Shown here piece after piece: positions 1 through 64,000 of a stretch of DNA of 64,000 nt. Every line of letters starts with the position of its first letter. Positions within the stretch are counted from its first letter, which is position 1. Position numbers and translations under genes: made by a program. This stretch comes from Peptococcaceae bacterium BRH_c8a (GTDB taxonomy: Bacteria; Bacillota; Desulfotomaculia; Desulfotomaculales; Desulfallaceae), in contig LADP01000025.1 of the NCBI GenBank assembly GCA_000961575.1, forward strand, positions 62,001 through 126,000, given 5' to 3'. The notes under the pieces are model-generated. The model had not been told where the DNA came from. It made no database searches and saw nothing but the letters and a program-made list of their open reading frames with translations.

Positions 1-427
1 TGAAGTTTGTCGGACCTCGCATCTTTTTACCGCTAGGAAACCTTCAAATGACTGGCCAACTGCATAATCTTTTAACATTTTTACGTACCTCATTTTTAGG
101 TTTGTTGACTTCCGCCCCGCGTTAAAACGCGAGAGTTCCCAAGTCTTCCGGCAGGAGCTTGGCAGGCTGTACAATCCTTTAATACATTTGGGTGGTACAT
201 GCTGCTTGGGCCAATATGAAAACTATGGTACATTTTCCGACTGCTTACCCTGGTCGCGCCAGTTATAATAATCTTCATCGACGGGGGACAGTGAGTTTTA
301 GACGAGTTTCTTCTATTATATGTGTACGTTTTATTGCCAGGCCTTTTCAAACACAACCTCTACATAATCTATAAATCTTTTTCCTGACCTGCCCTATTAT
401 ATTAAAATCTAACGCCTGTAATTTCAG
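1..427. other. No supported gene at left edge
   Basis: I see no convincing coding region. Reading frames here are short, lack ribosome binding sites and match nothing I recognise. A small hairpin, GCGTT-AA-AACGC, lies near 117-130. The sequence could be the worn end of a mobile element, but that is a guess. Confidence 0.3.
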
Positions 428-976
428 TTATAGGCTGAAATCATCAAGCGCACTATCAATAATATCTTGATTAATTCCTATATACCGCATTGTAATACTC
501 GGTGCAGAGTGGTTGAATATCTCCTGCAAAAGGGCAACATCCTTGGTCCGTTGATAAAAATGATAGCCCATTGTTTTTCTTAGTGTGTGGGTTCCAATTT
601 CACTTATGCCTGCAACCCTGGCTGCTTCGTTTAGGATCATGTAAGCTCTTACCCTGGTTATCGGTTTAATCCCCTGTCCATTCCTGGACGGGAAAAGATA
701 ATCGCCATCATTCATACCTTTGACGTATTGCGATATTTCATTCTGTAAAGAGTTGTTAATTCTTAGTCTCTTGGCTTTACCGGTCTTTTTTTCTTTAAGT
801 GTTATGTGGCTTTGACCTTTAACATGTTTAACTTTGAGATTAAGAATATCACTTATTCTTAGCCCACAATTAATACCAAATGTAAACAGAAAATAATCCC
901 TGTAATTTTTTCTTTTTAATATATTTTTAATTTCCTCAATTTTGGAAATATCTCTTATTGGTTGGACGTAGTTCAC
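428..976 (-). CDS. Small tyrosine recombinase (catalytic domain only)
   Basis: Site-specific tyrosine recombinase/integrase of about 182 residues. The family residues are visible in order: Arg in GLRISD near 40, Lys near 65, HTLRK (H-x-x-R) near 130-133, His in FNHSAP near 156, and the nucleophile Tyr in MRYIG near 165. There is no N-terminal SAM-like core-binding domain, so it is shorter than a usual integrase but all catalytic residues are present. I chose GTG at 976 because the upstream AAGGAGGGGG sits about 7 bases away; TTG at 979 is the alternative. Two inverted repeats lie just upstream. Its native target is unknown. Confidence 0.85.
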   Translation of the reverse strand: MNYVQPIRDISKIEEIKNILKRKNYRDYFLFTFGINCGLRISDILNLKVKHVKGQSHITLKEKKTGKAKRLRINNSLQNEISQYVKGMNDGDYLFPSRNGQGIKPITRVRAYMILNEAARVAGISEIGTHTLRKTMGYHFYQRTKDVALLQEIFNHSAPSITMRYIGINQDIIDSALDDFSL

Positions 977-1019
977 CAAGCCCCCTCCTTCCAGTTGGCA
1001 ACATCGTTATGTAAAAATT

Positions 1020-1050
1020 AGCTTAACATTATGGTACAATATGTTAAGCT
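1020..1050. promoter_or_regulatory. Inverted repeat upstream of the integrase
   Basis: Perfect 10-bp arms AGCTTAACAT and ATGTTAAGCT flank an 11-bp centre. The site is about 45 bp upstream of the integrase start. It could be an operator or a recombinase core site; sequence alone does not decide. Confidence 0.5.
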
Positions 1051-1119
1051 CTTAGTCAATAAAAAAGACCAATTTTAAACTAAGCTAGCAATATCAATAA
1101 TTCGGGGTTTTTGCCCAGA

Positions 1120-1146
1120 TTAACACAATACTTATTTTGTTAAGCT
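1120..1146. promoter_or_regulatory. Second, related inverted repeat
   Basis: TTAACA and TGTTAA arms followed by GCT resemble the site at 1020-1050 with a longer centre. Two copies of the same inverted motif suggest a protein binding site used twice. Confidence 0.4.
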
Positions 1147-1155
1147 GAGAGAATC

Positions 1156-1366
1156 CTACCTTCTCGTCTGTAGCGTAATACATTCTAACTTTTCTTGACA
1201 CGCGAAGCCAAAACCACTATTGGTGAAAATGTTTTTGCAATAACCTGATCCATTGCCGCGGTAACCGCGCCTCAGTAAGGGTATCCTTGGGATTATCCAG
1301 AGAAATGGTAACCCGGCTGCCCGCCTGGTTTACGAAGCGCATCTGTAAAGTCTGCGTAGTGGCCAT
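1156..1366 (-). pseudogene. DUF2922 protein, frameshifted
   Basis: Starts MATTQTLQMRF and continues with NQAGSRVTISLDNPKD, as in DUF2922, a small protein of Firmicutes usually encoded just after DUF1659. After about 30 codons the match moves to another frame (AVTAAMDQVIAK) and then to a third (NIFTNSGFGF), so at least two frameshifts are needed to recover a full-length product ending at 1156. The start at 1366 has AAAGGATG upstream. Either the gene is dead or this stretch has indel errors; nearby genes show the same damage. Its function is not known. Confidence 0.6.
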
Positions 1367-1438
1367 ATCCCAAAACATCCTTTCACGGGTCGGTTATGCC
1401 CGCCTGTTAATTGTCATGTAAGTTAAGCTGCCGAAACA

Positions 1439-1669
1439 TTAGATAACCTCTTCTATTCTGGCGGTGTCAATGCGCAGCACATCCGCGAGGATATATTCCT
1501 GCCAGGCCAGTCAAGGCTTGGGCTACCTCAAAGACATCTTGGTCCAGAGCATCGGTTTTGACGTTACTCAGGTTCTTATTACGAAAAAAAGGGTCGCCAT
1601 TGCCTTCCACCCCGGTTTGAAACTGCAGCCGCAGCGCAGCACCGACGGTTATATATTATTAACTGCCAT
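1439..1669 (-). pseudogene. DUF1659 protein, frameshifted
   Basis: The middle frame reads ALRLQFQTGVEGNGDPFF followed by NVKTDALDQDVFEVAQAL, a clear DUF1659 match. The first codons (MAVNN) and the end (QEYILADVLRIDTARIEEVI) are in other frames, so two indels break it. An AAAGGATG ribosome site precedes the ATG at 1669. It sits directly upstream of the DUF2922 remnant, the normal gene order for this pair. Function unknown. Confidence 0.6.
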
Positions 1670-1757
1670 TATTTCTCATCCTTTCACCGAAGGTTTTAAT
1701 TACACCGGTTGAATTTGCATTTGGCGGCGGAAGTGGCCGGACTACCGCCGCCAAAAA

Positions 1758-1783
1758 ACAAAAAGGCCGGAATCTCCGGCCAA
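1758..1783 (-). terminator. Rho-independent terminator
   Basis: On the minus strand GGCCGG-AGATT-CCGGCC is followed by TTTTTGTTTTTT. It lies 34 bp after the stop of the small gene at 1817-1918. A second 11-bp stem (1720-1730 with 1745-1755) follows. Confidence 0.7.
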
Positions 1784-1816
1784 TTCCACATTAACACTGG
1801 TTATTGCACTGATCAA

Positions 1817-1918
1817 CTATATTTCATTATTATGTGTATTAGTTTCTTCTACTTTTAACAACGCCTGGCTGGCTTCCGACTTGCGCAACGGAACAGTAAA
1901 AGGGACGGTTAAATTCAT
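1817..1918 (-). CDS. Small protein of 33 residues, unknown function
   Basis: ATG at 1918 with GGAGG 7 bases upstream opens a 33-codon frame beginning MNLTVPFTVPLRKSEAS. It ends shortly before a strong terminator on the same strand, which supports real expression. There is no membrane segment or known motif. It lies just upstream of the DUF1659/DUF2922 pair and may belong to the same neighbourhood. I do not recognise it. Confidence 0.5.
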   Translation of the reverse strand: MNLTVPFTVPLRKSEASQALLKVEETNTHNNEI

Positions 1919-1960
1919 ATTCTTGTCCTCCATTTTATATAACTTTTATTATCTTTAGTT

Positions 1961-2686
1961 ATGAATATCACCAAGATTAAAGAAATTGAATTACAGCTGG
2001 CCAAAAGTGAAAAACTTTCCGCCATTGGTGAGATGGCGGCGGGCATGGCCCACGAAATTAGAAACCCCCTTACCACCGTGCGGGGGTTTGTGCAGATGCT
2101 CGACCACAAACACCGGCAAATGGGGATTAGCGATTTCGATGACCAAGTGAACCTGATGTTATCGGAAATCGACCGGGTTAATCAGATTATTAAGGATTTT
2201 TTAAACCTGGCCAAGCCCAAAGGAACACAAATCCAAGCACTGGATATTAACAGCCTGTTAAACGAAGTGGTGATTCTAATGGAGAACGAAGCCCTGCGCC
2301 AGGACATCGAAATTAACAAGGTACTGGCTCACTCACTGCCGCCCGTGGCCGGGGACAAAGACCAGCTAAGCCAGGTTTTTATAAACATGATCAATAATGC
2401 ATTCCAGTCGATGGGGGAAAAAGGTATTCTAACCATCCATGCGTGGCATCGGAGGACCAATCCCGGGTGATTATTGATTTTATTGATGACGGCTCAGGCA
2501 TTTCGAAGGACCTGCTAGATAAAATTTTTTTTTGATCCCTTTGTCAGCACCAAAGAAGAAGGTACTGGCCTGGGATTGGCCATTTCCAACCGCATTATCA
2601 CCGATCATCGCGGAGAGATCAAAGTAACCAGTCAACCCGGGGCGGGGACCACATTTTCAATCATTTTGCCGGCGGACGTAAATTAA
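1961..2686 (+). pseudogene. Sporulation-type histidine kinase fragment, frameshifted
   Basis: Encodes the end of a PAS linker, then a HisKA domain with the phospho-acceptor motif GMAHEIRNPL and a HATPase domain. The first frame ends at 2470. The rest continues in another frame (IIDFIDDGSGIS) and a third (FDPFVSTKEEGTGLGLAIS), ending at 2686. One break is at a run of nine T near 2525-2533, where eight would restore the frame. The sensor region is missing at the N-terminus. A three-way broken, headless kinase is most likely a pseudogene, though indel errors cannot be excluded. Confidence 0.75.
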
Positions 2687-3192
2687 ATCCACTTAATTTA
2701 AGTGCAACTATTTCTTATACGTTAAACAATTCCGGTACTAGTGTCTTGGGAAATGTTAATCTTTTTTTCATTTTTAAGATGATCGTTATATGAAACCACA
2801 TATAACCAAGCCCAGCTTTAAGGTCAATCTTACGGGTCGCGCCTGGTCATGTGTGGCTTTACCGGGCCCTCCATGCCATCACACCGGGGTCTTTATGCAT
2901 GTCGGCCAGAGTGCCGGCAAAGCCGCTTTAGGTTAGGGTCACGGCTTACCGGTCAGGCTTTGGCGACACACTGGCCAGCTTTAGGGTTTATTTAACCCCG
3001 GCCCCCAATCATGGGGGCCGGGGGCTTTTAACGCTGCGCGGCGGATCCTGCAACCGATCACTTGGTTTGTAGTAATTGCTACCTCGGGCGGGACTGCATC
3101 CAGCAGATTGCCGGCTACTGGCAGATACGGGATTATTTTACCCGGGCACACCACGGCCCGGATTTGTAAATACATGGCGGAAGCCATAGACA
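2687..3192. other. Intergenic stretch with one strong hairpin
   Basis: No gene seen. A perfect 11-bp stem, CCCCGGCCCCC at 2996-3006 with GGGGGCCGGGG at 3013-3023, is followed by CTTTT on the plus strand and could end transcription. The rest holds nothing I recognise. Confidence 0.45.
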
Positions 3193-4490
3193 TCAACGCA
3201 TTATATTGAAGTAGTACCACATTAACAGGTATCCCGATGAAATTAATATAGATAAAATCATTAACGGAAAGGCAACTTTCATGAAATCAATAAAGCTTAT
3301 ATGAATGCCCCTTTTTTCCGCCATACCGATAACCACAACGTTAGCCGACGCACCTATGGCCGTTCCATTACCGCCAAGGCAGGAGCCCAGGGACAGGGAC
3401 CACCAGAGAAAATCTAGGTCCTGAATTCCCCCAAGGCGGCCCATATCCTGAATTAGGGGGATCATAGCCGCAACAAAGGGTATGTTGTCGACAAAGGCGG
3501 ATAAAATGGCGGATAGCCACAGGATTATTAGCGCTGTGGGTAAAATATTGCCGCCTGTTATATTAAGGCCAATCCCGGCCATTTTCTCGAATAAGCCGGT
3601 TTGTTCCATCGCACCGATTATAATAAATAGGCTGATAAAGAATATAATCACGGACCATTCAACATATTTTAAAGCCCTTATTAAGTTACTTTTTGATATG
3701 AAGGTCAGTATACAGGCCCCGAGCGTAGCGATAAAGGCCGGTTCCAGCCTGATTTGCCGGTGTATAACAAAGCCTAGAACGGTTATAAAAATTACACTGC
3801 CAGGCATTTGCGGAGTAATGCCCTGTCGTTAAGCTCGTCCACCGCTTTTAGACTCATCAGACGCATTTGAAGTCCCGAAAAAGTTTCTATTTGATGCCTG
3901 TAAATTAACTTAATAACCGATATGATAACTATGTAAATAACCAATACGACAGGCAATAAATTACCAACGAAATCTATAAAACCAAGGCCCGTAAAACCGC
4001 TAATCATGATATTCGGCGGGTCGCCGACTAGCGTAGCGGTACCGCCGATATTTGATGCAATAATAATGGCCATTAAAAAAGGTACCGGGCTTATCCTTAG
4101 CTGTTGAGTGATGGCGAAGGTGACGGGAATAATCAGCATCACCGTGGTTACATTATCCAAAAATGCTGAAAGAACAGCCGTTATCAGGCATAGCGAGGCC
4201 AATATTCTAATCGGTTCTCCCTTGACCTTTTGGGCTGCCTTGATGGCCAGAAATTCAAATAATCCTGTTCTTCTGGTAATGCCTACTATGATCATCATGC
4301 CGGTCAGCAATCCAACGGTATCAAAGTCAATCGAACTGAACGCCTGGGCCGGCTTTACCACCCCCAGTGCAAGAAATAATACAGCGCCGACGAGAGCGGC
4401 CGCAGTCCGGTGCACCAGCCCGAAAATGATTAAAATATATGTACATATAAAAATTGTTATAGCCAGGTGCAATTCTATACTTCCTTCCAC
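3193..4490 (-). pseudogene. ArsB/NhaD-type anion permease, split by a frameshift
   Basis: Two adjacent frames make one membrane permease of the ion-transporter superfamily (ArsB, NhaD, CitT relatives). The N-terminal half (4490-3792) holds DNVTTVMLIIPV and GGTATLVGDPPNIMI; the C-terminal half (3807-3193) holds DNIPFVAAMIPL and NGTAIGASANVV, the paired half-repeats of the family. Together they give about 430 residues, the normal size. The break falls at CGC-AAA-TGC near 3800; one extra A would join the frames. The substrate cannot be read from sequence. It may be inactive, or the break may be an error. Confidence 0.75.
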
Positions 4491-4555
4491 GGATATTTTA
4501 ATTACAACTTATGTTTGGAAGATATAGGATATGTGTTTGTTACGGAACAATATGA

Positions 4556-4597
4556 AATAAGCCTGCTCAAGATTTACCACCTTGAAGTAGGCTTATT
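4556..4597. other. Near-perfect hairpin
   Basis: AATAAGCCTGCTCAAG pairs with CTTGAAGTAGGCTTATT apart from one bulge. It lies just upstream of the permease gene with no T-run, so it may be a regulatory hairpin rather than a terminator. Confidence 0.35.
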
Positions 4598-4734
4598 ATA
4601 AATACAGTACCGCTTTCTTGACCGTTTTTCTGCCTGTGTCTTTAGTTATTCAAATATATGAGTGAAATTATATTTTTTTGTATGCCTTAATTTTTACGAT
4701 AGCAGATACTCGGCCAGTCCGATATGCGGTATGC

Positions 4735-4772
4735 AAAAAAGAAAAACGCCAACCCTGTGTGGAATGGCGTAT
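4735..4772 (-). terminator. Likely terminator
   Basis: On the minus strand ACGCCA and TGGCGT form a stem followed by TTTTTCTTTTTT. It lies about 200 bp after the methyltransferase-like gene that ends at 4976. Apart from this and the hairpin at 4556, the stretch 4491-4975 shows nothing. Confidence 0.5.
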
Positions 4773-4975
4773 TCATAATAAATTATAAAGGCTTGCTATA
4801 TTAATCCCTACTTTAACGTTTATGATCAATAATATCCGAAATTAAATAATCGGACCAGGCCGCCGGCTATGCCCGCGGCCCCTCTATGCGATTATGGTAT
4901 CATCCTGCCCGGTGTATAGGCCCGCAATCTTGTTATCGCCTGGTAAATGCCACTGTCCTGGTGATTCATATGAAA

Positions 4976-5638
4976 TTAATGGCTTTCAATATTTAACAAT
5001 TTTCTTCTACCCCAAGCGGGTATGAATGCCGGTGTAACTTCTGCGTATTTCACATAATCATCACCAAAACGATCAATGGTTTCTATTTCTTCCTGTTTGG
5101 CAAGCCGCCTGTAAACCCAAACCAAGACGGGGAACATCAATATTGTTAATAAAGTGGGCCACTGCAGCAAAAAGGCGACCATGATCAGCATGAACGCTGT
5201 ATATTGAGGGTGGCGAATGTAGGCATACAATCCGTTGTTTGCCATTACACCTTTTTGCTGTGCGGCATGCAGAACTCTCCAGGCGCTGATGATCATGTAC
5301 ATACCAACAAAAATTAATACGTTGCTCAATAGATGGATTGGCGCTGTATGAGGGTCACCTTCCAAACCAAGAAGAGTGTACCACAGGTGTCCGGCATCAT
5401 GCGTCAATAAGTTCAAGCCCGGGAAACTTGTCCCCAACCAACCCGAAAGAAAGTAAATAGTCAACGGAAAACCGTACATTTCGGTGAAGAGCGCGATAAT
5501 AAACGCAGAAAACCCCCCAAATGAACGCCAGTCCCGTGATGTTTTGGGCTTAAAAAAGCTGAAAGTAAAAATGATAAAGATGAAAGAATTGATCAAAACC
5601 ACTGTCCATAAACCGTATCCGTTGGTTATGCTCTCCAT
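4976..5638 (-). CDS. Isoprenylcysteine carboxyl methyltransferase-like membrane protein
   Basis: A protein of about 220 residues with five or six hydrophobic segments and the C-terminal signature of the ICMT/PEMT family: GLYAYIRHPQYTAF, then RLAKQEE and FGDDYVKYAEVTPAFIP. The family methylates lipid-linked or small substrates using S-adenosylmethionine at the membrane; the substrate here is unknown. I start at ATG 5638, which has AAGGAGG six bases upstream, rather than at the longer frame. It follows the 49-residue gene at 5662-5811 by 23 bp and is probably co-transcribed from the promoter at 5866-5912. Confidence 0.75.
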   Translation of the reverse strand: MESITNGYGLWTVVLINSFIFIIFTFSFFKPKTSRDWRSFGGFSAFIIALFTEMYGFPLTIYFLSGWLGTSFPGLNLLTHDAGHLWYTLLGLEGDPHTAPIHLLSNVLIFVGMYMIISAWRVLHAAQQKGVMANNGLYAYIRHPQYTAFMLIMVAFLLQWPTLLTILMFPVLVWVYRRLAKQEEIETIDRFGDDYVKYAEVTPAFIPAWGRRKLLNIESH

Positions 5639-5661
5639 TAAAGCCCTCCTTTCCTGATGCA

Positions 5662-5811
5662 CTACTGGTGATGCGCGTTGTGATCGACAATGTAAGCAGG
5701 GTTTGTCATGGCTGCCGGTTCAAACTGGGCAGTCAAATAGTTGTTATAATAAATACCGGCTGCTAATATAACTGCTAAAACCGTAACCATAAAAATTATT
5801 GTTTTTTTCAT
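5662..5811 (-). CDS. Small membrane-anchored protein, 49 residues
   Basis: Begins MKKTIIFMVTVLAVILAAG, a lysine-led hydrophobic anchor or signal peptide, followed by a short polar tail that ends HNAHHQ. GGAGGT precedes the ATG. It is first in an operon with the methyltransferase-like gene. The His-rich end might bind metal, which is only a guess. I do not recognise a family. Confidence 0.6.
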   Translation of the reverse strand: MKKTIIFMVTVLAVILAAGIYYNNYLTAQFEPAAMTNPAYIVDHNAHHQ

Positions 5812-5865
5812 TTTTTGACCTCCGGTTTTTTAGCTACTTTTAGTCAAACTATTGAATAACATATA

Positions 5866-5912
5866 AGTATTATACAAAGCGAATATAACAATAGTTTCAC
5901 AAAAAGTTAACA
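5866..5912 (-). promoter_or_regulatory. Promoter with three TGT half-sites phased at 11 bp
   Basis: Reading the minus strand, TGTTAAC, TGTGAAA and TGTTATA start exactly 11 bases apart (5912, 5901, 5890). They are followed by a TATAAT -10 box at 5874-5869 and no good -35 box. This layout suits activation by an OmpR/PhoB-type regulator. Similar sites occur at 22406, 25148, 30066 and 34061. Confidence 0.5.
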
Positions 5913-5967
5913 GTTTTGTGTCGTTTGCCCGCTAGGCCCAAAAGGCTTGCTAAATAAACCCACCAGT

Positions 5968-6007
5968 AAAAAGATGCTGTTAGGCGTTTACCTAACAGCA
6001 TCTTTTT
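5968..6007. terminator. Bidirectional terminator
   Basis: A perfect 17-bp stem (AAAAAGATGCTGTTAGG and its complement) with loop CGTTTA carries A and T runs on both sides. It ends the copper storage gene transcribed from the right. Confidence 0.85.
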
Positions 6008-6043
6008 ATAAAAGCTAATATGGGGGGATTGGTGGAACTGCTT

Positions 6044-6388
6044 TTAGGATGCCATATTACGACACGCCTGAGCGCATTCGCGGCAAATTTTAGCGCAGGC
6101 CTGGCAGTGCTCATCTTTAAACATTTCACATTCTTTGGCACAGGCATCGCAAATATCGGCGCACAGATTGCAAATCGGCTTGGCAAAACTGCTGTTTCTG
6201 GCCATATACTGTACGGCTTGCAGGCAGATCTCGGCGCAATCGTTCAAGGTTTTGATGCATTTGTCCCGGGCTTTTACATCCGCTTCTTCCAGGCAGGCGG
6301 TAAAACATTCTTCACAGGCTCGGGCGCATTCAACGCAAGAATCAATGCAGGCATCCATAGTTTTTGGTGAATTAGGTAATACACCCAT
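6044..6388 (-). CDS. Four-helix copper storage protein (Csp/DUF326)
   Basis: A 114-residue helical protein with cysteines at helical spacing throughout (CIDSCVECARACEECF, CNLCADICDACAKEC, CQACAKICRECAQAC). This is the pattern of Csp proteins, whose four-helix bundle stores many Cu(I) ions inside a tube lined with Cys. There is no signal peptide, so it resembles the cytosolic Csp3 type. AGGAGG precedes the ATG. Its position near a multicopper-oxidase-like gene, a CopD-like gene and copA supports a copper role. No clear CsoR operator was seen. Confidence 0.85.
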   Translation of the reverse strand: MGVLPNSPKTMDACIDSCVECARACEECFTACLEEADVKARDKCIKTLNDCAEICLQAVQYMARNSSFAKPICNLCADICDACAKECEMFKDEHCQACAKICRECAQACRNMAS

Positions 6389-6711
6389 TGTTTTATAACC
6401 TCCTATTTAAGTTTAAGCCTATTATGCTTGGGTTGAATAAAAAAAATACTTAAAACGCTTAATACTTTACAAGCACGTAACCGAGATGATGAAGTTGTGC
6501 CATTATTTAGGTAAATAATATAAGACTGCATAAGGCTCATATCGCTGTAAATTGTTAGAACCGGGGCGAAACCATTGATTATAACGCCTCAATAAAAAGT
6601 AGCCGGTTTTAAATTTACAACATATAGTGGTAAAAAATGTTCGCCAATTGTTTTAACTTGGCAAGCGGCCTATCTCTTATTGGTCATGAGGCTTAATTAA
6701 GGGGGATTCAT
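6389..6711. other. Divergent intergenic region between csp and the oxidase-like gene
   Basis: A 323-bp gap that must hold the promoters of two divergent genes. I see no clear -35/-10 pair, CsoR palindrome or riboswitch. GGGGGATTCAT before 6712 supplies the ribosome site of the right-hand gene. Confidence 0.35.
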
Positions 6712-7635
6712 ATGCACCAGGCATGGGAAAGGATTATTTCGGCACCCGGGTTAAATACAGCCAAGTATACCCATGAAGGTGGTACGCGCCACTTCCGTCT
6801 TGTCGCAGAACCAATACAACATAAAATCCTGCAGGACGTCGAACTCAACACCTTTGGCTTCAATGGTACCACTCCCGGGCCGTTAATCATTGTGCACGAG
6901 GGGGACTGGGTGAACCTGACCGTGGATAACAGAACAAACGAACCAACTGCTCTTCATGTGCACGGTTTGAGCAAGCCAAATTCCGAGGATGGGGTTCCCG
7001 AGATTGAACCTACACCTTTGATTAAACCCGGAGAATCTTACACCTACAGATTTCTAGCTTGGCAAAACGGTACTTTCTTTTATCATTCAACCCAACAGCT
7101 GCAAAGTAACTTCGGTCTTGTAGGGCCGTTTATTGTATTACCCAGGACACCCTGGCAAATGCCTGACCGTGATTACGTTTTGCAACTACAGCAGTGGGAA
7201 ATCCCCCAACCTGAACTGGGCCGGGTGACCCCGGGAACTTATCACCCTTCAAGGTTTCAAAGAAATCCCAATTTCTTTACCATTAACGGCCGGGCATTTC
7301 CGTTAACAGTGCCTCTTTATACCGGAATGGGCGAACGGGTACGTTTAAGATTCGTTCAAAGATCAAATAACAGCCACACCATGCATTTACATGGACATGA
7401 TTTTAAAGTGGTTTCAATCGATGCTTTTGCACAACCGGAAAGTTTTCGAGACACCATTAACATCGCACCCGGCACGAGATGGGATGTAGAACTCAGTGCC
7501 AATAACCCCGGGGCATGGCCGCTGGTTGGAACTAAACCGTTTCACACTTCTAACAACGGGGAGACTCCCGGTGGGATGATGACCAGGTTAATTTATCAGC
7601 GCAGGACTTTAAATAAAAAGTATAAGCTTGCATAA
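6712..7635 (+). CDS. Multicopper-oxidase-like protein lacking all cysteines
   Basis: A 307-residue protein of two cupredoxin domains. Copper motifs seen are HVH at 82-84, YHS at 124-126 and HTMHLHGH at 222-229. The last oxidase motif, normally HCH-x3-H-x4-M, is replaced by PFHTSNN followed by GGMM near 277-290, and there is no cysteine in the whole protein, so a type 1 copper site of the usual kind cannot form. There is no signal peptide. It precedes two CotF-like genes, so a spore-coat or copper-binding structural role is plausible. Laccase activity is doubtful; a copper-binding or altered-specificity oxidase is the alternative. Confidence 0.75.
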   Translation: MHQAWERIISAPGLNTAKYTHEGGTRHFRLVAEPIQHKILQDVELNTFGFNGTTPGPLIIVHEGDWVNLTVDNRTNEPTALHVHGLSKPNSEDGVPEIEPTPLIKPGESYTYRFLAWQNGTFFYHSTQQLQSNFGLVGPFIVLPRTPWQMPDRDYVLQLQQWEIPQPELGRVTPGTYHPSRFQRNPNFFTINGRAFPLTVPLYTGMGERVRLRFVQRSNNSHTMHLHGHDFKVVSIDAFAQPESFRDTINIAPGTRWDVELSANNPGAWPLVGTKPFHTSNNGETPGGMMTRLIYQRRTLNKKYKLA

Positions 7636-7707
7636 GGGTTTTTGTTGCTGTTAATAATAAAATCGCACAGCTAACGTTTAATTTTTAGTTCTTTGGAGGT
7701 GTAACCC

Positions 7708-7950
7708 ATGTTATCCCAGATGGATGTAGCGCTAATGAAAAGCCATTTAATGGATCATCAGGCCGGCATCAACAAACTAAACGCCTACCTTGGCCAGGTC
7801 CGTGACCCGCAGCTTGCCCAGGCGATTCAACTGCAGCAGCAAACCATGCAAAGGCACTATCAAATTATGGTCAATTTATTGCAAAACAGCGGCGGAACCC
7901 AGTATGCCATGAACCAACCCATCACCCAAAGGAGTGAATTTTATGCTTGA
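7708..7950 (+). CDS. CotF-like spore coat protein, 80 residues
   Basis: A short helical protein rich in Gln and Met (LMDHQAGINKLNAYL, LQQQTMQRHYQIMVNLL) that resembles one half of the CotF/coat-protein helical family. GGAGGTGTAACCC precedes the ATG. Its stop overlaps the start of the next coat-like gene, so the two are translationally coupled, and they probably form a heteromer. It sits behind the oxidase-like gene. The family call rests on pattern and context. Confidence 0.6.
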   Translation: MLSQMDVALMKSHLMDHQAGINKLNAYLGQVRDPQLAQAIQLQQQTMQRHYQIMVNLLQNSGGTQYAMNQPITQRSEFYA

Positions 7951-8209
7951 TGAACACACCATTGCCGTGGATGCTCTGGCTATGGCCAAATATACCGCTG
8001 TTCTGAATCTGGAATCGGCCTTGAACATGAGTAACCCGCAAGCAAGACAGGCACATCAAAGGATGAGCCAGGATGATGCCCAAATTGCAGACCAGTTGCA
8101 TCAGATCCTGGTACAGCGGGGCTGGGATCAGCCTCTCCCGGCAATTCCTCAACAAACCTGGCAAGTTGCCCAACAGTTTGCGGCCATGCCGCCTATGCTA
8201 AACCAATAA
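7943..8209 (+). CDS. CotF-like spore coat protein, 88 residues
   Basis: Helical protein with an acidic start (MLDEHTIAVDAL) and the body AKYTAVLNLESALNMSNPQAR, as seen in CotF-family coat proteins. The ATG at 7943 lies eight bases after AAAGGAG and overlaps the previous stop by eight bases. It is followed by a terminator, so the operon ends here. Likely packed in the spore coat; no enzymatic residues are visible. Confidence 0.65.
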   Translation: MLDEHTIAVDALAMAKYTAVLNLESALNMSNPQARQAHQRMSQDDAQIADQLHQILVQRGWDQPLPAIPQQTWQVAQQFAAMPPMLNQ

Positions 8210-8257
8210 GACCTTATTGCCAGTTTAATGGTTGCCAGTGGTCGGAAATATGCAAAT

Positions 8258-8289
8258 ACGCGCCATTTTGTGGTGCGTTTTTGTATTTC
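8258..8289 (+). terminator. Rho-independent terminator
   Basis: ACGCGCCA and TGGTGCGT form a stem followed by TTTTTGTATTT. It closes the oxidase-like/CotF-like operon. Confidence 0.75.
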
Positions 8290-8386
8290 CCCGGTTGTTC
8301 AGGATACAATGAATATTATCTAGAATATAACAAAAACTAGCAAACGACATGACTGACTACAAACAAGTTAGTTAGGGGCTAACAAC

Positions 8387-8896
8387 ATGGAAAAAATCCT
8401 GCACAGCATATCCGACTCTTTACATATCCTGGCGGCAGTAACCTGGATCGGCGGCATGATTTACAATATGTTTGCCGTGGCCCCAGCCTTAAAGCACCTG
8501 GGCACTCCCCGGGCGCACGCCATCAACATGATTGCAGCCGGGTGCTTTTCGCCCCTCACCTGGGGTAGTCTGGCGGTGTTAATCGTTACCGGCATCTACG
8601 CCGTTTCCGGTAACGTGAATAAGTTATCTCCGCTATTTGGACAACCGGCGGGTGTCGTACTGTTTGTTAAATTGCTGCTGGTGGCAGTCCTGATTGTAAT
8701 CCTGCTGTTTCAAATATATACTCTAAGTCCTCAAATGAAAAAAATAATCAGTCCGACCACGCCCAAAGACCAGGAAAATGCGCTGGAAATGGCCCGGGCG
8801 GGTAAAACGGCCAGTTTCTGGTCCTGGACCCACCTGATTGTAGGAATAACGATTATTATTCTGGCGGTAATTCTTGCCGAGCTTTTAGAGAAATAA
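8387..8896 (+). CDS. CopD-domain integral membrane protein
   Basis: A 169-residue membrane protein with four hydrophobic helices. The N-terminal HILAAVTWIGGMIYNM and the later His in FWSWTHLIVG fit the copper-resistance D (CopD)/DUF2269 kind, in which membrane His residues may bind copper or haem. It lies between the copper-storage/oxidase-like genes and copA, which supports a copper link. The exact role is not known. A repeat of the GGGGACA family follows it. Confidence 0.65.
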   Translation: MEKILHSISDSLHILAAVTWIGGMIYNMFAVAPALKHLGTPRAHAINMIAAGCFSPLTWGSLAVLIVTGIYAVSGNVNKLSPLFGQPAGVVLFVKLLLVAVLIVILLFQIYTLSPQMKKIISPTTPKDQENALEMARAGKTASFWSWTHLIVGITIIILAVILAELLEK

Positions 8897-8979
8897 GGAA
8901 TGGGGACACACCTGCTGAAGCTTGGGTATTCCTTTGGGGGCAGGAATGTCCCCGATTAACTGGGGTCGACCCCAATTGG
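8897..8979. repeat. GGGGACA...TGTCCCC repeat, copy 1
   Basis: AATGGGGACACACCT and AGGAATGTCCCCGATT form an imperfect inverted repeat around a short centre. It fills the gap between the CopD-like gene and the first YetF gene. Other copies lie at 9691, 11156 and 14782. Confidence 0.65.
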
Positions 8980-8992
8980 TGGGGGTTAAAAC

Positions 8993-9691
8993 ATGGAATG
9001 GCAGGCGGTTTTCAACGGGGCAAAGGAAATACCCCTTTGGGGCTTTGCGGTGCGGGCCACCCTGCTTTATTTTGCCCTGATTATTGGCGTCCGGTGGATG
9101 GGTCATCGTGAGGTGGGTATCCTGGCCGGTTATAACTACCTGACGGCGGCGGGAATTATGAGCGTGGCCGCCGTGCGCATGGTCAGTCCTGAGGCGTCCC
9201 TGACCTCGGCCCTGGTTATAGTATTTACCTATGCCCTCGTAAATGTATTTTTTTCGTACCTTGATGTCAAGTGGCCCAAGTTAATTGACCGGGCTCCCGT
9301 TATTCTAATTGAAAACGGGCAAATACATAAAAAAAATATGTTGGACTCCCATGTCACCATCGATAACTTATTAGGCCAGTTGCGTCTTAAAGGGGCGCAC
9401 AACCTTTCCGAGGTATCCTATGCCATTCTGGAGCCCACGGGCAAAATCAGTGTGATTAAAAAATCCACCACTTTGCCCGTAACCAGGAAGCAAATGAACT
9501 TGCCGCCCAAATTTGCAGCATTACCCACCCTTTTGGTGCATGATGGCCAGGTGGACGACGAAAACTTAACCTCTCTGGGGTTGAACCTGAACTGGCTAAA
9601 GGATCGGCTGGCGGAAAAAGGTTTTGGCCGGGTTGAAGACGTATTCCTGGCGGCCCTGCAGCCGGACGGAACGCTTTACGTCAGTTTATAG
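8993..9691 (+). CDS. YetF-family (DUF421) membrane protein
   Basis: A 232-residue protein with three N-terminal membrane helices and the DUF421 core (IGVRWMGHREVG, LTAAGIMSVAAVRM) followed by a soluble domain (APVILIENGQI, DNLLGQLRLKG, LLVHDGQVDDENL). YetF/2Duf proteins sit in the spore inner membrane, and the 2Duf form raises spore heat resistance in Bacillus. GGGGG precedes the ATG. A second, diverged paralogue follows at once, then two small helical proteins, so these may form one spore-membrane operon. Confidence 0.8.
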   Translation: MEWQAVFNGAKEIPLWGFAVRATLLYFALIIGVRWMGHREVGILAGYNYLTAAGIMSVAAVRMVSPEASLTSALVIVFTYALVNVFFSYLDVKWPKLIDRAPVILIENGQIHKKNMLDSHVTIDNLLGQLRLKGAHNLSEVSYAILEPTGKISVIKKSTTLPVTRKQMNLPPKFAALPTLLVHDGQVDDENLTSLGLNLNWLKDRLAEKGFGRVEDVFLAALQPDGTLYVSL

Positions 9692-9781
9692 GATTGGGGA
9701 CACACCTCAGCTTAAGGGTAAAAGCCTACGGGTCGAGGAATGTCCCTGATTAAATGGGGTAGAGGAATGTCCCCAATTTAA
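9691..9781. repeat. GGGGACA...TGTCCCC repeat, copy 2
   Basis: One left arm (ATTGGGGACACACCTCAGC) faces two right arms (GAGGAATGTCCCTGATTAAA and GAGGAATGTCCCCAATT). It fills the gap between the two YetF genes. Confidence 0.65.
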
Positions 9782-9795
9782 GGTGGTAAGGATAG

Positions 9796-10518
9796 ATGGA
9801 ACAGCTCGCCTCTATTTTCGGGGCCGTGGAAAAATTAAGCCCGTTCGGTTTTTTTGTGCGGGTGTTGGGGGTAGCGGTGCTGCTCTACCTGGCCAGCCGC
9901 TTTTTACCCCGGCGCTCGGGCGGCCAGTTCTCGGCCTACGATTTCGCTTTTTTCTGGATGATGGGCGGTTTGATTGCCGCTCCCCTGTTTGACTCCAAAA
10001 ACAGTTTTGCCTTTGTCATCATTTCTGTAACCACCATATATATTTTGCATTACTCTATTTCCTACCTCATGGTTAAAAGCCGCACAGTGGCCCGCATCTT
10101 TGGAGGAACGGCCATCCCCCTGATACAGGGCGGGGTGGTCTTAAAACAAAACATGAAAAAGGCTTTGTTTCCGCTAGAACTGTTATTATCCGGGCTGCGC
10201 CAGGCCGATGCTCCCAACCTGGCCGAGGTTGAGGCCGCGGTGCTGGAAACCAGCGGCCATGTTAGCGTCTTAAAGAAGCCTGATTTCCAGCCCGTAACAC
10301 CTAAAGACATGAACATACCCGCCCTGGAAGCGGGGCTACCGGTTTTACTGGTCACTGACGGCCATATAGTAAAAGAAAACCTGCGCAAAATAAACCGGGA
10401 TGAATCATGGCTGCGCGGCCAACTGGAGAAATACGGCGCAATGGACCTGAAAGATGTTTACCTGGCCGGCATTGATGGTTCTGGTCAGATGTTCTATTCT
10501 TTGGCAATCACCACGTAA
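9796..10518 (+). CDS. YetF-family (DUF421) membrane protein, diverged paralogue
   Basis: A 240-residue protein with the same plan as its neighbour: N-terminal helices (FFVRVLGVAVLLYLASRFLP), the YDFAFFWMMGGLIAAPLFD core, then a soluble domain (LIQGGVVLKQN, LLSGLRQADAPN, LLVTDGHIVKENL). Identity to the first copy is modest, so the duplication is old or the two work as a hetero-oligomer. AAGGATAG precedes the ATG. The small helical gene at 10531 starts 12 bp after its stop and is surely co-transcribed. Confidence 0.8.
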   Translation: MEQLASIFGAVEKLSPFGFFVRVLGVAVLLYLASRFLPRRSGGQFSAYDFAFFWMMGGLIAAPLFDSKNSFAFVIISVTTIYILHYSISYLMVKSRTVARIFGGTAIPLIQGGVVLKQNMKKALFPLELLLSGLRQADAPNLAEVEAAVLETSGHVSVLKKPDFQPVTPKDMNIPALEAGLPVLLVTDGHIVKENLRKINRDESWLRGQLEKYGAMDLKDVYLAGIDGSGQMFYSLAITT

Positions 10519-10530
10519 GGAGGGAAGATA

Positions 10531-10731
10531 ATGCTTACAGACCAAGAAAAAATGAACAACGCGCTGAAAGAAATGTTATTTCATGAAGAAAGCATGGGTA
10601 AAAAATATGCCGACCTGGCCCAGCATATCACTGACCCCAAACTGCAGCAAATGTTGCGGGGGATGGAGATGGGGGCCCGCAACCACTACGGCACCCTGTC
10701 CCAAAAAATGACGAGCCTGGGCATAGTGTAA
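10531..10731 (+). CDS. Small helical protein, 66 residues
   Basis: A short all-helical protein (NNALKEMLFHEESMGKKYAD, LQQMLRGMEMGARNHY) with the Glu/His pattern of ferritin-like or DUF1657-like bundles. AGGAGGGAAGATA precedes the ATG. It follows the second YetF gene by 12 bp. In Bacillus, YetF/2Duf genes travel with DUF1657 genes, so a partner role at the spore membrane is plausible. Exact family not determined. Confidence 0.6.
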   Translation: MLTDQEKMNNALKEMLFHEESMGKKYADLAQHITDPKLQQMLRGMEMGARNHYGTLSQKMTSLGIV

Positions 10732-10821
10732 TGAGGCTGGACACTAATGCTGCTGACACAGGCGCTAGCTAAAGGATGAAAGACTGTGCCTAGAAACAAG
10801 CTTTGAAAGGAGAGCATAGAT

Positions 10822-11019
10822 TTGAATACGCTTGACAAATTGCAGGACGCCCTGCAGGATGAAATGATGCTGCAGTCCATGTATAACAAGCATATGGTGG
10901 ATATTACCAACCCGGAAGTGCGCCAGTTGTTTACGCAAATGCGAGATGCCAAAATGCAGAATATCACTAGGCTGCAGCAAGAAATTCAACAGATGATGCA
11001 AGCCGGTAAGACAGGTTAA
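10822..11019 (+). CDS. Small helical protein, 65 residues, paralogue-like
   Basis: Similar in size and helical layout to the gene at 10531 (LQDALQDEMMLQSMYNKHM, RLQQEIQQMM). The start is TTG at 10822 with AAAGGAG eight bases upstream. It probably belongs to the YetF operon although a 90-bp gap precedes it. Function unknown; a ferritin-like or coat-associated helix pair is possible. Confidence 0.55.
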   Translation: MNTLDKLQDALQDEMMLQSMYNKHMVDITNPEVRQLFTQMRDAKMQNITRLQQEIQQMMQAGKTG

Positions 11020-11155
11020 GTGCCTAACATTAAATTACATATCTCCTCTCTCCCCCGAAGACGGACCCTGTAGGTGCCATTTTCGTATTTAATTGAATAC
11101 GTATATACTTCTGGCAGATATATAAGGTCAGGGTACACCACGCTAACTAAGATAA

Positions 11156-11192
11156 AGTGGACACGCCTCCGGTGGAGGAATGTTCCCAATTT
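11156..11192. repeat. GGGGACA...TGTCCCC repeat, copy 3 (short, worn)
   Basis: AAGTGGACACGCCTCC and GGAGGAATGTTCCCAATTT form a compact hairpin ending just before the ribosome site of the gene at 11204. It is a shorter, mutated member of the family. Confidence 0.5.
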
Positions 11193-11203
11193 AAGAGGGA
11201 TGT

Positions 11204-11836
11204 ATGTTGTTTGGATTCATAAGATTTGTGCTGAGAAAAATTAACCAGGCTTGCCACCCCCAAAAAAAGCCCGGATTAACAAACCAAATCAAGATTCGGC
11301 AGCCTTCCCGTTTGGAAAAGGAAAAATCTTCCCCAGCCTATCACATCCTTTTGAACGGTGGATTGGCTCTATTGCTGTTAGGAATGTTTTATGGCGGTAT
11401 CTATGGTGCATTTTTTCTTGATAACCTTGCGCAGGATCAAAGCGAGCAACTCAGATTTGCGATTATTTACGCGACCAGGGGGCAAGAAGAGGAAGCTGAA
11501 CAATCATTTGAAGAAATGGCAGAGATGGATGAAATTATGGAGGTGTTTGGCAGTGGTCACGCCCACCTTAATCTATTCGGCCTTATTGCTCTGGCCTTAG
11601 CCAGTAATGTTCATAAAATACGCTTAAAAGATAAGTGGCAAATAAGCGCAGCCATTGTATTATTAGTTGGCGGTTTATTATTCCCTGTGGGTTTGATTCT
11701 TCAACCCCTGGTTAATAAAACTTTGGGAAAAGTTATTAACATAATCTCTGGAACTGGCATCATGGCCAGTATTGCTATTTATTTATGGGGCGCCGTTAAG
11801 TATTCCTTATGGGAGCGGAAAAAATATTTTAAGTAA
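11204..11836 (+). CDS. Integral membrane protein with HAHLN motif
   Basis: 210 residues. A basic cytoplasmic N-terminus is followed by a helix (ILLNGGLALLLLGMFYG), a long acidic loop (RGQEEEAEQSFEEMAEMDE) and three more helices. The second helix carries GSGHAHLNLFGLIALAL, whose two His in a membrane helix recall haem- or copper-binding membrane proteins such as oxidase subunit I. GAGGGATGT precedes the ATG. It lies directly before copA. I do not recognise the family; a metal or haem role is an inference from the motif and neighbours. Confidence 0.55.
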   Translation: MLFGFIRFVLRKINQACHPQKKPGLTNQIKIRQPSRLEKEKSSPAYHILLNGGLALLLLGMFYGGIYGAFFLDNLAQDQSEQLRFAIIYATRGQEEEAEQSFEEMAEMDEIMEVFGSGHAHLNLFGLIALALASNVHKIRLKDKWQISAAIVLLVGGLLFPVGLILQPLVNKTLGKVINIISGTGIMASIAIYLWGAVKYSLWERKKYFK

Positions 11837-11932
11837 AGTGAAAACCGATTCTAATTCTTAGTAAAAACCCCAAGTAAAAGATAACGTTAAGAAAATTAAC
11901 CCACCATTGAAAAAAATAATAAGGGGAACGAC

Positions 11933-14398
11933 ATGAGCCAAAAAATATCCTTTAAAGTGCAGGGCATGGAATGTGCATCCTGCGCGGCTAAAATAGAGCG
12001 GCAGCTTAAAAGAACGGACGGGGTGTTGGATGCGGCGGTTAATCTTGCGGTAGCCAAGGTCACTGTGGAATATGACCCTGACCGGGTGGGAGTGGACAAG
12101 CTGATCGGTGTGGTAGCCGACCTGGGTTACAAGGTTCCCACCCGGCGGGTGGATTTAAAAGTCAGCGGTATGACTTGCGCCGCCTGCGCCGCCAGGGTGG
12201 AAAAAACCCTGACCGGCCGGGAGGGCGTACTCCGCGCCAACGTCAACTTTGCCCTGGAACGGGCCACTGTGGAATATGACCCCAGCCGGGTGGAGGTGGC
12301 GGACCTAACCAAGGCGGTGGCCGATGCCGGTTACCGGGCCGAAGCGGGGGAAAAGCGTTTTGACGCTGATGGGGAAAAATTGGAGCGCGAGCGGGAAACC
12401 AGGCGGCAGACCAACCTGCTCATTTTATCCGCCGCGTTATCCATCCCACTTTTGGCCATGATGTTTGCGGAACTATTTAATATCCATCTACCCGCCCTGG
12501 TACACAACAAGGTATTTCAATTCGCCCTGGCCACCCCGGTGCAGTTTATCGCGGGCTTCCAGTTTTACCGCGGGGCGTATAAATCTTTACGTCACGGCAG
12601 CGCCAATATGGACGTGCTTATTGCTATGGGCACCTCCGCCGCTTATTTTTATAGCGTGGCCACCACCTTTTTTGTCCCGGGCCACGTTTATTTTGAAACA
12701 GGCGCCATCATCATCACCCTCATTATCCTGGGCCGGTTGTTGGAGTCCATCGCCAAAGGGCGCACCTCCGAAGCGATCAAAAAACTGATGGGTCTGCAGG
12801 CCAGGACAGCCCGGGTGTTTAGAGACGGGCGGGAGATGGATATCCCCGTGGAAGAAGTACTAGTGGACGACTTGGTCCTGGTGCGCCCGGGCGAAAAAGT
12901 GCCCGTGGACGGCATCATTGAAGATGGCTTTTCCACCATTGACGAATCCATGCTTACCGGGGAGAGCATTCCGGTTGATAAACGCGCAGGTGACGAAGTA
13001 ATCGGCGGCACCATCAACAAACATGGCGCGTTTAAGTTTAAAGCCACCAAAGTGGGGGCCGATACCGCGCTGTCACAGATTATTAAAATAGTGGAGGAAG
13101 CCCAGGGATCCAAGGCACCTATTCAACGCCTGGCCGACGTGATTTCAGCTTATTTCGTGCCCGCTGTAGTGGGTATTGCCATGACTACTTTTTTGGCCTG
13201 GTATTTTATCGCCGACACCGGCAACTTCAGCCGGGCGCTTATCAATTTTACAGCAGTGCTGGTAATCGCTTGTCCTTGCGCCCTGGGTTTGGCCACCCCC
13301 ACTTCGATTATGGTGGGCACCGGGCGGGGCGCGGAAAATGGTATCCTCATAAAGGGCGGCGAGCACCTGGAAAAGGCCTACGCTTTAAATACCATTGTCC
13401 TTGATAAAACCGGCACCATCACCCGGGGGGAGCCTTCTTTAACCGACGTGTTTATTACCGCGCCCGGTATGGACGAGCGCGAACTGCTCGGTCTGGTGGC
13501 GGCTCTGGAAAAGGGCTCGGAGCACCCGCTGGGCGAAGCTATTGTCAAGGGCGCGCGGGAAAAGGATATCGAACTGGTGGACCCGCAGGGCTTTGAGGCC
13601 ATCCCCGGTCACGGCGTGTCCGGCCAAGTTGGGGACAAAGAGCTGCTGGTGGGCAATCGCCGATTATTAGCTTCCCGCAACGTAGATATTGCGCCCATTG
13701 TGAATACGGTGGAAAAACTTGAAGGTGAAGGGAAAACCGCCATGCTGGTGGCTGTAAACGGTCATGCCGCCGGCGTCTTGGCCGTGGCCGACACTGTAAA
13801 AGAAACTTCCGCAGCGGCTATTAAGGCACTACGGGAGATGGGTATTGAAACAATCATGATTACCGGCGATAACCGGCGCACCGCCGAAGCCATCGCCCGG
13901 GAGGTGGGGATTGCCTCTGAAAACGTGCTGGCGGAGGTACTGCCCCAGGACAAGGCACGAGAAGTAGGCGAATTAAAAGAACATGGCCGGGTAGTGGGTA
14001 TGGTCGGTGACGGTATCAACGATGCGCCGGCGCTGGCCACCGCCGATGTGGGTTTTGCCATTGGCACCGGTACCGACGTGGCAATGGAGGCGGCAGACAT
14101 AACCTTAATGCGTGGGGACCTGCGGGGTGTAGCGGCCAGCATCAAGTTAAGCCGCGCTACCATGCGCAATATCAAACAAAACCTGTTCTGGGCCTTTGTC
14201 TACAACAGTTTGGGTATTCCCGTGGCGGCCCTGGGTTTTCTCTCACCGGTGTTGGCCGGCGCGGCAATGGCGTTTTCTTCAGTTTCCGTGGTGGCCAATT
14301 CCCTAAGGTTAAAGCGCTTTGACCCCTACCGGGACTTTAGAGAAAAGGAACGGACGGATTATCGTTTGCTACCCGCACCGGCCCGGCGGCCTAAATAA
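11933..14398 (+). CDS. copA: Copper-exporting P1B-type ATPase
   Basis: An 821-residue pump that uses ATP to move Cu(I) out across the membrane. In order: two heavy-metal domains with GMECASC and GMTCAAC, eight membrane helices, the TGES actuator loop, the ion-binding C447-P-C449 motif (IACPCALG), the phosphorylated Asp491 in DKTGTIT, an HP site (SEHPLGEAI) and [10 protein letters not shown]. Length and motifs are complete. AAGGGGAACGAC precedes the ATG. It lies in a copper region with Csp, an oxidase-like protein and CopD, and is followed at once by a small membrane peptide. Confidence 0.95.
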
Positions 14399-14425
14399 AT
14401 TAAACTGAACCGGGGGTAAAGTAAA

Positions 14426-14527
14426 ATGGAATTTTTAGAAGACTCGCTGCTGGCGATAGCTCTGGTGGCTGGGGTGGCCATAGCCTGGTGGGTTGTTGTT
14501 TACCGGAAAAAAGTGAAGAAAAAATAA
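14426..14527 (+). CDS. Single-helix membrane peptide after copA, 33 residues
   Basis: Begins MEFLEDSLLAIALVAGVAIA, one membrane helix followed by a basic tail (YRKKVKKK). GGGGGT lies upstream of the ATG, 27 bp after copA. Small CcoS-like or regulatory peptides often accompany P1B ATPases, so it may bind or stabilise CopA; this is inference from position. Confidence 0.5.
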   Translation: MEFLEDSLLAIALVAGVAIAWWVVVYRKKVKKK

Positions 14528-14537
14528 ACATAAGGGG

Positions 14538-14620
14538 TTAGATAATCATTTTTACACACGGGGCGTCATCTTTGTACAGCATGGGTTTGTCGCGGTACAT
14601 GATTTTATTCTGCCCTCACA
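14538..14620 (-). pseudogene. Remnant of a GGDEF C-terminal end
   Basis: The minus strand reads MYRDKPMLYKDD, matching the end of diguanylate cyclases (compare ADETMYRNK in the intact gene at 23946). Nothing else of the domain is left. The rest of the stretch up to 14780 shows no gene. Confidence 0.3.
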
Positions 14621-14781
14621 ATACCCCATCTACTATCCAGCTATCTTCCACCCTTCTTCTGTTTTCAATAGAAATACTGTTACCAAAGCAGGCCAGATTG
14701 GCATTCACGCAAATAAATACTTATTTCTCTTATACAAACTAATGGTCGGGATAAAGTGGTTTAGCCGGGGGATACTCTAAA

Positions 14782-14874
14782 AAGGAATGGGGACACACCT
14801 CAGCTTTGGGGTCGGGTCTTATCGGTCGAGAAATGTGAAACCAATTAAATTGGGTCGAGGTATGTCCCCAATTG
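14782..14874. repeat. GGGGACA...TGTCCCC repeat, copy 4
   Basis: AATGGGGACACACCTCAGC on the left and CGAGGTATGTCCCCAATT on the right enclose about 55 bp. It lies just upstream of the YIEGIA gene. Confidence 0.65.
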
Positions 14875-14906
14875 AACATGATCTTTTATTATGAGGAGTG
14901 AACCAG

Positions 14907-15821
14907 ATGCAAGGTGGTGGTATTCTATCCACTCAATATATTGTGATGATTGTCACGGCTGTTGTAGTGGGCACCCTGGCCCGCGCCCTGACCATCAAAG
15001 AGGATTTCCGGCAGTATCCCAGCTACCCTAATGGTTATCTGATCCACCTGTTAACCGGATTCGTAGCTGCCGCCTTGGGGGCGGTGGCCATCCCGGCCTT
15101 AATGACCAAGAACTTTGTGGCGGTAACTTTCCTGGCGCTGGCCATCCAGCAGTTTCGAGATGTGCGCAAGATGGAAAGGGATAGCCTGCAAGACCTGGAA
15201 AATACCGAGTATACCCCCCGGGGCGATGCCTATATCGACGGCATTGCCAAAACATTCGAGGCGCGCAATTATTTTGCCCTGATAGTTTCCTTTGCCGCCG
15301 CTTTGACTATCCAGGTGGTAAACAGTAAATATATTTGGCTTAATGTAGTCGGCGGTTTGATTGTGGGGCTGGTTGTCCTTTGGATCCTAAAACGGTTCTC
15401 TAAAGGGAAAACGGTGGGCGATATCGCCGATGTGCGGCCCGGCAAGGTGGAAGTGAAAGGGTCTGAACTGTATGTGGACGGTGTTTATGTAACTAATACC
15501 CTGGGTACGGAAAACGCCCGCAAGCTGTTTGACAAAGAAGGGCTCGCCGCGGTTATTTATCCCCGGGAAGCTAACTTTCGCATTGCCCTGGATAACTTCG
15601 GCCAGCGGCAGGCCATCATCTTTGAAGCCACCCGGGCGCTGGGGCTGAAACGCTACCACTTTACCCGCAAGGATTATGAGCAAGGGCGGATTATTATCAG
15701 TCTAGTGCCCATTACCGGCAACGTGGGGAATTTAATCCAATCGGTTAAGAACACGCCGCTGCTGGAAAGCATCAAAAAAAGCCATGCCGTATTAAAAACA
15801 AACCTGGTGGGGAGGGAATAG
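14907..15821 (+). CDS. YIEGIA-family membrane protein
   Basis: A protein of about 304 residues with N-terminal membrane helices and the family signature GDAYIDGIAKTFEARNYF, where YIDGIA stands for the eponymous YIEGIA. A C-terminal soluble part follows a later helix pair. YIEGIA proteins occur in spore-formers and are encoded with a small capping subunit, which follows here one base after the stop. I start at ATG 14907, eight bases after GAGGAGTG. Its molecular role is not known to me. Confidence 0.8.
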   Translation: MQGGGILSTQYIVMIVTAVVVGTLARALTIKEDFRQYPSYPNGYLIHLLTGFVAAALGAVAIPALMTKNFVAVTFLALAIQQFRDVRKMERDSLQDLENTEYTPRGDAYIDGIAKTFEARNYFALIVSFAAALTIQVVNSKYIWLNVVGGLIVGLVVLWILKRFSKGKTVGDIADVRPGKVEVKGSELYVDGVYVTNTLGTENARKLFDKEGLAAVIYPREANFRIALDNFGQRQAIIFEATRALGLKRYHFTRKDYEQGRIIISLVPITGNVGNLIQSVKNTPLLESIKKSHAVLKTNLVGRE

Positions 15822-15822
15822 C

Positions 15823-16029
15823 GTGGGGCAGGAATCATCCGGGCGGCCCGGCCCGCAAATTCTGGCCGTGGTCACTTTGGACAAAGAACGGGTGCTGGGC
15901 GGCAACCAGCTAACCCTACTGGCGCAAAACGAGGAAGAGCAGAAGAACATGACCCTGGACCTGGCCAAAGCCATAAAGGCCGAAGTGATGCAGATGAAAT
16001 CTGGGGATTACGTATTGTTTCGGGGATGA
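15823..16029 (+). CDS. Capping complex subunit for YIEGIA
   Basis: A 68-residue soluble protein (ILAVVTLDKERVLGGNQLTL, LAKAIKAEVMQMKSGDYVLF) matching the small partner encoded next to YIEGIA. The GTG start lies one base after the previous stop, with GGGGAGGGAATA in the end of that gene as ribosome site. Translational coupling suggests a fixed ratio of the two products. Confidence 0.75.
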   Translation: MGQESSGRPGPQILAVVTLDKERVLGGNQLTLLAQNEEEQKNMTLDLAKAIKAEVMQMKSGDYVLFRG

Positions 16030-16045
16030 ACATAACAGCAGCCAA

Positions 16046-16090
16046 ACCAAAAGAAGCCCAACTTTAAACTGCTGTTGAGCCGGGCTTCCC
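16046..16090 (-). terminator. Likely terminator
   Basis: GAAGCCC (16053-16059) pairs with GGGCTTC (16082-16088). On the minus strand it is followed by TTTTGG, so it suits the membrane gene ending at 16114. Confidence 0.5.
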
Positions 16091-16113
16091 GGTTAATCAT
16101 AAGATTTTTATCA

Positions 16114-16572
16114 CTACGATGTTAATTCAAATTTTTTCAACATCCTTTTACTAACCTCTGCCAAGATAACACCATATATTGACGCGCCGACAAAATCAGA
16201 TACTGATGTTTTTAAAGGTAAGGGAGTTGTTCCAGTTACCTCATATAACATGCTAATTCCATATAAAATAAACCAAACCATACCGCCGTAAAACCATCCC
16301 TTAAATAACAGGTTCTTACTGGTCACTTGAGGTACCAGGTAAATAAAGACAATACCTAAACCCCCTGCAAAAAATATTTGCGCTATAAAAGCCCATATCA
16401 TCTCTGCGAATATAAATGGCGGGACATTACCATATATCACAATCCCTGCCCACTCCACAAAATTTAATGTAGTGAGGTCAAAGTACGAAAAAGCAAAACT
16501 AATTATATTCATTACAATACCGGCTATAACCCCTGCAATGAAGCCTCTTGTCAGCCTGTCCTTTAAGAACAA
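16114..16572 (-). CDS. Four-helix membrane protein, unknown function
   Basis: About 152 residues with four hydrophobic helices (FIAGVIAGIVMNIISFAF, FAGGLGIVFIYLV, WFYGGMVWFILYGISM). It shares a plan with the gene at 25263, including a glycine-rich first helix and a WF/Y-G third helix, so the two are probably paralogues. I prefer TTG at 16572, five bases after GGTGGAGG; GTG at 16584 overlaps that ribosome site. Function unknown. Confidence 0.6.
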   Translation of the reverse strand: MFLKDRLTRGFIAGVIAGIVMNIISFAFSYFDLTTLNFVEWAGIVIYGNVPPFIFAEMIWAFIAQIFFAGGLGIVFIYLVPQVTSKNLLFKGWFYGGMVWFILYGISMLYEVTGTTPLPLKTSVSDFVGASIYGVILAEVSKRMLKKFELTS

Positions 16573-16751
16573 AAATGCCTCCACCTTTCATAAGCCATAG
16601 ACTCAATTCTCGTAATAATTCCTTAGTAATTGCTATATTCAGAGTTAATGTCTTATAATGACTGGCTTAATATATTTATCACGGATCATAGCTATAGATT
16701 TTCCTTAAAAGTAGAAAATATTTTAATAGAGATCATTTGTTCATTTGTTTA

Positions 16752-17918
16752 TTAGTTACTATATATTACCAGCGAACGGTCAACTTCTGAAATTGATCTT
16801 CTACCCGAATTGCCCATTGTTATATCAGTCTCGGCAATTAAATTGCGCATGACACGTTTAACACCTTTATCACCGGCAACTGCCAAACCGTAAGCATATG
16901 GCCGTCCAACCAGAACCGCAGATGCTCCCAGTGCAATAGCTTTTATGACATCAGCGCCACGGCGGATGCCGCTATCCATAAGGACAGGTACACGTCCCTG
17001 GACTGCTGCATATACTTTTGGTAAGGCATTTAGCGATGCAACTGCACCGTCCAAATGCCTGCCTCCGTGATTGGATACGATGATACCATTTGCCCCATAA
17101 TTTATAGCCATAAGTGCATCTTCAGGATGTAGAATCCCTTTAATCAGGATGGGCAATCTCGTGTTCTTGCGTATAAAAGCAAGGTCATCCCACGAGAAAT
17201 TGGGATTACGAGATATTTCAGCAACCAGTTCGGATGCCGCCTCCATATCCTGTTGCGGTGGTTTTGGCAGCATGGCAACAAAAACTGGGTCAGTAATAAA
17301 ATTGGCAACTGCCCTTCTTAATATGAGCGGCGGGTAAAGGTTATGCAAGTCCTCCGGACGCCAACCCAGTAACGGGTTATCAACTGTAATGACAACCGCA
17401 GAGTAACCATTTTTTCTGGCCCGTTCTATCAAACTCAAATTTAAATTATAATTTTTTCCCCAGTATAGCTGGAACCATCTGGGGGCATCACCCATTACCG
17501 CAGCAACCTCTTCAATTGACTGAGAAGAAAACGTGCTTAGAATAAAAACCGTGCCTATATCAGCGGCAGCCTTTGCGGTAGCAAGCTCTCCTCGCGGGTG
17601 AAACAGCTCTTGCCGACCAATTGGGGCGAGAAAAACCGGGAATGGAAACTTATACCCCAATAGACTAATAGACAAATCTCTCTCGGAAACTCCAACCATC
17701 ACCCTGGGTAATATACGCCAGCGGTAAAAGGCTTCTCTGTTGGCAAGCATAGTGTAACCTGCGCCTGCACTGCTTTCAATGTAATCGAATGCTCCTTCGT
17801 TAAGTACCCTTTTAGCTGCTGACTTCCACCCGCCAAATGATATAGGAAGTCGAGCATCCTTGGGGATGTTTATCTCCTCGTATATTTCAGCGCGCACCTT
17901 GGGACCGTAATTTGACAT
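16752..17918 (-). CDS. FMN-dependent alpha-hydroxy acid oxidase/dehydrogenase
   Basis: A 388-residue TIM-barrel flavoenzyme of the lactate oxidase/glycolate oxidase/lactate dehydrogenase family. Seen are the FMN-phosphate and catalytic region IIVSNHGGRHLDG with the base His, VLMDSGIRRGADVIKAI, LVGRPYAYGLAV, and the N-terminal AFDYIESSAGAGYT. It oxidises 2-hydroxy acids to 2-oxo acids. The substrate cannot be fixed; lactate-like acids are likely. It stands alone between convergent and divergent genes. The start has only a modest ribosome site (AAAGGGTTATTGCC). Confidence 0.85.
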   Translation of the reverse strand: MSNYGPKVRAEIYEEINIPKDARLPISFGGWKSAAKRVLNEGAFDYIESSAGAGYTMLANREAFYRWRILPRVMVGVSERDLSISLLGYKFPFPVFLAPIGRQELFHPRGELATAKAAADIGTVFILSTFSSQSIEEVAAVMGDAPRWFQLYWGKNYNLNLSLIERARKNGYSAVVITVDNPLLGWRPEDLHNLYPPLILRRAVANFITDPVFVAMLPKPPQQDMEAASELVAEISRNPNFSWDDLAFIRKNTRLPILIKGILHPEDALMAINYGANGIIVSNHGGRHLDGAVASLNALPKVYAAVQGRVPVLMDSGIRRGADVIKAIALGASAVLVGRPYAYGLAVAGDKGVKRVMRNLIAETDITMGNSGRRSISEVDRSLVIYSN

Positions 17919-18038
17919 GGCAATAACCCTTTCTTACTAAATTTGTATCATCGTATGCATGTAAATTTATATTTGATATATTTTTTAAGAAAATGGTTTG
18001 CACACTAACATACGGGTATTGCCTTTTTTAAAAAGATT

Positions 18039-18061
18039 AACCCCCGCTTTTAACGGGGGTT
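18039..18061 (-). terminator. Rho-independent terminator
   Basis: AACCCCCG and CGGGGGTT form a stem; on the minus strand AATCTTTTT follows. It ends the DUF1540 gene. Confidence 0.75.
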
Positions 18062-18092
18062 GTCGAATTATAACTTAGATGCAGTAACCGCC

Positions 18093-18248
18093 TTAACGCT
18101 GTTTGGATTTAAAAGTATTGCAGCAGGTTCCGTCTGTCGTATTCACTTTGTTGTCGCCGCTGGAACGAACCTCTATACCGTCGGCATGGCATTCATGGGC
18201 ATCATTATAATGGCATTCCTCACACATACATTTCATTACTTTGGACAT
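18093..18248 (-). CDS. DUF1540 Cys-rich small protein
   Basis: A 51-residue protein with CMCEECHYNDAHECHADGI and a later TCCNTF, the Cys pattern of DUF1540, which likely binds a metal such as zinc. GGAGGTTCAGGC precedes the ATG at 18248. DUF1540 proteins are common in spore-formers. It is a single-gene unit with its own terminator. Confidence 0.75.
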   Translation of the reverse strand: MSKVMKCMCEECHYNDAHECHADGIEVRSSGDNKVNTTDGTCCNTFKSKQR

Positions 18249-18436
18249 GCCTGAACCTCCTTGAAATTTGGTTACATAATTTATTATCTCTTTTTTTGTT
18301 GCAAATTATTAATATCACTGAGTTGCATTTGAGGTTTTTTAAAGGTTAATATAGCTGCCTTTTGTTTAACCGGTTCTTATACTGTTGATCGGCCAATAAA
18401 TATTTAATGTTGATACTTTTGCAAGGAGGGTGAATA

Positions 18437-18874
18437 ATGGTCGCACGCAACAAAAATTTAGAAATACTGAAAAAATATCAAAAAGAAGTGCTGGAAACGC
18501 TGGGCAAAGATTTCTGGACGGACATGTCCGAGGTAATGTCTAGTTCCCACCCCCCCGCCGACATTTATGAAACAGATGAAAAAGTGGTGGTGGTACTGGA
18601 GCTGCCGGGTTTAAAAGGCACCTCGGATGTGCAGCTTGCAGTCGATAACAACACGCTTTTGGTCAAAGGGCGAGTGGATCGGGATTACCAGCAAACTTAT
18701 AATTTATTGCAGGATGAGCGGCCCACCGGCACCTTTGAGCGCAAAATAATACTGCCTGTGACAGTGGATCCCTCGGGCACCAAGGCAGCTTATAAACACG
18801 GGTTGCTGGAAATCACATTACATAAATCCAGTTTTCGCACCGAGCGGCAAATTAAAGTACAATTCGTGGAATAG
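18437..18874 (+). CDS. Hsp20/alpha-crystallin small heat shock protein
   Basis: A 145-residue small heat shock protein. The alpha-crystallin domain runs from ADIYETDEKVVVVLELPG to the GLLEITLHKS strand, with a short N-terminal arm. Such proteins hold unfolded proteins without ATP; in spore-formers related proteins such as CotM enter the coat. AAGGAGGGTGAATA precedes the ATG. It converges with a second Hsp20-like gene. Confidence 0.85.
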   Translation: MVARNKNLEILKKYQKEVLETLGKDFWTDMSEVMSSSHPPADIYETDEKVVVVLELPGLKGTSDVQLAVDNNTLLVKGRVDRDYQQTYNLLQDERPTGTFERKIILPVTVDPSGTKAAYKHGLLEITLHKSSFRTERQIKVQFVE

Positions 18875-18895
18875 CTGCTGCCGGCTCCTAAGAAG

Positions 18896-19309
18896 TTAAA
18901 AATTTACTTTAACTTCCCGGGGTTTTACTTGACCGTCCTTGACCAGCCGAACTTCCAAGAACCCATTTTGGTAAGTTGCAGACTTCTCCTTATACATATT
19001 ACTGGCCGGTAAAAGCACCTGGCGCTGAAAAGGAACCGGTTTACCGTTCCGCTGCATAACACCGCGCAAGTGCAGTATATGACCCCCTAAAGTTACACTA
19101 ACTTCCCGGTTTTTATCCAATTCCGGTATTTCAACCAGTAATGTCAGTTCGTCATTTAGCTCGTGCAAAGAAACTTTAGGTTTAAAGATACCCGGGCGCT
19201 TGCCGGGGTTAAAAATGCCCTGGCTCAGCATTTCCTGATAAATATCGAGCATTGCACTCATATAGGCCCGGGCTGTTTGTATATCCAGGTTATTAAAATC
19301 GCGGTTCAT
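18896..19309 (-). CDS. Hsp20-like protein
   Basis: About 137 residues. An Hsp20 domain (KVSLHELNDELTLLVEIPEL, GHILHLRGVMQ, QNGFLEVRLVKDG) follows a helical arm. It is only distantly similar to the neighbouring Hsp20. I start at ATG 19309 near AAGGAAAG; the longer frame to 19375 would overlap the divergent GerPC-like gene. It may be a coat-associated form, since the gene it faces is spore related. Confidence 0.75.
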   Translation of the reverse strand: MNRDFNNLDIQTARAYMSAMLDIYQEMLSQGIFNPGKRPGIFKPKVSLHELNDELTLLVEIPELDKNREVSVTLGGHILHLRGVMQRNGKPVPFQRQVLLPASNMYKEKSATYQNGFLEVRLVKDGQVKPREVKVNF

Positions 19310-19347
19310 CCGGCGTTTCTTTCCTTTCTTACGATAGTTATAAAGGT

Positions 19348-19920
19348 GTGCATGCTGTGAAAAAACATGCGTCAACTGGTGACGTCCGGTTAAGCCTGAT
19401 ACAGAAATTAACCCGTATCTTTAACAGGCCCGACCAGCCTAAAAATAACACGGTTTCAAGGCCTGGTTGCGATTATTCATGCCAACCTTTGTTAAATTTG
19501 CTGGCGTCCTTAACCAGGCTGGAAGCTGAAGTGCATGCCGTCAAAGAACAAGTTCAAAGGATGCAATCAATTCTGGATGCGCCCAAAGACGGCATCGAAA
19601 ATTTTACGGTGGAAAAAATGTACGTGGATAAATTTGAACTCAATGTAGAATCCATTGACGTGGAAACAGTCAGCGGTGCCCTGAATGTCGGCATAACCCA
19701 TAACAGCGTGGTGGGTATGGGTCAACCTGGAGGTATGGGTGCGCCGGGTGTCGGTCACCGAGTAAAAACCGGCAATCTAAAAAAAGTTATTAACGAGCAT
19801 ATGAGTAATGGGCAGCAGTCCGCCGGGGCAAAAGCTCGGGATCGGGGTGAAAAAAAATATACCCGCACCTTTTACCCCAACCAGGAAAGGCCCAAAATCA
19901 CGGTCAACAAGGTTGGCTAG
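19348..19920 (+). CDS. GerPC-like spore germination protein
   Basis: About 190 residues. A coiled-coil stretch (LTRLEAEVHAVKEQVQRM) is followed by a beta-rich part (NFTVEKMYVDKFELNVESI, GALNVGITHN), as in GerPC. GerP proteins lie in the spore coat and help germinants reach their receptors. AAAGGTG precedes the start; GTG at 19357 is an alternative. Two small GerP-like genes lie just downstream on the opposite strand. The call rests on layout and context. Confidence 0.6.
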   Translation: MHAVKKHASTGDVRLSLIQKLTRIFNRPDQPKNNTVSRPGCDYSCQPLLNLLASLTRLEAEVHAVKEQVQRMQSILDAPKDGIENFTVEKMYVDKFELNVESIDVETVSGALNVGITHNSVVGMGQPGGMGAPGVGHRVKTGNLKKVINEHMSNGQQSAGAKARDRGEKKYTRTFYPNQERPKITVNKVG

Positions 19921-20141
19921 ATCAATGCATTCATGGGCATATCTACCGCATCGGGATCAAATTGCGTGTTGCCGTTGATATTTAGCTGGTTATTGATGAT
20001 CTGAAAATCACCCATATTAAAAGAGCCCGCCGCTGCCTGCATTTTCATGGCGCTCCTGGTATTGGTTAGATTCGCATCAGCCTGGAGCACCTGGCCCCCT
20101 GATTGCACCGCCGTTATTTTTACCGGACCCATTATAATCAA
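19917..20141 (-). CDS. GerPA/GerPF-like spore germination protein
   Basis: A 74-residue protein that begins MGPVKITAVQSGGQVLQAD after a possible short extension, with AAGSFNMGDFQI in the centre. Both match the GerPA/GerPF plan of a short strand, then a GS-rich loop ending in a polar tail. The likely start is TTG at 20141, nine bases after GGAGGTG; ATG at 20132 is possible. Its end overlaps the convergent GerPC-like stop by four bases. Confidence 0.65.
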   Translation of the reverse strand: MIIMGPVKITAVQSGGQVLQADANLTNTRSAMKMQAAAGSFNMGDFQIINNQLNINGNTQFDPDAVDMPMNALI

Positions 20142-20195
20142 ACGCCTGCACCTCCAGTTAAACCGTCCCCGGGAAAAAATTGTGGATGTTGTTGA

Positions 20196-20414
20196 CTAAA
20201 TCTCACTTAAATCATGACTAGATTGGTGGGAAATATTATTGGGATTGCTGATCTGGTCGGCGTCACCGTTATTCATGGAACCGGGACCGGCCTGCATTAA
20301 CATCTCACTGCTGGGTACATTGATAATCCGTTCGCCGATGATAAACGAGGCACCCGATTGGATACTATTTATTTTAATGTTACCGATCTTGATAATGGTA
20401 TAGCTCATGCTCAC
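20196..20414 (-). CDS. GerP-family small protein
   Basis: 72 residues of similar plan to the previous gene (IKIGNIKINSIQSGASFIIG, then AGPGSMNNGDADQI). Both probably form coat subcomplexes with the GerPC-like protein. The start could be GTG 20414 or ATG 20408; no strong ribosome site is seen, so translation may be weak or coupled. Confidence 0.6.
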   Translation of the reverse strand: MSMSYTIIKIGNIKINSIQSGASFIIGERIINVPSSEMLMQAGPGSMNNGDADQISNPNNISHQSSHDLSEI

Positions 20415-20513
20415 TCACACAACCTAATCATTAATCAGGGACATGCCTCGTCCCCTTTTGGTGCTGATAAAACAGCCTATGCAAATAACCAGGCAATAGT
20501 TACTGCTCCCATG

Positions 20514-21554
20514 CTAATACATGTCATTTTGATTAGTTCTTGGTTTATTAAAATCTTGTGTTTGATTCATACTTGAAGAGTTAATATTCTGTTTCATACT
20601 AGTTGGTTGTTGAGATTTCTGCATGCGGGTTTCATCGCTTTGTTCCATTTGGTGCTGCATGGTGTAGGGTTGCTCTTGAATATTATCTTCTTGGTCATAT
20701 TCATGTTTACCATCCATCACGGACGTGTCATTTGTAAGTGAATTGCCTGAGTTTCCAGTAGTATGCATCATGCCTCGCTGAGTCTCGGTATTCATATCCG
20801 GGTGCACTTGGACCAAGCCCAAAAGCTCCTCCGGTGTAGTGCCAGCCTCTTCTAACGCCAATCTGATTGATGTATTCTTCAGCTGCTCGGCAGTAAGGGA
20901 TAAACCATTGGACTTGCTTTGTTCCAGCACATAATACTGGCTGGCCGAAAGACCCAATTCACCGGCCTTCGCTATAAAACCCTTGTCATGGCGCGACATG
21001 ACCATGAAAGGGGTTTTTTCACCGCTGTTCATACTGCTCAAAATAGCCTCTTTAAGTTTCTCCTCATCAATGTAGTGACTGCCGTCCTTTGTCATATCGG
21101 CAAAACTCATAATTATAATGCCATTGCCGTAATCATCCAGAACACTTGCTTTGGATGCAATTACCGAAACCGCCTGGTATATATTCTTGCCTTTAATGTC
21201 CGGTGCTGTCAGTTGACTGGTTCCTTTATATTTCATATCAGTGACTCTGTTATCTCTGTCCAGCCAGAACTCTGCGCTGCTCTTATCCAGGTCTAAACTG
21301 AAATAGGCTTCCGCTGGTTGGGAAATAAGCGGGTTGGCCAATCCGAAAACTAAAAGCACAATTGCTGCGGCCGCAATCATCGTTTTCCACCCGGAAATGT
21401 TCCAGTGACGGGCTGATGATTGGTTTTTGAGAAATAATACCTGGCCGACCTGATGACTTTTTCTGCGGGGTATGTAAATAAATTGCCCGTCTTCCGCATA
21501 AGTTACAGAACTGCGGCCATTAAACGACACGATAATTACTCTGGTCTTCTCCAT
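20514..21554 (-). CDS. rsgI: RsgI-type membrane anti-sigma-I factor
   Basis: About 346 residues. An N-terminal anti-sigma domain (RVIIVSFNGRSSVTYAEDGQ), one membrane helix near 57-76, then an outside region ending in a long Gln/Asn/Met-rich tail (about residue 250 onward). RsgI holds SigI at the membrane until a signal is sensed outside; in cellulolytic clostridia the outer domain binds sugars, but no such domain is seen here. AAGGAG precedes ATG 21554. The start overlaps the end of sigI by 35 bp, the classic arrangement. Confidence 0.85.
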   Translation of the reverse strand: MEKTRVIIVSFNGRSSVTYAEDGQFIYIPRRKSHQVGQVLFLKNQSSARHWNISGWKTMIAAAAIVLLVFGLANPLISQPAEAYFSLDLDKSSAEFWLDRDNRVTDMKYKGTSQLTAPDIKGKNIYQAVSVIASKASVLDDYGNGIIIMSFADMTKDGSHYIDEEKLKEAILSSMNSGEKTPFMVMSRHDKGFIAKAGELGLSASQYYVLEQSKSNGLSLTAEQLKNTSIRLALEEAGTTPEELLGLVQVHPDMNTETQRGMMHTTGNSGNSLTNDTSVMDGKHEYDQEDNIQEQPYTMQHQMEQSDETRMQKSQQPTSMKQNINSSSMNQTQDFNKPRTNQNDMY

Positions 21555-22335
21555 AATCCTTCTCTCCTTGATAACCATCAAAATTGGTAAAACGTTTAAG
21601 CGGTGACAATATAGGGTCTGATAAGATGAGGGTAATGGCAATAATGTATTTTCTGCCGCGCTCTATTATTTTTCGACTTAAACCTGTGGATACACATAAT
21701 AATTTAACCGGGACTTGACCATATTTTTGTAAATAATCCAACATATCTGGGTTTCGGGACAATACAATCGCCGCTTGAAGCAGATTTTCCCGGGTGTCCC
21801 GGTGTTTGGGGGATACTTCCGGCAGTTGGCCAATATCTATTCCATATCCAACCAATAAACCTTGGTAGTAGGTTATTATGCCGGCCAGGTTTTCCTTGGT
21901 CTGGTCATCATTATAGAGGCTTAGTGATTTGGCATTGATTCCTGTTTTAAGCTCATTTTTTTCTTCAAAAGTTGAGGACAAGACTTCTTTTTCGAACTTG
22001 GCTTGTTGCCTGAAGTAATCAATTAACCTTCTTTTTATTACAACCCCCGCAAAAGTGCTGAATTTAACATCCCCCGCAGTATCAAAGGCATCTATGGCTT
22101 CATTAAACGCAAGTAATCCAATGCTTAATTCATCATCGTTTTCCCAAATTAGATACCTTTTACAAACCTTTGAGCATATCTTGGCTATAAAGTGATAATG
22201 CTTTTTAATCAGCTTCTCACGACATAGAGGGTCCCCTTTCTGCGCGCTGGTTATTAGAGTATTTAAATTAAATAAAAACAACTTAATCAACCCCATTATA
22301 TTTATCGAGAGCAAAACGGATTTTTGGGTAGGCAC
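21520..22335 (-). CDS. sigI: RNA polymerase sigma factor SigI
   Basis: A 271-residue sigma-70-family factor of the SigI type. It has a region 2 (FIAKICSKVCKRYLIWENDDEL, FSTFAGVVIKRRLIDYFR) and the special C-terminal SigI region instead of a standard region 4. SigI controls heat or envelope responses in Bacillus and polysaccharide sensing in some clostridia. It is followed by rsgI with overlap. The start may be GTG 22335 or ATG 22296; neither has a strong ribosome site. Phased TGT half-sites lie about 70 bp upstream. Confidence 0.85.
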   Translation of the reverse strand: MPTQKSVLLSINIMGLIKLFLFNLNTLITSAQKGDPLCREKLIKKHYHFIAKICSKVCKRYLIWENDDELSIGLLAFNEAIDAFDTAGDVKFSTFAGVVIKRRLIDYFRQQAKFEKEVLSSTFEEKNELKTGINAKSLSLYNDDQTKENLAGIITYYQGLLVGYGIDIGQLPEVSPKHRDTRENLLQAAIVLSRNPDMLDYLQKYGQVPVKLLCVSTGLSRKIIERGRKYIIAITLILSDPILSPLKRFTNFDGYQGEKDYGEDQSNYRVV

Positions 22336-22350
22336 TTCCCAAAAAGTTAA

Positions 22351-22376
22351 AAACCCTCGTTATTGAAGGAGGGTTT
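22351..22376 (-). terminator. Terminator-like hairpin upstream of sigI
   Basis: AAACCCTC and GAGGGTTT form a stem; the minus strand then reads TTTAACTTTTT. It may end read-through from the gene at 22551 or attenuate sigI. Confidence 0.55.
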
Positions 22377-22405
22377 CTTTACTTTAGCAGTTTAATTTAA
22401 CAATT

Positions 22406-22435
22406 TTGTCTCGTTTATGTGTCATTTTTGTAAAC
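22406..22435 (+). promoter_or_regulatory. TGT half-sites phased at 11 bp, upstream of sigI
   Basis: TGTCTC, TGTGTC and TGTAAA start at 22407, 22418 and 22429, exactly 11 apart. The site lies upstream of sigI-rsgI but points the other way. It matches the sites at 5866, 25148, 30066 and 34061. Confidence 0.4.
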
Positions 22436-22507
22436 ATTTAAGCAAAGTTTAACTTTTGCAAAGATCATTCACCGCCCGCTTTTTTACCCGAGGTCAGTCG
22501 GGATTTT

Positions 22508-22534
22508 AAAAGGGGTGATCAGCTCACCCCTTTT
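22508..22534 (-). terminator. Strong hairpin after the Met-rich gene
   Basis: A perfect 11-bp stem, AAAAGGGGTGA with TCACCCCTTTT, lies 16 bp after the stop of the gene at 22551. Confidence 0.75.
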
Positions 22535-22550
22535 GGACTACCCGTTATAT

Positions 22551-23048
22551 TTAACTTCTCATCATGCCACCTTTTTCGGATTTCATTTTTGCGCCGGCCT
22601 GATGCATATCATCCGTCGCATTGGACATCGATTCATGCTGCCCAACCATCTTGTTATTCCTTGACATATCCTGATAAATCTCTTTCATTTTCTCCTGGTT
22701 TTGTTTATGCATTTCTGCCATTTGCTCGGATGTCTTGTCACCCATCAGTTGGGGCCCCGTTTTTGAGGCTTGGCTGCCTTTTACACCGGCATCGCTGTGC
22801 TTACCCTTTTCTTTGGCGGTGTCTTGCCCGGCTTTCCGGCCGTCGGAATTCTGTAACTTATGCCGATTGCTGTCCATTGCCTTAGTCATCGCATCCGAAT
22901 CTTGCTGGTTCATATAAACCTGATGTTGGACTGATTTCGTGGGTGCAGTTTGACGTGTGCTGTCAAAAGTACCGGCGCTGGCAACACCAACCATTGCAGC
23001 ACTCAGAGCTACAGTGCTTAGAGCAAGGAAAAACTTATTCTTCTTCAT
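22551..23048 (-). CDS. Secreted Met/Lys-rich protein
   Basis: A 165-residue protein with a signal peptide (MKKNKFFLALSTVALSAAM, cleavage probably after VASAG) and a polar body rich in Gln, Lys and Met, with helical stretches such as MAEMHKQNQEKMKEIYQDM. There is no cysteine in the mature part. AAGGAGG precedes the ATG. Met-rich secreted proteins can bind copper, but this is only a possibility. It lies upstream of sigI on the same strand. Family not recognised. Confidence 0.65.
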   Translation of the reverse strand: MKKNKFFLALSTVALSAAMVGVASAGTFDSTRQTAPTKSVQHQVYMNQQDSDAMTKAMDSNRHKLQNSDGRKAGQDTAKEKGKHSDAGVKGSQASKTGPQLMGDKTSEQMAEMHKQNQEKMKEIYQDMSRNNKMVGQHESMSNATDDMHQAGAKMKSEKGGMMRS

Positions 23049-23389
23049 TAATGTGCCTCCTTAATTGCAACCCATATTTTTGGAAGGTCATTTTCCGGGC
23101 CCGGAAACTTACTTCCTCTTGGCATCTATCCTTTCGAAGTCGCGCTGCGATTTTGGAGGGTGTTAACTGATTATTTTATTAAGCATAGTGTTAATGACCG
23201 CAGCCATCCCAAACCGTAAAAGAAAAAAACAAGCCGGTCATCGAAATCCAGAGAAAAAGTGGATAATGTTGGTGCAGCGGTTAGGGTAATCTTTGGCCAA
23301 AGTAATAAGGCTGTGACGTGGAGGTCAACAGCCTTACTAATTTTAATGTTTGATTTTATTGATGTTCGCACGTCTTTAAACAAAGCCAC
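23049..23389. other. Intergenic stretch
   Basis: This must hold the promoter of the gene at 22551. On the minus strand an ACCCTCC box and CGAAA about 18 bp apart (near 23125-23160) recall SigI-type promoters, weakly. A terminator lies at 23306-23336. A 72-codon minus frame at 23171 lacks a ribosome site and is not called. Confidence 0.3.
23306..23336 (-). terminator. Terminator-like hairpin
   Basis: TAAGGCTGT and ACAGCCTTA form a stem about 55 bp after the end of the gene at 23390. Confidence 0.5.
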
Positions 23390-23887
23390 TTAATTTTTAG
23401 TGTTAATCGCCTCTTTCATAGCCGGGCGTAACCGGTTATCACCGGCCATATCCCTGATTACCGGCTGCATTTCAGGGAGAGCCATCATCTCGATAAAATT
23501 CTTGCGCGCCTCGGGGGTGGACATAATCTGTGACATGGCTTGCCTCATCCTGGCGTCTTGCATCATGTCGATCATGGACTGCCTCATTTCAGGCTGCTGC
23601 ATCGCGTCTATCATGGCCTGACGCATTTGCGGGGAACTCATAATATTCACCATAGCGCGTCGGTTTTCCTGTGAGCCCATCATATTAGCCATATCGTCCC
23701 AATTGGTGGAATCGTGCATATAGTCCATCATGTAACCTTGCCCCTGCCCGTAACCCGGGCCTGCGCCCGGTACCGGTGCGGGTTTGGCGTAACCGCCCCC
23801 CATCCAATACCGGGGACCGGCCATAGAACCGATCACTAAGCCTAACACAAGTGTGCCCAGTGCCGCTGCCCACCACCACTTTCTCAT
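23390..23887 (-). CDS. Membrane-anchored protein with seven 13-residue Met-rich repeats
   Basis: 165 residues. An N-terminal anchor (WWWAAALGTLVLGLVIGSM), a Gly/Pro/Tyr linker, then seven tandem 13-residue units at residues 66-156. Typical units are MIDAMQQPEMRQS, MIDMMQDARMRQA and MSQIMSTPEARKN, with consensus M-x2-M/I-M-x2-P-x-M-R-Q-A. The units are predicted helical with stacked Met faces, so outside metal binding or self-assembly is possible. I recognise no family. The start at 23887 has GGAGGTTTGAT upstream. Confidence 0.7.
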   Translation of the reverse strand: MRKWWWAAALGTLVLGLVIGSMAGPRYWMGGGYAKPAPVPGAGPGYGQGQGYMMDYMHDSTNWDDMANMMGSQENRRAMVNIMSSPQMRQAMIDAMQQPEMRQSMIDMMQDARMRQAMSQIMSTPEARKNFIEMMALPEMQPVIRDMAGDNRLRPAMKEAINTKN

Positions 23888-23945
23888 ATCAAACCTCCAT
23901 TCGTTCTTGTAGGGCGTTCTCAGGCTATTTTTTCACCCGCGCTGG

Positions 23946-24593
23946 TTATCTATGTATAGCTTGTTTAGTTTTGTTGCGGTACATGGTTTCATCAGCCCGG
24001 CACAATAACACATTCGCTGTTTGCCCATCTTCCGGGTACACCGAAATGCCTGCCGAGATGCCTAATGGATATTTGTTGACCTGCTGCGCAACTGTTTTTT
24101 TAATTCTCTGTACCAGGCCGGCGCTTTGTGCTCTTGTTAAACCCGGACATAAAATCACAAACTCGTCCCCGCCAATACGGCCGACTACATCGGTGGAGCG
24201 GACATTGGATGCAATTGTGTTGGAAATAATCTGCAAGGCGTAGTCCCCTTGCTCATGCCCGTACCGGTCATTGATTTGCTTGAACTTATCCACGTCAATA
24301 AATATTATAGATAGCATTGCACCGCTTTTATCAGCATGCGCAAGGTGCCTGTGCAGCATCTGAATCAGCATTCTGCGGTTGACCGCACCGGTTAGCGTAT
24401 CAAAACTGGCCAGGTGGTTGATACGGTCATAAGTATAACCAATCCAAAGTCCAATGGGAATATAAAGCAAAGACAACACATAAATTGGCCACATTGACGG
24501 CAACAGGTAGCAGAAAGTGATGCAAACAACTGCCGCTGCCAATCCGGTTAATGCACCATATATCTTGCCTTTGTTCCTTTGATTTATTTTCAT
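23946..24593 (-). CDS. Membrane diguanylate cyclase (GGDEF)
   Basis: About 215 residues. Two membrane helices at the N-terminus lead directly into a full GGDEF domain: DTLTGAVNRRML, FIDVDKFKQINDRYGHEQGD and the active-site RIGGDEF. It should make cyclic di-GMP from two GTP. There is no sensor domain beyond the short membrane part. ATG 24593 lies seven bases after GGGGG. A c-di-GMP riboswitch lies at 46962, so this gene is one possible source of its ligand. Whether an RxxD inhibitory site is present was not resolved. Confidence 0.85.
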   Translation of the reverse strand: MKINQRNKGKIYGALTGLAAAVVCITFCYLLPSMWPIYVLSLLYIPIGLWIGYTYDRINHLASFDTLTGAVNRRMLIQMLHRHLAHADKSGAMLSIIFIDVDKFKQINDRYGHEQGDYALQIISNTIASNVRSTDVVGRIGGDEFVILCPGLTRAQSAGLVQRIKKTVAQQVNKYPLGISAGISVYPEDGQTANVLLCRADETMYRNKTKQAIHR

Positions 24594-24743
24594 AACCAAG
24601 CCCCCGAAAAAATAATTTTAAGAAATTAATCAGATTGTTTTTCAGTTGGTAGTAAAGATTTACTCCCAATGCATGTTCTTCATAATTCGACAATTTCCTG
24701 CAACCACCAGCTGTCATAGTGGATGGGTTAGAAAAAGTAAAAA

Positions 24744-24761
24744 GCCGGGAATATTCCCGGC
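24744..24761. terminator. Bidirectional terminator
   Basis: Perfect palindrome GCCGGGAATATTCCCGGC with A- and T-runs on both sides. It ends the SHOCT gene on the minus strand. Confidence 0.75.
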
Positions 24762-24823
24762 AAAAAAATGGCTGACAATGATAAATCGATTAAGAGAAAA
24801 GCAATTAATTCTTACGTTTAAGG

Positions 24824-25081
24824 TCAACCTCTAAGCAAATCCTCTTTCATACTGCTGAAATCTTCTTTGGATATCTCGCCGTTGGCGTATCTTTTTTTCA
24901 AAATCACCAGCGGTTCCGGTGTATCATTTTCACCAACGGACACTTTTTTTCTCCGTTCAAACAGGCACAGCACCAAATAAACCACACCTACTATAATGAG
25001 CACCGGCAGGAGCATCGATAACAGCATAGAGAAACTCCACAGCAGTGAACTGATGCCGTCACCAAATCCAAATCCCATCAT
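24824..25081 (-). CDS. SHOCT-domain membrane protein
   Basis: An 85-residue protein. One long hydrophobic helix (MLLPVLIIVGVVYLVLCLF) is followed by a SHOCT domain (LVILKKRYANGEISKEDFSSM). SHOCT tails occur on many membrane proteins and probably aid oligomer formation. GGGGGTAACTAATT precedes the ATG. The divergent gene at 25263 shares its promoter region, which holds phased TGT sites. Confidence 0.8.
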   Translation of the reverse strand: MMGFGFGDGISSLLWSFSMLLSMLLPVLIIVGVVYLVLCLFERRKKVSVGENDTPEPLVILKKRYANGEISKEDFSSMKEDLLRG

Positions 25082-25147
25082 AATTAGTTACCCCCTTTTG
25101 TGGTATTAATATGTTTATTCGTAGGTTAATCTTATTAAAAAATCTTC

Positions 25148-25183
25148 ACAAATCGTTCTCAGAACTTTAACAAATTTGTCACA
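25148..25183 (-). promoter_or_regulatory. TGT half-sites phased at 11 bp
   Basis: On the minus strand TGTGAC, TGTTAA, TGAGAA and TGTGAA follow each other at exactly 11 bp (25183, 25172, 25161, 25150); the third is a weaker match. The site lies between the divergent SHOCT and 25263 genes. Confidence 0.5.
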
Positions 25184-25262
25184 ACCGATTACGGAAATAC
25201 CAGTTTAAAAATATTAAGGAGGGGCAACATAAATTAACAATTATTTATAAAGGGGAATTTAT

Positions 25263-25946
25263 ATGGTTTTTCGGTTACGACACAAAAGTGCACGGAAAAA
25301 AGATAAAAAGGACATAGTTGAGAATAAATCCATACCGGAGCGCCAGGATTTAGAGCAAATTTTAGACAATGAAAATGCCAATATTGAAAGTATCCGGGTA
25401 CGCTATGATTATGAACCAGCGGCTGAGCTTGCCCCGGCCATAAATAAAACATTACAAACAGACTCAACAAAAAGTTTGGTAAAAAAAGCAACTAATGATA
25501 CTTTTTTGACCGGTGCGGTGGCGGGAATAGTGGGCACGTTAGTTCTGCATATTCTTTCTTTAATCTGGATGAACCTGGGGTTTATTAATACTACAACCAT
25601 GCAGGTTTCGGGGGAAATCTTCCTTACCCCGAGCCAAATAAATACAATGACGGGATTTGTGGTAAGTATCTTTGTTCACTTTGTGGTCGGCTCCGCGGGA
25701 GGTGTGCTGCTGGCTTATTTCATGAAATATGCGGGTTATGATTTCTACTGGTTTAAGGGGTTGGCCCTGGCGGGGTTTATGCTGATGATGGGCATGGGGC
25801 TGGTTGTGGATATGATGGGCATCGCGCCCCAAATGCGCCACAATGCCGTAGGGGTGTTGTTCCATATCATAAGCTATATCGCTTATGGTTTGGCAGTTGC
25901 TTATATTCTTTATTTATTTGCCGGCATTAGAAATAAGTTCAGCTAA
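25263..25946 (+). CDS. Four-helix membrane protein with charged N-terminus
   Basis: A 227-residue protein. A polar N-terminal half (about 85 residues) is followed by four helices (FLTGAVAGIVGTLVLHIL, VSIFVHFVVGSAGGVLLAYF, GLALAGFMLMMGMGLVV, FHIISYIAYGLAVAYILY). The helices share a plan with the gene at 16114. AAAGGGGAATTTAT precedes the ATG. Two membrane His (VHFV, FHII) could matter, but no function is known. Confidence 0.6.
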   Translation: MVFRLRHKSARKKDKKDIVENKSIPERQDLEQILDNENANIESIRVRYDYEPAAELAPAINKTLQTDSTKSLVKKATNDTFLTGAVAGIVGTLVLHILSLIWMNLGFINTTTMQVSGEIFLTPSQINTMTGFVVSIFVHFVVGSAGGVLLAYFMKYAGYDFYWFKGLALAGFMLMMGMGLVVDMMGIAPQMRHNAVGVLFHIISYIAYGLAVAYILYLFAGIRNKFS

Positions 25947-26027
25947 AGGTTTAAAAAAACCATCCTACAACCTTCCACTCTACAACGTTGATACGTTCGG
26001 TTCTGCTTAAAATTGACATATATTTTA

Positions 26028-26052
26028 TATAGCCCGGGTTATCCGGGCTATA
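26028..26052 (-). terminator. Rho-independent terminator
   Basis: TATAGCCCGG and CCGGGCTATA form a stem right after the DUF1657 gene; the minus strand continues TAAAATATAT. Confidence 0.65.
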
Positions 26053-26055
26053 ATT

Positions 26056-26322
26056 TTATTCCTTGCGCATTGATTGCTGCGCCGCCTGCTGCTGTTCAAA
26101 GGCCGCCTGAGTCATGTTTTCCATTTTAAATTGCGGTTCCTGGCTCTCGACATAATTAACTCTATTGGTCAGGTCCTGCACCATCTGGTCCAACTTTTTA
26201 GTAAAACCCATGTACATTTGTTTGGCCATTGGGTCCTGGGTGCGATTGGCGAATGTTTGAAATTGCCCGCTGGACATTTTTAACATGCCTAAAGCTTGGT
26301 GTAGTTCTTTTCCGACAGTCAT
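26056..26322 (-). CDS. DUF1657 protein
   Basis: An 88-residue helical protein that starts MTVGKELHQALGMLKMSSGQ and continues FANRTQDPMAKQMYMGFTKKL, the DUF1657 signature. In Bacillus DUF1657 genes travel with spoVA and YetF/2Duf genes in spore heat-resistance operons. Here it stands alone, divergent from the CWB2-like operon. GGAGGGTTCAC precedes the ATG. Confidence 0.8.
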   Translation of the reverse strand: MTVGKELHQALGMLKMSSGQFQTFANRTQDPMAKQMYMGFTKKLDQMVQDLTNRVNYVESQEPQFKMENMTQAAFEQQQAAQQSMRKE

Positions 26323-26436
26323 GTGAACCCTCCTTTGTTTTTAGTAGTGTTACATAATATTACTGTTTTTATTATAAGGGGTGGGGTGTCCAAGCATAGT
26401 GTTCGTGTAGCAGGGCATTATAAAAATGGTGATATT

Positions 26437-28311
26437 ATGAAACGTTTCGGTCTTTATTTATCTCTGGCCTTAATCTTGTTTTTAATCCTTGCCCCACTTG
26501 TGGCGGTAAAAGAAGCTTTTAGCACGGGGAAAATACCCTGGGTTATCGAAAGGCTGCACCTTAATACCGGCAACACAACCAGGTTGGCCGAACAGGACTG
26601 GCATTCCATGCAGCGCTTTGTATTAAAGCAACGGTATGACGGTGTTAAGCCGGATGCGGTGGTAGTGGTGGATGCGGATGCCTGGCCGCTGGCTTTGGCC
26701 TGCCAGAGTTTCAGCGGTGAGCCGTTAAATCTGCCGGTCATTTTATTTGACCCTACCGAGACCTCGATTAATGAAGTTGTTACCGGCATTAATACATGGT
26801 CGCCAAGCGGTTTGAACGAATTTGACGGCGCTGATGTGCTGCTGGTTGGCGAAAACACTTTATCATTGGAAAACGAACTGCAGCAGGAAGGACACAGCAC
26901 TTTAGTTCTGTCCAGCCCGGATATTTTCGCAGCTGTTGCAGTTGTAAGGGATACGCTGTTAAAAGCAGGCGCTAGTAAAAGCCGGGATTTACTTGTTGTT
27001 GGGGATGACAACGTAAAATATGCACTACCTGCGGCTGCCTGGATGGCCCGCCGCGGCACCCCGGTGCTGTTGGTTGAACGAGATAAGATATCGGATGCGA
27101 CACGCAAGGCCCTTGACGAAATTACCTCCAACAACATATATGTTTTAGCTCCCCCCAGCCAGGTAAGCAACAGTGTGGTAAATGAGCTGCAGAAATGGGG
27201 ACAAGTTACCAGGATTGGTGAGGAAGACCCGGCAGCCCATGCAGTATTCTTCGCCCGGTTTTATGATGCAACAAACCGCTTTGGCTGGCAGGCCACTCAG
27301 GATACAGCCGAGGCGGCCCGCCACTTCCTGCTGGGTTCAACGAATGAAGATTGGCGTATGTTTTTAGCCGGAGTTCAGCTATTTTCCGGTCCCAATTTCG
27401 GCCCTTTGTTATATACGTCTGCGGATAGGCTCTCGGCACAAACGGAAAAATTTTTATGGTCCACCACGCCGGACTGGTGGGTTACGCCGGCCGAGGGGCC
27501 GTTTAATCATACCTGGATTTTGGGCGAGCCATCGCATGTCTCCTATGCCGTTCAAGGCCGGGTGGATTTTATTCAAGAATTGCGAGACTACCTGGACCAG
27601 GGTGACCAGGGTATCAGCGGCATTGATGCGCTGGCTCTGGTGTGGTTTGCCCTTGCCCTGGCTTGTGCCGCCTGGACCTGGTTTCATTTGTCCACCAGGT
27701 TAACCCAGGCAGGCCCCTTTATGAAACTGTCCTGGATGCTGGTCATGCTGGTATTAGGCCCGATTGGATTGTGGTCATATTATGTATGTTACCGCGGCTA
27801 TAACCACCAGGTGGCGATGGGCGAATTTCCCCGCCCGCTTTGGGTGCAAGTATTGTCAGCTACACTGGGAACCGTTGGGTTTGGTATGTCCACAATGGTT
27901 ACCGTGGCATTTTTGCTGGCCTATTTTGGCCTCCCGTTATTTATACTGGAAGGCCCGTTATTTTGGCTGGGCAGCCCCATGACCCAGTCTATTTTATGGT
28001 CGTATCTGGCGGCGCTGGCGGTTAATATTTTTATTTTTGTGCCTTTAATGCTCAGGTCAAAAGAGCCGTCCGCCTACCGGGACACTGTACGTGACAACGC
28101 CCTGACAGTTTTTTTTAGCATGACTGCCATCAGCATAGGCATGATGGGAGCTATGTGGCTGATGCAAATGCGCGGTTTAACCGTGATGCCGGAGGAAGAA
28201 AACTTAACTTGGTGGGCTACCGTATGGGGCGCCAATATTATCGGGCTTATTACCGGATACATCGGCAATTGGCCGCTGGTGGTCAGGGGCCGCAAGATCG
28301 GCACCATGTAG
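26437..28311 (+). CDS. CWB2-like domain fused to DUF4396 membrane domain
   Basis: About 624 residues. An N-terminal anchor leads to an outside Rossmann-like region with cell-wall-binding repeat 2 features (GTPVLLVERDKISDATRKAL, then NELQKWGQVTRIG). The C-terminal third has several helices ending in a DUF4396-like segment (WATVWGANIIGLITGYIGNW). So an outer cell-wall-facing part is tied to a membrane domain of unknown work. I prefer ATG 26437; GTG 26386 after AAGGGG is also possible. It is first in a three-gene operon with another CWB2-like protein 13 bp away. Confidence 0.6.
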   Translation: MKRFGLYLSLALILFLILAPLVAVKEAFSTGKIPWVIERLHLNTGNTTRLAEQDWHSMQRFVLKQRYDGVKPDAVVVVDADAWPLALACQSFSGEPLNLPVILFDPTETSINEVVTGINTWSPSGLNEFDGADVLLVGENTLSLENELQQEGHSTLVLSSPDIFAAVAVVRDTLLKAGASKSRDLLVVGDDNVKYALPAAAWMARRGTPVLLVERDKISDATRKALDEITSNNIYVLAPPSQVSNSVVNELQKWGQVTRIGEEDPAAHAVFFARFYDATNRFGWQATQDTAEAARHFLLGSTNEDWRMFLAGVQLFSGPNFGPLLYTSADRLSAQTEKFLWSTTPDWWVTPAEGPFNHTWILGEPSHVSYAVQGRVDFIQELRDYLDQGDQGISGIDALALVWFALALACAAWTWFHLSTRLTQAGPFMKLSWMLVMLVLGPIGLWSYYVCYRGYNHQVAMGEFPRPLWVQVLSATLGTVGFGMSTMVTVAFLLAYFGLPLFILEGPLFWLGSPMTQSILWSYLAALAVNIFIFVPLMLRSKEPSAYRDTVRDNALTVFFSMTAISIGMMGAMWLMQMRGLTVMPEEENLTWWATVWGANIIGLITGYIGNWPLVVRGRKIGTM

Positions 28312-28324
28312 GGGAGGTGGCGTT

Positions 28325-29545
28325 TTGAATTTTAACAGGCGTATGAACCATGTTCGCTGGGGTCTTGGCGCTGTTACCGCTTTGGCGGTTTTATTGCTGC
28401 TGGCGGTATTGTTCTACCGTCCCGATTACTACACAGCCGAAAATGTAACCAATCCGGCACCGGTGCAAATAACCCAAAACACGACCCGGGTGCCCGGTAA
28501 AGATGTTTTTCAGGTATCCGCGTCCATTGCACAAATCGTTTACCCGGCCACATTTGCGGATAATAAACCGAACGCAGTTATTCTGGTCCCGCAGGGCGAC
28601 TGGCGGCGTGCTCTGGTCGCAGCTAATGTAATCCATTTCCCTGTTGACGCTCCAATCTTATTCATTAAAGAAAATGAGATACCTGAAATAATAAAACAAG
28701 AAATCAAGCGGCTTGATCCGGAAGGGCTTTTTGTTGATGGGAATACCAAGGCTTATATAGTAGGTCCCGTTGAGCAAAAGGTTAAAGACGAACTTCGGGG
28801 GATGAAAATAAAATTCAGGCAGTTTGACGCCGCTAATGTATATGAGTTGGCCGCTTTGATTGACCAGTTCCGGGCAACCATCAATTCCGATCATACAGAT
28901 ATGGTGATGATAGCTAATGACAACACTCCGGAGTTTTCCATATTCAGTGCCTCCTGGACTGCCCATGCGGGCAGCCCGACGTTTTTTGTTTCTAATAATG
29001 AGGTACCTGAAGCCACCAAAAGAGCACTAAAGCGCCGGGCTCAAGATGCTTTTATTTACCTGCTGGGCAGTGAAGATGTGATTTCAGCTGCAATTGCCGA
29101 TGAACTGGCCCGGTATGGACATGTGCAGCGTATTCCGGGTACGGATGCTTTTGGCATGTCCACCGGTTTTGCTGGCTATGCCGACTTCGGGCCCAATTTC
29201 GGCTACTGGGTGGCCAAAACCATTCGCATGTTCGGTTGGGGCATCGCCGAAGCGGGCCATAATTTTATCTTGGTCAATCCCGCCCAGCCGGAAATGGCCG
29301 TGCCGGCAGGCATTCTTAGTCACCGGGGAAAACACGGGCCGATGCTTTTGGTGCAGGAAAATGCTATTCCAGAACCGGTGGTGCGCTACCTGAAAATAGT
29401 GCAACCTACTTACCTGAGCAGCCAGGAACAACTTTTTAACTTTGGCTGGATTATTGGCAGCCCGTTTGTAATTGGTGAACAAGTGCAGATCCAAGCAGAT
29501 AAACTATTGCAAGTTAAAATGCCTGACAGCAAAAATAAGGAGTAA
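28325..29545 (+). CDS. Membrane-anchored CWB2-like protein
   Basis: A 406-residue protein. One N-terminal membrane helix (VTALAVLLLLAVLFY) is followed by two or more CWB2-like repeats facing outward: APILFIKENEIPEIIKQEIK with YIVGPVEQKVKDEL, and FFVSNNEVPEATKRALKRR with YLLGSEDVISAAIADELA. CWB2 modules bind secondary wall polymers in clostridia. The start is TTG 28325 with GGGGAGGTGG upstream. It pairs with the DUF4396 fusion upstream and a two-helix protein downstream. Confidence 0.65.
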   Translation: MNFNRRMNHVRWGLGAVTALAVLLLLAVLFYRPDYYTAENVTNPAPVQITQNTTRVPGKDVFQVSASIAQIVYPATFADNKPNAVILVPQGDWRRALVAANVIHFPVDAPILFIKENEIPEIIKQEIKRLDPEGLFVDGNTKAYIVGPVEQKVKDELRGMKIKFRQFDAANVYELAALIDQFRATINSDHTDMVMIANDNTPEFSIFSASWTAHAGSPTFFVSNNEVPEATKRALKRRAQDAFIYLLGSEDVISAAIADELARYGHVQRIPGTDAFGMSTGFAGYADFGPNFGYWVAKTIRMFGWGIAEAGHNFILVNPAQPEMAVPAGILSHRGKHGPMLLVQENAIPEPVVRYLKIVQPTYLSSQEQLFNFGWIIGSPFVIGEQVQIQADKLLQVKMPDSKNKE

Positions 29546-29552
29546 ATCGACA

Positions 29553-30020
29553 ATGGCCAAAATAGTTGCTTTACTGCCGGAAGATGTTGATGTAAGTGCT
29601 GTTGACCGGCAATTACAGGCCCGGGACATTTCCAACTACAGGGTTGTTGATGTTGCTGACGATTATGAACAGCAGATCAGACAAGAAGTCTTTTTAACCA
29701 GGCATGAAAAACGAGTAACTATTATCGGAACGCTAGCAGGTGCCTTAGCGGGGGCTTTGCTTGTGGCGTGGCTGCTGCAAAATCATCCCTATGGTCTGGT
29801 AGCCGGCCCCCTGCTGGCCAACACAATTTATTCATCTTTGTTTGCCGGTACCGGGATAGGGCTTGCCTTTGGTGCCTTATGGGCCGGGGCTTATGCTATT
29901 TCAAGACCGCTGCCCGAGGGACTTTTAGGTCAACAAATGCTGATTATATTTTGCGACCCGGCGCAGCTGCGAGAGGCAAGAAATATAATCAGCCGGTATA
30001 ACGCAATAAACCTTTTATGA
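29553..30020 (+). CDS. Two-helix membrane protein of the CWB2-like operon
   Basis: A 155-residue protein. A soluble start (MAKIVALLPEDVDVSAVDRQL) is followed by two Gly/Ala-rich helices (IGTLAGALAGALLVAWLL, FAGTGIGLAFGALWAGAYAI) and a short soluble end. The layout recalls DUF1269/Gly-zipper stress proteins. AAGGAG precedes ATG 29553, seven bp after the previous stop. Function unknown. Confidence 0.6.
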   Translation: MAKIVALLPEDVDVSAVDRQLQARDISNYRVVDVADDYEQQIRQEVFLTRHEKRVTIIGTLAGALAGALLVAWLLQNHPYGLVAGPLLANTIYSSLFAGTGIGLAFGALWAGAYAISRPLPEGLLGQQMLIIFCDPAQLREARNIISRYNAINLL

Positions 30021-30065
30021 ACATCCATAAGCTGCCGACTGCAGTTTATATGTAAAAAAATAGAT

Positions 30066-30118
30066 TGTGATAAAATCTTTAACCTTTTGTGATAGATTCG
30101 TGACATTTTTTTTATAAT
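30066..30118 (+). promoter_or_regulatory. Promoter with phased TGT half-sites
   Basis: TGTGAT at 30066 and 30088 and CGTGAC at 30099 are spaced in multiples of 11 bp. A TATAAT box follows at 30113-30118, with no clear -35 box. It should serve the YckD-like gene. Confidence 0.55.
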
Positions 30119-30164
30119 CTTAAGCCAGGCAAACCAAATCAAATTAAAAGGAGGCTATTTATCA

Positions 30165-30575
30165 ATGAGGAAAAACAAGATTTGGCTACTGGCGGCAGCA
30201 GGTCTTCTGGTTTTAGCCCTGGCGGCTCCCACCGCTTTCGGAGCAGTTGCAGGTGATGGCCAGAACGCACAGAATCAGCAGTTTGTTGACCAAATGTTTG
30301 GATGGCATCAAAACTGGCTTGACCAGGCTGAAAAAGACGGCAGTGTAACGCCGGAACAGGCCAAAGCATGGCAGGAACACTTCAATTACATGCGTGATTT
30401 CCACGCTAAAAACGGTTTCGGCCCGATGATGGGCGGCGGCGGCATGATGGGCCCCGGCATGATGGACAATTATGAAAGCGGTAACGGATTTGGCGGCATG
30501 ATGGGCAATTATGACGGTGGCAACGGATATGGCGGCATGATGGGCGGGTTCAACAACCAGTCCCAAACTAATTAA
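30165..30575 (+). CDS. YckD/DUF2680-like secreted protein with Gly/Met tail
   Basis: A 136-residue protein with a signal peptide (cleaved near AFGA), a helical DUF2680-like core (FVDQMFGWHQNWLDQAEKDG, VTPEQAKAWQEHFNYM) and a tail of GGMMG repeats. AAAAGGAGG precedes the ATG. The Met-rich tail may bind copper or other soft metals. It is transcribed from the promoter with phased TGT sites just upstream and ahead of the two-component system. Confidence 0.7.
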   Translation: MRKNKIWLLAAAGLLVLALAAPTAFGAVAGDGQNAQNQQFVDQMFGWHQNWLDQAEKDGSVTPEQAKAWQEHFNYMRDFHAKNGFGPMMGGGGMMGPGMMDNYESGNGFGGMMGNYDGGNGYGGMMGGFNNQSQTN

Positions 30576-30583
30576 CACTGGCG

Positions 30584-30603
30584 GGGCGGGGGACACCCCG
30601 CCC
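30584..30603 (+). terminator. GC-rich hairpin after the YckD-like gene
   Basis: GGGCGGGG and CCCCGCCC with loop GACA, followed by TTACT. It has a weak T-run and may let some transcription pass to the DUF2933 gene. Confidence 0.5.
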
Positions 30604-30635
30604 TTACTAACAGCGGTTAAGGAAAGGTGATTAAT

Positions 30636-30776
30636 GTGGAGAAATGGTACTTGTTACTCTTTCTGTTATGTCCCATCATGCACTTGCTGATGATGCGCGG
30701 TCATAAACACGGCAGCCATGCCGGTTGCCATAAAACTACGGATAAAGGGTCAAGCAGCTCATCCGAGGAGAACTAA
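30636..30776 (+). CDS. DUF2933 small membrane protein
   Basis: A 46-residue protein with one helix (WYLLLFLLCPIMHLLMM) followed by RGHKHGSHAGCHK and a Ser-rich tail. This matches DUF2933 (CPxMHLxMM then His-rich). The His, Met and Cys hint at metal binding. The start is GTG 30636 with GGAAAGGTG upstream. Confidence 0.7.
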   Translation: MEKWYLLLFLLCPIMHLLMMRGHKHGSHAGCHKTTDKGSSSSSEEN

Positions 30777-30811
30777 AGGATTATTTTGGCATATCCCCCG
30801 CAGCACCCTTA

Positions 30812-30836
30812 CCCCTGCGCAGCGCAGGGGTTATTT
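30812..30836 (+). terminator. Rho-independent terminator
   Basis: CCCCTGC and GCAGGGG form a stem followed by TTATTTATAT. It ends the YckD-like/DUF2933 unit. Confidence 0.6.
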
Positions 30837-30921
30837 ATATCTTTTAGCCTTTCCGCCTATGTAAGCAATCCTACACATGCCGGCATTTACTTAGGAAAAA
30901 ATAAAACTCAAAGGGAGTAAC

Positions 30922-30999
30922 ATGATCAAGGTTTTAGTATCAGAAAACTATTTAGAAGCGGCTGAACGAGATATTAAATACATAATAATCAAGGATTAA
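30922..30999 (+). CDS. Possible 25-residue leader peptide
   Basis: ATG with AAAGGGAG upstream opens a 25-codon frame (MIKVLVSENYLEAAERD). It lies before the two-component genes and could be a leader or a worn remnant. Low certainty. Confidence 0.25.
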   Translation: MIKVLVSENYLEAAERDIKYIIIKD

Positions 31000-31064
31000 A
31001 AAAAATATTTGTCGAAAAAGTATGCGTCATGAAATTTTCATAACTCGTGACAGGAGGTAAACTG

Positions 31065-31769
31065 GTGGAGAACACAAAAATTCTAGTCGTCGACGATGAG
31101 CGCAAGATCCGTGATCTAGTGCGGCTTTATTTGGAAAAAGAGGGTTTTACGGTGGGAGAAGCCGAAGACGGTCGGAAAGCCCTGGATTTATACCAAGACG
31201 GGCAATGGAATTTAATTGTCCTGGACCTGATGATGCCGGGCATTGACGGTTGGGAAGTTTGTAAAGATATTAGGAAAATATCCAACATTCCCATCATTAT
31301 GCTCACCGCCCGGGATGATGAAATGGACCGCGTTCTGGGCCTGGAACTGGGTGCCGACGACTATGTGGCCAAGCCTTTTAGCCCGCGGGAACTGGTGGCC
31401 AGGGTAAAAGCGGTGCTGCGCCGCACTCAAGTCGCGCCTTCTGCGGAACAGACCGCCGGTGTGTCCATACTACAATTTCCGGGCCTGTCCATCAACCCCG
31501 AACTGCGCCTGGTACTAATTGACGGCCGGTCCGTAACCCTTACCCCCAAGGAATACGAACTGCTTTACCAGCTGGCCCGTTCACCCCGGCGCACTTTCAC
31601 CCGGGATGAGCTGTTGGAAACTATCTGGGGATATGATTACATGGGTGATACCCGCACGGTGGACACCCATATAAACCGTTTAAGGGATAAATTGCTCAAA
31701 GCGTCCGGCAATAAATCATCATACATCGCGACGGTATGGGGAGTTGGTTATAGACTTGAGGTGAACTAA
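31065..31769 (+). CDS. OmpR/PhoB-family response regulator
   Basis: A 234-residue regulator. The receiver domain has acidic pair D10-D11, phosphorylation site D54 in VLDLMMPG, T81 and K103. The C-terminal winged helix has VTLTPKEYELLYQLA and a recognition part ending in IATVWGVGYRLE. I start at GTG 31065, eight bases after AGGAGG. It is encoded one base before its kinase. It is the best candidate in the window to bind the 11-bp phased TGT repeats, since this family binds such direct repeats. Confidence 0.9.
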   Translation: MENTKILVVDDERKIRDLVRLYLEKEGFTVGEAEDGRKALDLYQDGQWNLIVLDLMMPGIDGWEVCKDIRKISNIPIIMLTARDDEMDRVLGLELGADDYVAKPFSPRELVARVKAVLRRTQVAPSAEQTAGVSILQFPGLSINPELRLVLIDGRSVTLTPKEYELLYQLARSPRRTFTRDELLETIWGYDYMGDTRTVDTHINRLRDKLLKASGNKSSYIATVWGVGYRLEVN

Positions 31770-33227
31770 ATGAACATGCTGCGCAAAAGCGTGGTGTTAA
31801 AACTATGGCTGCTGATGGTGGCGCTGGTGCTACTCATTTTATACTTTACAGGCGTTCTCCAGACCGCCAAGTTGAAACAATTATACTACGACCAGCAGTT
31901 GGAGCTGCTGCTCAGCGAGGCCAAACACTTATCCGGCAGTGAAGACATCACCGGGCAAAATGCGAATATGCACCTTTTATATACCCTGGCCGGGGCGCTG
32001 AAAGGCAACATTATGATTACCGACCGGCAGGGTAATATCGTGCATTGCATCGGCATGGGCATGGAGATGCAGAACGTAACCGGTGCGAAGATTAATGTAG
32101 TGGGCCATCATGACCTGCCTTGGAGCAAATCCGATTTACAGTCCATCATGCAGGGTGAAACCGTCTCCTATCGGGGGGCTTATCATTTTTTAGACACTGA
32201 TGTATTAACTGTGGCGGTGCCCTTTTATAAAGATGGCCAAGCAGCAGGCACGGTGATGCTCAGTTCCCCTCTTGCCCCCATTGAAGAGCGCATCAGCGCG
32301 CTGCAGAAAATTACCCTCTCTGCCGGTTTAATTGGCATTGCGCTGGCCACTATTTTAAGCCTTTTATTATCCCGCACTTTATCGCGCCCCTTGCTGAAAA
32401 TGTACCAATCGGCACGGTCAATGGCCAAGGGCGATTACTCCCGCCGGGTGGAAGTGAAATCACAGGATGAAATCGGTTTACTGGCCCATTCCTTAAACAC
32501 CCTGGCCGCCGAGCTGCAGGAAAAAATCACTGCCCTGGAGCGGCTGGATCAAACAAGGCGCGAGTTTGTGGCCAATGTGTCACACGAACTGCGTACACCC
32601 CTTTCCATTATCCAAGGCTATACCGAAGCGCTGATGGACGGCATGGCGGCCACCGAAGCAGAGCGCAATAAATACCTAGCCGAAACACACGAAGAAATTC
32701 TTCGGCTGCGCAGGCTGGTAACAGAGATTCTGGATTTACGCAAAATAGAAGCTGGCGGGGTGGAATTGAAAAGGCAGCCCATTGACATTGAACAGCTGGC
32801 CGGTCAGGTATACGGGCAATTTAAAGCACTGGCTGAAGATAAAGAAGTTACAGCGTCCCTGGATTTTGCACCCGGTTCATATACCGTTAATGCCGATGCG
32901 GATCGCATCAGGCAGGTACTGATCAACTTATTGGACAACGCGGTGCGGGCAACCCCTGCGGGAGGCCGGGTTAAAGTAGAACTGCTGGAATATAAGGATA
33001 CAGTGCAGGTGTCAGTAACCGATACAGGGCCGGGTATATCCGCGGAAGAACAGCCGTTAATTTGGGAGCGGTTTTACAAGGTGGATAAATCCCGCGCCAG
33101 AACAGGCGGGGGAACGGGTTTGGGACTGGCCATAGCCAGGCAAATTATTGAAGCCCACGGCGGAACAATAGGTGTCAGCAGCAAGCCGGGACAGGGCAGC
33201 TCTTTTTACTTTACCCTGCCCAAATAA
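31770..33227 (+). CDS. Sensor histidine kinase, partner of the OmpR-type regulator
   Basis: 485 residues. A membrane helix near 12-30, an outside sensor region (about 31-180), a second helix near 185-205, a HAMP domain (SRPLLKMYQSARSMAKGDYS), HisKA with the phospho-acceptor His272 in FVANVSHELRTP, and a HATPase domain (NLLDNAVRATPAGG, DTGPGIS, GTGLGLAIARQI). All motifs are intact. The sensor region has Met and His (GMGMEMQNV, VVGHHDLPW), so metal or envelope signals are possible. It follows the regulator directly. Confidence 0.9.
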   Translation: MNMLRKSVVLKLWLLMVALVLLILYFTGVLQTAKLKQLYYDQQLELLLSEAKHLSGSEDITGQNANMHLLYTLAGALKGNIMITDRQGNIVHCIGMGMEMQNVTGAKINVVGHHDLPWSKSDLQSIMQGETVSYRGAYHFLDTDVLTVAVPFYKDGQAAGTVMLSSPLAPIEERISALQKITLSAGLIGIALATILSLLLSRTLSRPLLKMYQSARSMAKGDYSRRVEVKSQDEIGLLAHSLNTLAAELQEKITALERLDQTRREFVANVSHELRTPLSIIQGYTEALMDGMAATEAERNKYLAETHEEILRLRRLVTEILDLRKIEAGGVELKRQPIDIEQLAGQVYGQFKALAEDKEVTASLDFAPGSYTVNADADRIRQVLINLLDNAVRATPAGGRVKVELLEYKDTVQVSVTDTGPGISAEEQPLIWERFYKVDKSRARTGGGTGLGLAIARQIIEAHGGTIGVSSKPGQGSSFYFTLPK

Positions 33228-33257
33228 GACCATGTGCTTTTAATGAAAGACCTTTGC

Positions 33258-33877
33258 CTACGGTTTTATTCCCTCCGGAGAAGCAACTATTAGCTTTAAT
33301 ATTTTTGTATTGCTCAGGTCAGTTACTTTATGGATATTAAGTCCTGCGTTTTTAGCATTATCAACTGTGCGACGGTTAATATTTGAGCCTACCATGTACA
33401 AACTAACAGGATTTAAAATGTCCATAATTTTACCCCATAAAGGGTGCTCACTGCGGACATGCTCAAATAATATTATTTGGCCTTCAGGTTTGCAAACTCG
33501 TTTGATTTCTGTAAATCCTTTGACGGCATCTGGAACAGAACAAAAAACACAAGTCGCGACCACCGTATCGAAAGTATTATCGGTAAAACTAAGGTTTTGG
33601 GCGTCCATTTCCAACAGAGTGATATTAGGTGTAAGTGATTTAGCTTTTTTTTGGCCCGTTCAAGCATCCCCGGACTAAAGTCAATACCTGTAACTTGACA
33701 TTCCGGCGGGTAGAAAGGAAGATTTTTTCCGGTGCCTACTCCCACCTCCAACACTCTTCCCCGGACCATCCCAATAACCTGCCGCCGCATTGTGTCACTG
33801 ATCATGAAGTCCATCCAATCATAGACCAGCGCAGTGCGGTTATATCTTCTTTTAATGGTTTCGGTTATTTTGTCCAA
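33258..33877 (-). pseudogene. SAM methyltransferase (UbiE-like), frameshifted
   Basis: The N-terminal frame has RRYNRTALVYDWMDFM and the SAM motif VLEVGVGTGKNL, with IDFSPGMLERAK. It then moves to another frame with LLEMDAQNLSFTDNTFD and VKGFTEIKRVCKPEGQ. The switch is at a run of eight A (33645-33652); nine would restore the frame. The joined product is about 206 residues, the right size for a UbiE/small-molecule methyltransferase. Homopolymer error, decay or slippage could each explain the break. Confidence 0.7.
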
Positions 33878-34060
33878 GTTATCAATTCCACTTCGATTAT
33901 TATTATAATTAATGTTACCCTTAAAATAGGTAGGTTATATCATCTCAGCATTATAATACTGCCCGGCCCTTGCGTCTTACTGGTGTGAGGGCATTTTTAT
34001 TTATGTCGGGGTTGGCTACTGTGCTTTTGCTCTTGTCGGGGGCTGGTATTTTGCTTCATG

Positions 34061-34122
34061 TGTGACGTTTTTGTCATAAAAACGCAATAGTTTTGTGACA
34101 ACTGTTTGCTAAAATTGGTCAC
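34061..34122 (+). promoter_or_regulatory. Array of phased TGT half-sites upstream of the SLH gene
   Basis: TGTGAC at 34061, TGTCAT at 34072, TGTGAC at 34094 and TGGTCAC at 34116 fall on one 11-bp register. It is the longest of the five arrays, and lies about 80-140 bp before the S-layer-homology gene. Confidence 0.5.
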
Positions 34123-34200
34123 GATTGTATTTAAAGGAGGTGCATGAAATTCTTTCATTGTGTTTTTGCTTTTTGAAAACATTAAAAGGGGGAAAGTTTT

Positions 34201-36342
34201 GTGGGTAAAAGCAGTTTCCGGTCAGACATCAAGCCCGGGTCTATTTTTATGGCGTTAGTTTTTTTCTTTAATATTGTATTTTTTACTAGTGTTCAAACTT
34301 CCCTAGCCGTGTCAAACGATATTTCTGACCTGTCGGTAAAGGAAACAGTCTATACGCAACAATCGGTCAATGATGCTGTTTATGAGGGTGAGCCGCAAAC
34401 TTTTACTCTAAGCGGTACAATCTTGGGGACCACAAAAAGTGATACCGTAGAAATTATACTTTCCGCGGTTAACGGCGAAGCAATGGTTACACAAACTCTC
34501 CCAAAGGAACAAAGTGAGTACAGTATTTCCGGTGTCCCAGCGGGTGGATACAACCTTTGCGTCCACGTAAACGGTGCCACATCCGTAATTGAATTTGTTC
34601 AAGTGGACGGCCATATGACCGTTCCAAATATTGAATTGGTAACGGTTAGGGGAATAATTGGCGGCTTGCCTGAGGGAGTTTCGGCTTCTGTTTACTTTGT
34701 GCCGGAGAATAAAAACCATATGGTTTTGCCCTTGACGGTAGTATCCGACGAAAATGAAACAGAGTTTGTTCACAAGTTATTACCCGGGAACTACCACATT
34801 ATTGTAAAAGCAGAGGGTTATGAGGATTATGTCTTCCCGGATACCATTACGGTCGAGGAGGATGAAACGGTTCTTGACCCGGTTGAAATGGTGTTAGAAT
34901 TAAAAGTATTAACAACATCTTTGCCTTCCGGCACTGAAAATAGGGTATATTCCGCCGAACTGCAGGCTACAGGGGGAAAGGAACCATTAGCCTGGAGCAT
35001 AACGGGCGGTACCTTGCCGGATGGCTTAGCACTGGATAACAGCAGCGGAGTTATTTCCGGAACCATATTTGTTCGCGGCGATTATGCTTTTGAGGTGACA
35101 GTCACCGATTATTATGGTCACACCGATAGCAAGAACTTGAATATCAGCGTCGCCAGACGTTCCTCAAGCGGAAGTTCCAGCAGTAACAGCAGTTCATCCG
35201 GTTCAATTAGCAAAGGAACGAATACTACTTTTTCAGATCGAGAACTACAAGAGGTCGTCGATAATGCCAAGGAAACATTGACCCTGGTCGTACCGGCGGG
35301 TAATGCCAGCTTTACAATCACCGCGGAACAGTATAATCTCTTGATGGAATCCGGAAAAAATATCGGCATCTTGATACAAGGTGTAAAGATAGTCTTGGAC
35401 CCGACTGACATAGACCTTCCCGATGATGCCCTATTAATTTTTCAAATTCAGGAAATGGATAAGGATACTACTGCAGAGCTGATTAACACTACTAATTATC
35501 AGCTAATAGGCAAGGTTTTTGATATAACTGTTGAAATCAGTAATTCCGACCTGCAGGGTGAATTTCCTTTAAGTCAGTCAGTTCGCTTATCTTTCCCGGT
35601 GGATTCTATATTCTGGTCGGATAATTCCCATTACCGGTTTGATGTTTTTTGTTACAATGAAGAACTTTTACAATGGGAGCCCATGCGGGCTGTTCATGAC
35701 CTGAACGATCAGTTGTTAACTTTCAGAACACCGCACTTAAGTAAATATGCTGTGCTTCAAAGGCCGGTCAAGGAATTTCTAGATATCAACGGACACTGGG
35801 GTCGGGAAGACATTGAAAAAATGGCCACCCGGGGTATCGTTGGCGGGTATGATGACCAAAGTTTCAGACCAAACAAGAATATCACAAGGGCCGAATTTAC
35901 AACCTTTTTGTCAAGGTTGATGGGACTCGATGAGAAGGTGAGTATTGAGTTCACCGATGTAGCGGAAGAAGACTGGTATTACAACAGCATAGGCAATGCT
36001 TACAAAGCTCAAATTGTCGGGGGTTATAAAGATGGTTCCTTCAAACCCAACCAATATATTACCCGGGAACAGATGGCGGCCATGATTTCCAACGCCCTGG
36101 AATACGCTAATATCAGTCTGGAAGAAAAAATTATGAAATGGGAAGTATTCTCAGATGCCCGTTCGATTTCTCTTTGGGCAAGACACAGTGTTGCCATGTC
36201 CAGCAATATGGGAATAGTCAGAGGAGTGCTATCTGATGGAAAGGTCATATTTGCTCCGGCTAAATATGCCACCAGGGCTGAAGCCGCGGCAATGCTTACA
36301 AGGTTAATAGACATCACTGAAAACGCTAAACTTAATTTTTAA
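34201..36342 (+). CDS. S-layer homology (SLH) domain surface protein
   Basis: A 713-residue protein. Signal peptide (FFNIVFFTSVQTSLAV), beta-rich carboxypeptidase-regulatory-like repeats to about 225, a putative Ig (He_PIG) domain at about 235-320 (LPSGTENRVYSAELQATGG, GTLPDGLALD), a Ser-rich linker (SSSGSSSSNSSSSGS), a middle domain, then three SLH domains starting near 522, 581 and 646. SLH domains hold proteins to pyruvylated wall polymers. The GTG start follows GGGGGAAAGTTTT. Its ligand outside is unknown. Confidence 0.9.
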   Translation: MGKSSFRSDIKPGSIFMALVFFFNIVFFTSVQTSLAVSNDISDLSVKETVYTQQSVNDAVYEGEPQTFTLSGTILGTTKSDTVEIILSAVNGEAMVTQTLPKEQSEYSISGVPAGGYNLCVHVNGATSVIEFVQVDGHMTVPNIELVTVRGIIGGLPEGVSASVYFVPENKNHMVLPLTVVSDENETEFVHKLLPGNYHIIVKAEGYEDYVFPDTITVEEDETVLDPVEMVLELKVLTTSLPSGTENRVYSAELQATGGKEPLAWSITGGTLPDGLALDNSSGVISGTIFVRGDYAFEVTVTDYYGHTDSKNLNISVARRSSSGSSSSNSSSSGSISKGTNTTFSDRELQEVVDNAKETLTLVVPAGNASFTITAEQYNLLMESGKNIGILIQGVKIVLDPTDIDLPDDALLIFQIQEMDKDTTAELINTTNYQLIGKVFDITVEISNSDLQGEFPLSQSVRLSFPVDSIFWSDNSHYRFDVFCYNEELLQWEPMRAVHDLNDQLLTFRTPHLSKYAVLQRPVKEFLDINGHWGREDIEKMATRGIVGGYDDQSFRPNKNITRAEFTTFLSRLMGLDEKVSIEFTDVAEEDWYYNSIGNAYKAQIVGGYKDGSFKPNQYITREQMAAMISNALEYANISLEEKIMKWEVFSDARSISLWARHSVAMSSNMGIVRGVLSDGKVIFAPAKYATRAEAAAMLTRLIDITENAKLNF

Positions 36343-36414
36343 ATTAATAAAACAAGAGACTGGATTTGGAGGCCACTGAAAAACATTTAGTTTTTGACTA
36401 AAACAATGCCATAA

Positions 36415-36460
36415 AAAAACCAGAAGATAAGGTATATTGCCTCAGTCTTCTGGTTTTTCT
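36415..36460 (+). terminator. Terminator after the SLH gene
   Basis: AAAAACCAGAAGA and TCTTCTGGTTTTT form a stem ending in a T-run. It might double as the end of the transposase remnant. Confidence 0.65.
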
Positions 36461-36486
36461 ATTTTTCATGTAATGGCCTTGTTGCT

Positions 36487-36850
36487 CTATTTTTTACTCA
36501 TTAAAGTTATAATCCTTTTTAAATTAACAGCAAATATTGCGGTTGCAGCTTGTAGTTGCATACCAAATAGACCTGAGGCTGATGCAACATCATACCCATG
36601 TCTATGCTTTAGTTCACTGTTTTTAGCTTCAATCTTGTAGCGTTCCTTAGATTTTTCTTTGAAATATTCGCTTTCCTGAAATGCAGCTTGCTGGTGGTTT
36701 GCCGTCGTGCTTTTCTCCAGAAGTAACAACAGCCGCGGTAATGATCCTTTCTTCGGTCATTATGAGTTTTATATCCAAAGAAGGAAGTGTCTGCAATCTT
36801 ATATGCCCAACTTTAGCATCAGTATCCTGTGACATTGGCCTCACTTATTT
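36487..36850 (-). pseudogene. IS1182-type transposase C-terminal remnant
   Basis: The frame ending at 36487 reads YFKEKSKERYKIEAKNSELK and HRHGYDVASASGLFGMQLQ, the conserved end of IS1182-like DDE transposases. Upstream in another frame is EERIITAAVVTSGEKHDGK from the catalytic core. Both the N-terminal part and the frame are lost, so it is dead. Sequence from 36850 to 37090 shows no gene. Confidence 0.7.
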
Positions 36851-37090
36851 AGCAACAATGGGCATTATGCTTGGCTATCTTGTGTTTATCGTAGTTTTGG
36901 CATGACGTTTTATGCGTGCCCATGAAAAAATAGCGCAATACTTGGTGATATAGCTGAGAATATAAAATCAGTACGGGAATAGTTAGGAAAGATGGTATTA
37001 TTGCGCCACTTAAAAGAGCACCACGTTGTATATTAGTGATCAATTTGTTGCCTTCTTGTACCCAATTCTCTGTCCCCAGAATTTTTTCCC

Positions 37091-37648
37091 TTATTCCCCC
37101 CGTAGGTATTGATAAACCGTCTCGCGGCTGATACCGTACTCACGGGCCAGCTTTGTTTTCTTCTCTCCCGCATTAGCGCGTTGGCGTAGTTGCAACACTT
37201 GCTGTGGAAGTAATGATTTCTTCCGACCCCGGTATGCACCGCGTTGTTTAGCCAATGTAATGCCCTCCCGCTGGCGTTCGCGAATCAAGGCACGCTCAAA
37301 CTCGGCAAATGCTCCCATCACGGATAGCATAAGGTTGGCCATGGGCGAATCATCACCCGTAAAAACTAAATGTTCCTTAACAAACTCAATCTGTACACCC
37401 CGTTCGGTTAGGTTTTGCACAATTTTCCGAAGGTCGTCCAAGTTACGAGCGAGACGATCCATGCTATGTACCACTACGGTATCCCCATCACGCACGAATG
37501 TGAGCAAAGCCTCCAATTGCGGTCGTTGCGTATCTTTACCGGACGCTTTATCCGTAAAAATACGATCCACTTGAACCTGTTCTAGTTGTCGTTCCGGATT
37601 CTGGTCGAAGCTGCTTACCCGGACATAACCAATGCGTTGACCCTTCAT
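37091..37648 (-). CDS. Serine resolvase/invertase
   Basis: A 185-residue Tn3-type resolvase. The N-terminal catalytic domain has IGYVRVSSFDQN with the nucleophile Ser near 12, DRLARNLDDL and AFAEFERALIRERQ; the C-terminal helix-turn-helix is KLAREYGISRETVYQYL. It cuts and rejoins DNA at res sites. I start at ATG 37648, preceded by GGAGG. A res-like region lies just upstream. No matching Tn3 transposase is present, so it may be the remains of a transposon or plasmid. Confidence 0.85.
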   Translation of the reverse strand: MKGQRIGYVRVSSFDQNPERQLEQVQVDRIFTDKASGKDTQRPQLEALLTFVRDGDTVVVHSMDRLARNLDDLRKIVQNLTERGVQIEFVKEHLVFTGDDSPMANLMLSVMGAFAEFERALIRERQREGITLAKQRGAYRGRKKSLLPQQVLQLRQRANAGEKKTKLAREYGISRETVYQYLRGE

Positions 37649-37674
37649 AAAAAAATGTCCTCCATTTTCCATTA

Positions 37675-37794
37675 TGTCAGGTATAAGTCTATAACTCTTC
37701 ATTGAATGTGTCAATTAATAGATTTTTTAACTCTATTCTGACATGGTTTTAAATACTTCTCTGACGTCAGATTAAGGTATAATCTATCTTGACA
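37675..37794. promoter_or_regulatory. Candidate res site of the resolvase
   Basis: Two segments bounded by TGTCA...TGACA (37709-37743) and CGTCA...TGACA (37765-37794), and a further TGTCAG at 37675, fit the subsite plan of resolvase binding regions. They lie directly upstream of the resolvase gene. Confidence 0.4.
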
Positions 37795-38340
37795 AAATAA
37801 TCCACAATTTTTTAAAAAAAGCCTCCTAACCATGAATGCAAAGTTTGGAGGTCTTTCAAAATTGGTTTGGGTGTAATTGCGTAAATTGAAGAGAAAACAA
37901 GATTGTTGAATCTCTCCCTAGTTTAATATGTATACATCTCCCCCCTTGTTAAACATGACGTTTACATGTTTACTTAAAACAGACAGCAACATTCTGTATA
38001 CTTTTAAAGCCAACGGAAAAATTAGAAAGTTCACAATAAACTGTGGTAGAATATTCTATAGCAGTAATAACCTTGCCCGGGAAGTTAGGAATACCGCGTA
38101 AGCAATACCGAAGCCGTAAGGGCGATAAACAAGCGGACGAAGGCGTAAGGCCGACGCCTCACCCATTAAGGGTGAGAATACAGATGGTGAAACACACAAA
38201 TCACCTTTTATTGTGTAAGACAGTTCCGGCTCTTTTCCCAAGGAGTGACAGTAAACAAACTGGAAGGCATAACGCCGATTGGTTAAGGCCGCCCCCAGGG
38301 CGGTCTGACTTTATTTCCGCAAGAAATGAAGCAGAAGGTT
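37795..38340. other. Non-coding stretch with short repeats
   Basis: No gene seen. Between 38090 and 38180 short repeats such as CGTAAG recur, and CTCACCC-GGGTGAG forms a hairpin near 38157-38175. GCCGCCC-GGGCGGT forms another near 38290. A terminator-like stem (AGCAGAAGGTT with AACCTCTGCT, then TTTTTTT) ends at about 38366. Origin unknown. Confidence 0.3.
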
Positions 38341-38364
38341 AAATCCCAACCTCTGCTCATTTTT

Positions 38365-38535
38365 TTAGACCAACCCAGCAGCCGCTTTTCTAAGATAATT
38401 GGTTAACCAGGACTTGCCGTGTTTTTTGCGGTTGGCCTGGTTACTTTTTTCTTTTTTGGGACGTTTGGTAAAGGCCATCTCATTTATTGTGTTACGGAAA
38501 TGGTTGTCCAACCAGCCGCCAATAAGACGCTTCAT
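38365..38535 (-). CDS. Small basic protein, 56 residues
   Basis: ATG 38535 opens a frame reading MKRLIGGWLDNHFRNTINEM then KRPKKEKSNQANRKKHGKSW. It is strongly basic and may bind nucleic acid. No ribosome site is seen upstream, so it may be a fragment. Not recognised. Confidence 0.3.
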   Translation of the reverse strand: MKRLIGGWLDNHFRNTINEMAFTKRPKKEKSNQANRKKHGKSWLTNYLRKAAAGLV

Positions 38536-38556
38536 TTAACATTGGGGTCATAATAG

Positions 38557-38645
38557 CTATTCAGCCGCGGCTGCGTCGAAAAGGTAGTCCAACATCTTAA
38601 CCTGTTCCTTTGGGAGCGAGAAACACATGGTTTTTCGACAAAGCC
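38557..38645 (-). pseudogene. Short coding remnant
   Basis: The minus strand reads MCFSLPKEQVKMLDYLFD and stops at 38557. It looks like the tail of a longer protein, possibly a transposase, with nothing upstream to support a full gene. Confidence 0.2.
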
Positions 38646-38764
38646 CCACGCCTATTCTCCTTCATCATGGAAAATAAACATGAATAAATATATCATAGCG
38701 TCTTATTTTGTTACCATAAAACGGTAATAACTTATGATAAGATACTACAGGGGGTATTTATATT

Positions 38765-38896
38765 ATGAAAAGCAGTGCAATAGATAGAATGCTTTACGAG
38801 TTCTTGGAAGCGAAACGGGAGTCCCCTTATTATCACTATAACGCTAACATCAAAGATATTAACCGCGTTGCCAGGGCAATGATAAAAATGTTGTAA
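38765..38896 (+). CDS. Small protein, 43 residues
   Basis: ATG 38765 with GGGGGT upstream opens a 43-codon frame (MKSSAIDRMLYEFLEAKRES, later INRVARAMIKML). Helical and polar, no known family. The IS described next is inserted just 20 bp after its stop. Confidence 0.4.
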   Translation: MKSSAIDRMLYEFLEAKRESPYYHYNANIKDINRVARAMIKML

Positions 38897-39086
38897 AGTA
38901 AAATCGTAACAATAATAATACTCAGGAGTTATGCAGTTGATGTAAATTAGTACCAAATACACAACTCCAAAAAATATTTTAAACTAGGCACCATATTTAA
39001 CCAAAATAACTTGACATTTAAGAAACAGCCCCATAATCGCAGTGGATGGCATTTTTTGTCATCACTCTGGCGATATGGGTGATACA

Positions 39087-40200
39087 ATGAAAAAACTGTG
39101 CAAACCAACCTTCGAGAAAAAGGATCACGGTCGAGGAGCCGGGATACCGGCACTCAAAACAATCTGGGATTTGTTCGACTTATCCCTCTTGTTCTCCCAA
39201 ACTGGAATCCGTAAACACTCTGGTATTCCAGCATGGCTTCTGGCTTTTGCCTACGTATGCGGGCTGGTGGATAATGCAGGTTCTGCAAATAAGAATGCCA
39301 AGTTTTCAGCGGATGCTCCTTTTTTACAGCAGTTGCTTTCAGGCCGGATGATTTCACAAAGCGCCTTCAGCAGGTTTCTGTCCAAACCTTTTCAGTGGCT
39401 TCAGTTCTCTTTAGGCAGGCTTGCCAGGCTGCAGGAGTGCCCAGAAAGCCGATTGACCGATGGGGACGTAATTGCCTTAGACGATACTAAAGTTGAGCAT
39501 CCCCACGGGAAAAAGCTCCCATTTCTATGCTGGCTCTTTGACAGCTCTGATAAACGCCATGTATGGTGCATGAATCTGGTGTCGACTATGGCTGTTCTTA
39601 AGAACGGCCTCGAATATCCGATGCTATGGCGCTTTTGGGTTAAAATCGGTCAGGAGAATGGAAAGCAAACCAAGCTTGATCTTGCCAAACAGATGCTTTC
39701 AGAGTTTCGTCAAATTAATAACGCCAAGCTTTGGGTTGCCATGGATCGCTGGTTTCTGTGCAAGAAGTTCCTCGTTTGGCTTGCTGATCAGGACTTTGAC
39801 TGGGTTACTAAGGCCAAGAGGAACACTGTCCTGTTCCGGAAAATTTACGACCCCGGGCAACGTAAGGAAATTTACGTAAAGCTAAACCCGAAACAGCTGC
39901 TTCGAGAGGTATACCCCAGGCTTCAGATACTGGGTAACGGTTCCGTATTAAGCATCCCGGATATTTACATCAAGCTTCCTTTTGAAACGTTTACCCGTAA
40001 GGGCAAACCTATCACCCGGCAACGTCTCGTACCTATTGCGGCCATTGCAGCAACCTATGCTAAGCAGGTACCGGAAACGAGTATCCTGCTCCCGGAAGAG
40101 GAACTTCCGGCAACCTTCAAGGATGTGTACCTTCTCATCAGTAATCGCGTTGATGCACCAGAAGATGCAGCAAAAACCTATACCAAACGGTGGAGAATTG
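39087..40200 (+). pseudogene. DDE transposase of the IS, exon 1
   Basis: The first part of an IS4-superfamily DDE transposase, about 371 codons from ATG 39087. Catalytic features: VIALDDTKVEHPHGKKLP with the first Asp, AMDRWFLCKKFLVWL with the second, and YTKRWRI where the third block (normally with Glu) begins. The open frame runs only a few codons into the intron. The last block continues at 42169, where VFYRTVKQNLG completes the Glu-containing helix. Splicing of the intron would restore it. Confidence 0.8.
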
Positions 40201-40715
40201 GCGTGTCCAGCTAAGGACACAGAATCTAGTCGGTGCAAGTCCGACCGGGAGAAGAGACTTCCCTCCCGTAGCCTGAGAGGCACCGTGGAGTGAAAGCGAG
40301 ACGGTGAAGCCCTCTGACAACACGCTCTAGGAGCGTGGGCAAAATTCCAGGTTGTAACGCACAGTGAACGCAGACGTAGCCTCGTTACACGCAAATCCGG
40401 TGGCTGAGACGGTCGATAACGCGCGAAAGCAACAAGTACTGATCGAAAGAGTCTGAAACGGCAGTACTCACCGGCGGGGTATCAGCGGCGACATGGAGTG
40501 AAAGATGTTGTGGAAACTGGAGAAGCCCTCGACACCCGGTGAAGAAATCTCATCGAGGAGGCCGTCCCTATAACCGTGATCGGGAAATGGGAAAGGCAGG
40601 TGTCAGGGTGGCGGAACGGATCGTAGTACCGTAGATCCGCGTGCAGCAAAACGCGCGGGGAGGAAAGGGTCCGAACCTGTAAACACTTCGTACGACCGAG
40701 GGAGGCAAGGGTGCT

Positions 40716-42023
40716 TTGACAACAACACCCATAAGTTTGCAGGAACTTAGGCGGCGAATATATCAAAAGGCGAAGTCTGAACCTACACATCGGTTTTGGG
40801 GATTATTTACCCACATTACCAAGATGATAACCCTTCATGAAGCATATCAACGAGCGAAGAAAAACGGCGGTGCCCCGGGCATTGACGGACAAAGCTTCGC
40901 CGATGTGGAAAAAGAGGGAGTCATCCCGTTTCTAAAAAGCATCCAGGCAGAACTGCATGCTGGGACATACCGACCACAAGCCAACCGTAAAGTTGATATC
41001 CCGAAAGCAAACGGTAAAATGCGAACCTTACAAATACCGAGCATCCGGGACCGAGTGGTGCAAGGGGCCCTGAAAATCATACTGGAAGCCATCTTTGAGG
41101 CTGACTTCTGTTCAAACTCATATGGATTCCGCCCGAAGCGCTCCCCGCATCAAGCACTGGCAGGAGTACGACGCAGTGTATTGCGACGTATGACAACAGT
41201 GATAGATGTTGATTTGTCCCGCTACTTTGATACGATACGGCACAGCGTACTACTGGAGAAAATAGCCAAACGTGTGACTGACCCGCAAGTCATGCACCTC
41301 GTAAAACAGGTAATCAAGGCAACAGGAAGAATCGGTGTTCCGCAAGGGGGCCCGTTTTCACCACTGGCTGCCAATATTTACCTAAATGAGGTTGACTGGA
41401 CATTCGATGCCATCCGGTGCAAAACAGCGGAAGGCAACTACGAGGCGGTGAACTATCATCGGTTTGCCGATGATATGGTGATTACAATAAGCGGACACTC
41501 CAGCAAACGCGGATGGGCTAAACGGGCACTGCAGCGACTGCAGGAACAACTGGAACCCTTGGGAGTTGAACTCAATCTAGATAAAACCCGAATGGTCAAC
41601 GTCCTAAAGGGCGAATCATTCTCCTTTCTGGGGTTTGATTTGAGGCGAGTACAGAACCGAAGCAAAACCGGATACTTCATCCTTATGACACCGAAAAAGA
41701 AAGCCCGTACTGCTGTCAAAGAGCGAATCCGCGAATTAATTAAAAGTGGAGGCGCAAAACCAGCAAAGGACATTGTTAAACAAGTCAATGCCATATTATC
41801 TGGATGGGTTAATTACTTTCGGGTCGGGAACTCAAGCCGTGCATTCAGCGAAGTGCGCGACTATACGGAGATGAAAATCCGAACTCTGCTGACAAGACGG
41901 AAACGGAGACAAAAGCGTAGTATCGGATGGCGGAGATGGAGTAATGAGTATATCTATAACGTTTTGGGTCTTTACTGGGACTGGAAAGTCCATCCGCTTA
42001 AAAACGCAGAGAAATACCAATGA
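40716..42023 (+). CDS. Group II intron reverse transcriptase/maturase
   Basis: A 435-residue intron-encoded protein. Reverse transcriptase blocks include PGIDGQSF, FRPKRSPHQAL, VIDVDLSRYFDTI, GVPQGGPFSPLAANIYL and the active site RFADDMVI (FADD form of YADD). The maturase domain X follows (IRELIKSGGAK, SGWVNYFRVGNSSRAF). There is no H-N-H endonuclease domain at the end, so mobility may use replication forks. The start is TTG 40716 with GGGAGG eight bases upstream. It is complete. Confidence 0.9.
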   Translation: MTTTPISLQELRRRIYQKAKSEPTHRFWGLFTHITKMITLHEAYQRAKKNGGAPGIDGQSFADVEKEGVIPFLKSIQAELHAGTYRPQANRKVDIPKANGKMRTLQIPSIRDRVVQGALKIILEAIFEADFCSNSYGFRPKRSPHQALAGVRRSVLRRMTTVIDVDLSRYFDTIRHSVLLEKIAKRVTDPQVMHLVKQVIKATGRIGVPQGGPFSPLAANIYLNEVDWTFDAIRCKTAEGNYEAVNYHRFADDMVITISGHSSKRGWAKRALQRLQEQLEPLGVELNLDKTRMVNVLKGESFSFLGFDLRRVQNRSKTGYFILMTPKKKARTAVKERIRELIKSGGAKPAKDIVKQVNAILSGWVNYFRVGNSSRAFSEVRDYTEMKIRTLLTRRKRRQKRSIGWRRWSNEYIYNVLGLYWDWKVHPLKNAEKYQ

Positions 42024-42076
42024 AAGTGTCCACCATTCGATAGGTCTCATAACCCTTTTGATGAAGTTTACGGGGT

Positions 42077-42109
42077 GAGCTGCTTGAGGGAAAACCTCAC
42101 GAGTAGTTC
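42077..42109 (+). ncRNA. Group II intron domain V
   Basis: GAGC...GGGAAAACCT...GTTC forms the short conserved hairpin with a GAAA-type loop and catalytic triad position. It lies between the maturase gene and the intron's 3' end. Confidence 0.75.
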
Positions 42110-42168
42110 TTATGGGGAGGGGTTGGAAACGGGTCGTAAACCGATACCGCGCCAGTCCTTTACCCGAC

Positions 42169-42512
42169 AGGTTTTTTACCGAACAGTCAAGCAGAATCTT
42201 GGTTTAACATCCTGCTATGCCCGGTCTGAAACAGCTCATTTCGCACATGTGGAGCTCTTGTTTACAGCGGAAACACTTCTTTGTTATGCCACCTGGGTGT
42301 GCAATAAAGAAGGCGCTGAACAAGCCCTCTCCCTCTGCGAAGTGATCGGGTACTTTTTCAACGCCGGTTGTCGGATCCGCTGTTGCAACCAGCTGATCCA
42401 AGTTTATTTTGACACGACGACCGAGCGTTTTGCAAGTCTGATTGATAAATTGTGGCCAAAAAATTCGGACTTTAGGTTATGGAGTTGGGATTATTATCCT
42501 GAAACTGCATAA
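42169..42512 (+). pseudogene. DDE transposase of the IS, exon 2
   Basis: The C-terminal 113 codons of the transposase: VFYRTVKQNLGLTSCYARSE, then HVELLFTAETLLCYATW, stop at 42512. The frame joins exon 1 after intron removal, giving R-W-R-I-E-V-F-Y-R, where E is probably the third catalytic acid. The IS right end follows the stop at once. Confidence 0.75.
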
Positions 42513-42548
42513 CTACTGTAATACTGAAGAATTCGGAGGGTTGAAACA

Positions 42549-42712
42549 ATGTTTGATACTTTTTTAAAAAAATTGCAAAAGAGAATTTGGAGCGTCAAAA
42601 AAATCCTCCAGATTTTTCGTATTATAAAAAAATAACCATAGAAGAAATTGAGGAGTTAGGAAAATTGGCCGTTAGGTTTGTCCAAAAGGCAAAAACCAAC
42701 CAGCGGTGGTAG
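42549..42712 (+). pseudogene. Small protein with a frameshift at a run of seven A
   Basis: ATG 42549 with CGGAGGG upstream begins MFDTFLKK. After the A7 run the sensible frame is minus one: IAKENLERQKNPPDFSYYKK then ITIEEIEELGKLAVRF, stop at 42712. A single lost A, or a minus-one slip on A-AAA-AAA, would give a 54-residue helical protein. Not recognised. Confidence 0.4.
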
Positions 42713-42873
42713 GGATCAGGTTGTTCAAGACTCCAGGGTTTACAACAGATTATTTATGGGGTGTTGTAACACCATTGTTTCTTGAGGTTGATTATGTTAA
42801 AGTTGTTATATTATGGCATTTAATATTCGTCTGTGGTATAGTTGGGTAAATTAGCTAATTAGTTGAGGTGTGA

Positions 42874-43986
42874 GTGCAGATGGACAAGCAGTGGTATACC
42901 TGCCAGGAAGTAGCCAAACTGGAGAATATCCCACTTAGAACTGTGCAAAGCCGCTGTGCAAAAGGCCGCTACTCCTGCATTAAGGATGGCCGAGATTGGA
43001 AAATCCATAAAGTTAAATACGATAAACTTAAATACGATAAACTTAATCGAATAGATAAATCGCATATAGTCCTAAACAACTCGACCAACAACATCTTAGT
43101 ATTTACTAACAGTAAGGGCGGGGTTGGTAAAACAACACTTTCTGTGCTATTTGCAGATATATGCGCAAGCCTTGGTTATAAAGTGCTACTCGTAGATAAT
43201 AACGGCCAGGGGAACTCCACCACTATATCAGATTTAATGCCATTCGTTGGCAATGGTAAGCCAGCCAAAAATCAATATACCTACGGGATGCACGACGTAT
43301 ACCTCTCACAAATATATAAGCAGATTGGGCATAAACCACCTATAGAAACCAATCAAGTAATCTTTAAGGCCCCAAAAAGAGAATATTTTGTGCTACCAAG
43401 TGACTATAGATTGTACCAGGTTAAATTTTGGTTATTGGATAACGCTCATGCCTTCCCTTCTACTAAACAACTTCAGACACTGTGGAAGATGCACTTCCCA
43501 TACCTTCTTAAATACGCCTTAGAAGAAATCAGGGATCAGTTCGACTTTATTATTATTGACACCCCATCATCTTTGGACTTTGAAACTAAAAACGCCTTAA
43601 TGGCCGGAACAGATGTAATCATTCCAATCGAGCTTGGGCTGTTTGAGATCTTGGGTCTTAGGAAAGTTATGATGTTTATTGAAGAATGTGCAAAAGATAA
43701 TTCAGCATTAGGGGTTCTAGGTGTGGTTATATCTCGCTATGGCCCCACGGCAGCAAACCTGGACAAAGACCTTGAGACAGCCATAAGGGCAGACCCTGAA
43801 ATTAAGAACTTAGTTTTCGAGACAGTAATTATGAAGTCTTTACATATTAGGGAGGCAACTATCGAGAAACAACCTTTTGATAAATATTGGCGTAGTGGTT
43901 TGCCAAAGAAGGTGCTAGATATTTATCATGATTTCACAGAAGAATTACTGCTACGGGTCCTAAGAAAAAGAAGGCTAAAGAAGTAG
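42874..43986 (+). CDS. ParA-family ATPase with N-terminal HTH
   Basis: A 370-residue protein. An excisionase/MerR-like HTH at about 5-48 (YTCQEVAKLENIPLRTVQSR) leads through a linker with a doubled KYDKL to a ParA domain: deviant Walker A near 80-88 (SKGGVGKTT), LLVDNNGQGNSTT, and FDFIIIDTPSSLDFETKNAL. ParA ATPases move plasmids or chromosome origins apart. The fused HTH suggests it binds its own promoter or site. GAGGTGTGA precedes GTG 42874. A small gene follows where a ParB partner would be expected. Confidence 0.8.
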   Translation: MQMDKQWYTCQEVAKLENIPLRTVQSRCAKGRYSCIKDGRDWKIHKVKYDKLKYDKLNRIDKSHIVLNNSTNNILVFTNSKGGVGKTTLSVLFADICASLGYKVLLVDNNGQGNSTTISDLMPFVGNGKPAKNQYTYGMHDVYLSQIYKQIGHKPPIETNQVIFKAPKREYFVLPSDYRLYQVKFWLLDNAHAFPSTKQLQTLWKMHFPYLLKYALEEIRDQFDFIIIDTPSSLDFETKNALMAGTDVIIPIELGLFEILGLRKVMMFIEECAKDNSALGVLGVVISRYGPTAANLDKDLETAIRADPEIKNLVFETVIMKSLHIREATIEKQPFDKYWRSGLPKKVLDIYHDFTEELLLRVLRKRRLKK

Positions 43987-44004
43987 CGAATGGGAGTGAG
44001 CACA

Positions 44005-44136
44005 ATGAGCAGTAAAAAAATGAAGCAGTTTAGCATGCCCGAGCAAACTGTTAATTTTATTGGCCAGGAATTCCCCTACAGCGTATTTCAACTTCGCAAG
44101 GAATTTCCGACTCCCCTGTCGTTTAATGGATGCTAA
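44005..44136 (+). CDS. Small protein after the ParA-like gene, 43 residues
   Basis: GGGAGTGAGCACA precedes ATG 44005, 18 bp after the ParA-like stop. It begins MSSKKMKQFSMPEQTVNFIG and stops early. It could be the start of a truncated ParB-type partner, judged from position only. Confidence 0.4.
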   Translation: MSSKKMKQFSMPEQTVNFIGQEFPYSVFQLRKEFPTPLSFNGC

Positions 44137-44650
44137 CATAACCATGCCCGCAAGGTAAAGAAAAAGTTATCGTGCACGCAGTTCCAAAATGCAGTGAATA
44201 AAGGCATGTCATTTCTTTTCTGTCCTGCCGAGGTTCCTTGCCGCCAGGAGGTATCTTAACTTCGCTATCGAGGTAACGGCTTGTATATCCCATGATACTG
44301 CTGAATTATAATTATCGTTAGTAAAAACTTTAGCAATCCAGTAAAAACGAGGTTTTTATATCGCCGCGGAAGAGACAATGGCCAAGTTAATGTCACTGTC
44401 CTCGTCGCCGTTGGCAGCCAGAGAACCGTATGGAATGGTTTTTAAACCCGGATATTTTTTTCTTTTAAGGCCTTAAGTATTTTTTATGCTTGCTTCAACT
44501 TTAAATCGGTTCTTAGCCATTATAAAATCAACCCCCGTTTGTTCAAGAGCGTTTCTCGTGATCGCCCCAGCACAGTTTTTAACCAGGGCTTCCCTGTCCT
44601 CTCATCCTCCTAAAAATAAAAAAAGGCCTTCTTGTGCCTTATTTGCCGAA
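44137..44650. other. Degenerate stretch
   Basis: Apart from the nucleotidyltransferase remnant at 44356-44462, I see only broken minus-strand reading frames (for example ALVKNCAGAITRNALEQTG near 44500-44600) and no complete gene. Confidence 0.3.
44356..44462 (-). pseudogene. Nucleotidyltransferase (MNT-like) remnant
   Basis: The minus strand reads IPYGSLAANGDEDSDINLAI, close to the GS-x10-D-x-D motif of small nucleotidyltransferases, then stops at 44356. The first part and the rest of the domain are missing. Confidence 0.35.
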
Positions 44651-45105
44651 CTAACATGCTGTTTCTGGTTGGTGCTGGTATGGAACTACAATTTCTAAAT
44701 CCGGATGCGGTACGTACTTAAAATCACCGGGATTGCACGTGTATAAAGTCAATTTGCTGTCGCTGCTATATAACAGTCCTCTACGTGATGGTCATGATAT
44801 TCGGAGGACTGGCGGGATAATAAGCCAGCAATATAGGCAACTTCCTTATTGGTTTCAAGAATTTCACACATTAAGGGGAGATTTTCCAGTATCCGTCTTT
44901 CTTCTTGTGCCGAAATATTCTTATACTGAAGCAATTCCTTGAATGTGTGACATGAAACTAACAATTCCACACCTTGTTCGATCGACTGGTCAATGAATTG
45001 AACCGCTTGTTGGTAACAATACTCTTGCCGTTTATTTTTGGGGCGGGAACTCCTTTGTGAACGAAAATAGTCAACTAGAATATTGGTATCTATCAAGATT
45101 CGCAT
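44651..45105 (-). pseudogene. PIN-domain toxin (VapC-like), frameshifted near its end
   Basis: The frame from ATG 45105 has MRILIDTNILVDYF with the first catalytic Asp, an inner Glu (HTFKELLQY) and HHVEDCYIAATA, then stops. The expected end continues in another frame: LTLYTCNPGDFKYVPHPDL, stop at 44651. One indel near 44750 separates them. VapC-type toxins cut RNA. The intact antitoxin lies three bases upstream. Confidence 0.7.
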
Positions 45106-45108
45106 GAG

Positions 45109-45276
45109 TTACCGCTCCGTGAAAAAGGAATCATCCTTATCTGCCCAAATTCCCTTCAATGCATCGGCAGCCGCTTTCCTTCGGGCAATTTGCCTTCGCT
45201 TCAAAGGATTTACAATGTTATACACCGATTTTTTAGAGACGGTTTGGGATTGTTTTTGCTTTTTTATCGTCAACAT
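45109..45276 (-). CDS. Antitoxin partner of the PIN toxin
   Basis: A 55-residue basic protein (MLTIKKQKQSQTVSKKSV, RRQIARRKAAADALKGIWAD, then DSFFTER). Position and size fit a VapB-type antitoxin; the C-terminal part should wrap the toxin. The stop is three bases before the toxin start. ATG 45276 has only a weak ribosome site. Confidence 0.6.
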   Translation of the reverse strand: MLTIKKQKQSQTVSKKSVYNIVNPLKRRQIARRKAAADALKGIWADKDDSFFTER

Positions 45277-45334
45277 AACAAGCACCCCTGAAGATTGTCT
45301 TTGTTTAAATTATAACCCATCCATATTTGTATTA

Positions 45335-45529
45335 CTATAACCTTTTACCAGACATGACCAGAATTTTGACGAGATCCATAGACTCGTCTATCTGGTTTTT
45401 ATACTTTACAAAAGGGTTCTCGTATATAAAACGAGCCACAGTGGCTCGAAAGGAAACTTCATGATAGACACCCAGTGCCGGTATACCATCCTCAAGGCCC
45501 GTGTCCAGGGCAAACCAAAGCGGTCTCAT
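45335..45529 (-). CDS. Possible small protein or fragment
   Basis: A 64-codon frame reads as plausible protein (MRPLWFALDTGLEDGIPALG, FRATVARFIYENPFVKYKN) but has no clear ribosome site. It could be the tail of a lost gene. Not recognised. Confidence 0.3.
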   Translation of the reverse strand: MRPLWFALDTGLEDGIPALGVYHEVSFRATVARFIYENPFVKYKNQIDESMDLVKILVMSGKRL

Positions 45530-45567
45530 TTCTTTGTCGGCAATTTTTTTAGCAACTCGTAAATAAA

Positions 45568-45759
45568 TTATCTATAACGATAATATATTGATATAGATAA
45601 TACTCCCATAAGGTAACTTATAGTCGATATCATTGTTACAACATAGGAATCTTTAGGGGTTAACCCTAGATCAATGAAGTAATGTCTAACAGATATATTA
45701 ACAATTAAGGTTAACAATAAAAATATTATTATTGGTAGTGCATTTATGAATTTAATCAT
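45568..45759 (-). CDS. Small two-helix membrane protein
   Basis: About 63 residues from ATG 45759, which has GGGGGT upstream. Two hydrophobic helices (LPIIIFLLLTLIVNISV, MISTISYLMGVLSISIYY) joined by a short loop. No known family. Confidence 0.5.
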   Translation of the reverse strand: MIKFINALPIIIFLLLTLIVNISVRHYFIDLGLTPKDSYVVTMISTISYLMGVLSISIYYRYR

Positions 45760-45774
45760 AGCGACCCCCTGCAA

Positions 45775-46571
45775 ACAAAATGATGGCCAATAAAGGCTAC
45801 AGTAATAGTAAACCCTGCTGATTAAGCATTTAAAACGATTAAAATAGGTTTATTAATTTTAAATTGTGGTATTTACTATTGAGGTACCTTTTGCAGTAAC
45901 TTCTACCGATTCTATTAGGGTTTTACCTTAATTGAAGGCGTCCCAACTCAGCGTTTTCCACTTAGTCGTAGTCGTCTACAATACTGATGGCTACTTTGGC
46001 CACCGAATTCGGTATTGGCTGTAGCTTTACATCGGACGATGGTACGCACATGCGACTGACTGATGCTGACAATACGGTTTTTTATCTTGCTGGGAAAAAA
46101 ACTTACATATCGTTCCCGATGCTGTTCCATGGGATTATATTCATCATTTTTTTGTCTGGGATAGATATCAATTTTTGTGGGGAATTTGAGGATGTTACGC
46201 TACATCCTGCTAAGACTAAAGTAAAATAATAAATATAATTATACTTTTACTCATAACGAAACATCCTTTAAAGCAAGTTTCTCTTTAAATATTGACGTTA
46301 AATAATAATTAAAAGTTCCAACATAAGCAAATCATGGCATAAAATAGACGCCATTAGAAAAGCCCGCATTGCCTCGTAGTAAAGGGTAAACTGGCTTAAA
46401 ACTGATGAACAGTATGTTTATGATGTGAATTAGCTAAAAAATGCGTCAAGGAGTATAAGAGAAAAATTGTAATAGGTTACTGCTAGTAAATTCTGTAAAC
46501 AGGTGGATTGCTAACAAACTTTTAAACTTACCATATTCCCAGCGGAGCTTTATCTGTTTTTATTTATATTG
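45775..46571. other. Stretch without a supported gene
   Basis: Short frames on both strands (for example plus 45987-46229) lack ribosome sites and known motifs. I see nothing I can name. Confidence 0.3.
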
Positions 46572-46865
46572 TTATACAGCAATATTTTTCATTGCCATAA
46601 GCTGGATGTCGTGATTAATACTTTCATTAACCTTGCGTAATGAATCCATTGTAATTGATAACAGTTTTGCATAGTTGTCCGGCCTAACAAAACTTGCTTT
46701 AGCCGCCAAAAACTCAGCATCTGTTAAAACATATTGAGGTTCAATATCATTTAAAGTCATTGCAAGCGCCCTGGCCTTACATATTTCACACTTACAGTAC
46801 CCATAATCCTCAATTAGCTTTTCCATTATTTCTTTAACTGCTATTTCTACATAATTAACGACCAT
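46572..46865 (-). CDS. ComFB-family protein under c-di-GMP riboswitch control
   Basis: A 97-residue helical protein with the ComFB plan: MVVNYVEIAVKEIMEKLI, then the Cys pair in YCKCEICKARALAMTLNDIE and PQYVLTDAEF. ComFB relatives have been reported to bind cyclic di-nucleotides, c-di-GMP in cyanobacterial CdgR. AGAGGG lies upstream of ATG 46865. The leader carries a c-di-GMP-I riboswitch and a terminator, so both the RNA and perhaps the protein answer to the same messenger. I recall the family role; the binding by this protein is inferred. Confidence 0.75.
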   Translation of the reverse strand: MVVNYVEIAVKEIMEKLIEDYGYCKCEICKARALAMTLNDIEPQYVLTDAEFLAAKASFVRPDNYAKLLSITMDSLRKVNESINHDIQLMAMKNIAV

Positions 46866-46900
46866 AATAGAGCCCTCTTTTCTGATTAATTGTTTGTTAT

Positions 46901-46936
46901 TAAAAAAAAGAAAACGGCCATGTAACCATAGGCCGC
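46901..46936 (-). terminator. Expression-platform terminator of the riboswitch
   Basis: On the minus strand CGGCC and GGCCG pair across an 11-base loop, followed by TTTTCTTTTTTTT. It lies between the riboswitch aptamer and the ComFB start. Confidence 0.75.
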
Positions 46937-46961
46937 TTAATAATCCATTAGTTCATTATAT

Positions 46962-47042
46962 AAGCAACCTGGCAGCCATAGCTTAAAAGCTTTAGGCCCA
47001 TAGCTTTGCGTCCCGGTCTTTCGACCGGTTTGCCCGATTTTT
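46962..47042 (-). promoter_or_regulatory. Cyclic di-GMP-I riboswitch (GEMM) aptamer
   Basis: The minus strand shows the consensus in order: GGGCAAACC, a stem capped by GAAA (CCGGTCGAAAGACCGG), GGGACGCAAAGC, GGGCCTAAAG with the tetraloop receptor, then GGCTGCCAGGTTGC closing P1. This is the GEMM-I aptamer that binds c-di-GMP. It lies about 100 bp upstream of the ComFB gene with a terminator in between. Whether ligand turns the gene on or off cannot be told by eye. Confidence 0.9.
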
Positions 47043-47116
47043 TTACTTAAGCAGTTCATATTAATCTGTTAAGAAGGAGCTATCATATTTCGGCTTCCAA
47101 GAATTATCTTTCTTCA

Positions 47117-47143
47117 TCGAATAAAGATTTTAATTTTATTCGA
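47117..47143. repeat. Inverted repeat in the riboswitch promoter region
   Basis: TCGAATAAA and TTTATTCGA flank a 9-base centre. It may be an operator or a weak terminator between the divergent riboswitch-ComFB unit and the gene at 47406. The rest of 47043-47405 shows nothing. Confidence 0.35.
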
Positions 47144-47405
47144 CATTTTCCTACAATATTCCTCCTAAAAGATTTGCATTAGGTTACTAAATTAGTTTAA
47201 GCAATTTCACCAGTTCCGGTCTACCTTTAACGGTCAAGGATAAAAATATATATTTAACCTTATAATTTATCCAGAGTTGAATAAATTTTTTGCTGTACAG
47301 TACAAAGATTAGATACAACATCCAAAACTACAATTAAGGGAATTTGAAAACTATGATAAAATAATTACTAAGTTTAACTCATGAATTATTGAAAGGACTG
47401 AGCTT

Positions 47406-47966
47406 GTGTATTCTTTCGGGAGAAAAATATTTTTTGTTGGGCCAACCTTTATTGCAGTTATGGTTTTACTCTTCTTTGTTTTCTCTGATCCTAACAATGA
47501 TACTCAAGAAATACAAAAAGCAATTCAGGAATCAATTATGGAATCAAATACACACGTGGAAAAAGTAGTTCACATAGAGAAAGTGGAAAATGTAACATTG
47601 GCGTTTTACGCGACCCCGAAAGGCTTGGCAGTTGGGAGACTTGAACAGACATTTAGGGGTTGGGAATTGATTGAAGGTACTGGGTATATAGAATTTAACT
47701 CCGGAAGTGAATTGCCATGGATTTGGTGTAATATGGGGGAATCAGCAAAATCGCTTCCTGTTTATTACGGTATTGTTTCGAATCCAAATATACAACGTGT
47801 GGAAGTTGACGAGAAACACGAAGCAGAAATTATTGCTACATACAAAGACAATAAAATTTGGACCCTAATCGGACAGGGAACTTCGGGGACAGAAGAAATC
47901 CAAGGGATGACGAACCAAGGAGAAGTTATTTATAGTCGTTTAAATTATAGTAAATCCTTGAGGTAA
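47406..47966 (+). CDS. Membrane-anchored extracytoplasmic protein, unknown
   Basis: 186 residues. One N-terminal membrane helix (IFFVGPTFIAVMVLLFFVF) and an outside beta-rich part (NVTLAFYATPKGLAVGRLEQ, GWELIEGTGYIEFN, WTLIGQGTSGTEEIQG). GTG 47406 with AAAGGA upstream. Similar hypothetical proteins are common in Firmicutes but I know no function. Confidence 0.65.
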   Translation: MYSFGRKIFFVGPTFIAVMVLLFFVFSDPNNDTQEIQKAIQESIMESNTHVEKVVHIEKVENVTLAFYATPKGLAVGRLEQTFRGWELIEGTGYIEFNSGSELPWIWCNMGESAKSLPVYYGIVSNPNIQRVEVDEKHEAEIIATYKDNKIWTLIGQGTSGTEEIQGMTNQGEVIYSRLNYSKSLR

Positions 47967-48033
47967 AGGGTAAGCGAGCTTAACAACTTGTTAAACAGTT
48001 TATTTATTATGTGCCATAAAGGAATTTCGTAGA

Positions 48034-48245
48034 TTAATTAATTAAGTTTGGGCCACCAAATAGTAAACTAGCTAAAATTAGAAGTCTCAAAGCTTGCCAA
48101 TAGGTTACGGGCTTTAAGTTAAATAGCTCTGGTATTGTAGTATTCCAAAGGTACCGCAGTAAGAGGGCTCCCAAAAATAGTAAGCCAGCAACTAAAAATA
48201 TAAATCCCAAGAAATATGAAAAGATATTCCAATAGTATGAAATTA
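48034..48245 (-). pseudogene. Small membrane protein with unclear start
   Basis: The minus strand reads SYYWNIFSYFLGFIFLVAG, then LWNTTIPELFNLKPVTYWQA and LLILASLLFGG, a known small two-helix hypothetical family. A stop lies upstream and no ATG, GTG or TTG is in frame before the first helix, so the start is lost or is a rare ATT. Listed as probably broken. Confidence 0.45.
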
Positions 48246-48406
48246 CTAGGTATAAATCAGTTATGACAGATCAACTCCCTTACTCGCTTTTAACAATTAG
48301 TTCTTTTAGTTTTAACTAAAAACCACCTTTTTAGGGCAAAAACGTTAATTTTATAATGAAATAAAATATGCAATACCCTAACAATAGGTAGAGCTTTCCG
48401 TTTAAA

Positions 48407-49789
48407 TTAGTCTTTAGGAATCTGTATTGTGAAACTACCCATTTTGTCCCGGTATTCCCAGTAACCCGTATTGATGAGTGCTACCGCTTTACTGCCGCGC
48501 GGAAGCTCCCAGCTCAATTTTAATTCATACTCTTTATCGGTTGAATCGTCAGTGGCTTCAGGTTGTTTACTACCAACTGCCATACTTACTGAACTTTCTA
48601 TTTCAGGTCTTGTGCGATGCATTTTACCTTGCTCATCTAAAACCTGCCACTCCGGTATTGAAAAGGGCCAGGGGTTTTTTTCGTCGGTGACATAACTGAT
48701 TGTGGCCCCACCAATACGCCCATTTTGCTGTAAATCCATAATTTGCACTTCGCGCCCATCCGGCGCAAAGGATGATTGTTTACCGCTCAAAGGTATTCGT
48801 GTTTCACCTTTTTGATAAACCAGGCCTGCCAGTTCAAGCGTTACTTCCGATGGTACGGGATCCAGACGCTGGAATTCAAGGTCATAGGTCTGTTCCCAGG
48901 AGTCAGACACCCTAGTGCCATGAGCGCCTCCATCCCGAGGCTTCACCAAGCCACCAGGCGTTATTAGCTTAACTTCTCGGGTAAGATCTGGAGCGTGTTC
49001 TTCGCCTTTGTAGCGTAATTTAACCACCGTCTGTGTAGGAACCAGAACAAGTTCCTCAATAGACAGAATGCCATTGGGTAGTGCCATGTTTTGATTGTCG
49101 GGTACAATACGGGTCAGTTCGGTTAAAGCAACCCTGTTGACGGGAAAGGATACATCCCAGTTTCCCTTTACATTACCAATCTGACGTACGGGAAGTTTTA
49201 ATGTACCGCTTTTCTCCGGCAAACCATCACTGAGCTCTATGCTGCCCACAAATACCCCATCTATGATATCCCCCCTAGCACCCATGCCGGATGCAAAGGA
49301 GCTGCCGTTAAAAAGAATATCGTGTCCTCCGAGTTCCCGCGTAATACTGGCGGGGTTATTACCTTCCACGGTATAGATTATTGTTGTCTGAGTCGGGTCG
49401 GCCAGTATACGGTGCACCCGGAAGGTGTATCCTTGATCTGTTTTTGCCGCTAGTATTTCCTGAAACATTTCGTGTTCCTCAGCCCACTGCCATCCCTTTT
49501 CAAGGCTTGACCAATTTGCGATATACCGTCCTACTACCGGTAAATTTTCAACCGCCCAGCTGCGCATTCCTGGCCAAGTAGTAACAAACATTATCAAGAT
49601 TACTGCGACTGCAGCTAAACTGCCCACTATTTTTAAGCGTTGATTCTTTTTTTCCCGTATAGCAAGGTCTTTCACCATCTGTTTCAACCGCAGCGATTTT
49701 TCCGCGGGTAGTTTACTCTTTTCAGCCCAGTTGTTTAGTTTTTCCCGGATATTTTTTTCCTGTTCCGGGGATATATCATCGAAGTTCAT
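48407..49789 (-). CDS. DUF4179-type membrane protein, likely anti-sigma factor
   Basis: About 460 residues. A cytoplasmic part with helices that could bind a sigma factor, one membrane helix near 50-66 (VGSLAAVAVILIMFV), then a DUF4179 domain and further beta-rich outside domains (DUF5643-like). Such proteins are commonly encoded after ECF sigma factors and hold them at the membrane. I start at ATG 49789, preceded by AAAGGAGG inside the sigma gene, so the genes overlap and are coupled. The signal is not known. Confidence 0.75.
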   Translation of the reverse strand: MNFDDISPEQEKNIREKLNNWAEKSKLPAEKSLRLKQMVKDLAIREKKNQRLKIVGSLAAVAVILIMFVTTWPGMRSWAVENLPVVGRYIANWSSLEKGWQWAEEHEMFQEILAAKTDQGYTFRVHRILADPTQTTIIYTVEGNNPASITRELGGHDILFNGSSFASGMGARGDIIDGVFVGSIELSDGLPEKSGTLKLPVRQIGNVKGNWDVSFPVNRVALTELTRIVPDNQNMALPNGILSIEELVLVPTQTVVKLRYKGEEHAPDLTREVKLITPGGLVKPRDGGAHGTRVSDSWEQTYDLEFQRLDPVPSEVTLELAGLVYQKGETRIPLSGKQSSFAPDGREVQIMDLQQNGRIGGATISYVTDEKNPWPFSIPEWQVLDEQGKMHRTRPEIESSVSMAVGSKQPEATDDSTDKEYELKLSWELPRGSKAVALINTGYWEYRDKMGSFTIQIPKD

Positions 49790-50282
49790 GGAGTTCCCTC
49801 CTTTGCCCTTCATCTTCTTCCAACTTTTCCTTCAAACGTTTTAGAGCCCTGTTAAGCCGAGATTTGACAGTGCCGAGGGGTATTTGAAGTTCTGTAGCTA
49901 TATCCTTTAATGCCAGATCCCCAAGGAAGCGCATGAATACCACCCGCCGGTGTTCTTGATCAAGTAACGCTACAACTTCCCAGATAGCACGTTCTTCCGG
50001 TACACCTTCCCCAGAAGTCATTTCAACCAAATGCAAAGGTTCAACTGGTATAGTCCTTTTGTTAATTCGCAATGTATCTAAGCTTTGATTGACCAGGATG
50101 CGACGAATCCAGGCCGGGAAAGCGGAACTACCACCTTTTAGCTTATTGCGATTGCGCCATGCTTCTCCACCGTTTGCTGTAATACGTCCCAAGCATCGCT
50201 TTCCTGGCCCATAATTCCCCAGGCAATGTAAAAAAGTTTTCCCTCTTCTTGGTGTAACAGTTCTAAGAAATGCTGTTCATGC
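49776..50282 (-). pseudogene. ECF sigma factor, frameshifted in region 2
   Basis: The main frame has FPAWIRRILVNQSLDTLR, then region 4 with VVFMRFLGDLALKDIATELQ and IPLGTVKSRLNRALKRL. The first part of region 2 (LELLHQEEGKLFYIAWGIM, then QESDAWDVLQQTVEK) is in another frame; one missing base near 50163 breaks it. The start is unclear (TTG near 50282). The pair with the DUF4179 protein is typical. It may be dead or misread by one base. Confidence 0.7.
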
Positions 50283-50549
50283 AAACCTCCCGGACCGGTC
50301 CTCTATTAAAAAGACTGTATTAACCAGGGAAAAGGTTCCAAATGTAAAAGTTTTTCTTAAGAAACTATTTTGCAAGTAACCCGGGCAAACAAAATCCTAA
50401 AAATAAAATATAAAAATGGGATAAATAAAAAAACCACACTAGAAGTGGGCTTTCAAACTTGGTGGTCAGTATGTGTTAGATATGCTATTTCTTTAAAGTG
50501 AGCAAGAATCCTTGGTGCAATCATAAACCGCTAAAACTCAATTTTGTCT
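50283..50549. other. Upstream region of the ECF sigma gene
   Basis: AT-rich, with no gene and no clear autoregulated ECF promoter visible. Confidence 0.3.
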
Positions 50550-50801
50550 TCATGAAAGTCTTGCTAGAAAATTTATGGATAAAAAAAAGACACTAACTAC
50601 CAATACAACTCTGCCGATAACCAAGTTATATTTCTTATATAAGATATACCCAATAAGCATCAGGGTTAAAGTGCTAATAAAAATTGATATTTGTTGGGGT
50701 ATATTACTTATGGTTAGGATTTTTGAAATTAATTCATATGATAAATATGCAATAAAAATCCCTGCCAAATTAATTAGAATGCTATATAACCTTTCTTTCA
50801 A
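50550..50801 (-). CDS. Small three-helix membrane protein
   Basis: 83 residues, nearly all hydrophobic in three helices (ILINLAGIFIAYLSYELI, ISIFISTLTLMLIGYILY, IGRVVLVVSVFFLSINFL). TTG 50801 lies ten bases after AAAGGAG. No known family. Confidence 0.5.
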   Translation of the reverse strand: MKERLYSILINLAGIFIAYLSYELISKILTISNIPQQISIFISTLTLMLIGYILYKKYNLVIGRVVLVVSVFFLSINFLARLS

Positions 50802-50911
50802 TTTACTTAATCTCCTTTCTTTACTAATTCATAATAAAAATAGGTTAATAGATAATTTATCTTTATTAATTTATATTCCTTTTTGTTTATCGTACATTTC
50901 AAGAAAATGCG

Positions 50912-50938
50912 CAAAAAAAGACCGGATTTCCCGGCCTG
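50912..50938 (-). terminator. Terminator
   Basis: CCGG-GAAAT-CCGG on the minus strand followed by seven T. It likely ends the transcript of the small gene at 51068. Confidence 0.55.
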
Positions 50939-51067
50939 AACTCTAAATAATTGATTAACTGCTTACCTCAGTCGTTGTGTACTAGTCGATCAAATTTTAA
51001 ACGATTAGGTTAAGGACTTGCAGCCCATCTTTAGCTTATCATTATTTCAGCTTTGGACTTTTCTCCT

Positions 51068-51244
51068 TTAACGCAAGCCCTTCTTTTTAATTTTTGAGAA
51101 CATAGCCCTTCTTTTTTCTGCTTTTTCCCTATCTTCAATTGTCGGTTTACTATATATTTGCTTTAGGAGTTCCTCTGCATCTTTCCCATATAAAGTTGGC
51201 GTTGGTTGCAGCTGAGTAGTCAATTTCTTTTCCCAATTATACAT
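51068..51244 (-). CDS. Small charged protein, 58 residues
   Basis: ATG 51244 with a perfect GGAGGATACA ribosome site opens MYNWEKKLTTQLQPTPTLYG then KDAEELLKQIYSKPTIED and a basic end (KKKGLR). Helical and soluble. Not recognised, but the ribosome site and downstream terminator support it. Confidence 0.6.
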   Translation of the reverse strand: MYNWEKKLTTQLQPTPTLYGKDAEELLKQIYSKPTIEDREKAEKRRAMFSKIKKKGLR

Positions 51245-51581
51245 TGTATCCTCCTGCTGTACTTAACCATATTTTACTACTGTTTAATTTCTACACCTTC
51301 CAATTTTTCGTATAAAAACATATCCATTATGTTTTGCCATACTCAAAATCAGGCCCAATTTTCATCGTAAAATTCAGGTAAGGTTGTAATTCCTTCTAGT
51401 CCAGATAAATGGTTTACTTAACAACACCACTGCTCTTTGTACCTCTATTTAGTTTTTGGTTTTGCTTCCTTGGTTTAGCCTCATAAAGAATAGTATTAGC
51501 ATCGACTTACTCATTTCTCATAGCCGTATTTTGGCTCCCCCATTTTCCTGAGGTTATATTAGCGTTGAAAAACTTTTAAGT
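51245..51581. other. Intergenic stretch
   Basis: AT-rich with no supported gene or motif. It must hold the promoter of the gene at 51068. Confidence 0.3.
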
Positions 51582-51896
51582 TTAAGTGTTTTCCCCATTT
51601 GCAATATCCCTGCAGCTTTTTGGACAAAGATCATTACTTTTAGGTGCATCTTGCTTAGCTGACTTTTCAGCAATTAGCAAATCACCGCAATGTTGGCATT
51701 TATTATTAATCAAATATTTAAATGGCGAAGCCGATGCATACCTATTACCACATTTTTTGCAATAACTAAAGTACATAATATCACTTATCCCCCTTAGAAC
51801 TAAAGTAGTTATTAAATTTATTGTTAAAGAGTCTATAGTGTCTGCCAGACTAATAACACTAATTTTGTGTTTTAAATTAAGATAACGTTTTGACAT
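51582..51896 (-). CDS. Zinc-ribbon-like small protein
   Basis: 104 codons with CKKCGNRY and CQHCGDLL, two CxxC pairs about 25 residues apart that look like a zinc ribbon, preceded by a hydrophobic stretch (INLITTLVLRGISDIMYF). The start lies against a terminator T-run without a ribosome site, so the true start may be further in. Function unknown. Confidence 0.4.
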   Translation of the reverse strand: MSKRYLNLKHKISVISLADTIDSLTINLITTLVLRGISDIMYFSYCKKCGNRYASASPFKYLINNKCQHCGDLLIAEKSAKQDAPKSNDLCPKSCRDIANGENT

Positions 51897-51900
51897 AAAA

Positions 51901-51920
51901 AACCTACTAAAGTAGTAGGC
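51901..51920 (-). terminator. Terminator
   Basis: CCTACTA and TAGTAGG form a stem followed by TTTTTTAT on the minus strand. It ends the gene at 51940. Confidence 0.65.
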
Positions 51921-51939
51921 TTGGATTGGGATTGGCTAA

Positions 51940-52290
51940 TTAACGTGTTCTATGGTTTTTCGTCTTGCGTTTTCTTTCTCTTAATTTTTCTGCAAGGTAC
52001 TCCGCCTGTGCCTTTGTGGCATCTCCTATCAATTGTTCTTCGGTCAAGCCAGCAGCCTTGCTCTTGGCGTGTATTATCCTTGCTAACTCGTCTAGCTCAG
52101 TTAGTCGTTCTTCTTTATTATTTTTTCTTTTTAAAAACAGTTTAATTAAGTCTTGACGATATTTCTTCAGATGTTTTTTAACAAAAGCCTCATCGTTTGG
52201 GAGTTTATTTCGCATTCGGGCGCCAGCTTCTAATACCATCCGATAGATCTTTTCCAGTGTATTGTATTTTCTATTTTCCTTGTTAATCAT
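51940..52290 (-). CDS. Helical charged protein, unknown
   Basis: About 116 residues, strongly helical and charged (YNTLEKIYRMVLEAGARM, KKYRQDLIKLFLKRKNNKEE, LTELDELARIIHAKSKAAGL). ATG 52290 follows GAGGTAAAG; a longer start at 52347 is possible. It might be an antitoxin or DNA-binding accessory protein but nothing specific is seen. Confidence 0.5.
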   Translation of the reverse strand: MINKENRKYNTLEKIYRMVLEAGARMRNKLPNDEAFVKKHLKKYRQDLIKLFLKRKNNKEERLTELDELARIIHAKSKAAGLTEEQLIGDATKAQAEYLAEKLRERKRKTKNHRTR

Positions 52291-52493
52291 ATTCTTTACC
52301 TCGCAATTCATCCAAGGCCTTAATTCATCTTTTTTAAAGCCTGTCATCCCCTGGTTTTAGCGTGTGCGGAGGGAACAATTCAGGATCTCAATTAAACGTT
52401 TTTGGCAATTAAAACCTTGGTTTCTATTTTTAATAAAAACAACTTCTTCCCATGTATTCCGCCTGACTCTCATTGCAGCCCGTACTGTTATAG

Positions 52494-52531
52494 ATTTGCC
52501 CGGAGTTAAGCCTAATTTACTCCGGGCAAAT
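52494..52531. terminator. Hairpin after the B-box-like gene
   Basis: ATTTGCCCGGAGT and ACTCCGGGCAAAT form a perfect 13-bp stem. No long T-run, so termination is likely but not certain. Confidence 0.5.
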
Positions 52532-52542
52532 GGCATTATGTT

Positions 52543-53019
52543 TTACTGAAATGAATATGTCCCAAGGCTTTTTATTGTTGCAATGTTTTTCTTTTGGCGC
52601 TGATAAAGATAGACTTGCCTGGCCAACAAGAATGGGCCGAGCACAAGACCAAGCAGAACCGAAAAAAAGATTAGTAGAAAACCGGTCATGGTAGCGTTTA
52701 TCCCCCAGATGAATCCGCCAACCACGGTGGCGAAAAGCAAAGGTTTTACCAGGGTCCAGCCCCAGTAAACACCCAATAGCGTCCAAGTAAGTTGAAGTGA
52801 AAATACGACATCGCCAGACATTATATTACCTATGACGAGGCCAACTGCTGCTATCAGCAGCGTTCGAACTATTGATTTTTTAAGCGCTTCTAAATGCTGC
52901 TTATTGTTCAGTTCGGCACAGGTTTGACAGACAGGGTACTGGCCTGCGCATTCGGCGCAGAGCCCGTTACCACAAGTGCATGTTACCACTGCTTCGTCGT
53001 TATGGGTATAACACTTCAT
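52543..53019 (-). CDS. B-box-like zinc domain fused to membrane helices
   Basis: 158 residues. An N-terminal zinc motif (CYTHNDEAVVTCTCGNGLCA then CAGQYPVCQTCAE) is followed by four membrane helices and a basic tail (ARQVYLYQRQKKN). AAAAGGAGGAATAACG precedes the ATG. B-box plus membrane proteins of this kind occur in many Firmicutes; function unknown. Confidence 0.65.
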   Translation of the reverse strand: MKCYTHNDEAVVTCTCGNGLCAECAGQYPVCQTCAELNNKQHLEALKKSIVRTLLIAAVGLVIGNIMSGDVVFSLQLTWTLLGVYWGWTLVKPLLFATVVGGFIWGINATMTGFLLIFFSVLLGLVLGPFLLARQVYLYQRQKKNIATIKSLGTYSFQ

Positions 53020-53227
53020 CGTTATTCCTCCTTTTAACGAAAATTTAAGGCATTGTAACTTGTTAAGTATTCCGGCAAGATATTACGATTCTAACTGCAA
53101 AATCAACCGAAGAGTAAAAAAACCGCCACACAGTTGCGACGATATTCATCATACGGTTGTAGCCCAGGAAATTTTACAAAAAACGGATAGCGTTTTTGCC
53201 GGAACATTCTCATTCAGTAAACTGGTT

Positions 53228-54298
53228 TCAATAAATAAAATTAACATGCTTATTGTTGATAATCTTTAAATACTCGTTTTCCTGCCATTTGTCTCTCAAA
53301 AGAACGAATGCAGTGGATGGCAGGTTACACCTTTGTGCTGCAGTGCCGTCAAAAAAGCGAAGCGCCTTGATAATACGCATGTTTTCAGTCAGGAGCTCAG
53401 AAATGAAAAATGAGCCGCGATTGCTGTTGCCGATGTAAGCGCCCGGGGGTATAAAATCAATGCCTAGGATTGCATTTGGGGTTTGTTCAATGTTTATATG
53501 AACATGCGGATACCGTTCCTTAATCAGATTTATCATCCGCATGTGCTGGTCATTTCGTATTAGCTCACTAATAACATCTACAGCGTTGTCGTAGTTTAAA
53601 AACCTTATATTGGTGAAATCTGAGTCTTGTAGGAAGATGGACCGCAGTTTTTCGGATTGTTTTGCTTTGGGGCAAATAACTATATGCCCGTCCACTAACC
53701 GATTAATTGATTTTGTCTGAGCTGTTACGATTTTGGCCACATTTTCCGGCCGGGCACCGTTAAAATTGTAAACTGCATACCGGAAACCGTTTACCTTCAA
53801 TAAAGCATGGATACGAATCTTGTCGCTTAGATTAAGTTGCTGTTTAACTAGTTTGCCCGGAACCCATTCGTTATCGTCACGAAAAAGGGGAGCCAGTTCA
53901 GCACGTATACGGCCCAAATAGTATTGGTAATACATCCATGTACCTGCTGGCTTCTCAATCCGCACTTTCCGGTCCAGGTCTACCTGAAGATGTTTTCTAG
54001 CCCCGTGAACGCCCTTAGTTAACAGGTAATACATAGTCCCCACTTTCCTTCGTTTTCTTTTATAGCCTTCAATAGGTACGTACAGGTTTGTCTGATCCAT
54101 GTAACCGTATTCCTTCAGCAGCCTTAAGCGCCGATAAATATAGAATTCGGATTTTAAATCTATAACAGCTTTTAAATGAGTAGGGAACATTGGCCCATAT
54201 TGATAGAGTTCCGATAATATCCTTAAGTCATTCTGTGTTAACACATGCCTAGAAATTTTAATTACCTCCTTATTTTTGGTCTTTTGTTCTGTAAACAA
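53228..54298 (-). CDS. Replication-relaxation family protein
   Basis: 356 codons. An N-terminal winged-helix part (ILSELYQYGPMFPTHLKAVI, YRRLRLLKEYGYMDQ, YYLLTKGVHGARKHL) leads to a mixed alpha/beta C-terminal part, as in the replication-relaxation family found on plasmids and conjugative elements. The start is uncertain: the long frame begins TTG 54298 without a ribosome site, while a strong AAGGAGG inside it points to ATT near 54250. It lies downstream of the iteron-like cluster at 54549. Confidence 0.6.
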   Translation of the reverse strand: MFTEQKTKNKEVIKISRHVLTQNDLRILSELYQYGPMFPTHLKAVIDLKSEFYIYRRLRLLKEYGYMDQTNLYVPIEGYKRKRRKVGTMYYLLTKGVHGARKHLQVDLDRKVRIEKPAGTWMYYQYYLGRIRAELAPLFRDDNEWVPGKLVKQQLNLSDKIRIHALLKVNGFRYAVYNFNGARPENVAKIVTAQTKSINRLVDGHIVICPKAKQSEKLRSIFLQDSDFTNIRFLNYDNAVDVISELIRNDQHMRMINLIKERYPHVHINIEQTPNAILGIDFIPPGAYIGNSNRGSFFISELLTENMRIIKALRFFDGTAAQRCNLPSTAFVLLRDKWQENEYLKIINNKHVNFIY

Positions 54299-54548
54299 GC
54301 ATCATGCGCATGTTTTTTTACTTAAATTCATTAAACTTTCTAACACGCTTACTATGCGCCAACTATTATTCTAGTTTTGTTAAACCTATCTACACATTTA
54401 TAATGATCACCACATCGTTTGTTCTTAAGCCTTTTAGACAGCCAGTGACCGTTGTGTAAAATGCATACTTGTCCCTTTATCCGGCTCACTATTAGAGAAC
54501 TAACGTAACCCTGAAAGCCCCATTATAAAAATGTTTTTGCTGCTTTTA

Positions 54549-54643
54549 CGTGTCAATCGATTGTAACGGCATTTATGCGTGTCAGTTTATGGGTGTTCTC
54601 CAATAGATTGACACGTGTTTCTGCCGTTAATAGATTGACACTT
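54549..54643. repeat. Iteron-like cluster of GATTGACACG motifs
   Basis: Four copies of about 12 bp: CGATTGACACGT and AAACTGACACGC on the minus strand (54549, 54577), ATAGATTGACACGT and ATAGATTGACACTT on the plus strand (54603, 54630). The outer copies extend into an inverted repeat that includes AACGGCA/TGCCGTT. This could be a replication origin, a transfer site or an operator. It lies between two minus-strand genes. Confidence 0.55.
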
Positions 54644-54644
54644 A

Positions 54645-55235
54645 TTAACTAAAACAAGATAACAGATTTTGGTGTATAGATAACATGTGGTTGCGTTTCT
54701 CTGTGATCATGACTTCCGTTCTGGGGTTATTTTGATCATAGTCGCCGCGCACCACCATCATCATATTTCGGAAGTGATCATCAGTGTAAATATTAGAGTA
54801 AACTATAGCGTCGTTTATGAATTTGAGATTAAAGTTATCTATGTTTATGGTGGCATTTCTGGGGAACCAAAAAGATATCCATATTAGCACGTTTTCCATC
54901 GGTAGATGAAATTCATGGGGTAACATTTGAAGCGCGTTCATAATGAGGTTATACCAGCGCTCCCTGACCACCTGGTAGCTTGTTTTATGTTTGCGGTTTG
55001 GCAGGTTCATGTTGTCCGGGTGAACTTTCAATTTTGGCGGATATTCAAATGCTGTTACTTTGATAAGCCGTTCCTGCACGTTCCATTGAACTTTGTATTC
55101 CGGGCTGTTTTCTGGATCCCGGTTCATCCCCGGTTCCATGTCTTTAATGAGTTTGCTTAGCTCGCACTGGCATTTAACCATCATCTCAGCAATGCTGTGT
55201 GCGGTGAGAAGCTGTTGTTGTGTGCGAATGTCCAT
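54645..55235 (-). CDS. Unknown protein with RusA-like features
   Basis: 196 residues. A helical start is followed by an alpha/beta part with NIDNFNLKFINDAIVYSN and IYTDDHFRNMMMVVRGD. The pattern D-N-x3-K-x3-DAI-x5-Y-x-DD recalls the catalytic Asp cluster of RusA-type Holliday junction nucleases, but the rest does not obviously match. AGGAGGTAGCTATTTAAT precedes the ATG. It belongs to the minus-strand replicon-like block. Confidence 0.4.
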   Translation of the reverse strand: MDIRTQQQLLTAHSIAEMMVKCQCELSKLIKDMEPGMNRDPENSPEYKVQWNVQERLIKVTAFEYPPKLKVHPDNMNLPNRKHKTSYQVVRERWYNLIMNALQMLPHEFHLPMENVLIWISFWFPRNATINIDNFNLKFINDAIVYSNIYTDDHFRNMMMVVRGDYDQNNPRTEVMITEKRNHMLSIHQNLLSCFS

Positions 55236-55327
55236 ATTAAATAGCTACCTCCTTTTTTGCGGCAAACGGATTTGATTTCTAAGAAAGCGCCTGTGGTTAA
55301 TTTCTTGCCAGTCGCCGTACCGTGCTG

Positions 55328-55453
55328 TCAGATATCAATGTAACTTAATGAGATTTGCTGTTTAACAAGTTGTTCCCCGGTAGTGGTCGTAAAGGCCACG
55401 CCGGGGAACAGCATCAGGAGTGTTGCAAGCACTGCGATTAACATTTTCCTCAT
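55328..55453 (-). CDS. Small secreted peptide, 41 residues
   Basis: ATG 55453 opens MRKMLIAVLATLLMLFPGVA, a signal peptide, then a short tail (TTTTGEQLVKQQISLSYIDI). The ribosome site is weak. It lies between two genes of the secreted operon. Confidence 0.4.
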   Translation of the reverse strand: MRKMLIAVLATLLMLFPGVAFTTTTGEQLVKQQISLSYIDI

Positions 55454-55511
55454 TTAGAACCACTTTAGCATTTGGAACTTTAGGGCGGGGGATTTACCCA
55501 GCCTTAAAGTC

Positions 55512-55967
55512 TTAGTTGCGAACTGTAATGGCATTAGCGTCAGGGTCATAAGTAACCTCAGCCCCGATCTTCCCCGCGTTCTCCCGCAGAGAGATCCAAA
55601 CCGTGCCGTCTGTGGCCCAAAAAAACGGCTTTGTTTCGCCAGGGTGCTGGACAGTAACAAATACTATGATAATAGACGGAGAACCATTATCGTACCACCG
55701 CTGGATTAATGCCACCGGTTGACCATCCACCTGATTGTACGCAAGAGTGTTTTTGAAGCTCGCGAATAGTTCAACAGGTACGTAAGTAACGCCATCCTTG
55801 GTGATCACATATTTCTCAGAGACGTCATTGTCGTTGATGGTGAGGCTTGGGGTCGTTGCATACTGTGTCACATCCATTTGAGGCATAGGTTGATACTCTG
55901 CTGCTAACGCTTGGCCGCAGAATAGCAGGCTAAAAACCAAAATAATAAAAAATAATGTTTTTTTCAT
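55512..55967 (-). CDS. Secreted stalk-domain protein
   Basis: 151 residues. Signal peptide (FFIILVFSLLFCGQALA), then a copper amine oxidase N-terminal (stalk) domain: VSEKYVITKDGVTYVPVELF, ending WISLRENAGKIGAEVTYDPD. Such domains form beta-rich units on the cell surface. GGAGGTTTTAAAA precedes the ATG. Third in the secreted operon; the operon-mates share the same export. Confidence 0.7.
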   Translation of the reverse strand: MKKTLFFIILVFSLLFCGQALAAEYQPMPQMDVTQYATTPSLTINDNDVSEKYVITKDGVTYVPVELFASFKNTLAYNQVDGQPVALIQRWYDNGSPSIIIVFVTVQHPGETKPFFWATDGTVWISLRENAGKIGAEVTYDPDANAITVRN

Positions 55968-55985
55968 TTTTAAAACCTCCTAAGT

Positions 55986-57476
55986 TTAGTTGGCCAGAGG
56001 CCGCTTGGATGTTCCGTTTACCAACAATTCAGCTGATGCGCTACCGCTGGTGGTACCGCTGCCGGTCCGGATTTCGTACCAGGTGTGGCAGCTACGATTC
56101 TCCCCTGAGCCACTACAACTGCGGCGTTTAACTTCATATTCGTAGGTGTAGCTAATGCTATAAGTGGCTGAGATGTTATATTTGGTCGGGCCAGGGATGA
56201 GATGTTTGGTAACCATGTCATAAATGTTGGTCCCGTAATTAGACCAGTCCTCGCGCAACTGGACATTGGCAGTGCGACCGCCGGTGCTCATGTTAATTGT
56301 GGTGGTACCCACCGGGTCCAGCGGGTGGCCGAAAGCCCAATCTGGGTGTTTCTTTGGGTATGTCAATTTGGCCGAGGTTATGCTCCAGCTTTTAAGCGCA
56401 CCTTTAGGCGGCATGGGTGCCGGCGGCTTGAGAGTAGCCGTGACAATATCCCACCATTTTGCTGTGCCTGGCTGCCGGATTTGCGGAGGAATATATATGC
56501 CTTGGGCATCAGTGCCGCCCTCGCTCCGCGCGGTCAGGATCAATTGCCCATTGTTCTCTGGTTCGGCAGTGGATATTTTAATCGTCGCGGTGTCTTTGTT
56601 ATCTTCCCAGGTCAGCTCATTGGCCGGTTGGTTACAGTACGGGTTTACCTCCACTAGAACGGTGGTATCGGTGGCCGATATGGTTAGCGGCAGGTTAAGT
56701 TGCCGTACTTTGTCCACCGTGACGGGACCCTCATACACATTCTGGCCGTTTACGCTCCACCGGACAACGGTTGTGACCGGTGGTGTTTCACTGTCTGTTG
56801 TAAGCTCCCCTTTAACTGTTATGGATTCGCCCTTTGCGGCTTCTTCCGGTGATTCAGTAATCACTACCGCCAAATTATCCTGTGGGGCCAGCGGAATGCC
56901 GTACCATTTGATATGCGCGGGCAAAAACCACAGCCAGCCTTCTACTGCGTTGGCATATTGACTAGAGTCGAAGCCCACCAGGTAACGGTTTTCGTCGTCT
57001 TTGAGGTCTAGAGCTGCCCGTCGATCAACAGGAGGCCAGGTGGGAAGCAGGTTAAAGGACCATTTGGCTGTAACCGTGCCGGCAACCAGATCTTGGTCGT
57101 TGTTGATGCAAGTTAGGTCATCCGGTGTATGAGATAAGTAAATTCTTTCGTAATCAGTATATGACAAGCCGTTCCATCCCCCGACCTGCTGGTAAGCAAC
57201 CGGGTCGAAACCGTAGCCCGTGGTCACTTCGATACGGGTTATGGCATATTTTTTCAGCTTGTTCTGGGGCAGACTGTATTCGTAAGTGTGTACCTTATTA
57301 TCCCCTGGCTTACCCGTGTTTTGCCAGGTGCCGTTGCTATGTTTCCAGATTGACCAGTAGGCTGTGCTGAACTGCTGGTGTACCAGTTGTTCCTGTCCTT
57401 GGGACGCCAAAGCCGTCCCTATGAAGGGAACGGCTAGCAGAATTGCCAGTATTAATACTGTCAGCTTTAAGCGCAT
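55986..57476 (-). CDS. Secreted beta-rich protein with CARDB-like domain
   Basis: 496 residues with a signal peptide (cut near ALAS). A middle domain (NLAVVITESPEEAAKGESIT, VVRWSVNGQNVYEG, NELTWEDNKDTATIKI) has the CARDB/Ig-like layout. The C-terminal part has a CSGSGENRSC pair and ends in STAELLVNG-like strands. The ATG comes directly after the stop of the stalk-domain gene upstream, with no gap, so they are coupled. Role at the surface unknown; adhesion or conjugation contact is possible. Confidence 0.65.
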   Translation of the reverse strand: MRLKLTVLILAILLAVPFIGTALASQGQEQLVHQQFSTAYWSIWKHSNGTWQNTGKPGDNKVHTYEYSLPQNKLKKYAITRIEVTTGYGFDPVAYQQVGGWNGLSYTDYERIYLSHTPDDLTCINNDQDLVAGTVTAKWSFNLLPTWPPVDRRAALDLKDDENRYLVGFDSSQYANAVEGWLWFLPAHIKWYGIPLAPQDNLAVVITESPEEAAKGESITVKGELTTDSETPPVTTVVRWSVNGQNVYEGPVTVDKVRQLNLPLTISATDTTVLVEVNPYCNQPANELTWEDNKDTATIKISTAEPENNGQLILTARSEGGTDAQGIYIPPQIRQPGTAKWWDIVTATLKPPAPMPPKGALKSWSITSAKLTYPKKHPDWAFGHPLDPVGTTTINMSTGGRTANVQLREDWSNYGTNIYDMVTKHLIPGPTKYNISATYSISYTYEYEVKRRSCSGSGENRSCHTWYEIRTGSGTTSGSASAELLVNGTSKRPLAN

Positions 57477-58472
57477 TTAGGCTTTACCCCCTTGGTACAG
57501 GGGATTTTCAATTGCTATAAATGTATCAACACCCTCTAAAAAAATATAACTGATCTTGGTGATGTCGGCGGTGGGCCAGTTTGCATATTGATCTCGGCGG
57601 TCATTTACCACGTTGTAGCCGTATTCGTACTTAGCTTTGGTGGGGCCAGAGGATTCCCGTAACCGGAGCACGTCGCCTCCTTCATAAAGCCAAGCTCTTC
57701 CGCAACCGCCTTCCAGGGTGAAATATACCTTGTCCTTAGTTACCCGCACCCCGTAAGTTTTCATGTCATCTAGCTGATACACATTTGAATTAAACTCTTG
57801 GTCGGTTAACCAGATGATTTTATCATCTGATCTCATATATTTGGCCCAGGGCTCCCCGGTAATGGGTTCTCCCTTGCCGGTGAGGTCGGTCACCTCTTTT
57901 ATTGACGACTGCACCGGTGCTTGGCCGGTGATATGCTCAATTACCGCACTCAAGTCTGGCTTTTCCGCACCTTTAGGGTAGCATAGTACAATATTGTTTT
58001 CCGGCAGCCAGTCCACCTGGTAGCCTAGGGCTTCGGCCACCCAACGGGCGGGCAGATAGGTGCGACCTTGCCTTGCCAACGGAGCTACATCCATGGCTGT
58101 GGTATTGATATTAGACTTGAGTTGCTTGCTGCCGATTACCAGCTCCACTGCGGGTAAGCCGGGTTGTTTTAAGGTAACCAGCTTTTCATTTTCGTCCCAA
58201 CCTATGTGTTCATCGGTTACGCCCAGAGCGTTGGACAGGTAGCGCACCGGTACGAAGGTGCGGCCCTTTTCCACGAAAGGCTTGGCATCCATCTTTACGC
58301 CCGGCGTCTTGTTATTGACAAAATATTGGTCAAGGCCAATCAAGAACGCTACGCTACTGACCAGCTGCTTTTGGTCATATACGCCAACCTGGCTCTTATC
58401 AGCGGCCATGGCCGGCATTGGCATTACAAGAATCATAGTCATTAAAACAAATAAAGCTATAAGCCTTCTCAC
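57477..58472 (-). CDS. Secreted stalk-domain protein, two units
   Basis: 331 residues. Signal peptide (IALFVLMTMILVMPMPAMA), then two copper amine oxidase N-terminal units: FVEKGRTFVPVRYLSNALG with IGWDENEKLVTLK, and LARQGRTYLPARWVAEALG with VDWLPENNIVLCY. The C-terminal part (about 140 residues) is unique. AGGAGG precedes the ATG. It is the first secreted gene of the operon, touching the next start. Confidence 0.8.
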   Translation of the reverse strand: MRRLIALFVLMTMILVMPMPAMAADKSQVGVYDQKQLVSSVAFLIGLDQYFVNNKTPGVKMDAKPFVEKGRTFVPVRYLSNALGVTDEHIGWDENEKLVTLKQPGLPAVELVIGSKQLKSNINTTAMDVAPLARQGRTYLPARWVAEALGYQVDWLPENNIVLCYPKGAEKPDLSAVIEHITGQAPVQSSIKEVTDLTGKGEPITGEPWAKYMRSDDKIIWLTDQEFNSNVYQLDDMKTYGVRVTKDKVYFTLEGGCGRAWLYEGGDVLRLRESSGPTKAKYEYGYNVVNDRRDQYANWPTADITKISYIFLEGVDTFIAIENPLYQGGKA

Positions 58473-58494
58473 TAAAAAACCTCCTTTTCCATAT

Positions 58495-58737
58495 TTATTT
58501 CCTTAGGTTAAAACTGCGACCATGTCTAAAGCCGCGCAAATAAAGAGCCCGGTGGATCGTGAAATCTGTTGAGTTGACAGCATCTTCTAGTTCGTACAAC
58601 AGGCGATTAAGATTGCGAATCGTCGCAAATAGCTGCTTAGTGAGCTCGGCTACCCGATGTTCTTTACTGCCTTCTAGGCGTGTATACTGATGTTCAACCT
58701 CTATTATTTCGTTGTCTACATCTAGCGTATGAAGCAT
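58495..58737 (-). CDS. Small helical protein of the replicon-like operon
   Basis: About 80 residues from ATG 58737 (AGAGGG upstream): MLHTLDVDNEIIEVEHQYTR then VAELTKQLFATIRNLNRLLY and a basic end (RGFRHGRSFNLRK). Helical, no membrane segment. Not recognised. It lies between the initiator-like genes and the secreted operon. Confidence 0.5.
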   Translation of the reverse strand: MLHTLDVDNEIIEVEHQYTRLEGSKEHRVAELTKQLFATIRNLNRLLYELEDAVNSTDFTIHRALYLRGFRHGRSFNLRK

Positions 58738-59036
58738 AATGACTAACCCTCTCTCATTTGAAATTATTAAAGCCAAAGGGGCAAGGGTATACTTATCCTT
58801 TTGGCCCGGGAGCTAAACACCTACCACGCCAAGTTAGCGGGTTTTCGCTCCAAATTTCTTATTTTACTTCACATCACCCCCTTGGCTAACCTCACCGTGA
58901 TAAACCATAATCACTTTTTCGCGCCATCGCGCGCAGGGCGGGGCCAAGGAATACCGGATCAGCCCTGATCTCGCTCCCTCCATTACTTTGGGGTGGTGGG
59001 TTAGGAGCAAAAAATCGCAAGGTTTTCGGTGCGGAA

Positions 59037-59885
59037 TCAGCTTAAATAAAGAGATCTTATCATATCCTTTTTCTTTTCCTTGATATCTTTATCAGGTTGT
59101 GCCTCCTTAGGCTTGGGCATTTTTGCATGTGTTTTTGTTTGGGGAGAAGCCCTAGGTATTAGTTGTTTTGAACAACCTTTTCCGGGAATGCGAACATAAT
59201 TCTTTATCAGTGAGTTAACCAACAGGCCAGGGGCATTTTCTTTCGCACTCACGAGATATTGTATTTTTTCTTTCACTTTTTCCTGGCCGTGTTCTCTTAC
59301 CAACTTTTGTAGCAGCTCCAATTCTATCTTAACCCCGCAGACCTCTTCCGCTTTTTGTTGAAGTCTTGCGATCAGGTTTGGTTCAGCCGCGGTAGAAACT
59401 TCTGGCGTACTTTTTTTTCGGTAATTTTCGACGGCGGAAGCGTCCTCAACAACAACATTTTTTAAACTGAGTCTTTTTATGTCGGAAAGTTTTTTCCGGT
59501 TTTGACCGGAAGATCCTTTCCGTTCCGGACCGGAAAGCTCTTTCCGATCCTTGTGTCCCAATGGTTTGAACCGTTCGATTTCGCCTAAATTGTGAAGATA
59601 GTAGACATTGGTCTGATTCAATCCGCGCTGGACCCAGGAAATAAGCCCATATTGCCGTAGCTCATCAAGGTACTTCCTTATGGTTCGGTCGGAACAGTTG
59701 GCAACTTCAGCAAGCCTTTCTTGCCCCGGGAAACATTCATCATTTTGCCAGGCAAACATAAGAAGAATGGAGTATATGGTTTTTGCCGGCAGGCTCAGCT
59801 CCGAGGCTGTTAACACGACGTTAGGGGTTGCGGTAAACCCTTTCTTTAAAGTGGGATCTAGAATAACCAGTGTTTTTTCAATCAT
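59037..59885 (-). CDS. HTH replication-initiator-like protein
   Basis: 282 residues. An N-terminal winged helix (LSLPAKTIYSILLMFAWQND, FPGQERLAEVANCSDRTIRK, YLDELRQYGLISWVQRG) of the HTH_36 kind used by plasmid RepA/RepN initiators, followed by a charged linker and a helical tail (LIARLQQKAEEVCGVKIELE). GATT upstream is poor, but its start overlaps the previous gene by four bases (ATGA), so it is coupled. Role as an initiator is inferred from the fold and the block. Confidence 0.65.
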   Translation of the reverse strand: MIEKTLVILDPTLKKGFTATPNVVLTASELSLPAKTIYSILLMFAWQNDECFPGQERLAEVANCSDRTIRKYLDELRQYGLISWVQRGLNQTNVYYLHNLGEIERFKPLGHKDRKELSGPERKGSSGQNRKKLSDIKRLSLKNVVVEDASAVENYRKKSTPEVSTAAEPNLIARLQQKAEEVCGVKIELELLQKLVREHGQEKVKEKIQYLVSAKENAPGLLVNSLIKNYVRIPGKGCSKQLIPRASPQTKTHAKMPKPKEAQPDKDIKEKKKDMIRSLYLS

Positions 59886-60157
59886 GATCTTACCTCACTA
59901 ACTGAGGCAGGAATAGGGAAATAACCTTTTTGTTCAAGTTCCCTAACAAGCATGTCAATTGTCTTTTTTGAACACTCCGTTAACTCAGTCAATCTCTGCC
60001 GGCCCGGGAAAAACCCATTTTTTTGAGCAGACATTAACAGAGTTATATACAGCCCTTTTGCTTCCAACGATAATCCCGGTGCTGCAAGTACCACATTAGG
60101 TACGTTAGTGTACCCGCCTCTTAGGGTCAGGTCTAGAATAACTAGAGTTTTTTCCAT
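59882..60157 (-). CDS. Short HTH paralogue of the initiator-like protein
   Basis: 91 residues with the same start (MEKTLVILDLTLRGGYTN, NVVLAAPGLSLEAKGLYITL, RQRLTELTECSKKTIDMLVR) as the next gene but no C-terminal part. It may modulate the longer protein or be a truncated copy. GGGAGGTTTATCTAC precedes the ATG. A long hairpin lies just upstream. Confidence 0.6.
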   Translation of the reverse strand: MEKTLVILDLTLRGGYTNVPNVVLAAPGLSLEAKGLYITLLMSAQKNGFFPGRQRLTELTECSKKTIDMLVRELEQKGYFPIPASVSEVRS

Positions 60158-60177
60158 GTAGATAAACCTCCCATTAA

Positions 60178-60216
60178 AAGAAAGACAACAAAGCTTAGAG
60201 CTTTGTTGTCTTTCTT
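60178..60216. terminator. Perfect 18-bp hairpin upstream of the initiator-like genes
   Basis: AAGAAAGACAACAAAGCT and its complement flank the 3-base loop TAG, with T-rich ends. On the minus strand it lies in the leader of the initiator-like operon, so it could act as an attenuator, as in some plasmids; it may also simply end transcription of the cotJ genes. Confidence 0.6.
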
Positions 60217-60326
60217 ATGCTAATTAATGGTAATAGATTGATAAATAGGTTAAAGAGAAGTAAGCTATGTAAAATCAAAATAAACAGTTAAGCCTTGCCA
60301 TTACTGGCATTGTAAGGCATATAAAA

Positions 60327-60431
60327 TCATAAGTCTGGCCCGCCGTACTGGGTGATTACGTATTTGGCCATCCGGGGGTCGGGTGCCGTAACCCGGACGG
60401 GGATTTGTAATTTTTTTTCGTAAAGCCACAT
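60327..60431 (-). pseudogene. cotJC: CotJC, truncated to 34 codons
   Basis: Starts MWLYEKKLQIPVRVTAPDPR then MAKYVITQYGGPD, the exact start of CotJC, the manganese-catalase-like coat protein, and stops at once. About 150 residues, including all metal ligands, are missing. AAAGGATTTTGAAA precedes the ATG. The cut marks the junction with the replicon-like block to the left. cotJA and cotJB upstream are intact. Confidence 0.8.
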
Positions 60432-60468
60432 TTTCAAAATCCTTTCTTAGGAAATTTTTAGTACCGGT

Positions 60469-60732
60469 TTAATACTTAATCTCCCAGGGCCAGGGGCTAT
60501 CCACCCAGCTCCAGTAATTTTGCATATTCGGCGAATAACCGTAGCTCAACAGCGGGCCGTATACCTGTTCGTATTGGCGCACCGCCTGAATCAATTCGGT
60601 ATGGTTGGCGTTGAACAAGGCCAGCGCCTGCTGGTCTTCAGGATGGGTATCAAGGTATAATTGCAGCTCAACCGCTACAAATGACAGTTGCTGTATTTGG
60701 CGGAGCATTAGAGCTTGGTTGCGGGCATCCAT
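60469..60732 (-). CDS. cotJB: Spore coat protein CotJB
   Basis: 87 residues matching CotJB: LRQIQQLSFVAVELQLYLDT, HPEDQQALALFNAN and a Tyr/Trp-rich end (YGPLLSYGYSPN, WSWVDSPWPWE). GGAGGTGAGTTATT precedes the ATG. CotJB is a coat component made in the mother cell. It lies between cotJA and the truncated cotJC. Confidence 0.85.
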   Translation of the reverse strand: MDARNQALMLRQIQQLSFVAVELQLYLDTHPEDQQALALFNANHTELIQAVRQYEQVYGPLLSYGYSPNMQNYWSWVDSPWPWEIKY

Positions 60733-60749
60733 AATAACTCACCTCCGTT

Positions 60750-60971
60750 TTAATATGGATAGGGACGGTATAGTTCGGGGAAAAGAGTGCCTGTTTCCAG
60801 GGCCTGGGCCGGAGTATACAACTGACCTAACCTTTGAATGGGGACGTAAGCCCTGGCCAGTTCCATGCCCGGGGCAGGCATGCCGGGATAATAACCACCG
60901 GGCCCTGGTTTCATATTGGGAATAGACTTGGATTTCTTTTGATCTAAGCTTTTATCAGCTTCTCTGCGCAA
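60750..60971 (-). CDS. cotJA: Spore coat-associated protein CotJA
   Basis: About 73 residues. The conserved CotJA core PNMKPGPGGYYPGMPAPGME, then YVPIQRLGQLYTPAQALETG and LFPELYRPYPY, is complete. TTG 60971, nine bases after GGAG, is the likely start; 60986 is possible. First gene of the cotJ operon. Confidence 0.85.
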   Translation of the reverse strand: MRREADKSLDQKKSKSIPNMKPGPGGYYPGMPAPGMELARAYVPIQRLGQLYTPAQALETGTLFPELYRPYPY

Positions 60972-61107
60972 TTTCACCAGCTCCAATAGTTTATTTCCAC
61001 TATATGTATGTGCATTGTAGTGCGTTACCTAATTTATGTAAAATATAAATATTATGACTAACAACCGAAAAAATGGCTATTTAACCTTAATTAACTCGGG
61101 CATAAAA

Positions 61108-61157
61108 TATAAACCCTTTAAACTTTGCTTGTGCAAAAAAAGTTTAAAGGGTTTATA
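61108..61157. terminator. Long bidirectional terminator
   Basis: TATAAACCCTTTAAACTTT and its complement make a 19-bp perfect stem with a 12-base loop. It lies after the epimerase gene and upstream of cotJ. Confidence 0.75.
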
Positions 61158-61193
61158 AATAAATATTTTAAAAGCTGCCTTGAAGATAGATTT

Positions 61194-62642
61194 TTATTGT
61201 CCTTTATTATTTACATCGCCAGCTAGGCGCTCAAGATGTTTGCCGTATTTGCCCATTACCCATACATGCAAAAGGGCCTGGGTGGCGTTGTAAAAAAACC
61301 ACGGTATGGTGGGCACGTAGTCGTGAATGGCTACCAGCACATACCGGTTATTTAGAACTTCGCGAAATTCCAGCCGTCCGCGGTGCGGCAGCTGGTTTAG
61401 CCTGGCTAGCAATCCGCCTGTAATATAGTACAGGGGGCGGTCTTTGGAACTGCGGGCGTGTGAAAATGTCAAATCTAGCAGCGATTGACTCAGGAAACGG
61501 ACATAAAAATAGCAGCCATTTTGGTCCAGCTTTACTCTTATCATTGTGCCCAGGAAAAGCCCGGGGATCCACCGGGAGTAATAAATGGCCACCCAGTCGG
61601 CGTCCCTGCCCGGTGGCAAGGTCAGACGCTGTACTGAACGCACGCTGATTACATTATTAGCACTTTTTGCCGCTGGTTTAGGCGGTTCTATTTTACCCTG
61701 GGGCTCTTTGGGCGACACCGCCAATTTAACCGCATCAGCAAAGCGCAGGCCAGGCAATTTCATTTCTTGCTGCAGGCGCAGATTTGTAGCCACCATAGGA
61801 TGTTTGAGACTTTCCACCAGCGGTTTGACCAAGGCCAGGGGAGAACCGGTAAAACTACCCAGCAGTATACTGGCCAACCAGGGTGGAAAATACGGGATGA
61901 CCGTTATGTAACACTTGCGGTTTAGTACCCGCGCGACGTTGATAATTAACTCCTTATAAGTCATCACGTCGGGACCGCCTATGTCATAGCTTTCGTTATA
62001 TGTTTTGGGATTACCCATACAGTAATGCAAAATACTGAGCACGTCCGGCAGGGCAATGGGATGGGTCAGGGACATCATCCAACGCGGGAAAATCATGAAC
62101 CTGTACCCTTGGGCCAGGCGGATTAGGATGCGAAAGGTGGAACCGCCGGCGCCGATAATTAAACCGGCGCGCAGCGCGGTGACCGGTACCCCGTGGGAAC
62201 CAAGGGTTTCTTCCACCTCCAAACGGCTGCGCAGGTGCAGTGAAAGGTTTTCGGTATCAGGCACCAGCCCACCAAGGTAAATGATCTGCTTGACACCTGC
62301 CTTGGCGGCGGCCCGGGCAAAATTATCCGCCAGAATTAAATCCATGTCTTGGAATTTGCCTTGGGTCAGCCGGGCAGACGGCATCATTGAGTGTACTAAA
62401 TAGAAAGCATAATTAACACCTTCCAGGGCTTTTTCCGCATCTATTAACGAGAAAAGGTCACACTCTCGCCATTCGATGCCGGTATCATCGGTCCACGACC
62501 GGTTTTGGGGTTCCTTAACCGGCAGCCGGGTTAGGGCGATAACCCTGTACCAGGACTGCAGTTCATGCATCAGGGCCCGGCCCACAAATCCCGTGGCCCC
62601 GGCAATGGCCACAACCGGCCTGGCTATTCCTCGGTGTTCCAC
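61194..62642 (-). CDS. NAD(P)-binding epimerase-like protein with DUF2867
   Basis: About 482 residues. An N-terminal Rossmann domain (VVAIAGATGFVGRALMHEL with G-x2-G-x2-G, and ALRAGLIIGAGGSTFRI) of the atypical SDR kind, then a C-terminal DUF2867 domain (ADWVAIYYSRWIPGLFLG, YYITGGLLARLNQLPHRGRL). Such fusions act on unknown, perhaps lipid or quinone-linked, substrates. I start at GTG 62642 after AAAGGG rather than the longer TTG 62669. Confidence 0.75.
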   Translation of the reverse strand: MEHRGIARPVVAIAGATGFVGRALMHELQSWYRVIALTRLPVKEPQNRSWTDDTGIEWRECDLFSLIDAEKALEGVNYAFYLVHSMMPSARLTQGKFQDMDLILADNFARAAAKAGVKQIIYLGGLVPDTENLSLHLRSRLEVEETLGSHGVPVTALRAGLIIGAGGSTFRILIRLAQGYRFMIFPRWMMSLTHPIALPDVLSILHYCMGNPKTYNESYDIGGPDVMTYKELIINVARVLNRKCYITVIPYFPPWLASILLGSFTGSPLALVKPLVESLKHPMVATNLRLQQEMKLPGLRFADAVKLAVSPKEPQGKIEPPKPAAKSANNVISVRSVQRLTLPPGRDADWVAIYYSRWIPGLFLGTMIRVKLDQNGCYFYVRFLSQSLLDLTFSHARSSKDRPLYYITGGLLARLNQLPHRGRLEFREVLNNRYVLVAIHDYVPTIPWFFYNATQALLHVWVMGKYGKHLERLAGDVNNKGQ

Positions 62643-62843
62643 CTGTATCCGACCCTTTCTGTTTAACAATAAACCCTATTATGCTTTATTTTTTGCAGGG
62701 AACTAATTTAAGCTATTTCAATTGTACCACAGGGTTTTAGGTTAGTTTTGTTTTCATTTGATTTCATTAAAAGGATAATTAACCGGCCCCGGCCAATAGA
62801 AAGTTAAATACGACCATTTATATATTAAGGAAGGCTGGTGACC

Positions 62844-64000
62844 ATGCGCTTTTTACATACTTCAGACTGGCACCTGGGCAGGATTTTTCACGGTGTTCAT
62901 CTTACCGATGACCAGGCTCATGTACTGGATCAGTTTATCGAACTGGTTAAGGACATCAAACCCGACGCTGTTTTAATCGCCGGCGACGTGTATGATCGCT
63001 CAGTCCCTCCCATCGAGGCTGTTAGGCTGTTGGACGAAACTATAACCCGGATTTTGCTGGATTGCCGGGTGCCGGTAATCATGATCGCCGGCAATCATGA
63101 CAGCCCCGAACGCCTGGGGTTTGGCACCCGCCTGCTGGCGCGTCAGGGTTTGCACGTGGTAAGTCGGATTAACGGCAACCCCGCCCCGGTCATACTTGGT
63201 GATGCGTACGGTCCGGTGTATTTTTGTCCGGTTCCTTATGCCGAGCCGCCAGATGTGCGGCAAATATTATCCGTTACGGATGCGTTAGATCACGACCGGG
63301 CTTTGCGCCTGTTAACCGGGCAACTGCTGGCGCAGATTCCCGCCGGTGCACGGTCGGTGGCCCTGGCCCATGCTTTTGTGGCGGGAGGCGAAGCGAGCGA
63401 TTCAGAACGCCCACTGTCCGTGGGTGGCACTGGTGCTGTAGATTGCTCATGTTTTCATAACTTCCATTATACCGCCCTGGGTCATCTGCACAGCCCACAG
63501 CGTGCCGGGAGTACCGCTATCCGGTATGCCGGCTCTCTGTTAAAATACTCATTCGCCGAATCGGCCAACCGTAAATCAGTAACCCTGGTCGAAATGGACG
63601 GTGCCGGCGAGGTGCAAATTGAGGAAATGGCCCTTACGCCACGGCGGGACGTATGCTGCCTGTCAGGTTACCTGGACGAGCTAATCACCATGACATTGAC
63701 CGGGGACAGTCCAAACCGGGACGATTACCTGATGGTCACCTTAAAGGACACTGGAGCAATACTTGATGCTATTGGCAAACTGCGTGCGGTATACCCCAAC
63801 GTGCTGCACATCGAGCGCCCCTGCTTGACTGGTACCAGTGAACTGCGCGGCCCCGGGGGGGATCATCGCCGGGTGAACGAAGCCGACCTGTTCGCCTCTT
63901 TTTTTGAACAGGTTACCGGTGAGCATTTGCAGGACGATTTACAGCAGACATTTGCCGAAACACTGGAGAGCCTTTACCGGCAGGAACGGGAGGCGCAGGT
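62844..64000 (+). CDS. sbcD: Nuclease SbcCD subunit D, cut by the window edge
   Basis: The open frame from ATG 62844 runs to the end without a stop (385 codons seen). It holds the calcineurin-like metallophosphatase motifs of SbcD/Mre11: HTSDWHLGRIFHG, IAGDVYDRS, IAGNHDSPERL, ALAHAFVAGG and TALGHLHSPQ. With SbcC it cuts hairpins and blocked DNA ends. AAGGAAGGCTGGTG precedes the ATG. sbcC is expected just beyond the window. Confidence 0.9.
   Translation, partial: MRFLHTSDWHLGRIFHGVHLTDDQAHVLDQFIELVKDIKPDAVLIAGDVYDRSVPPIEAVRLLDETITRILLDCRVPVIMIAGNHDSPERLGFGTRLLARQGLHVVSRINGNPAPVILGDAYGPVYFCPVPYAEPPDVRQILSVTDALDHDRALRLLTGQLLAQIPAGARSVALAHAFVAGGEASDSERPLSVGGTGAVDCSCFHNFHYTALGHLHSPQRAGSTAIRYAGSLLKYSFAESANRKSVTLVEMDGAGEVQIEEMALTPRRDVCCLSGYLDELITMTLTGDSPNRDDYLMVTLKDTGAILDAIGKLRAVYPNVLHIERPCLTGTSELRGPGGDHRRVNEADLFASFFEQVTGEHLQDDLQQTFAETLESLYRQEREAQ

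Follow-up and report, generated by a model that had tools for sequence, protein, structure and literature searches.

A predicted OFF-type c-di-GMP-I riboswitch ahead of a diverged comFB paralogue

Several described systems bear on the locus reported here. The Cd1 riboswitch of Clostridioides difficile, ahead of the flgB operon, is an OFF switch whose aptamer and terminator can coexist; both compete with an antiterminator, which disrupts the ligand pocket when it forms (PMC9262584). In Vibrio cholerae, the Vc2 GEMM-I riboswitch precedes VC1722, the tfoX homologue tfoY (PMC12564702). The gene comFB itself is known from the comFA-comFC operon of B. subtilis and from association with hfq in cyanobacteria (PMC12313861). 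ComFB proteins have recently been named as receptors for c-di-AMP and c-di-GMP. The Synechocystis protein binds both c-di-AMP (KD 2.6 uM) and c-di-GMP (PMC12313861), and CdgR of Anabaena binds c-di-GMP, is active when free of it, and builds up as its level drops (PMC13075795).

c-di-GMP-I riboswitches and ComFB proteins are thus both of known kinds; their pairing is new to us, and our literature search found no paper joining comFB with a riboswitch. Here, we analyze such a pair in a 64-kb stretch of DNA (the window; G000:C39:62001-126000) from a 4.17-Mb genome that is probably of the Desulfotomaculales type. A first-pass annotation had proposed that a full GEMM-I aptamer and a terminator control a ComFB-like gene, and had suggested an RF01051 search, folding of the leader, and a survey of genomes for such pairs. 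Our results agree with that proposal. We consider it probable (at roughly 0.7) that a Cd1-like OFF-type c-di-GMP-I riboswitch governs transcription of this diverged ComFB paralogue, as judged from sequence and folding models. In an anaerobic Gram-positive lineage, a c-di-GMP riboswitch ahead of a ComFB paralogue would link that paralogue to the messenger, and it offers a system that is easy to test.

Aptamer, expression platform, and gene

The leader contains the only c-di-GMP-I aptamer that Rfam detects in the window. It matches RF01051 far above the gathering score of 35 (E 1.9e-14) and covers the full model from 1 to 87; the motifs GGGCAAACC, a GAAA loop, GACGCAAAGC, and CCUAAAG are read in it where the first-pass annotation had placed them. 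Helix P1 is weak, being AU-rich and mismatched. G11, the A of GACGCAAAG, and C81 are invariant across 27 aligned aptamers, and we take them to be the equivalents of Vc2 G20, A47, and C92, respectively. By these contact residues, the aptamer would be of the c-di-GMP type and not of the cGAMP type.

Table 1. Features of the riboswitch-comFB locus, in window positions
Feature	Position	Strand	Basis
c-di-GMP-I (GEMM-I) riboswitch aptamer	47044..46960	minus	RF01051, 81.4 bits
Predicted antiterminator, 5' strand GCCAGGUUGCUUAUAUAAU, made up of the P3 3' side of the aptamer and the ligand-pairing C	46973..46955	minus	apo MFE
Predicted antiterminator, 3' strand (overlaps terminator 5' arm AAGCGGCC)	46944..46925	minus	folding, comparison
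Intrinsic terminator: AAGCGGCC-AUG hairpin of -14.3 kcal/mol with a U tract after it	46938..46902	minus	sequence, folding
Shine-Dalgarno-like AGAGGG, 7 nt 5' of ATG	46878..46873	minus	sequence
ComFB-family gene, divergent clade, 97 aa, CxCxxC motif	46865..46572	minus	PF10719, 4WAI, 159-sequence alignment

The aptamer is separated from the start codon by approximately 95 nt, which hold a single terminator. Its hairpin is GC-rich and bulged, reading CGGCC-U-AUG-GUUA-CAU-GGCCG and then UUUUCUUUUUUUU over 46935..46902 on the minus strand. A pattern scan for terminators did not catch this hairpin, probably because of the bulge.

The gene product scores 41.6 bits against PF10719 (ComFB; cut-off 25, E 1.3e-10) and matches B. 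subtilis ComFB (4WAI) at E 4.7e-8, which places it within the ComFB family, as first proposed. Its score against the NCBIfam ComFB equivalog NF052654 (42.6) does not reach the cut-off of 120. By sequence, therefore, it is a member of the family and not a Bacillus-type orthologue. In an alignment of 159 ComFB sequences, it keeps CxCxxC, N3, E6, LN, and Y44, and it departs from the family at two nearly invariant positions: R31 replaces a D found in 152 of the 159, and E50 replaces a G found in 153. The family profile reaches the structure of CdgR (8HJA) at E 1e-4; on sequence grounds, we regard the link of ComFB to this proven c-di-GMP receptor as real. An AlphaFold model built from two sequences (pLDDT 52) was too poor for use. 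A search of viral and phage collections yielded no ComFB of this type.

Predicted switching and related leaders

Folding of the leader points to two competing structures. All folding values are for equilibrium, which ignores the order of synthesis. In the apo minimum-free-energy fold, the two antiterminator strands pair at -15.9 kcal/mol, and the apo RNA has a probability of 0.96 for the antiterminator and 0.03 for the terminator. The probability of the terminator is 0.79 when the aptamer fold is forced and 0.98 when the ligand-contact bases are blocked as well; ensemble energies give the same ranking. Judged by itself, this antiterminator is only modestly better than chance, since 88 of 2000 shuffled sequences do as well.

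These folds suggest how the switch might operate. When c-di-GMP is scarce, the 5' arm of the terminator would be taken up in an antiterminator by the aptamer segment that holds the P3 3' strand and the ligand-pairing C (C81), and comFB would be transcribed. At high c-di-GMP, the aptamer would be locked, the terminator would form, and comFB would be turned off. In the models, the antiterminator takes the ligand-pairing C and the terminator is compatible with the aptamer, which is what a Cd1-type switch predicts. OFF polarity is thus probable, as predicted from folding and comparative data.

Closely related leaders, platform included, are present in other genera of the bacterial family, as found by a BLAST search with the leader. 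We compared 13 leaders, that of the window included. All share a layout in which the complementarity between aptamer strand and terminator arm is kept. Their combined complementarity exceeds that of shuffled sequences at p ~2e-9, a value inflated by relatedness. Individual leaders show changes that preserve this pairing; L247 and L248, for example, have U-A for C-G, and L246 has G-C for U-A. In a crude model of the ligand-bound state, the terminator rises clearly in about half of the 13 leaders and does not rise in L239, L243, L245, L246, L250, and L010. Within the aptamer core, a conserved pair also varies, GGC...GCG becoming GGU...GCA (C-G to U-A) in L244, L247, L248, and L250; this is a natural compensatory change.

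The genes 3' of the related leaders are mostly of chemotaxis or c-di-GMP-enzyme type: cheW (PF01584), Cache-type chemotaxis receptors, HD/HD-GYP, and GGDEF genes. By sequence comparison, the comFB leader is therefore most likely a motility-type riboswitch of the ordinary sort that a diverged ComFB paralogue has acquired. An OFF-switch leader of motility or chemotaxis genes would have come to sit before comFB in this lineage and would then have been duplicated together with it.

Distribution and duplication of the pair

Both partners are common. Of 100 relatives, 85 have a c-di-GMP-I riboswitch; ComFB occurs in 70 of 113 class genomes and, in a phylum-wide sample, in 226 of 398. With a model of the 27 aptamers, we searched the DNA on either side of 159 distinct ComFB sequences, drawn from class and phylum; contig ends truncate some of these loci, and the phylum is represented by a sample of best-scoring ComFB genes. 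Among the 159, a riboswitch positioned so that it could control comFB was found only in the window and in a second copy on contig C35 of the same genome. Members of the protein's clade occur in three other genomes of the bacterial family, without the riboswitch. Since we find the pair in a single genome, cross-species conservation cannot serve as evidence.

Other candidates were rejected. In G048 (L038), a GEMM-I riboswitch lies 1.4 kb upstream of comFB, with an oppositely oriented 311-aa ORF between them. In G008, the distance is 1.6 kb, and other ORFs and a terminator-like hairpin intervene. Weak covariance-model matches near comFB in L036, L049, and L017 (14-22 bits) are attributed to chance; Rfam gave no report for them at E 0.1.

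The second copy lies within an 802-bp stretch (46508..47309, minus strand) that recurs at G000:C35:22765-23552 with 95.9% identity. Between the two copies, substitutions number 0 of 135 positions in aptamer and platform, 2 of 294 in the ORF, and 14 of 302 in flank and linker, a contrast between the unit and its flank and linker that is significant (Fisher p 1.7e-4). Both intact ORFs encode 97 aa and differ at one residue. From these sequences, both the riboswitch RNA and the comFB gene look maintained. A third comFB copy, on C12, is a pseudogene and has no leader.

The surroundings have features of their own. On C35, two divergent c-di-GMP-I riboswitches lie within 1.3 kb (L082, G000:C35:20001-40000, 1157-3488): one before an HD-GYP gene approximately 1.2 kb off, the other before the second comFB, with an XRE-type HTH gene between them. 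Segments of window positions 47350-48305, which adjoin the duplicated comFB unit, recur on C35 as well, but about 10 kb away and in changed orientation, a sign of rearrangement. At 40227-42023, right after a transposase-like ORF (39042-40214), is a group II intron (RF02003, 113.8 bits) that carries an ORF for a reverse transcriptase.

Two alternatives to the OFF-switch reading can be weighed against these data. The leader might be a non-functional passenger, moved by duplication or rearrangement beside a decaying ComFB copy and having no regulatory role. The rearranged region, rich in mobile elements, the leaderless pseudogene on C12, and the restriction of the pairing to one genome are all in keeping with this. 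The excess conservation of aptamer, platform, and ORF between the two copies argues against it, as do their near-identical intact ORFs, and we consider it unlikely. Slightly less probable still is an ON switch, in which the ligand would block termination and c-di-GMP would induce comFB. Both polarities occur among GEMM-I type aptamers (PMC9262584), and biofilm-linked genes elsewhere are often induced, but in the window leader the aptamer and the terminator do not overlap, and the main competing fold joins an aptamer strand to the terminator arm. Riboswitch control of the ComFB-family gene as such is supported by where the leader lies, by its folding, by the comparison of platforms, and by what the two paralogues have conserved.

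c-di-GMP signaling and comparison with known systems

The genome has 16 RF01051 matches, 18 GGDEF domains, and 1 PilZ, 2 DAC, and 1 ComEC match, so that the premises for both c-di-GMP and c-di-AMP signaling are in place; PF10719 is found at five places, one of them the pseudogene. The GEMM-I riboswitches precede flgB-type, HD-GYP, GGDEF, Cache-HAMP, MshEN-T2SSE pilus-type ATPase, and surface-protein genes, which together form a classic motility and surface regulon. Under an OFF switch, ComFB would be produced when c-di-GMP is low and the cell is motile, at the same time as flagellar, chemotaxis, and pilus functions; we infer that this is the state in which it is wanted, and that its role lies in pili, DNA uptake, or motility. 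The GGDEF enzyme noted in the first pass at 23946 is real (24599..23946, minus strand; PF00990, 142 bits), but it is not linked to the comFB unit, being 22 kb away and one of 18.

Other riboswitch loci in this genome are of interest in themselves. Tandem c-di-GMP-I aptamers, each with its own terminator, lie before a secreted transglutaminase-like gene (L002/L009, G000:C44:160683-160935). At L014 (G000:C27), the ORF at 1725 encodes a pilus-type ATPase with an MshEN domain behind a c-di-GMP-I riboswitch. MshEN is a domain family known to bind c-di-GMP, so both RNA and protein may read the messenger there. Given this protein and the c-di-GMP enzymes under GEMM-I control in the same genome, double reading of the messenger at comFB would not be a new principle.

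We know of no c-di-GMP-making or -breaking activity in ComFB. Feedback by ComFB on c-di-GMP levels is therefore rejected, and the feedback or buffer loop envisaged in the first-pass annotation is not supported. If ComFB does bind c-di-GMP, the wiring would instead be a feed-forward loop, and any buffering would have to come from titration. The idea that one signal is sensed by both RNA and protein is extrapolated from cyanobacterial relatives. A coherent feed-forward loop, in which the RNA would reduce ComFB production when c-di-GMP is high and c-di-GMP or c-di-AMP would also bind to the protein, is a tentative reading to which we give about one chance in four: ligand-free ComFB would climb sharply as c-di-GMP falls, as in CdgR titration in Anabaena. 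Ligand binding by Synechocystis ComFB (PMC12313861), the c-di-GMP-free action and build-up of CdgR when c-di-GMP falls (PMC13075795), the profile match to CdgR, and the MshEN protein under GEMM-I in the same genome speak for this loop. The changes from D to R31 and from G to E50 speak against it, and because they fall at nearly invariant positions, ligand binding by the window protein cannot be assumed. A little more doubtful is the fuller version, in which c-di-GMP would halt synthesis of the ComFB receptor through its mRNA and also titrate the protein, giving a sharp two-step response when c-di-GMP falls, and in which the divergent clade may have altered its choice of ligand.

The OFF-switch reading sets the locus closest to Cd1. 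The two share the aptamer class and, by prediction, a layout in which the antiterminator sequesters the ligand-pairing C (PMC9262584), and the genome has a GEMM-I riboswitch before flgB as well. The target here, however, is a ComFB-family gene and not a flagellar operon, and the polarity is a prediction. Vc2 offers a parallel in that a c-di-GMP-I riboswitch precedes a homologue of a competence regulator (PMC12564702); the TfoX-type regulator is nevertheless unrelated to ComFB, and the species and the expression platform differ. The protein shares the PF10719 domain with B. subtilis ComFB (4WAI) and Synechocystis Slr1970, and its CxCxxC is as in 4WAI, but its gene stands alone behind a riboswitch and its sequence lacks the family D and G at two positions. 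We know of no riboswitch for CdgR of Anabaena. CdgR belongs to the same family by profile (8HJA, E 1e-4) and acts in c-di-GMP signaling, although it has 179 aa as against 97 aa in the window protein.
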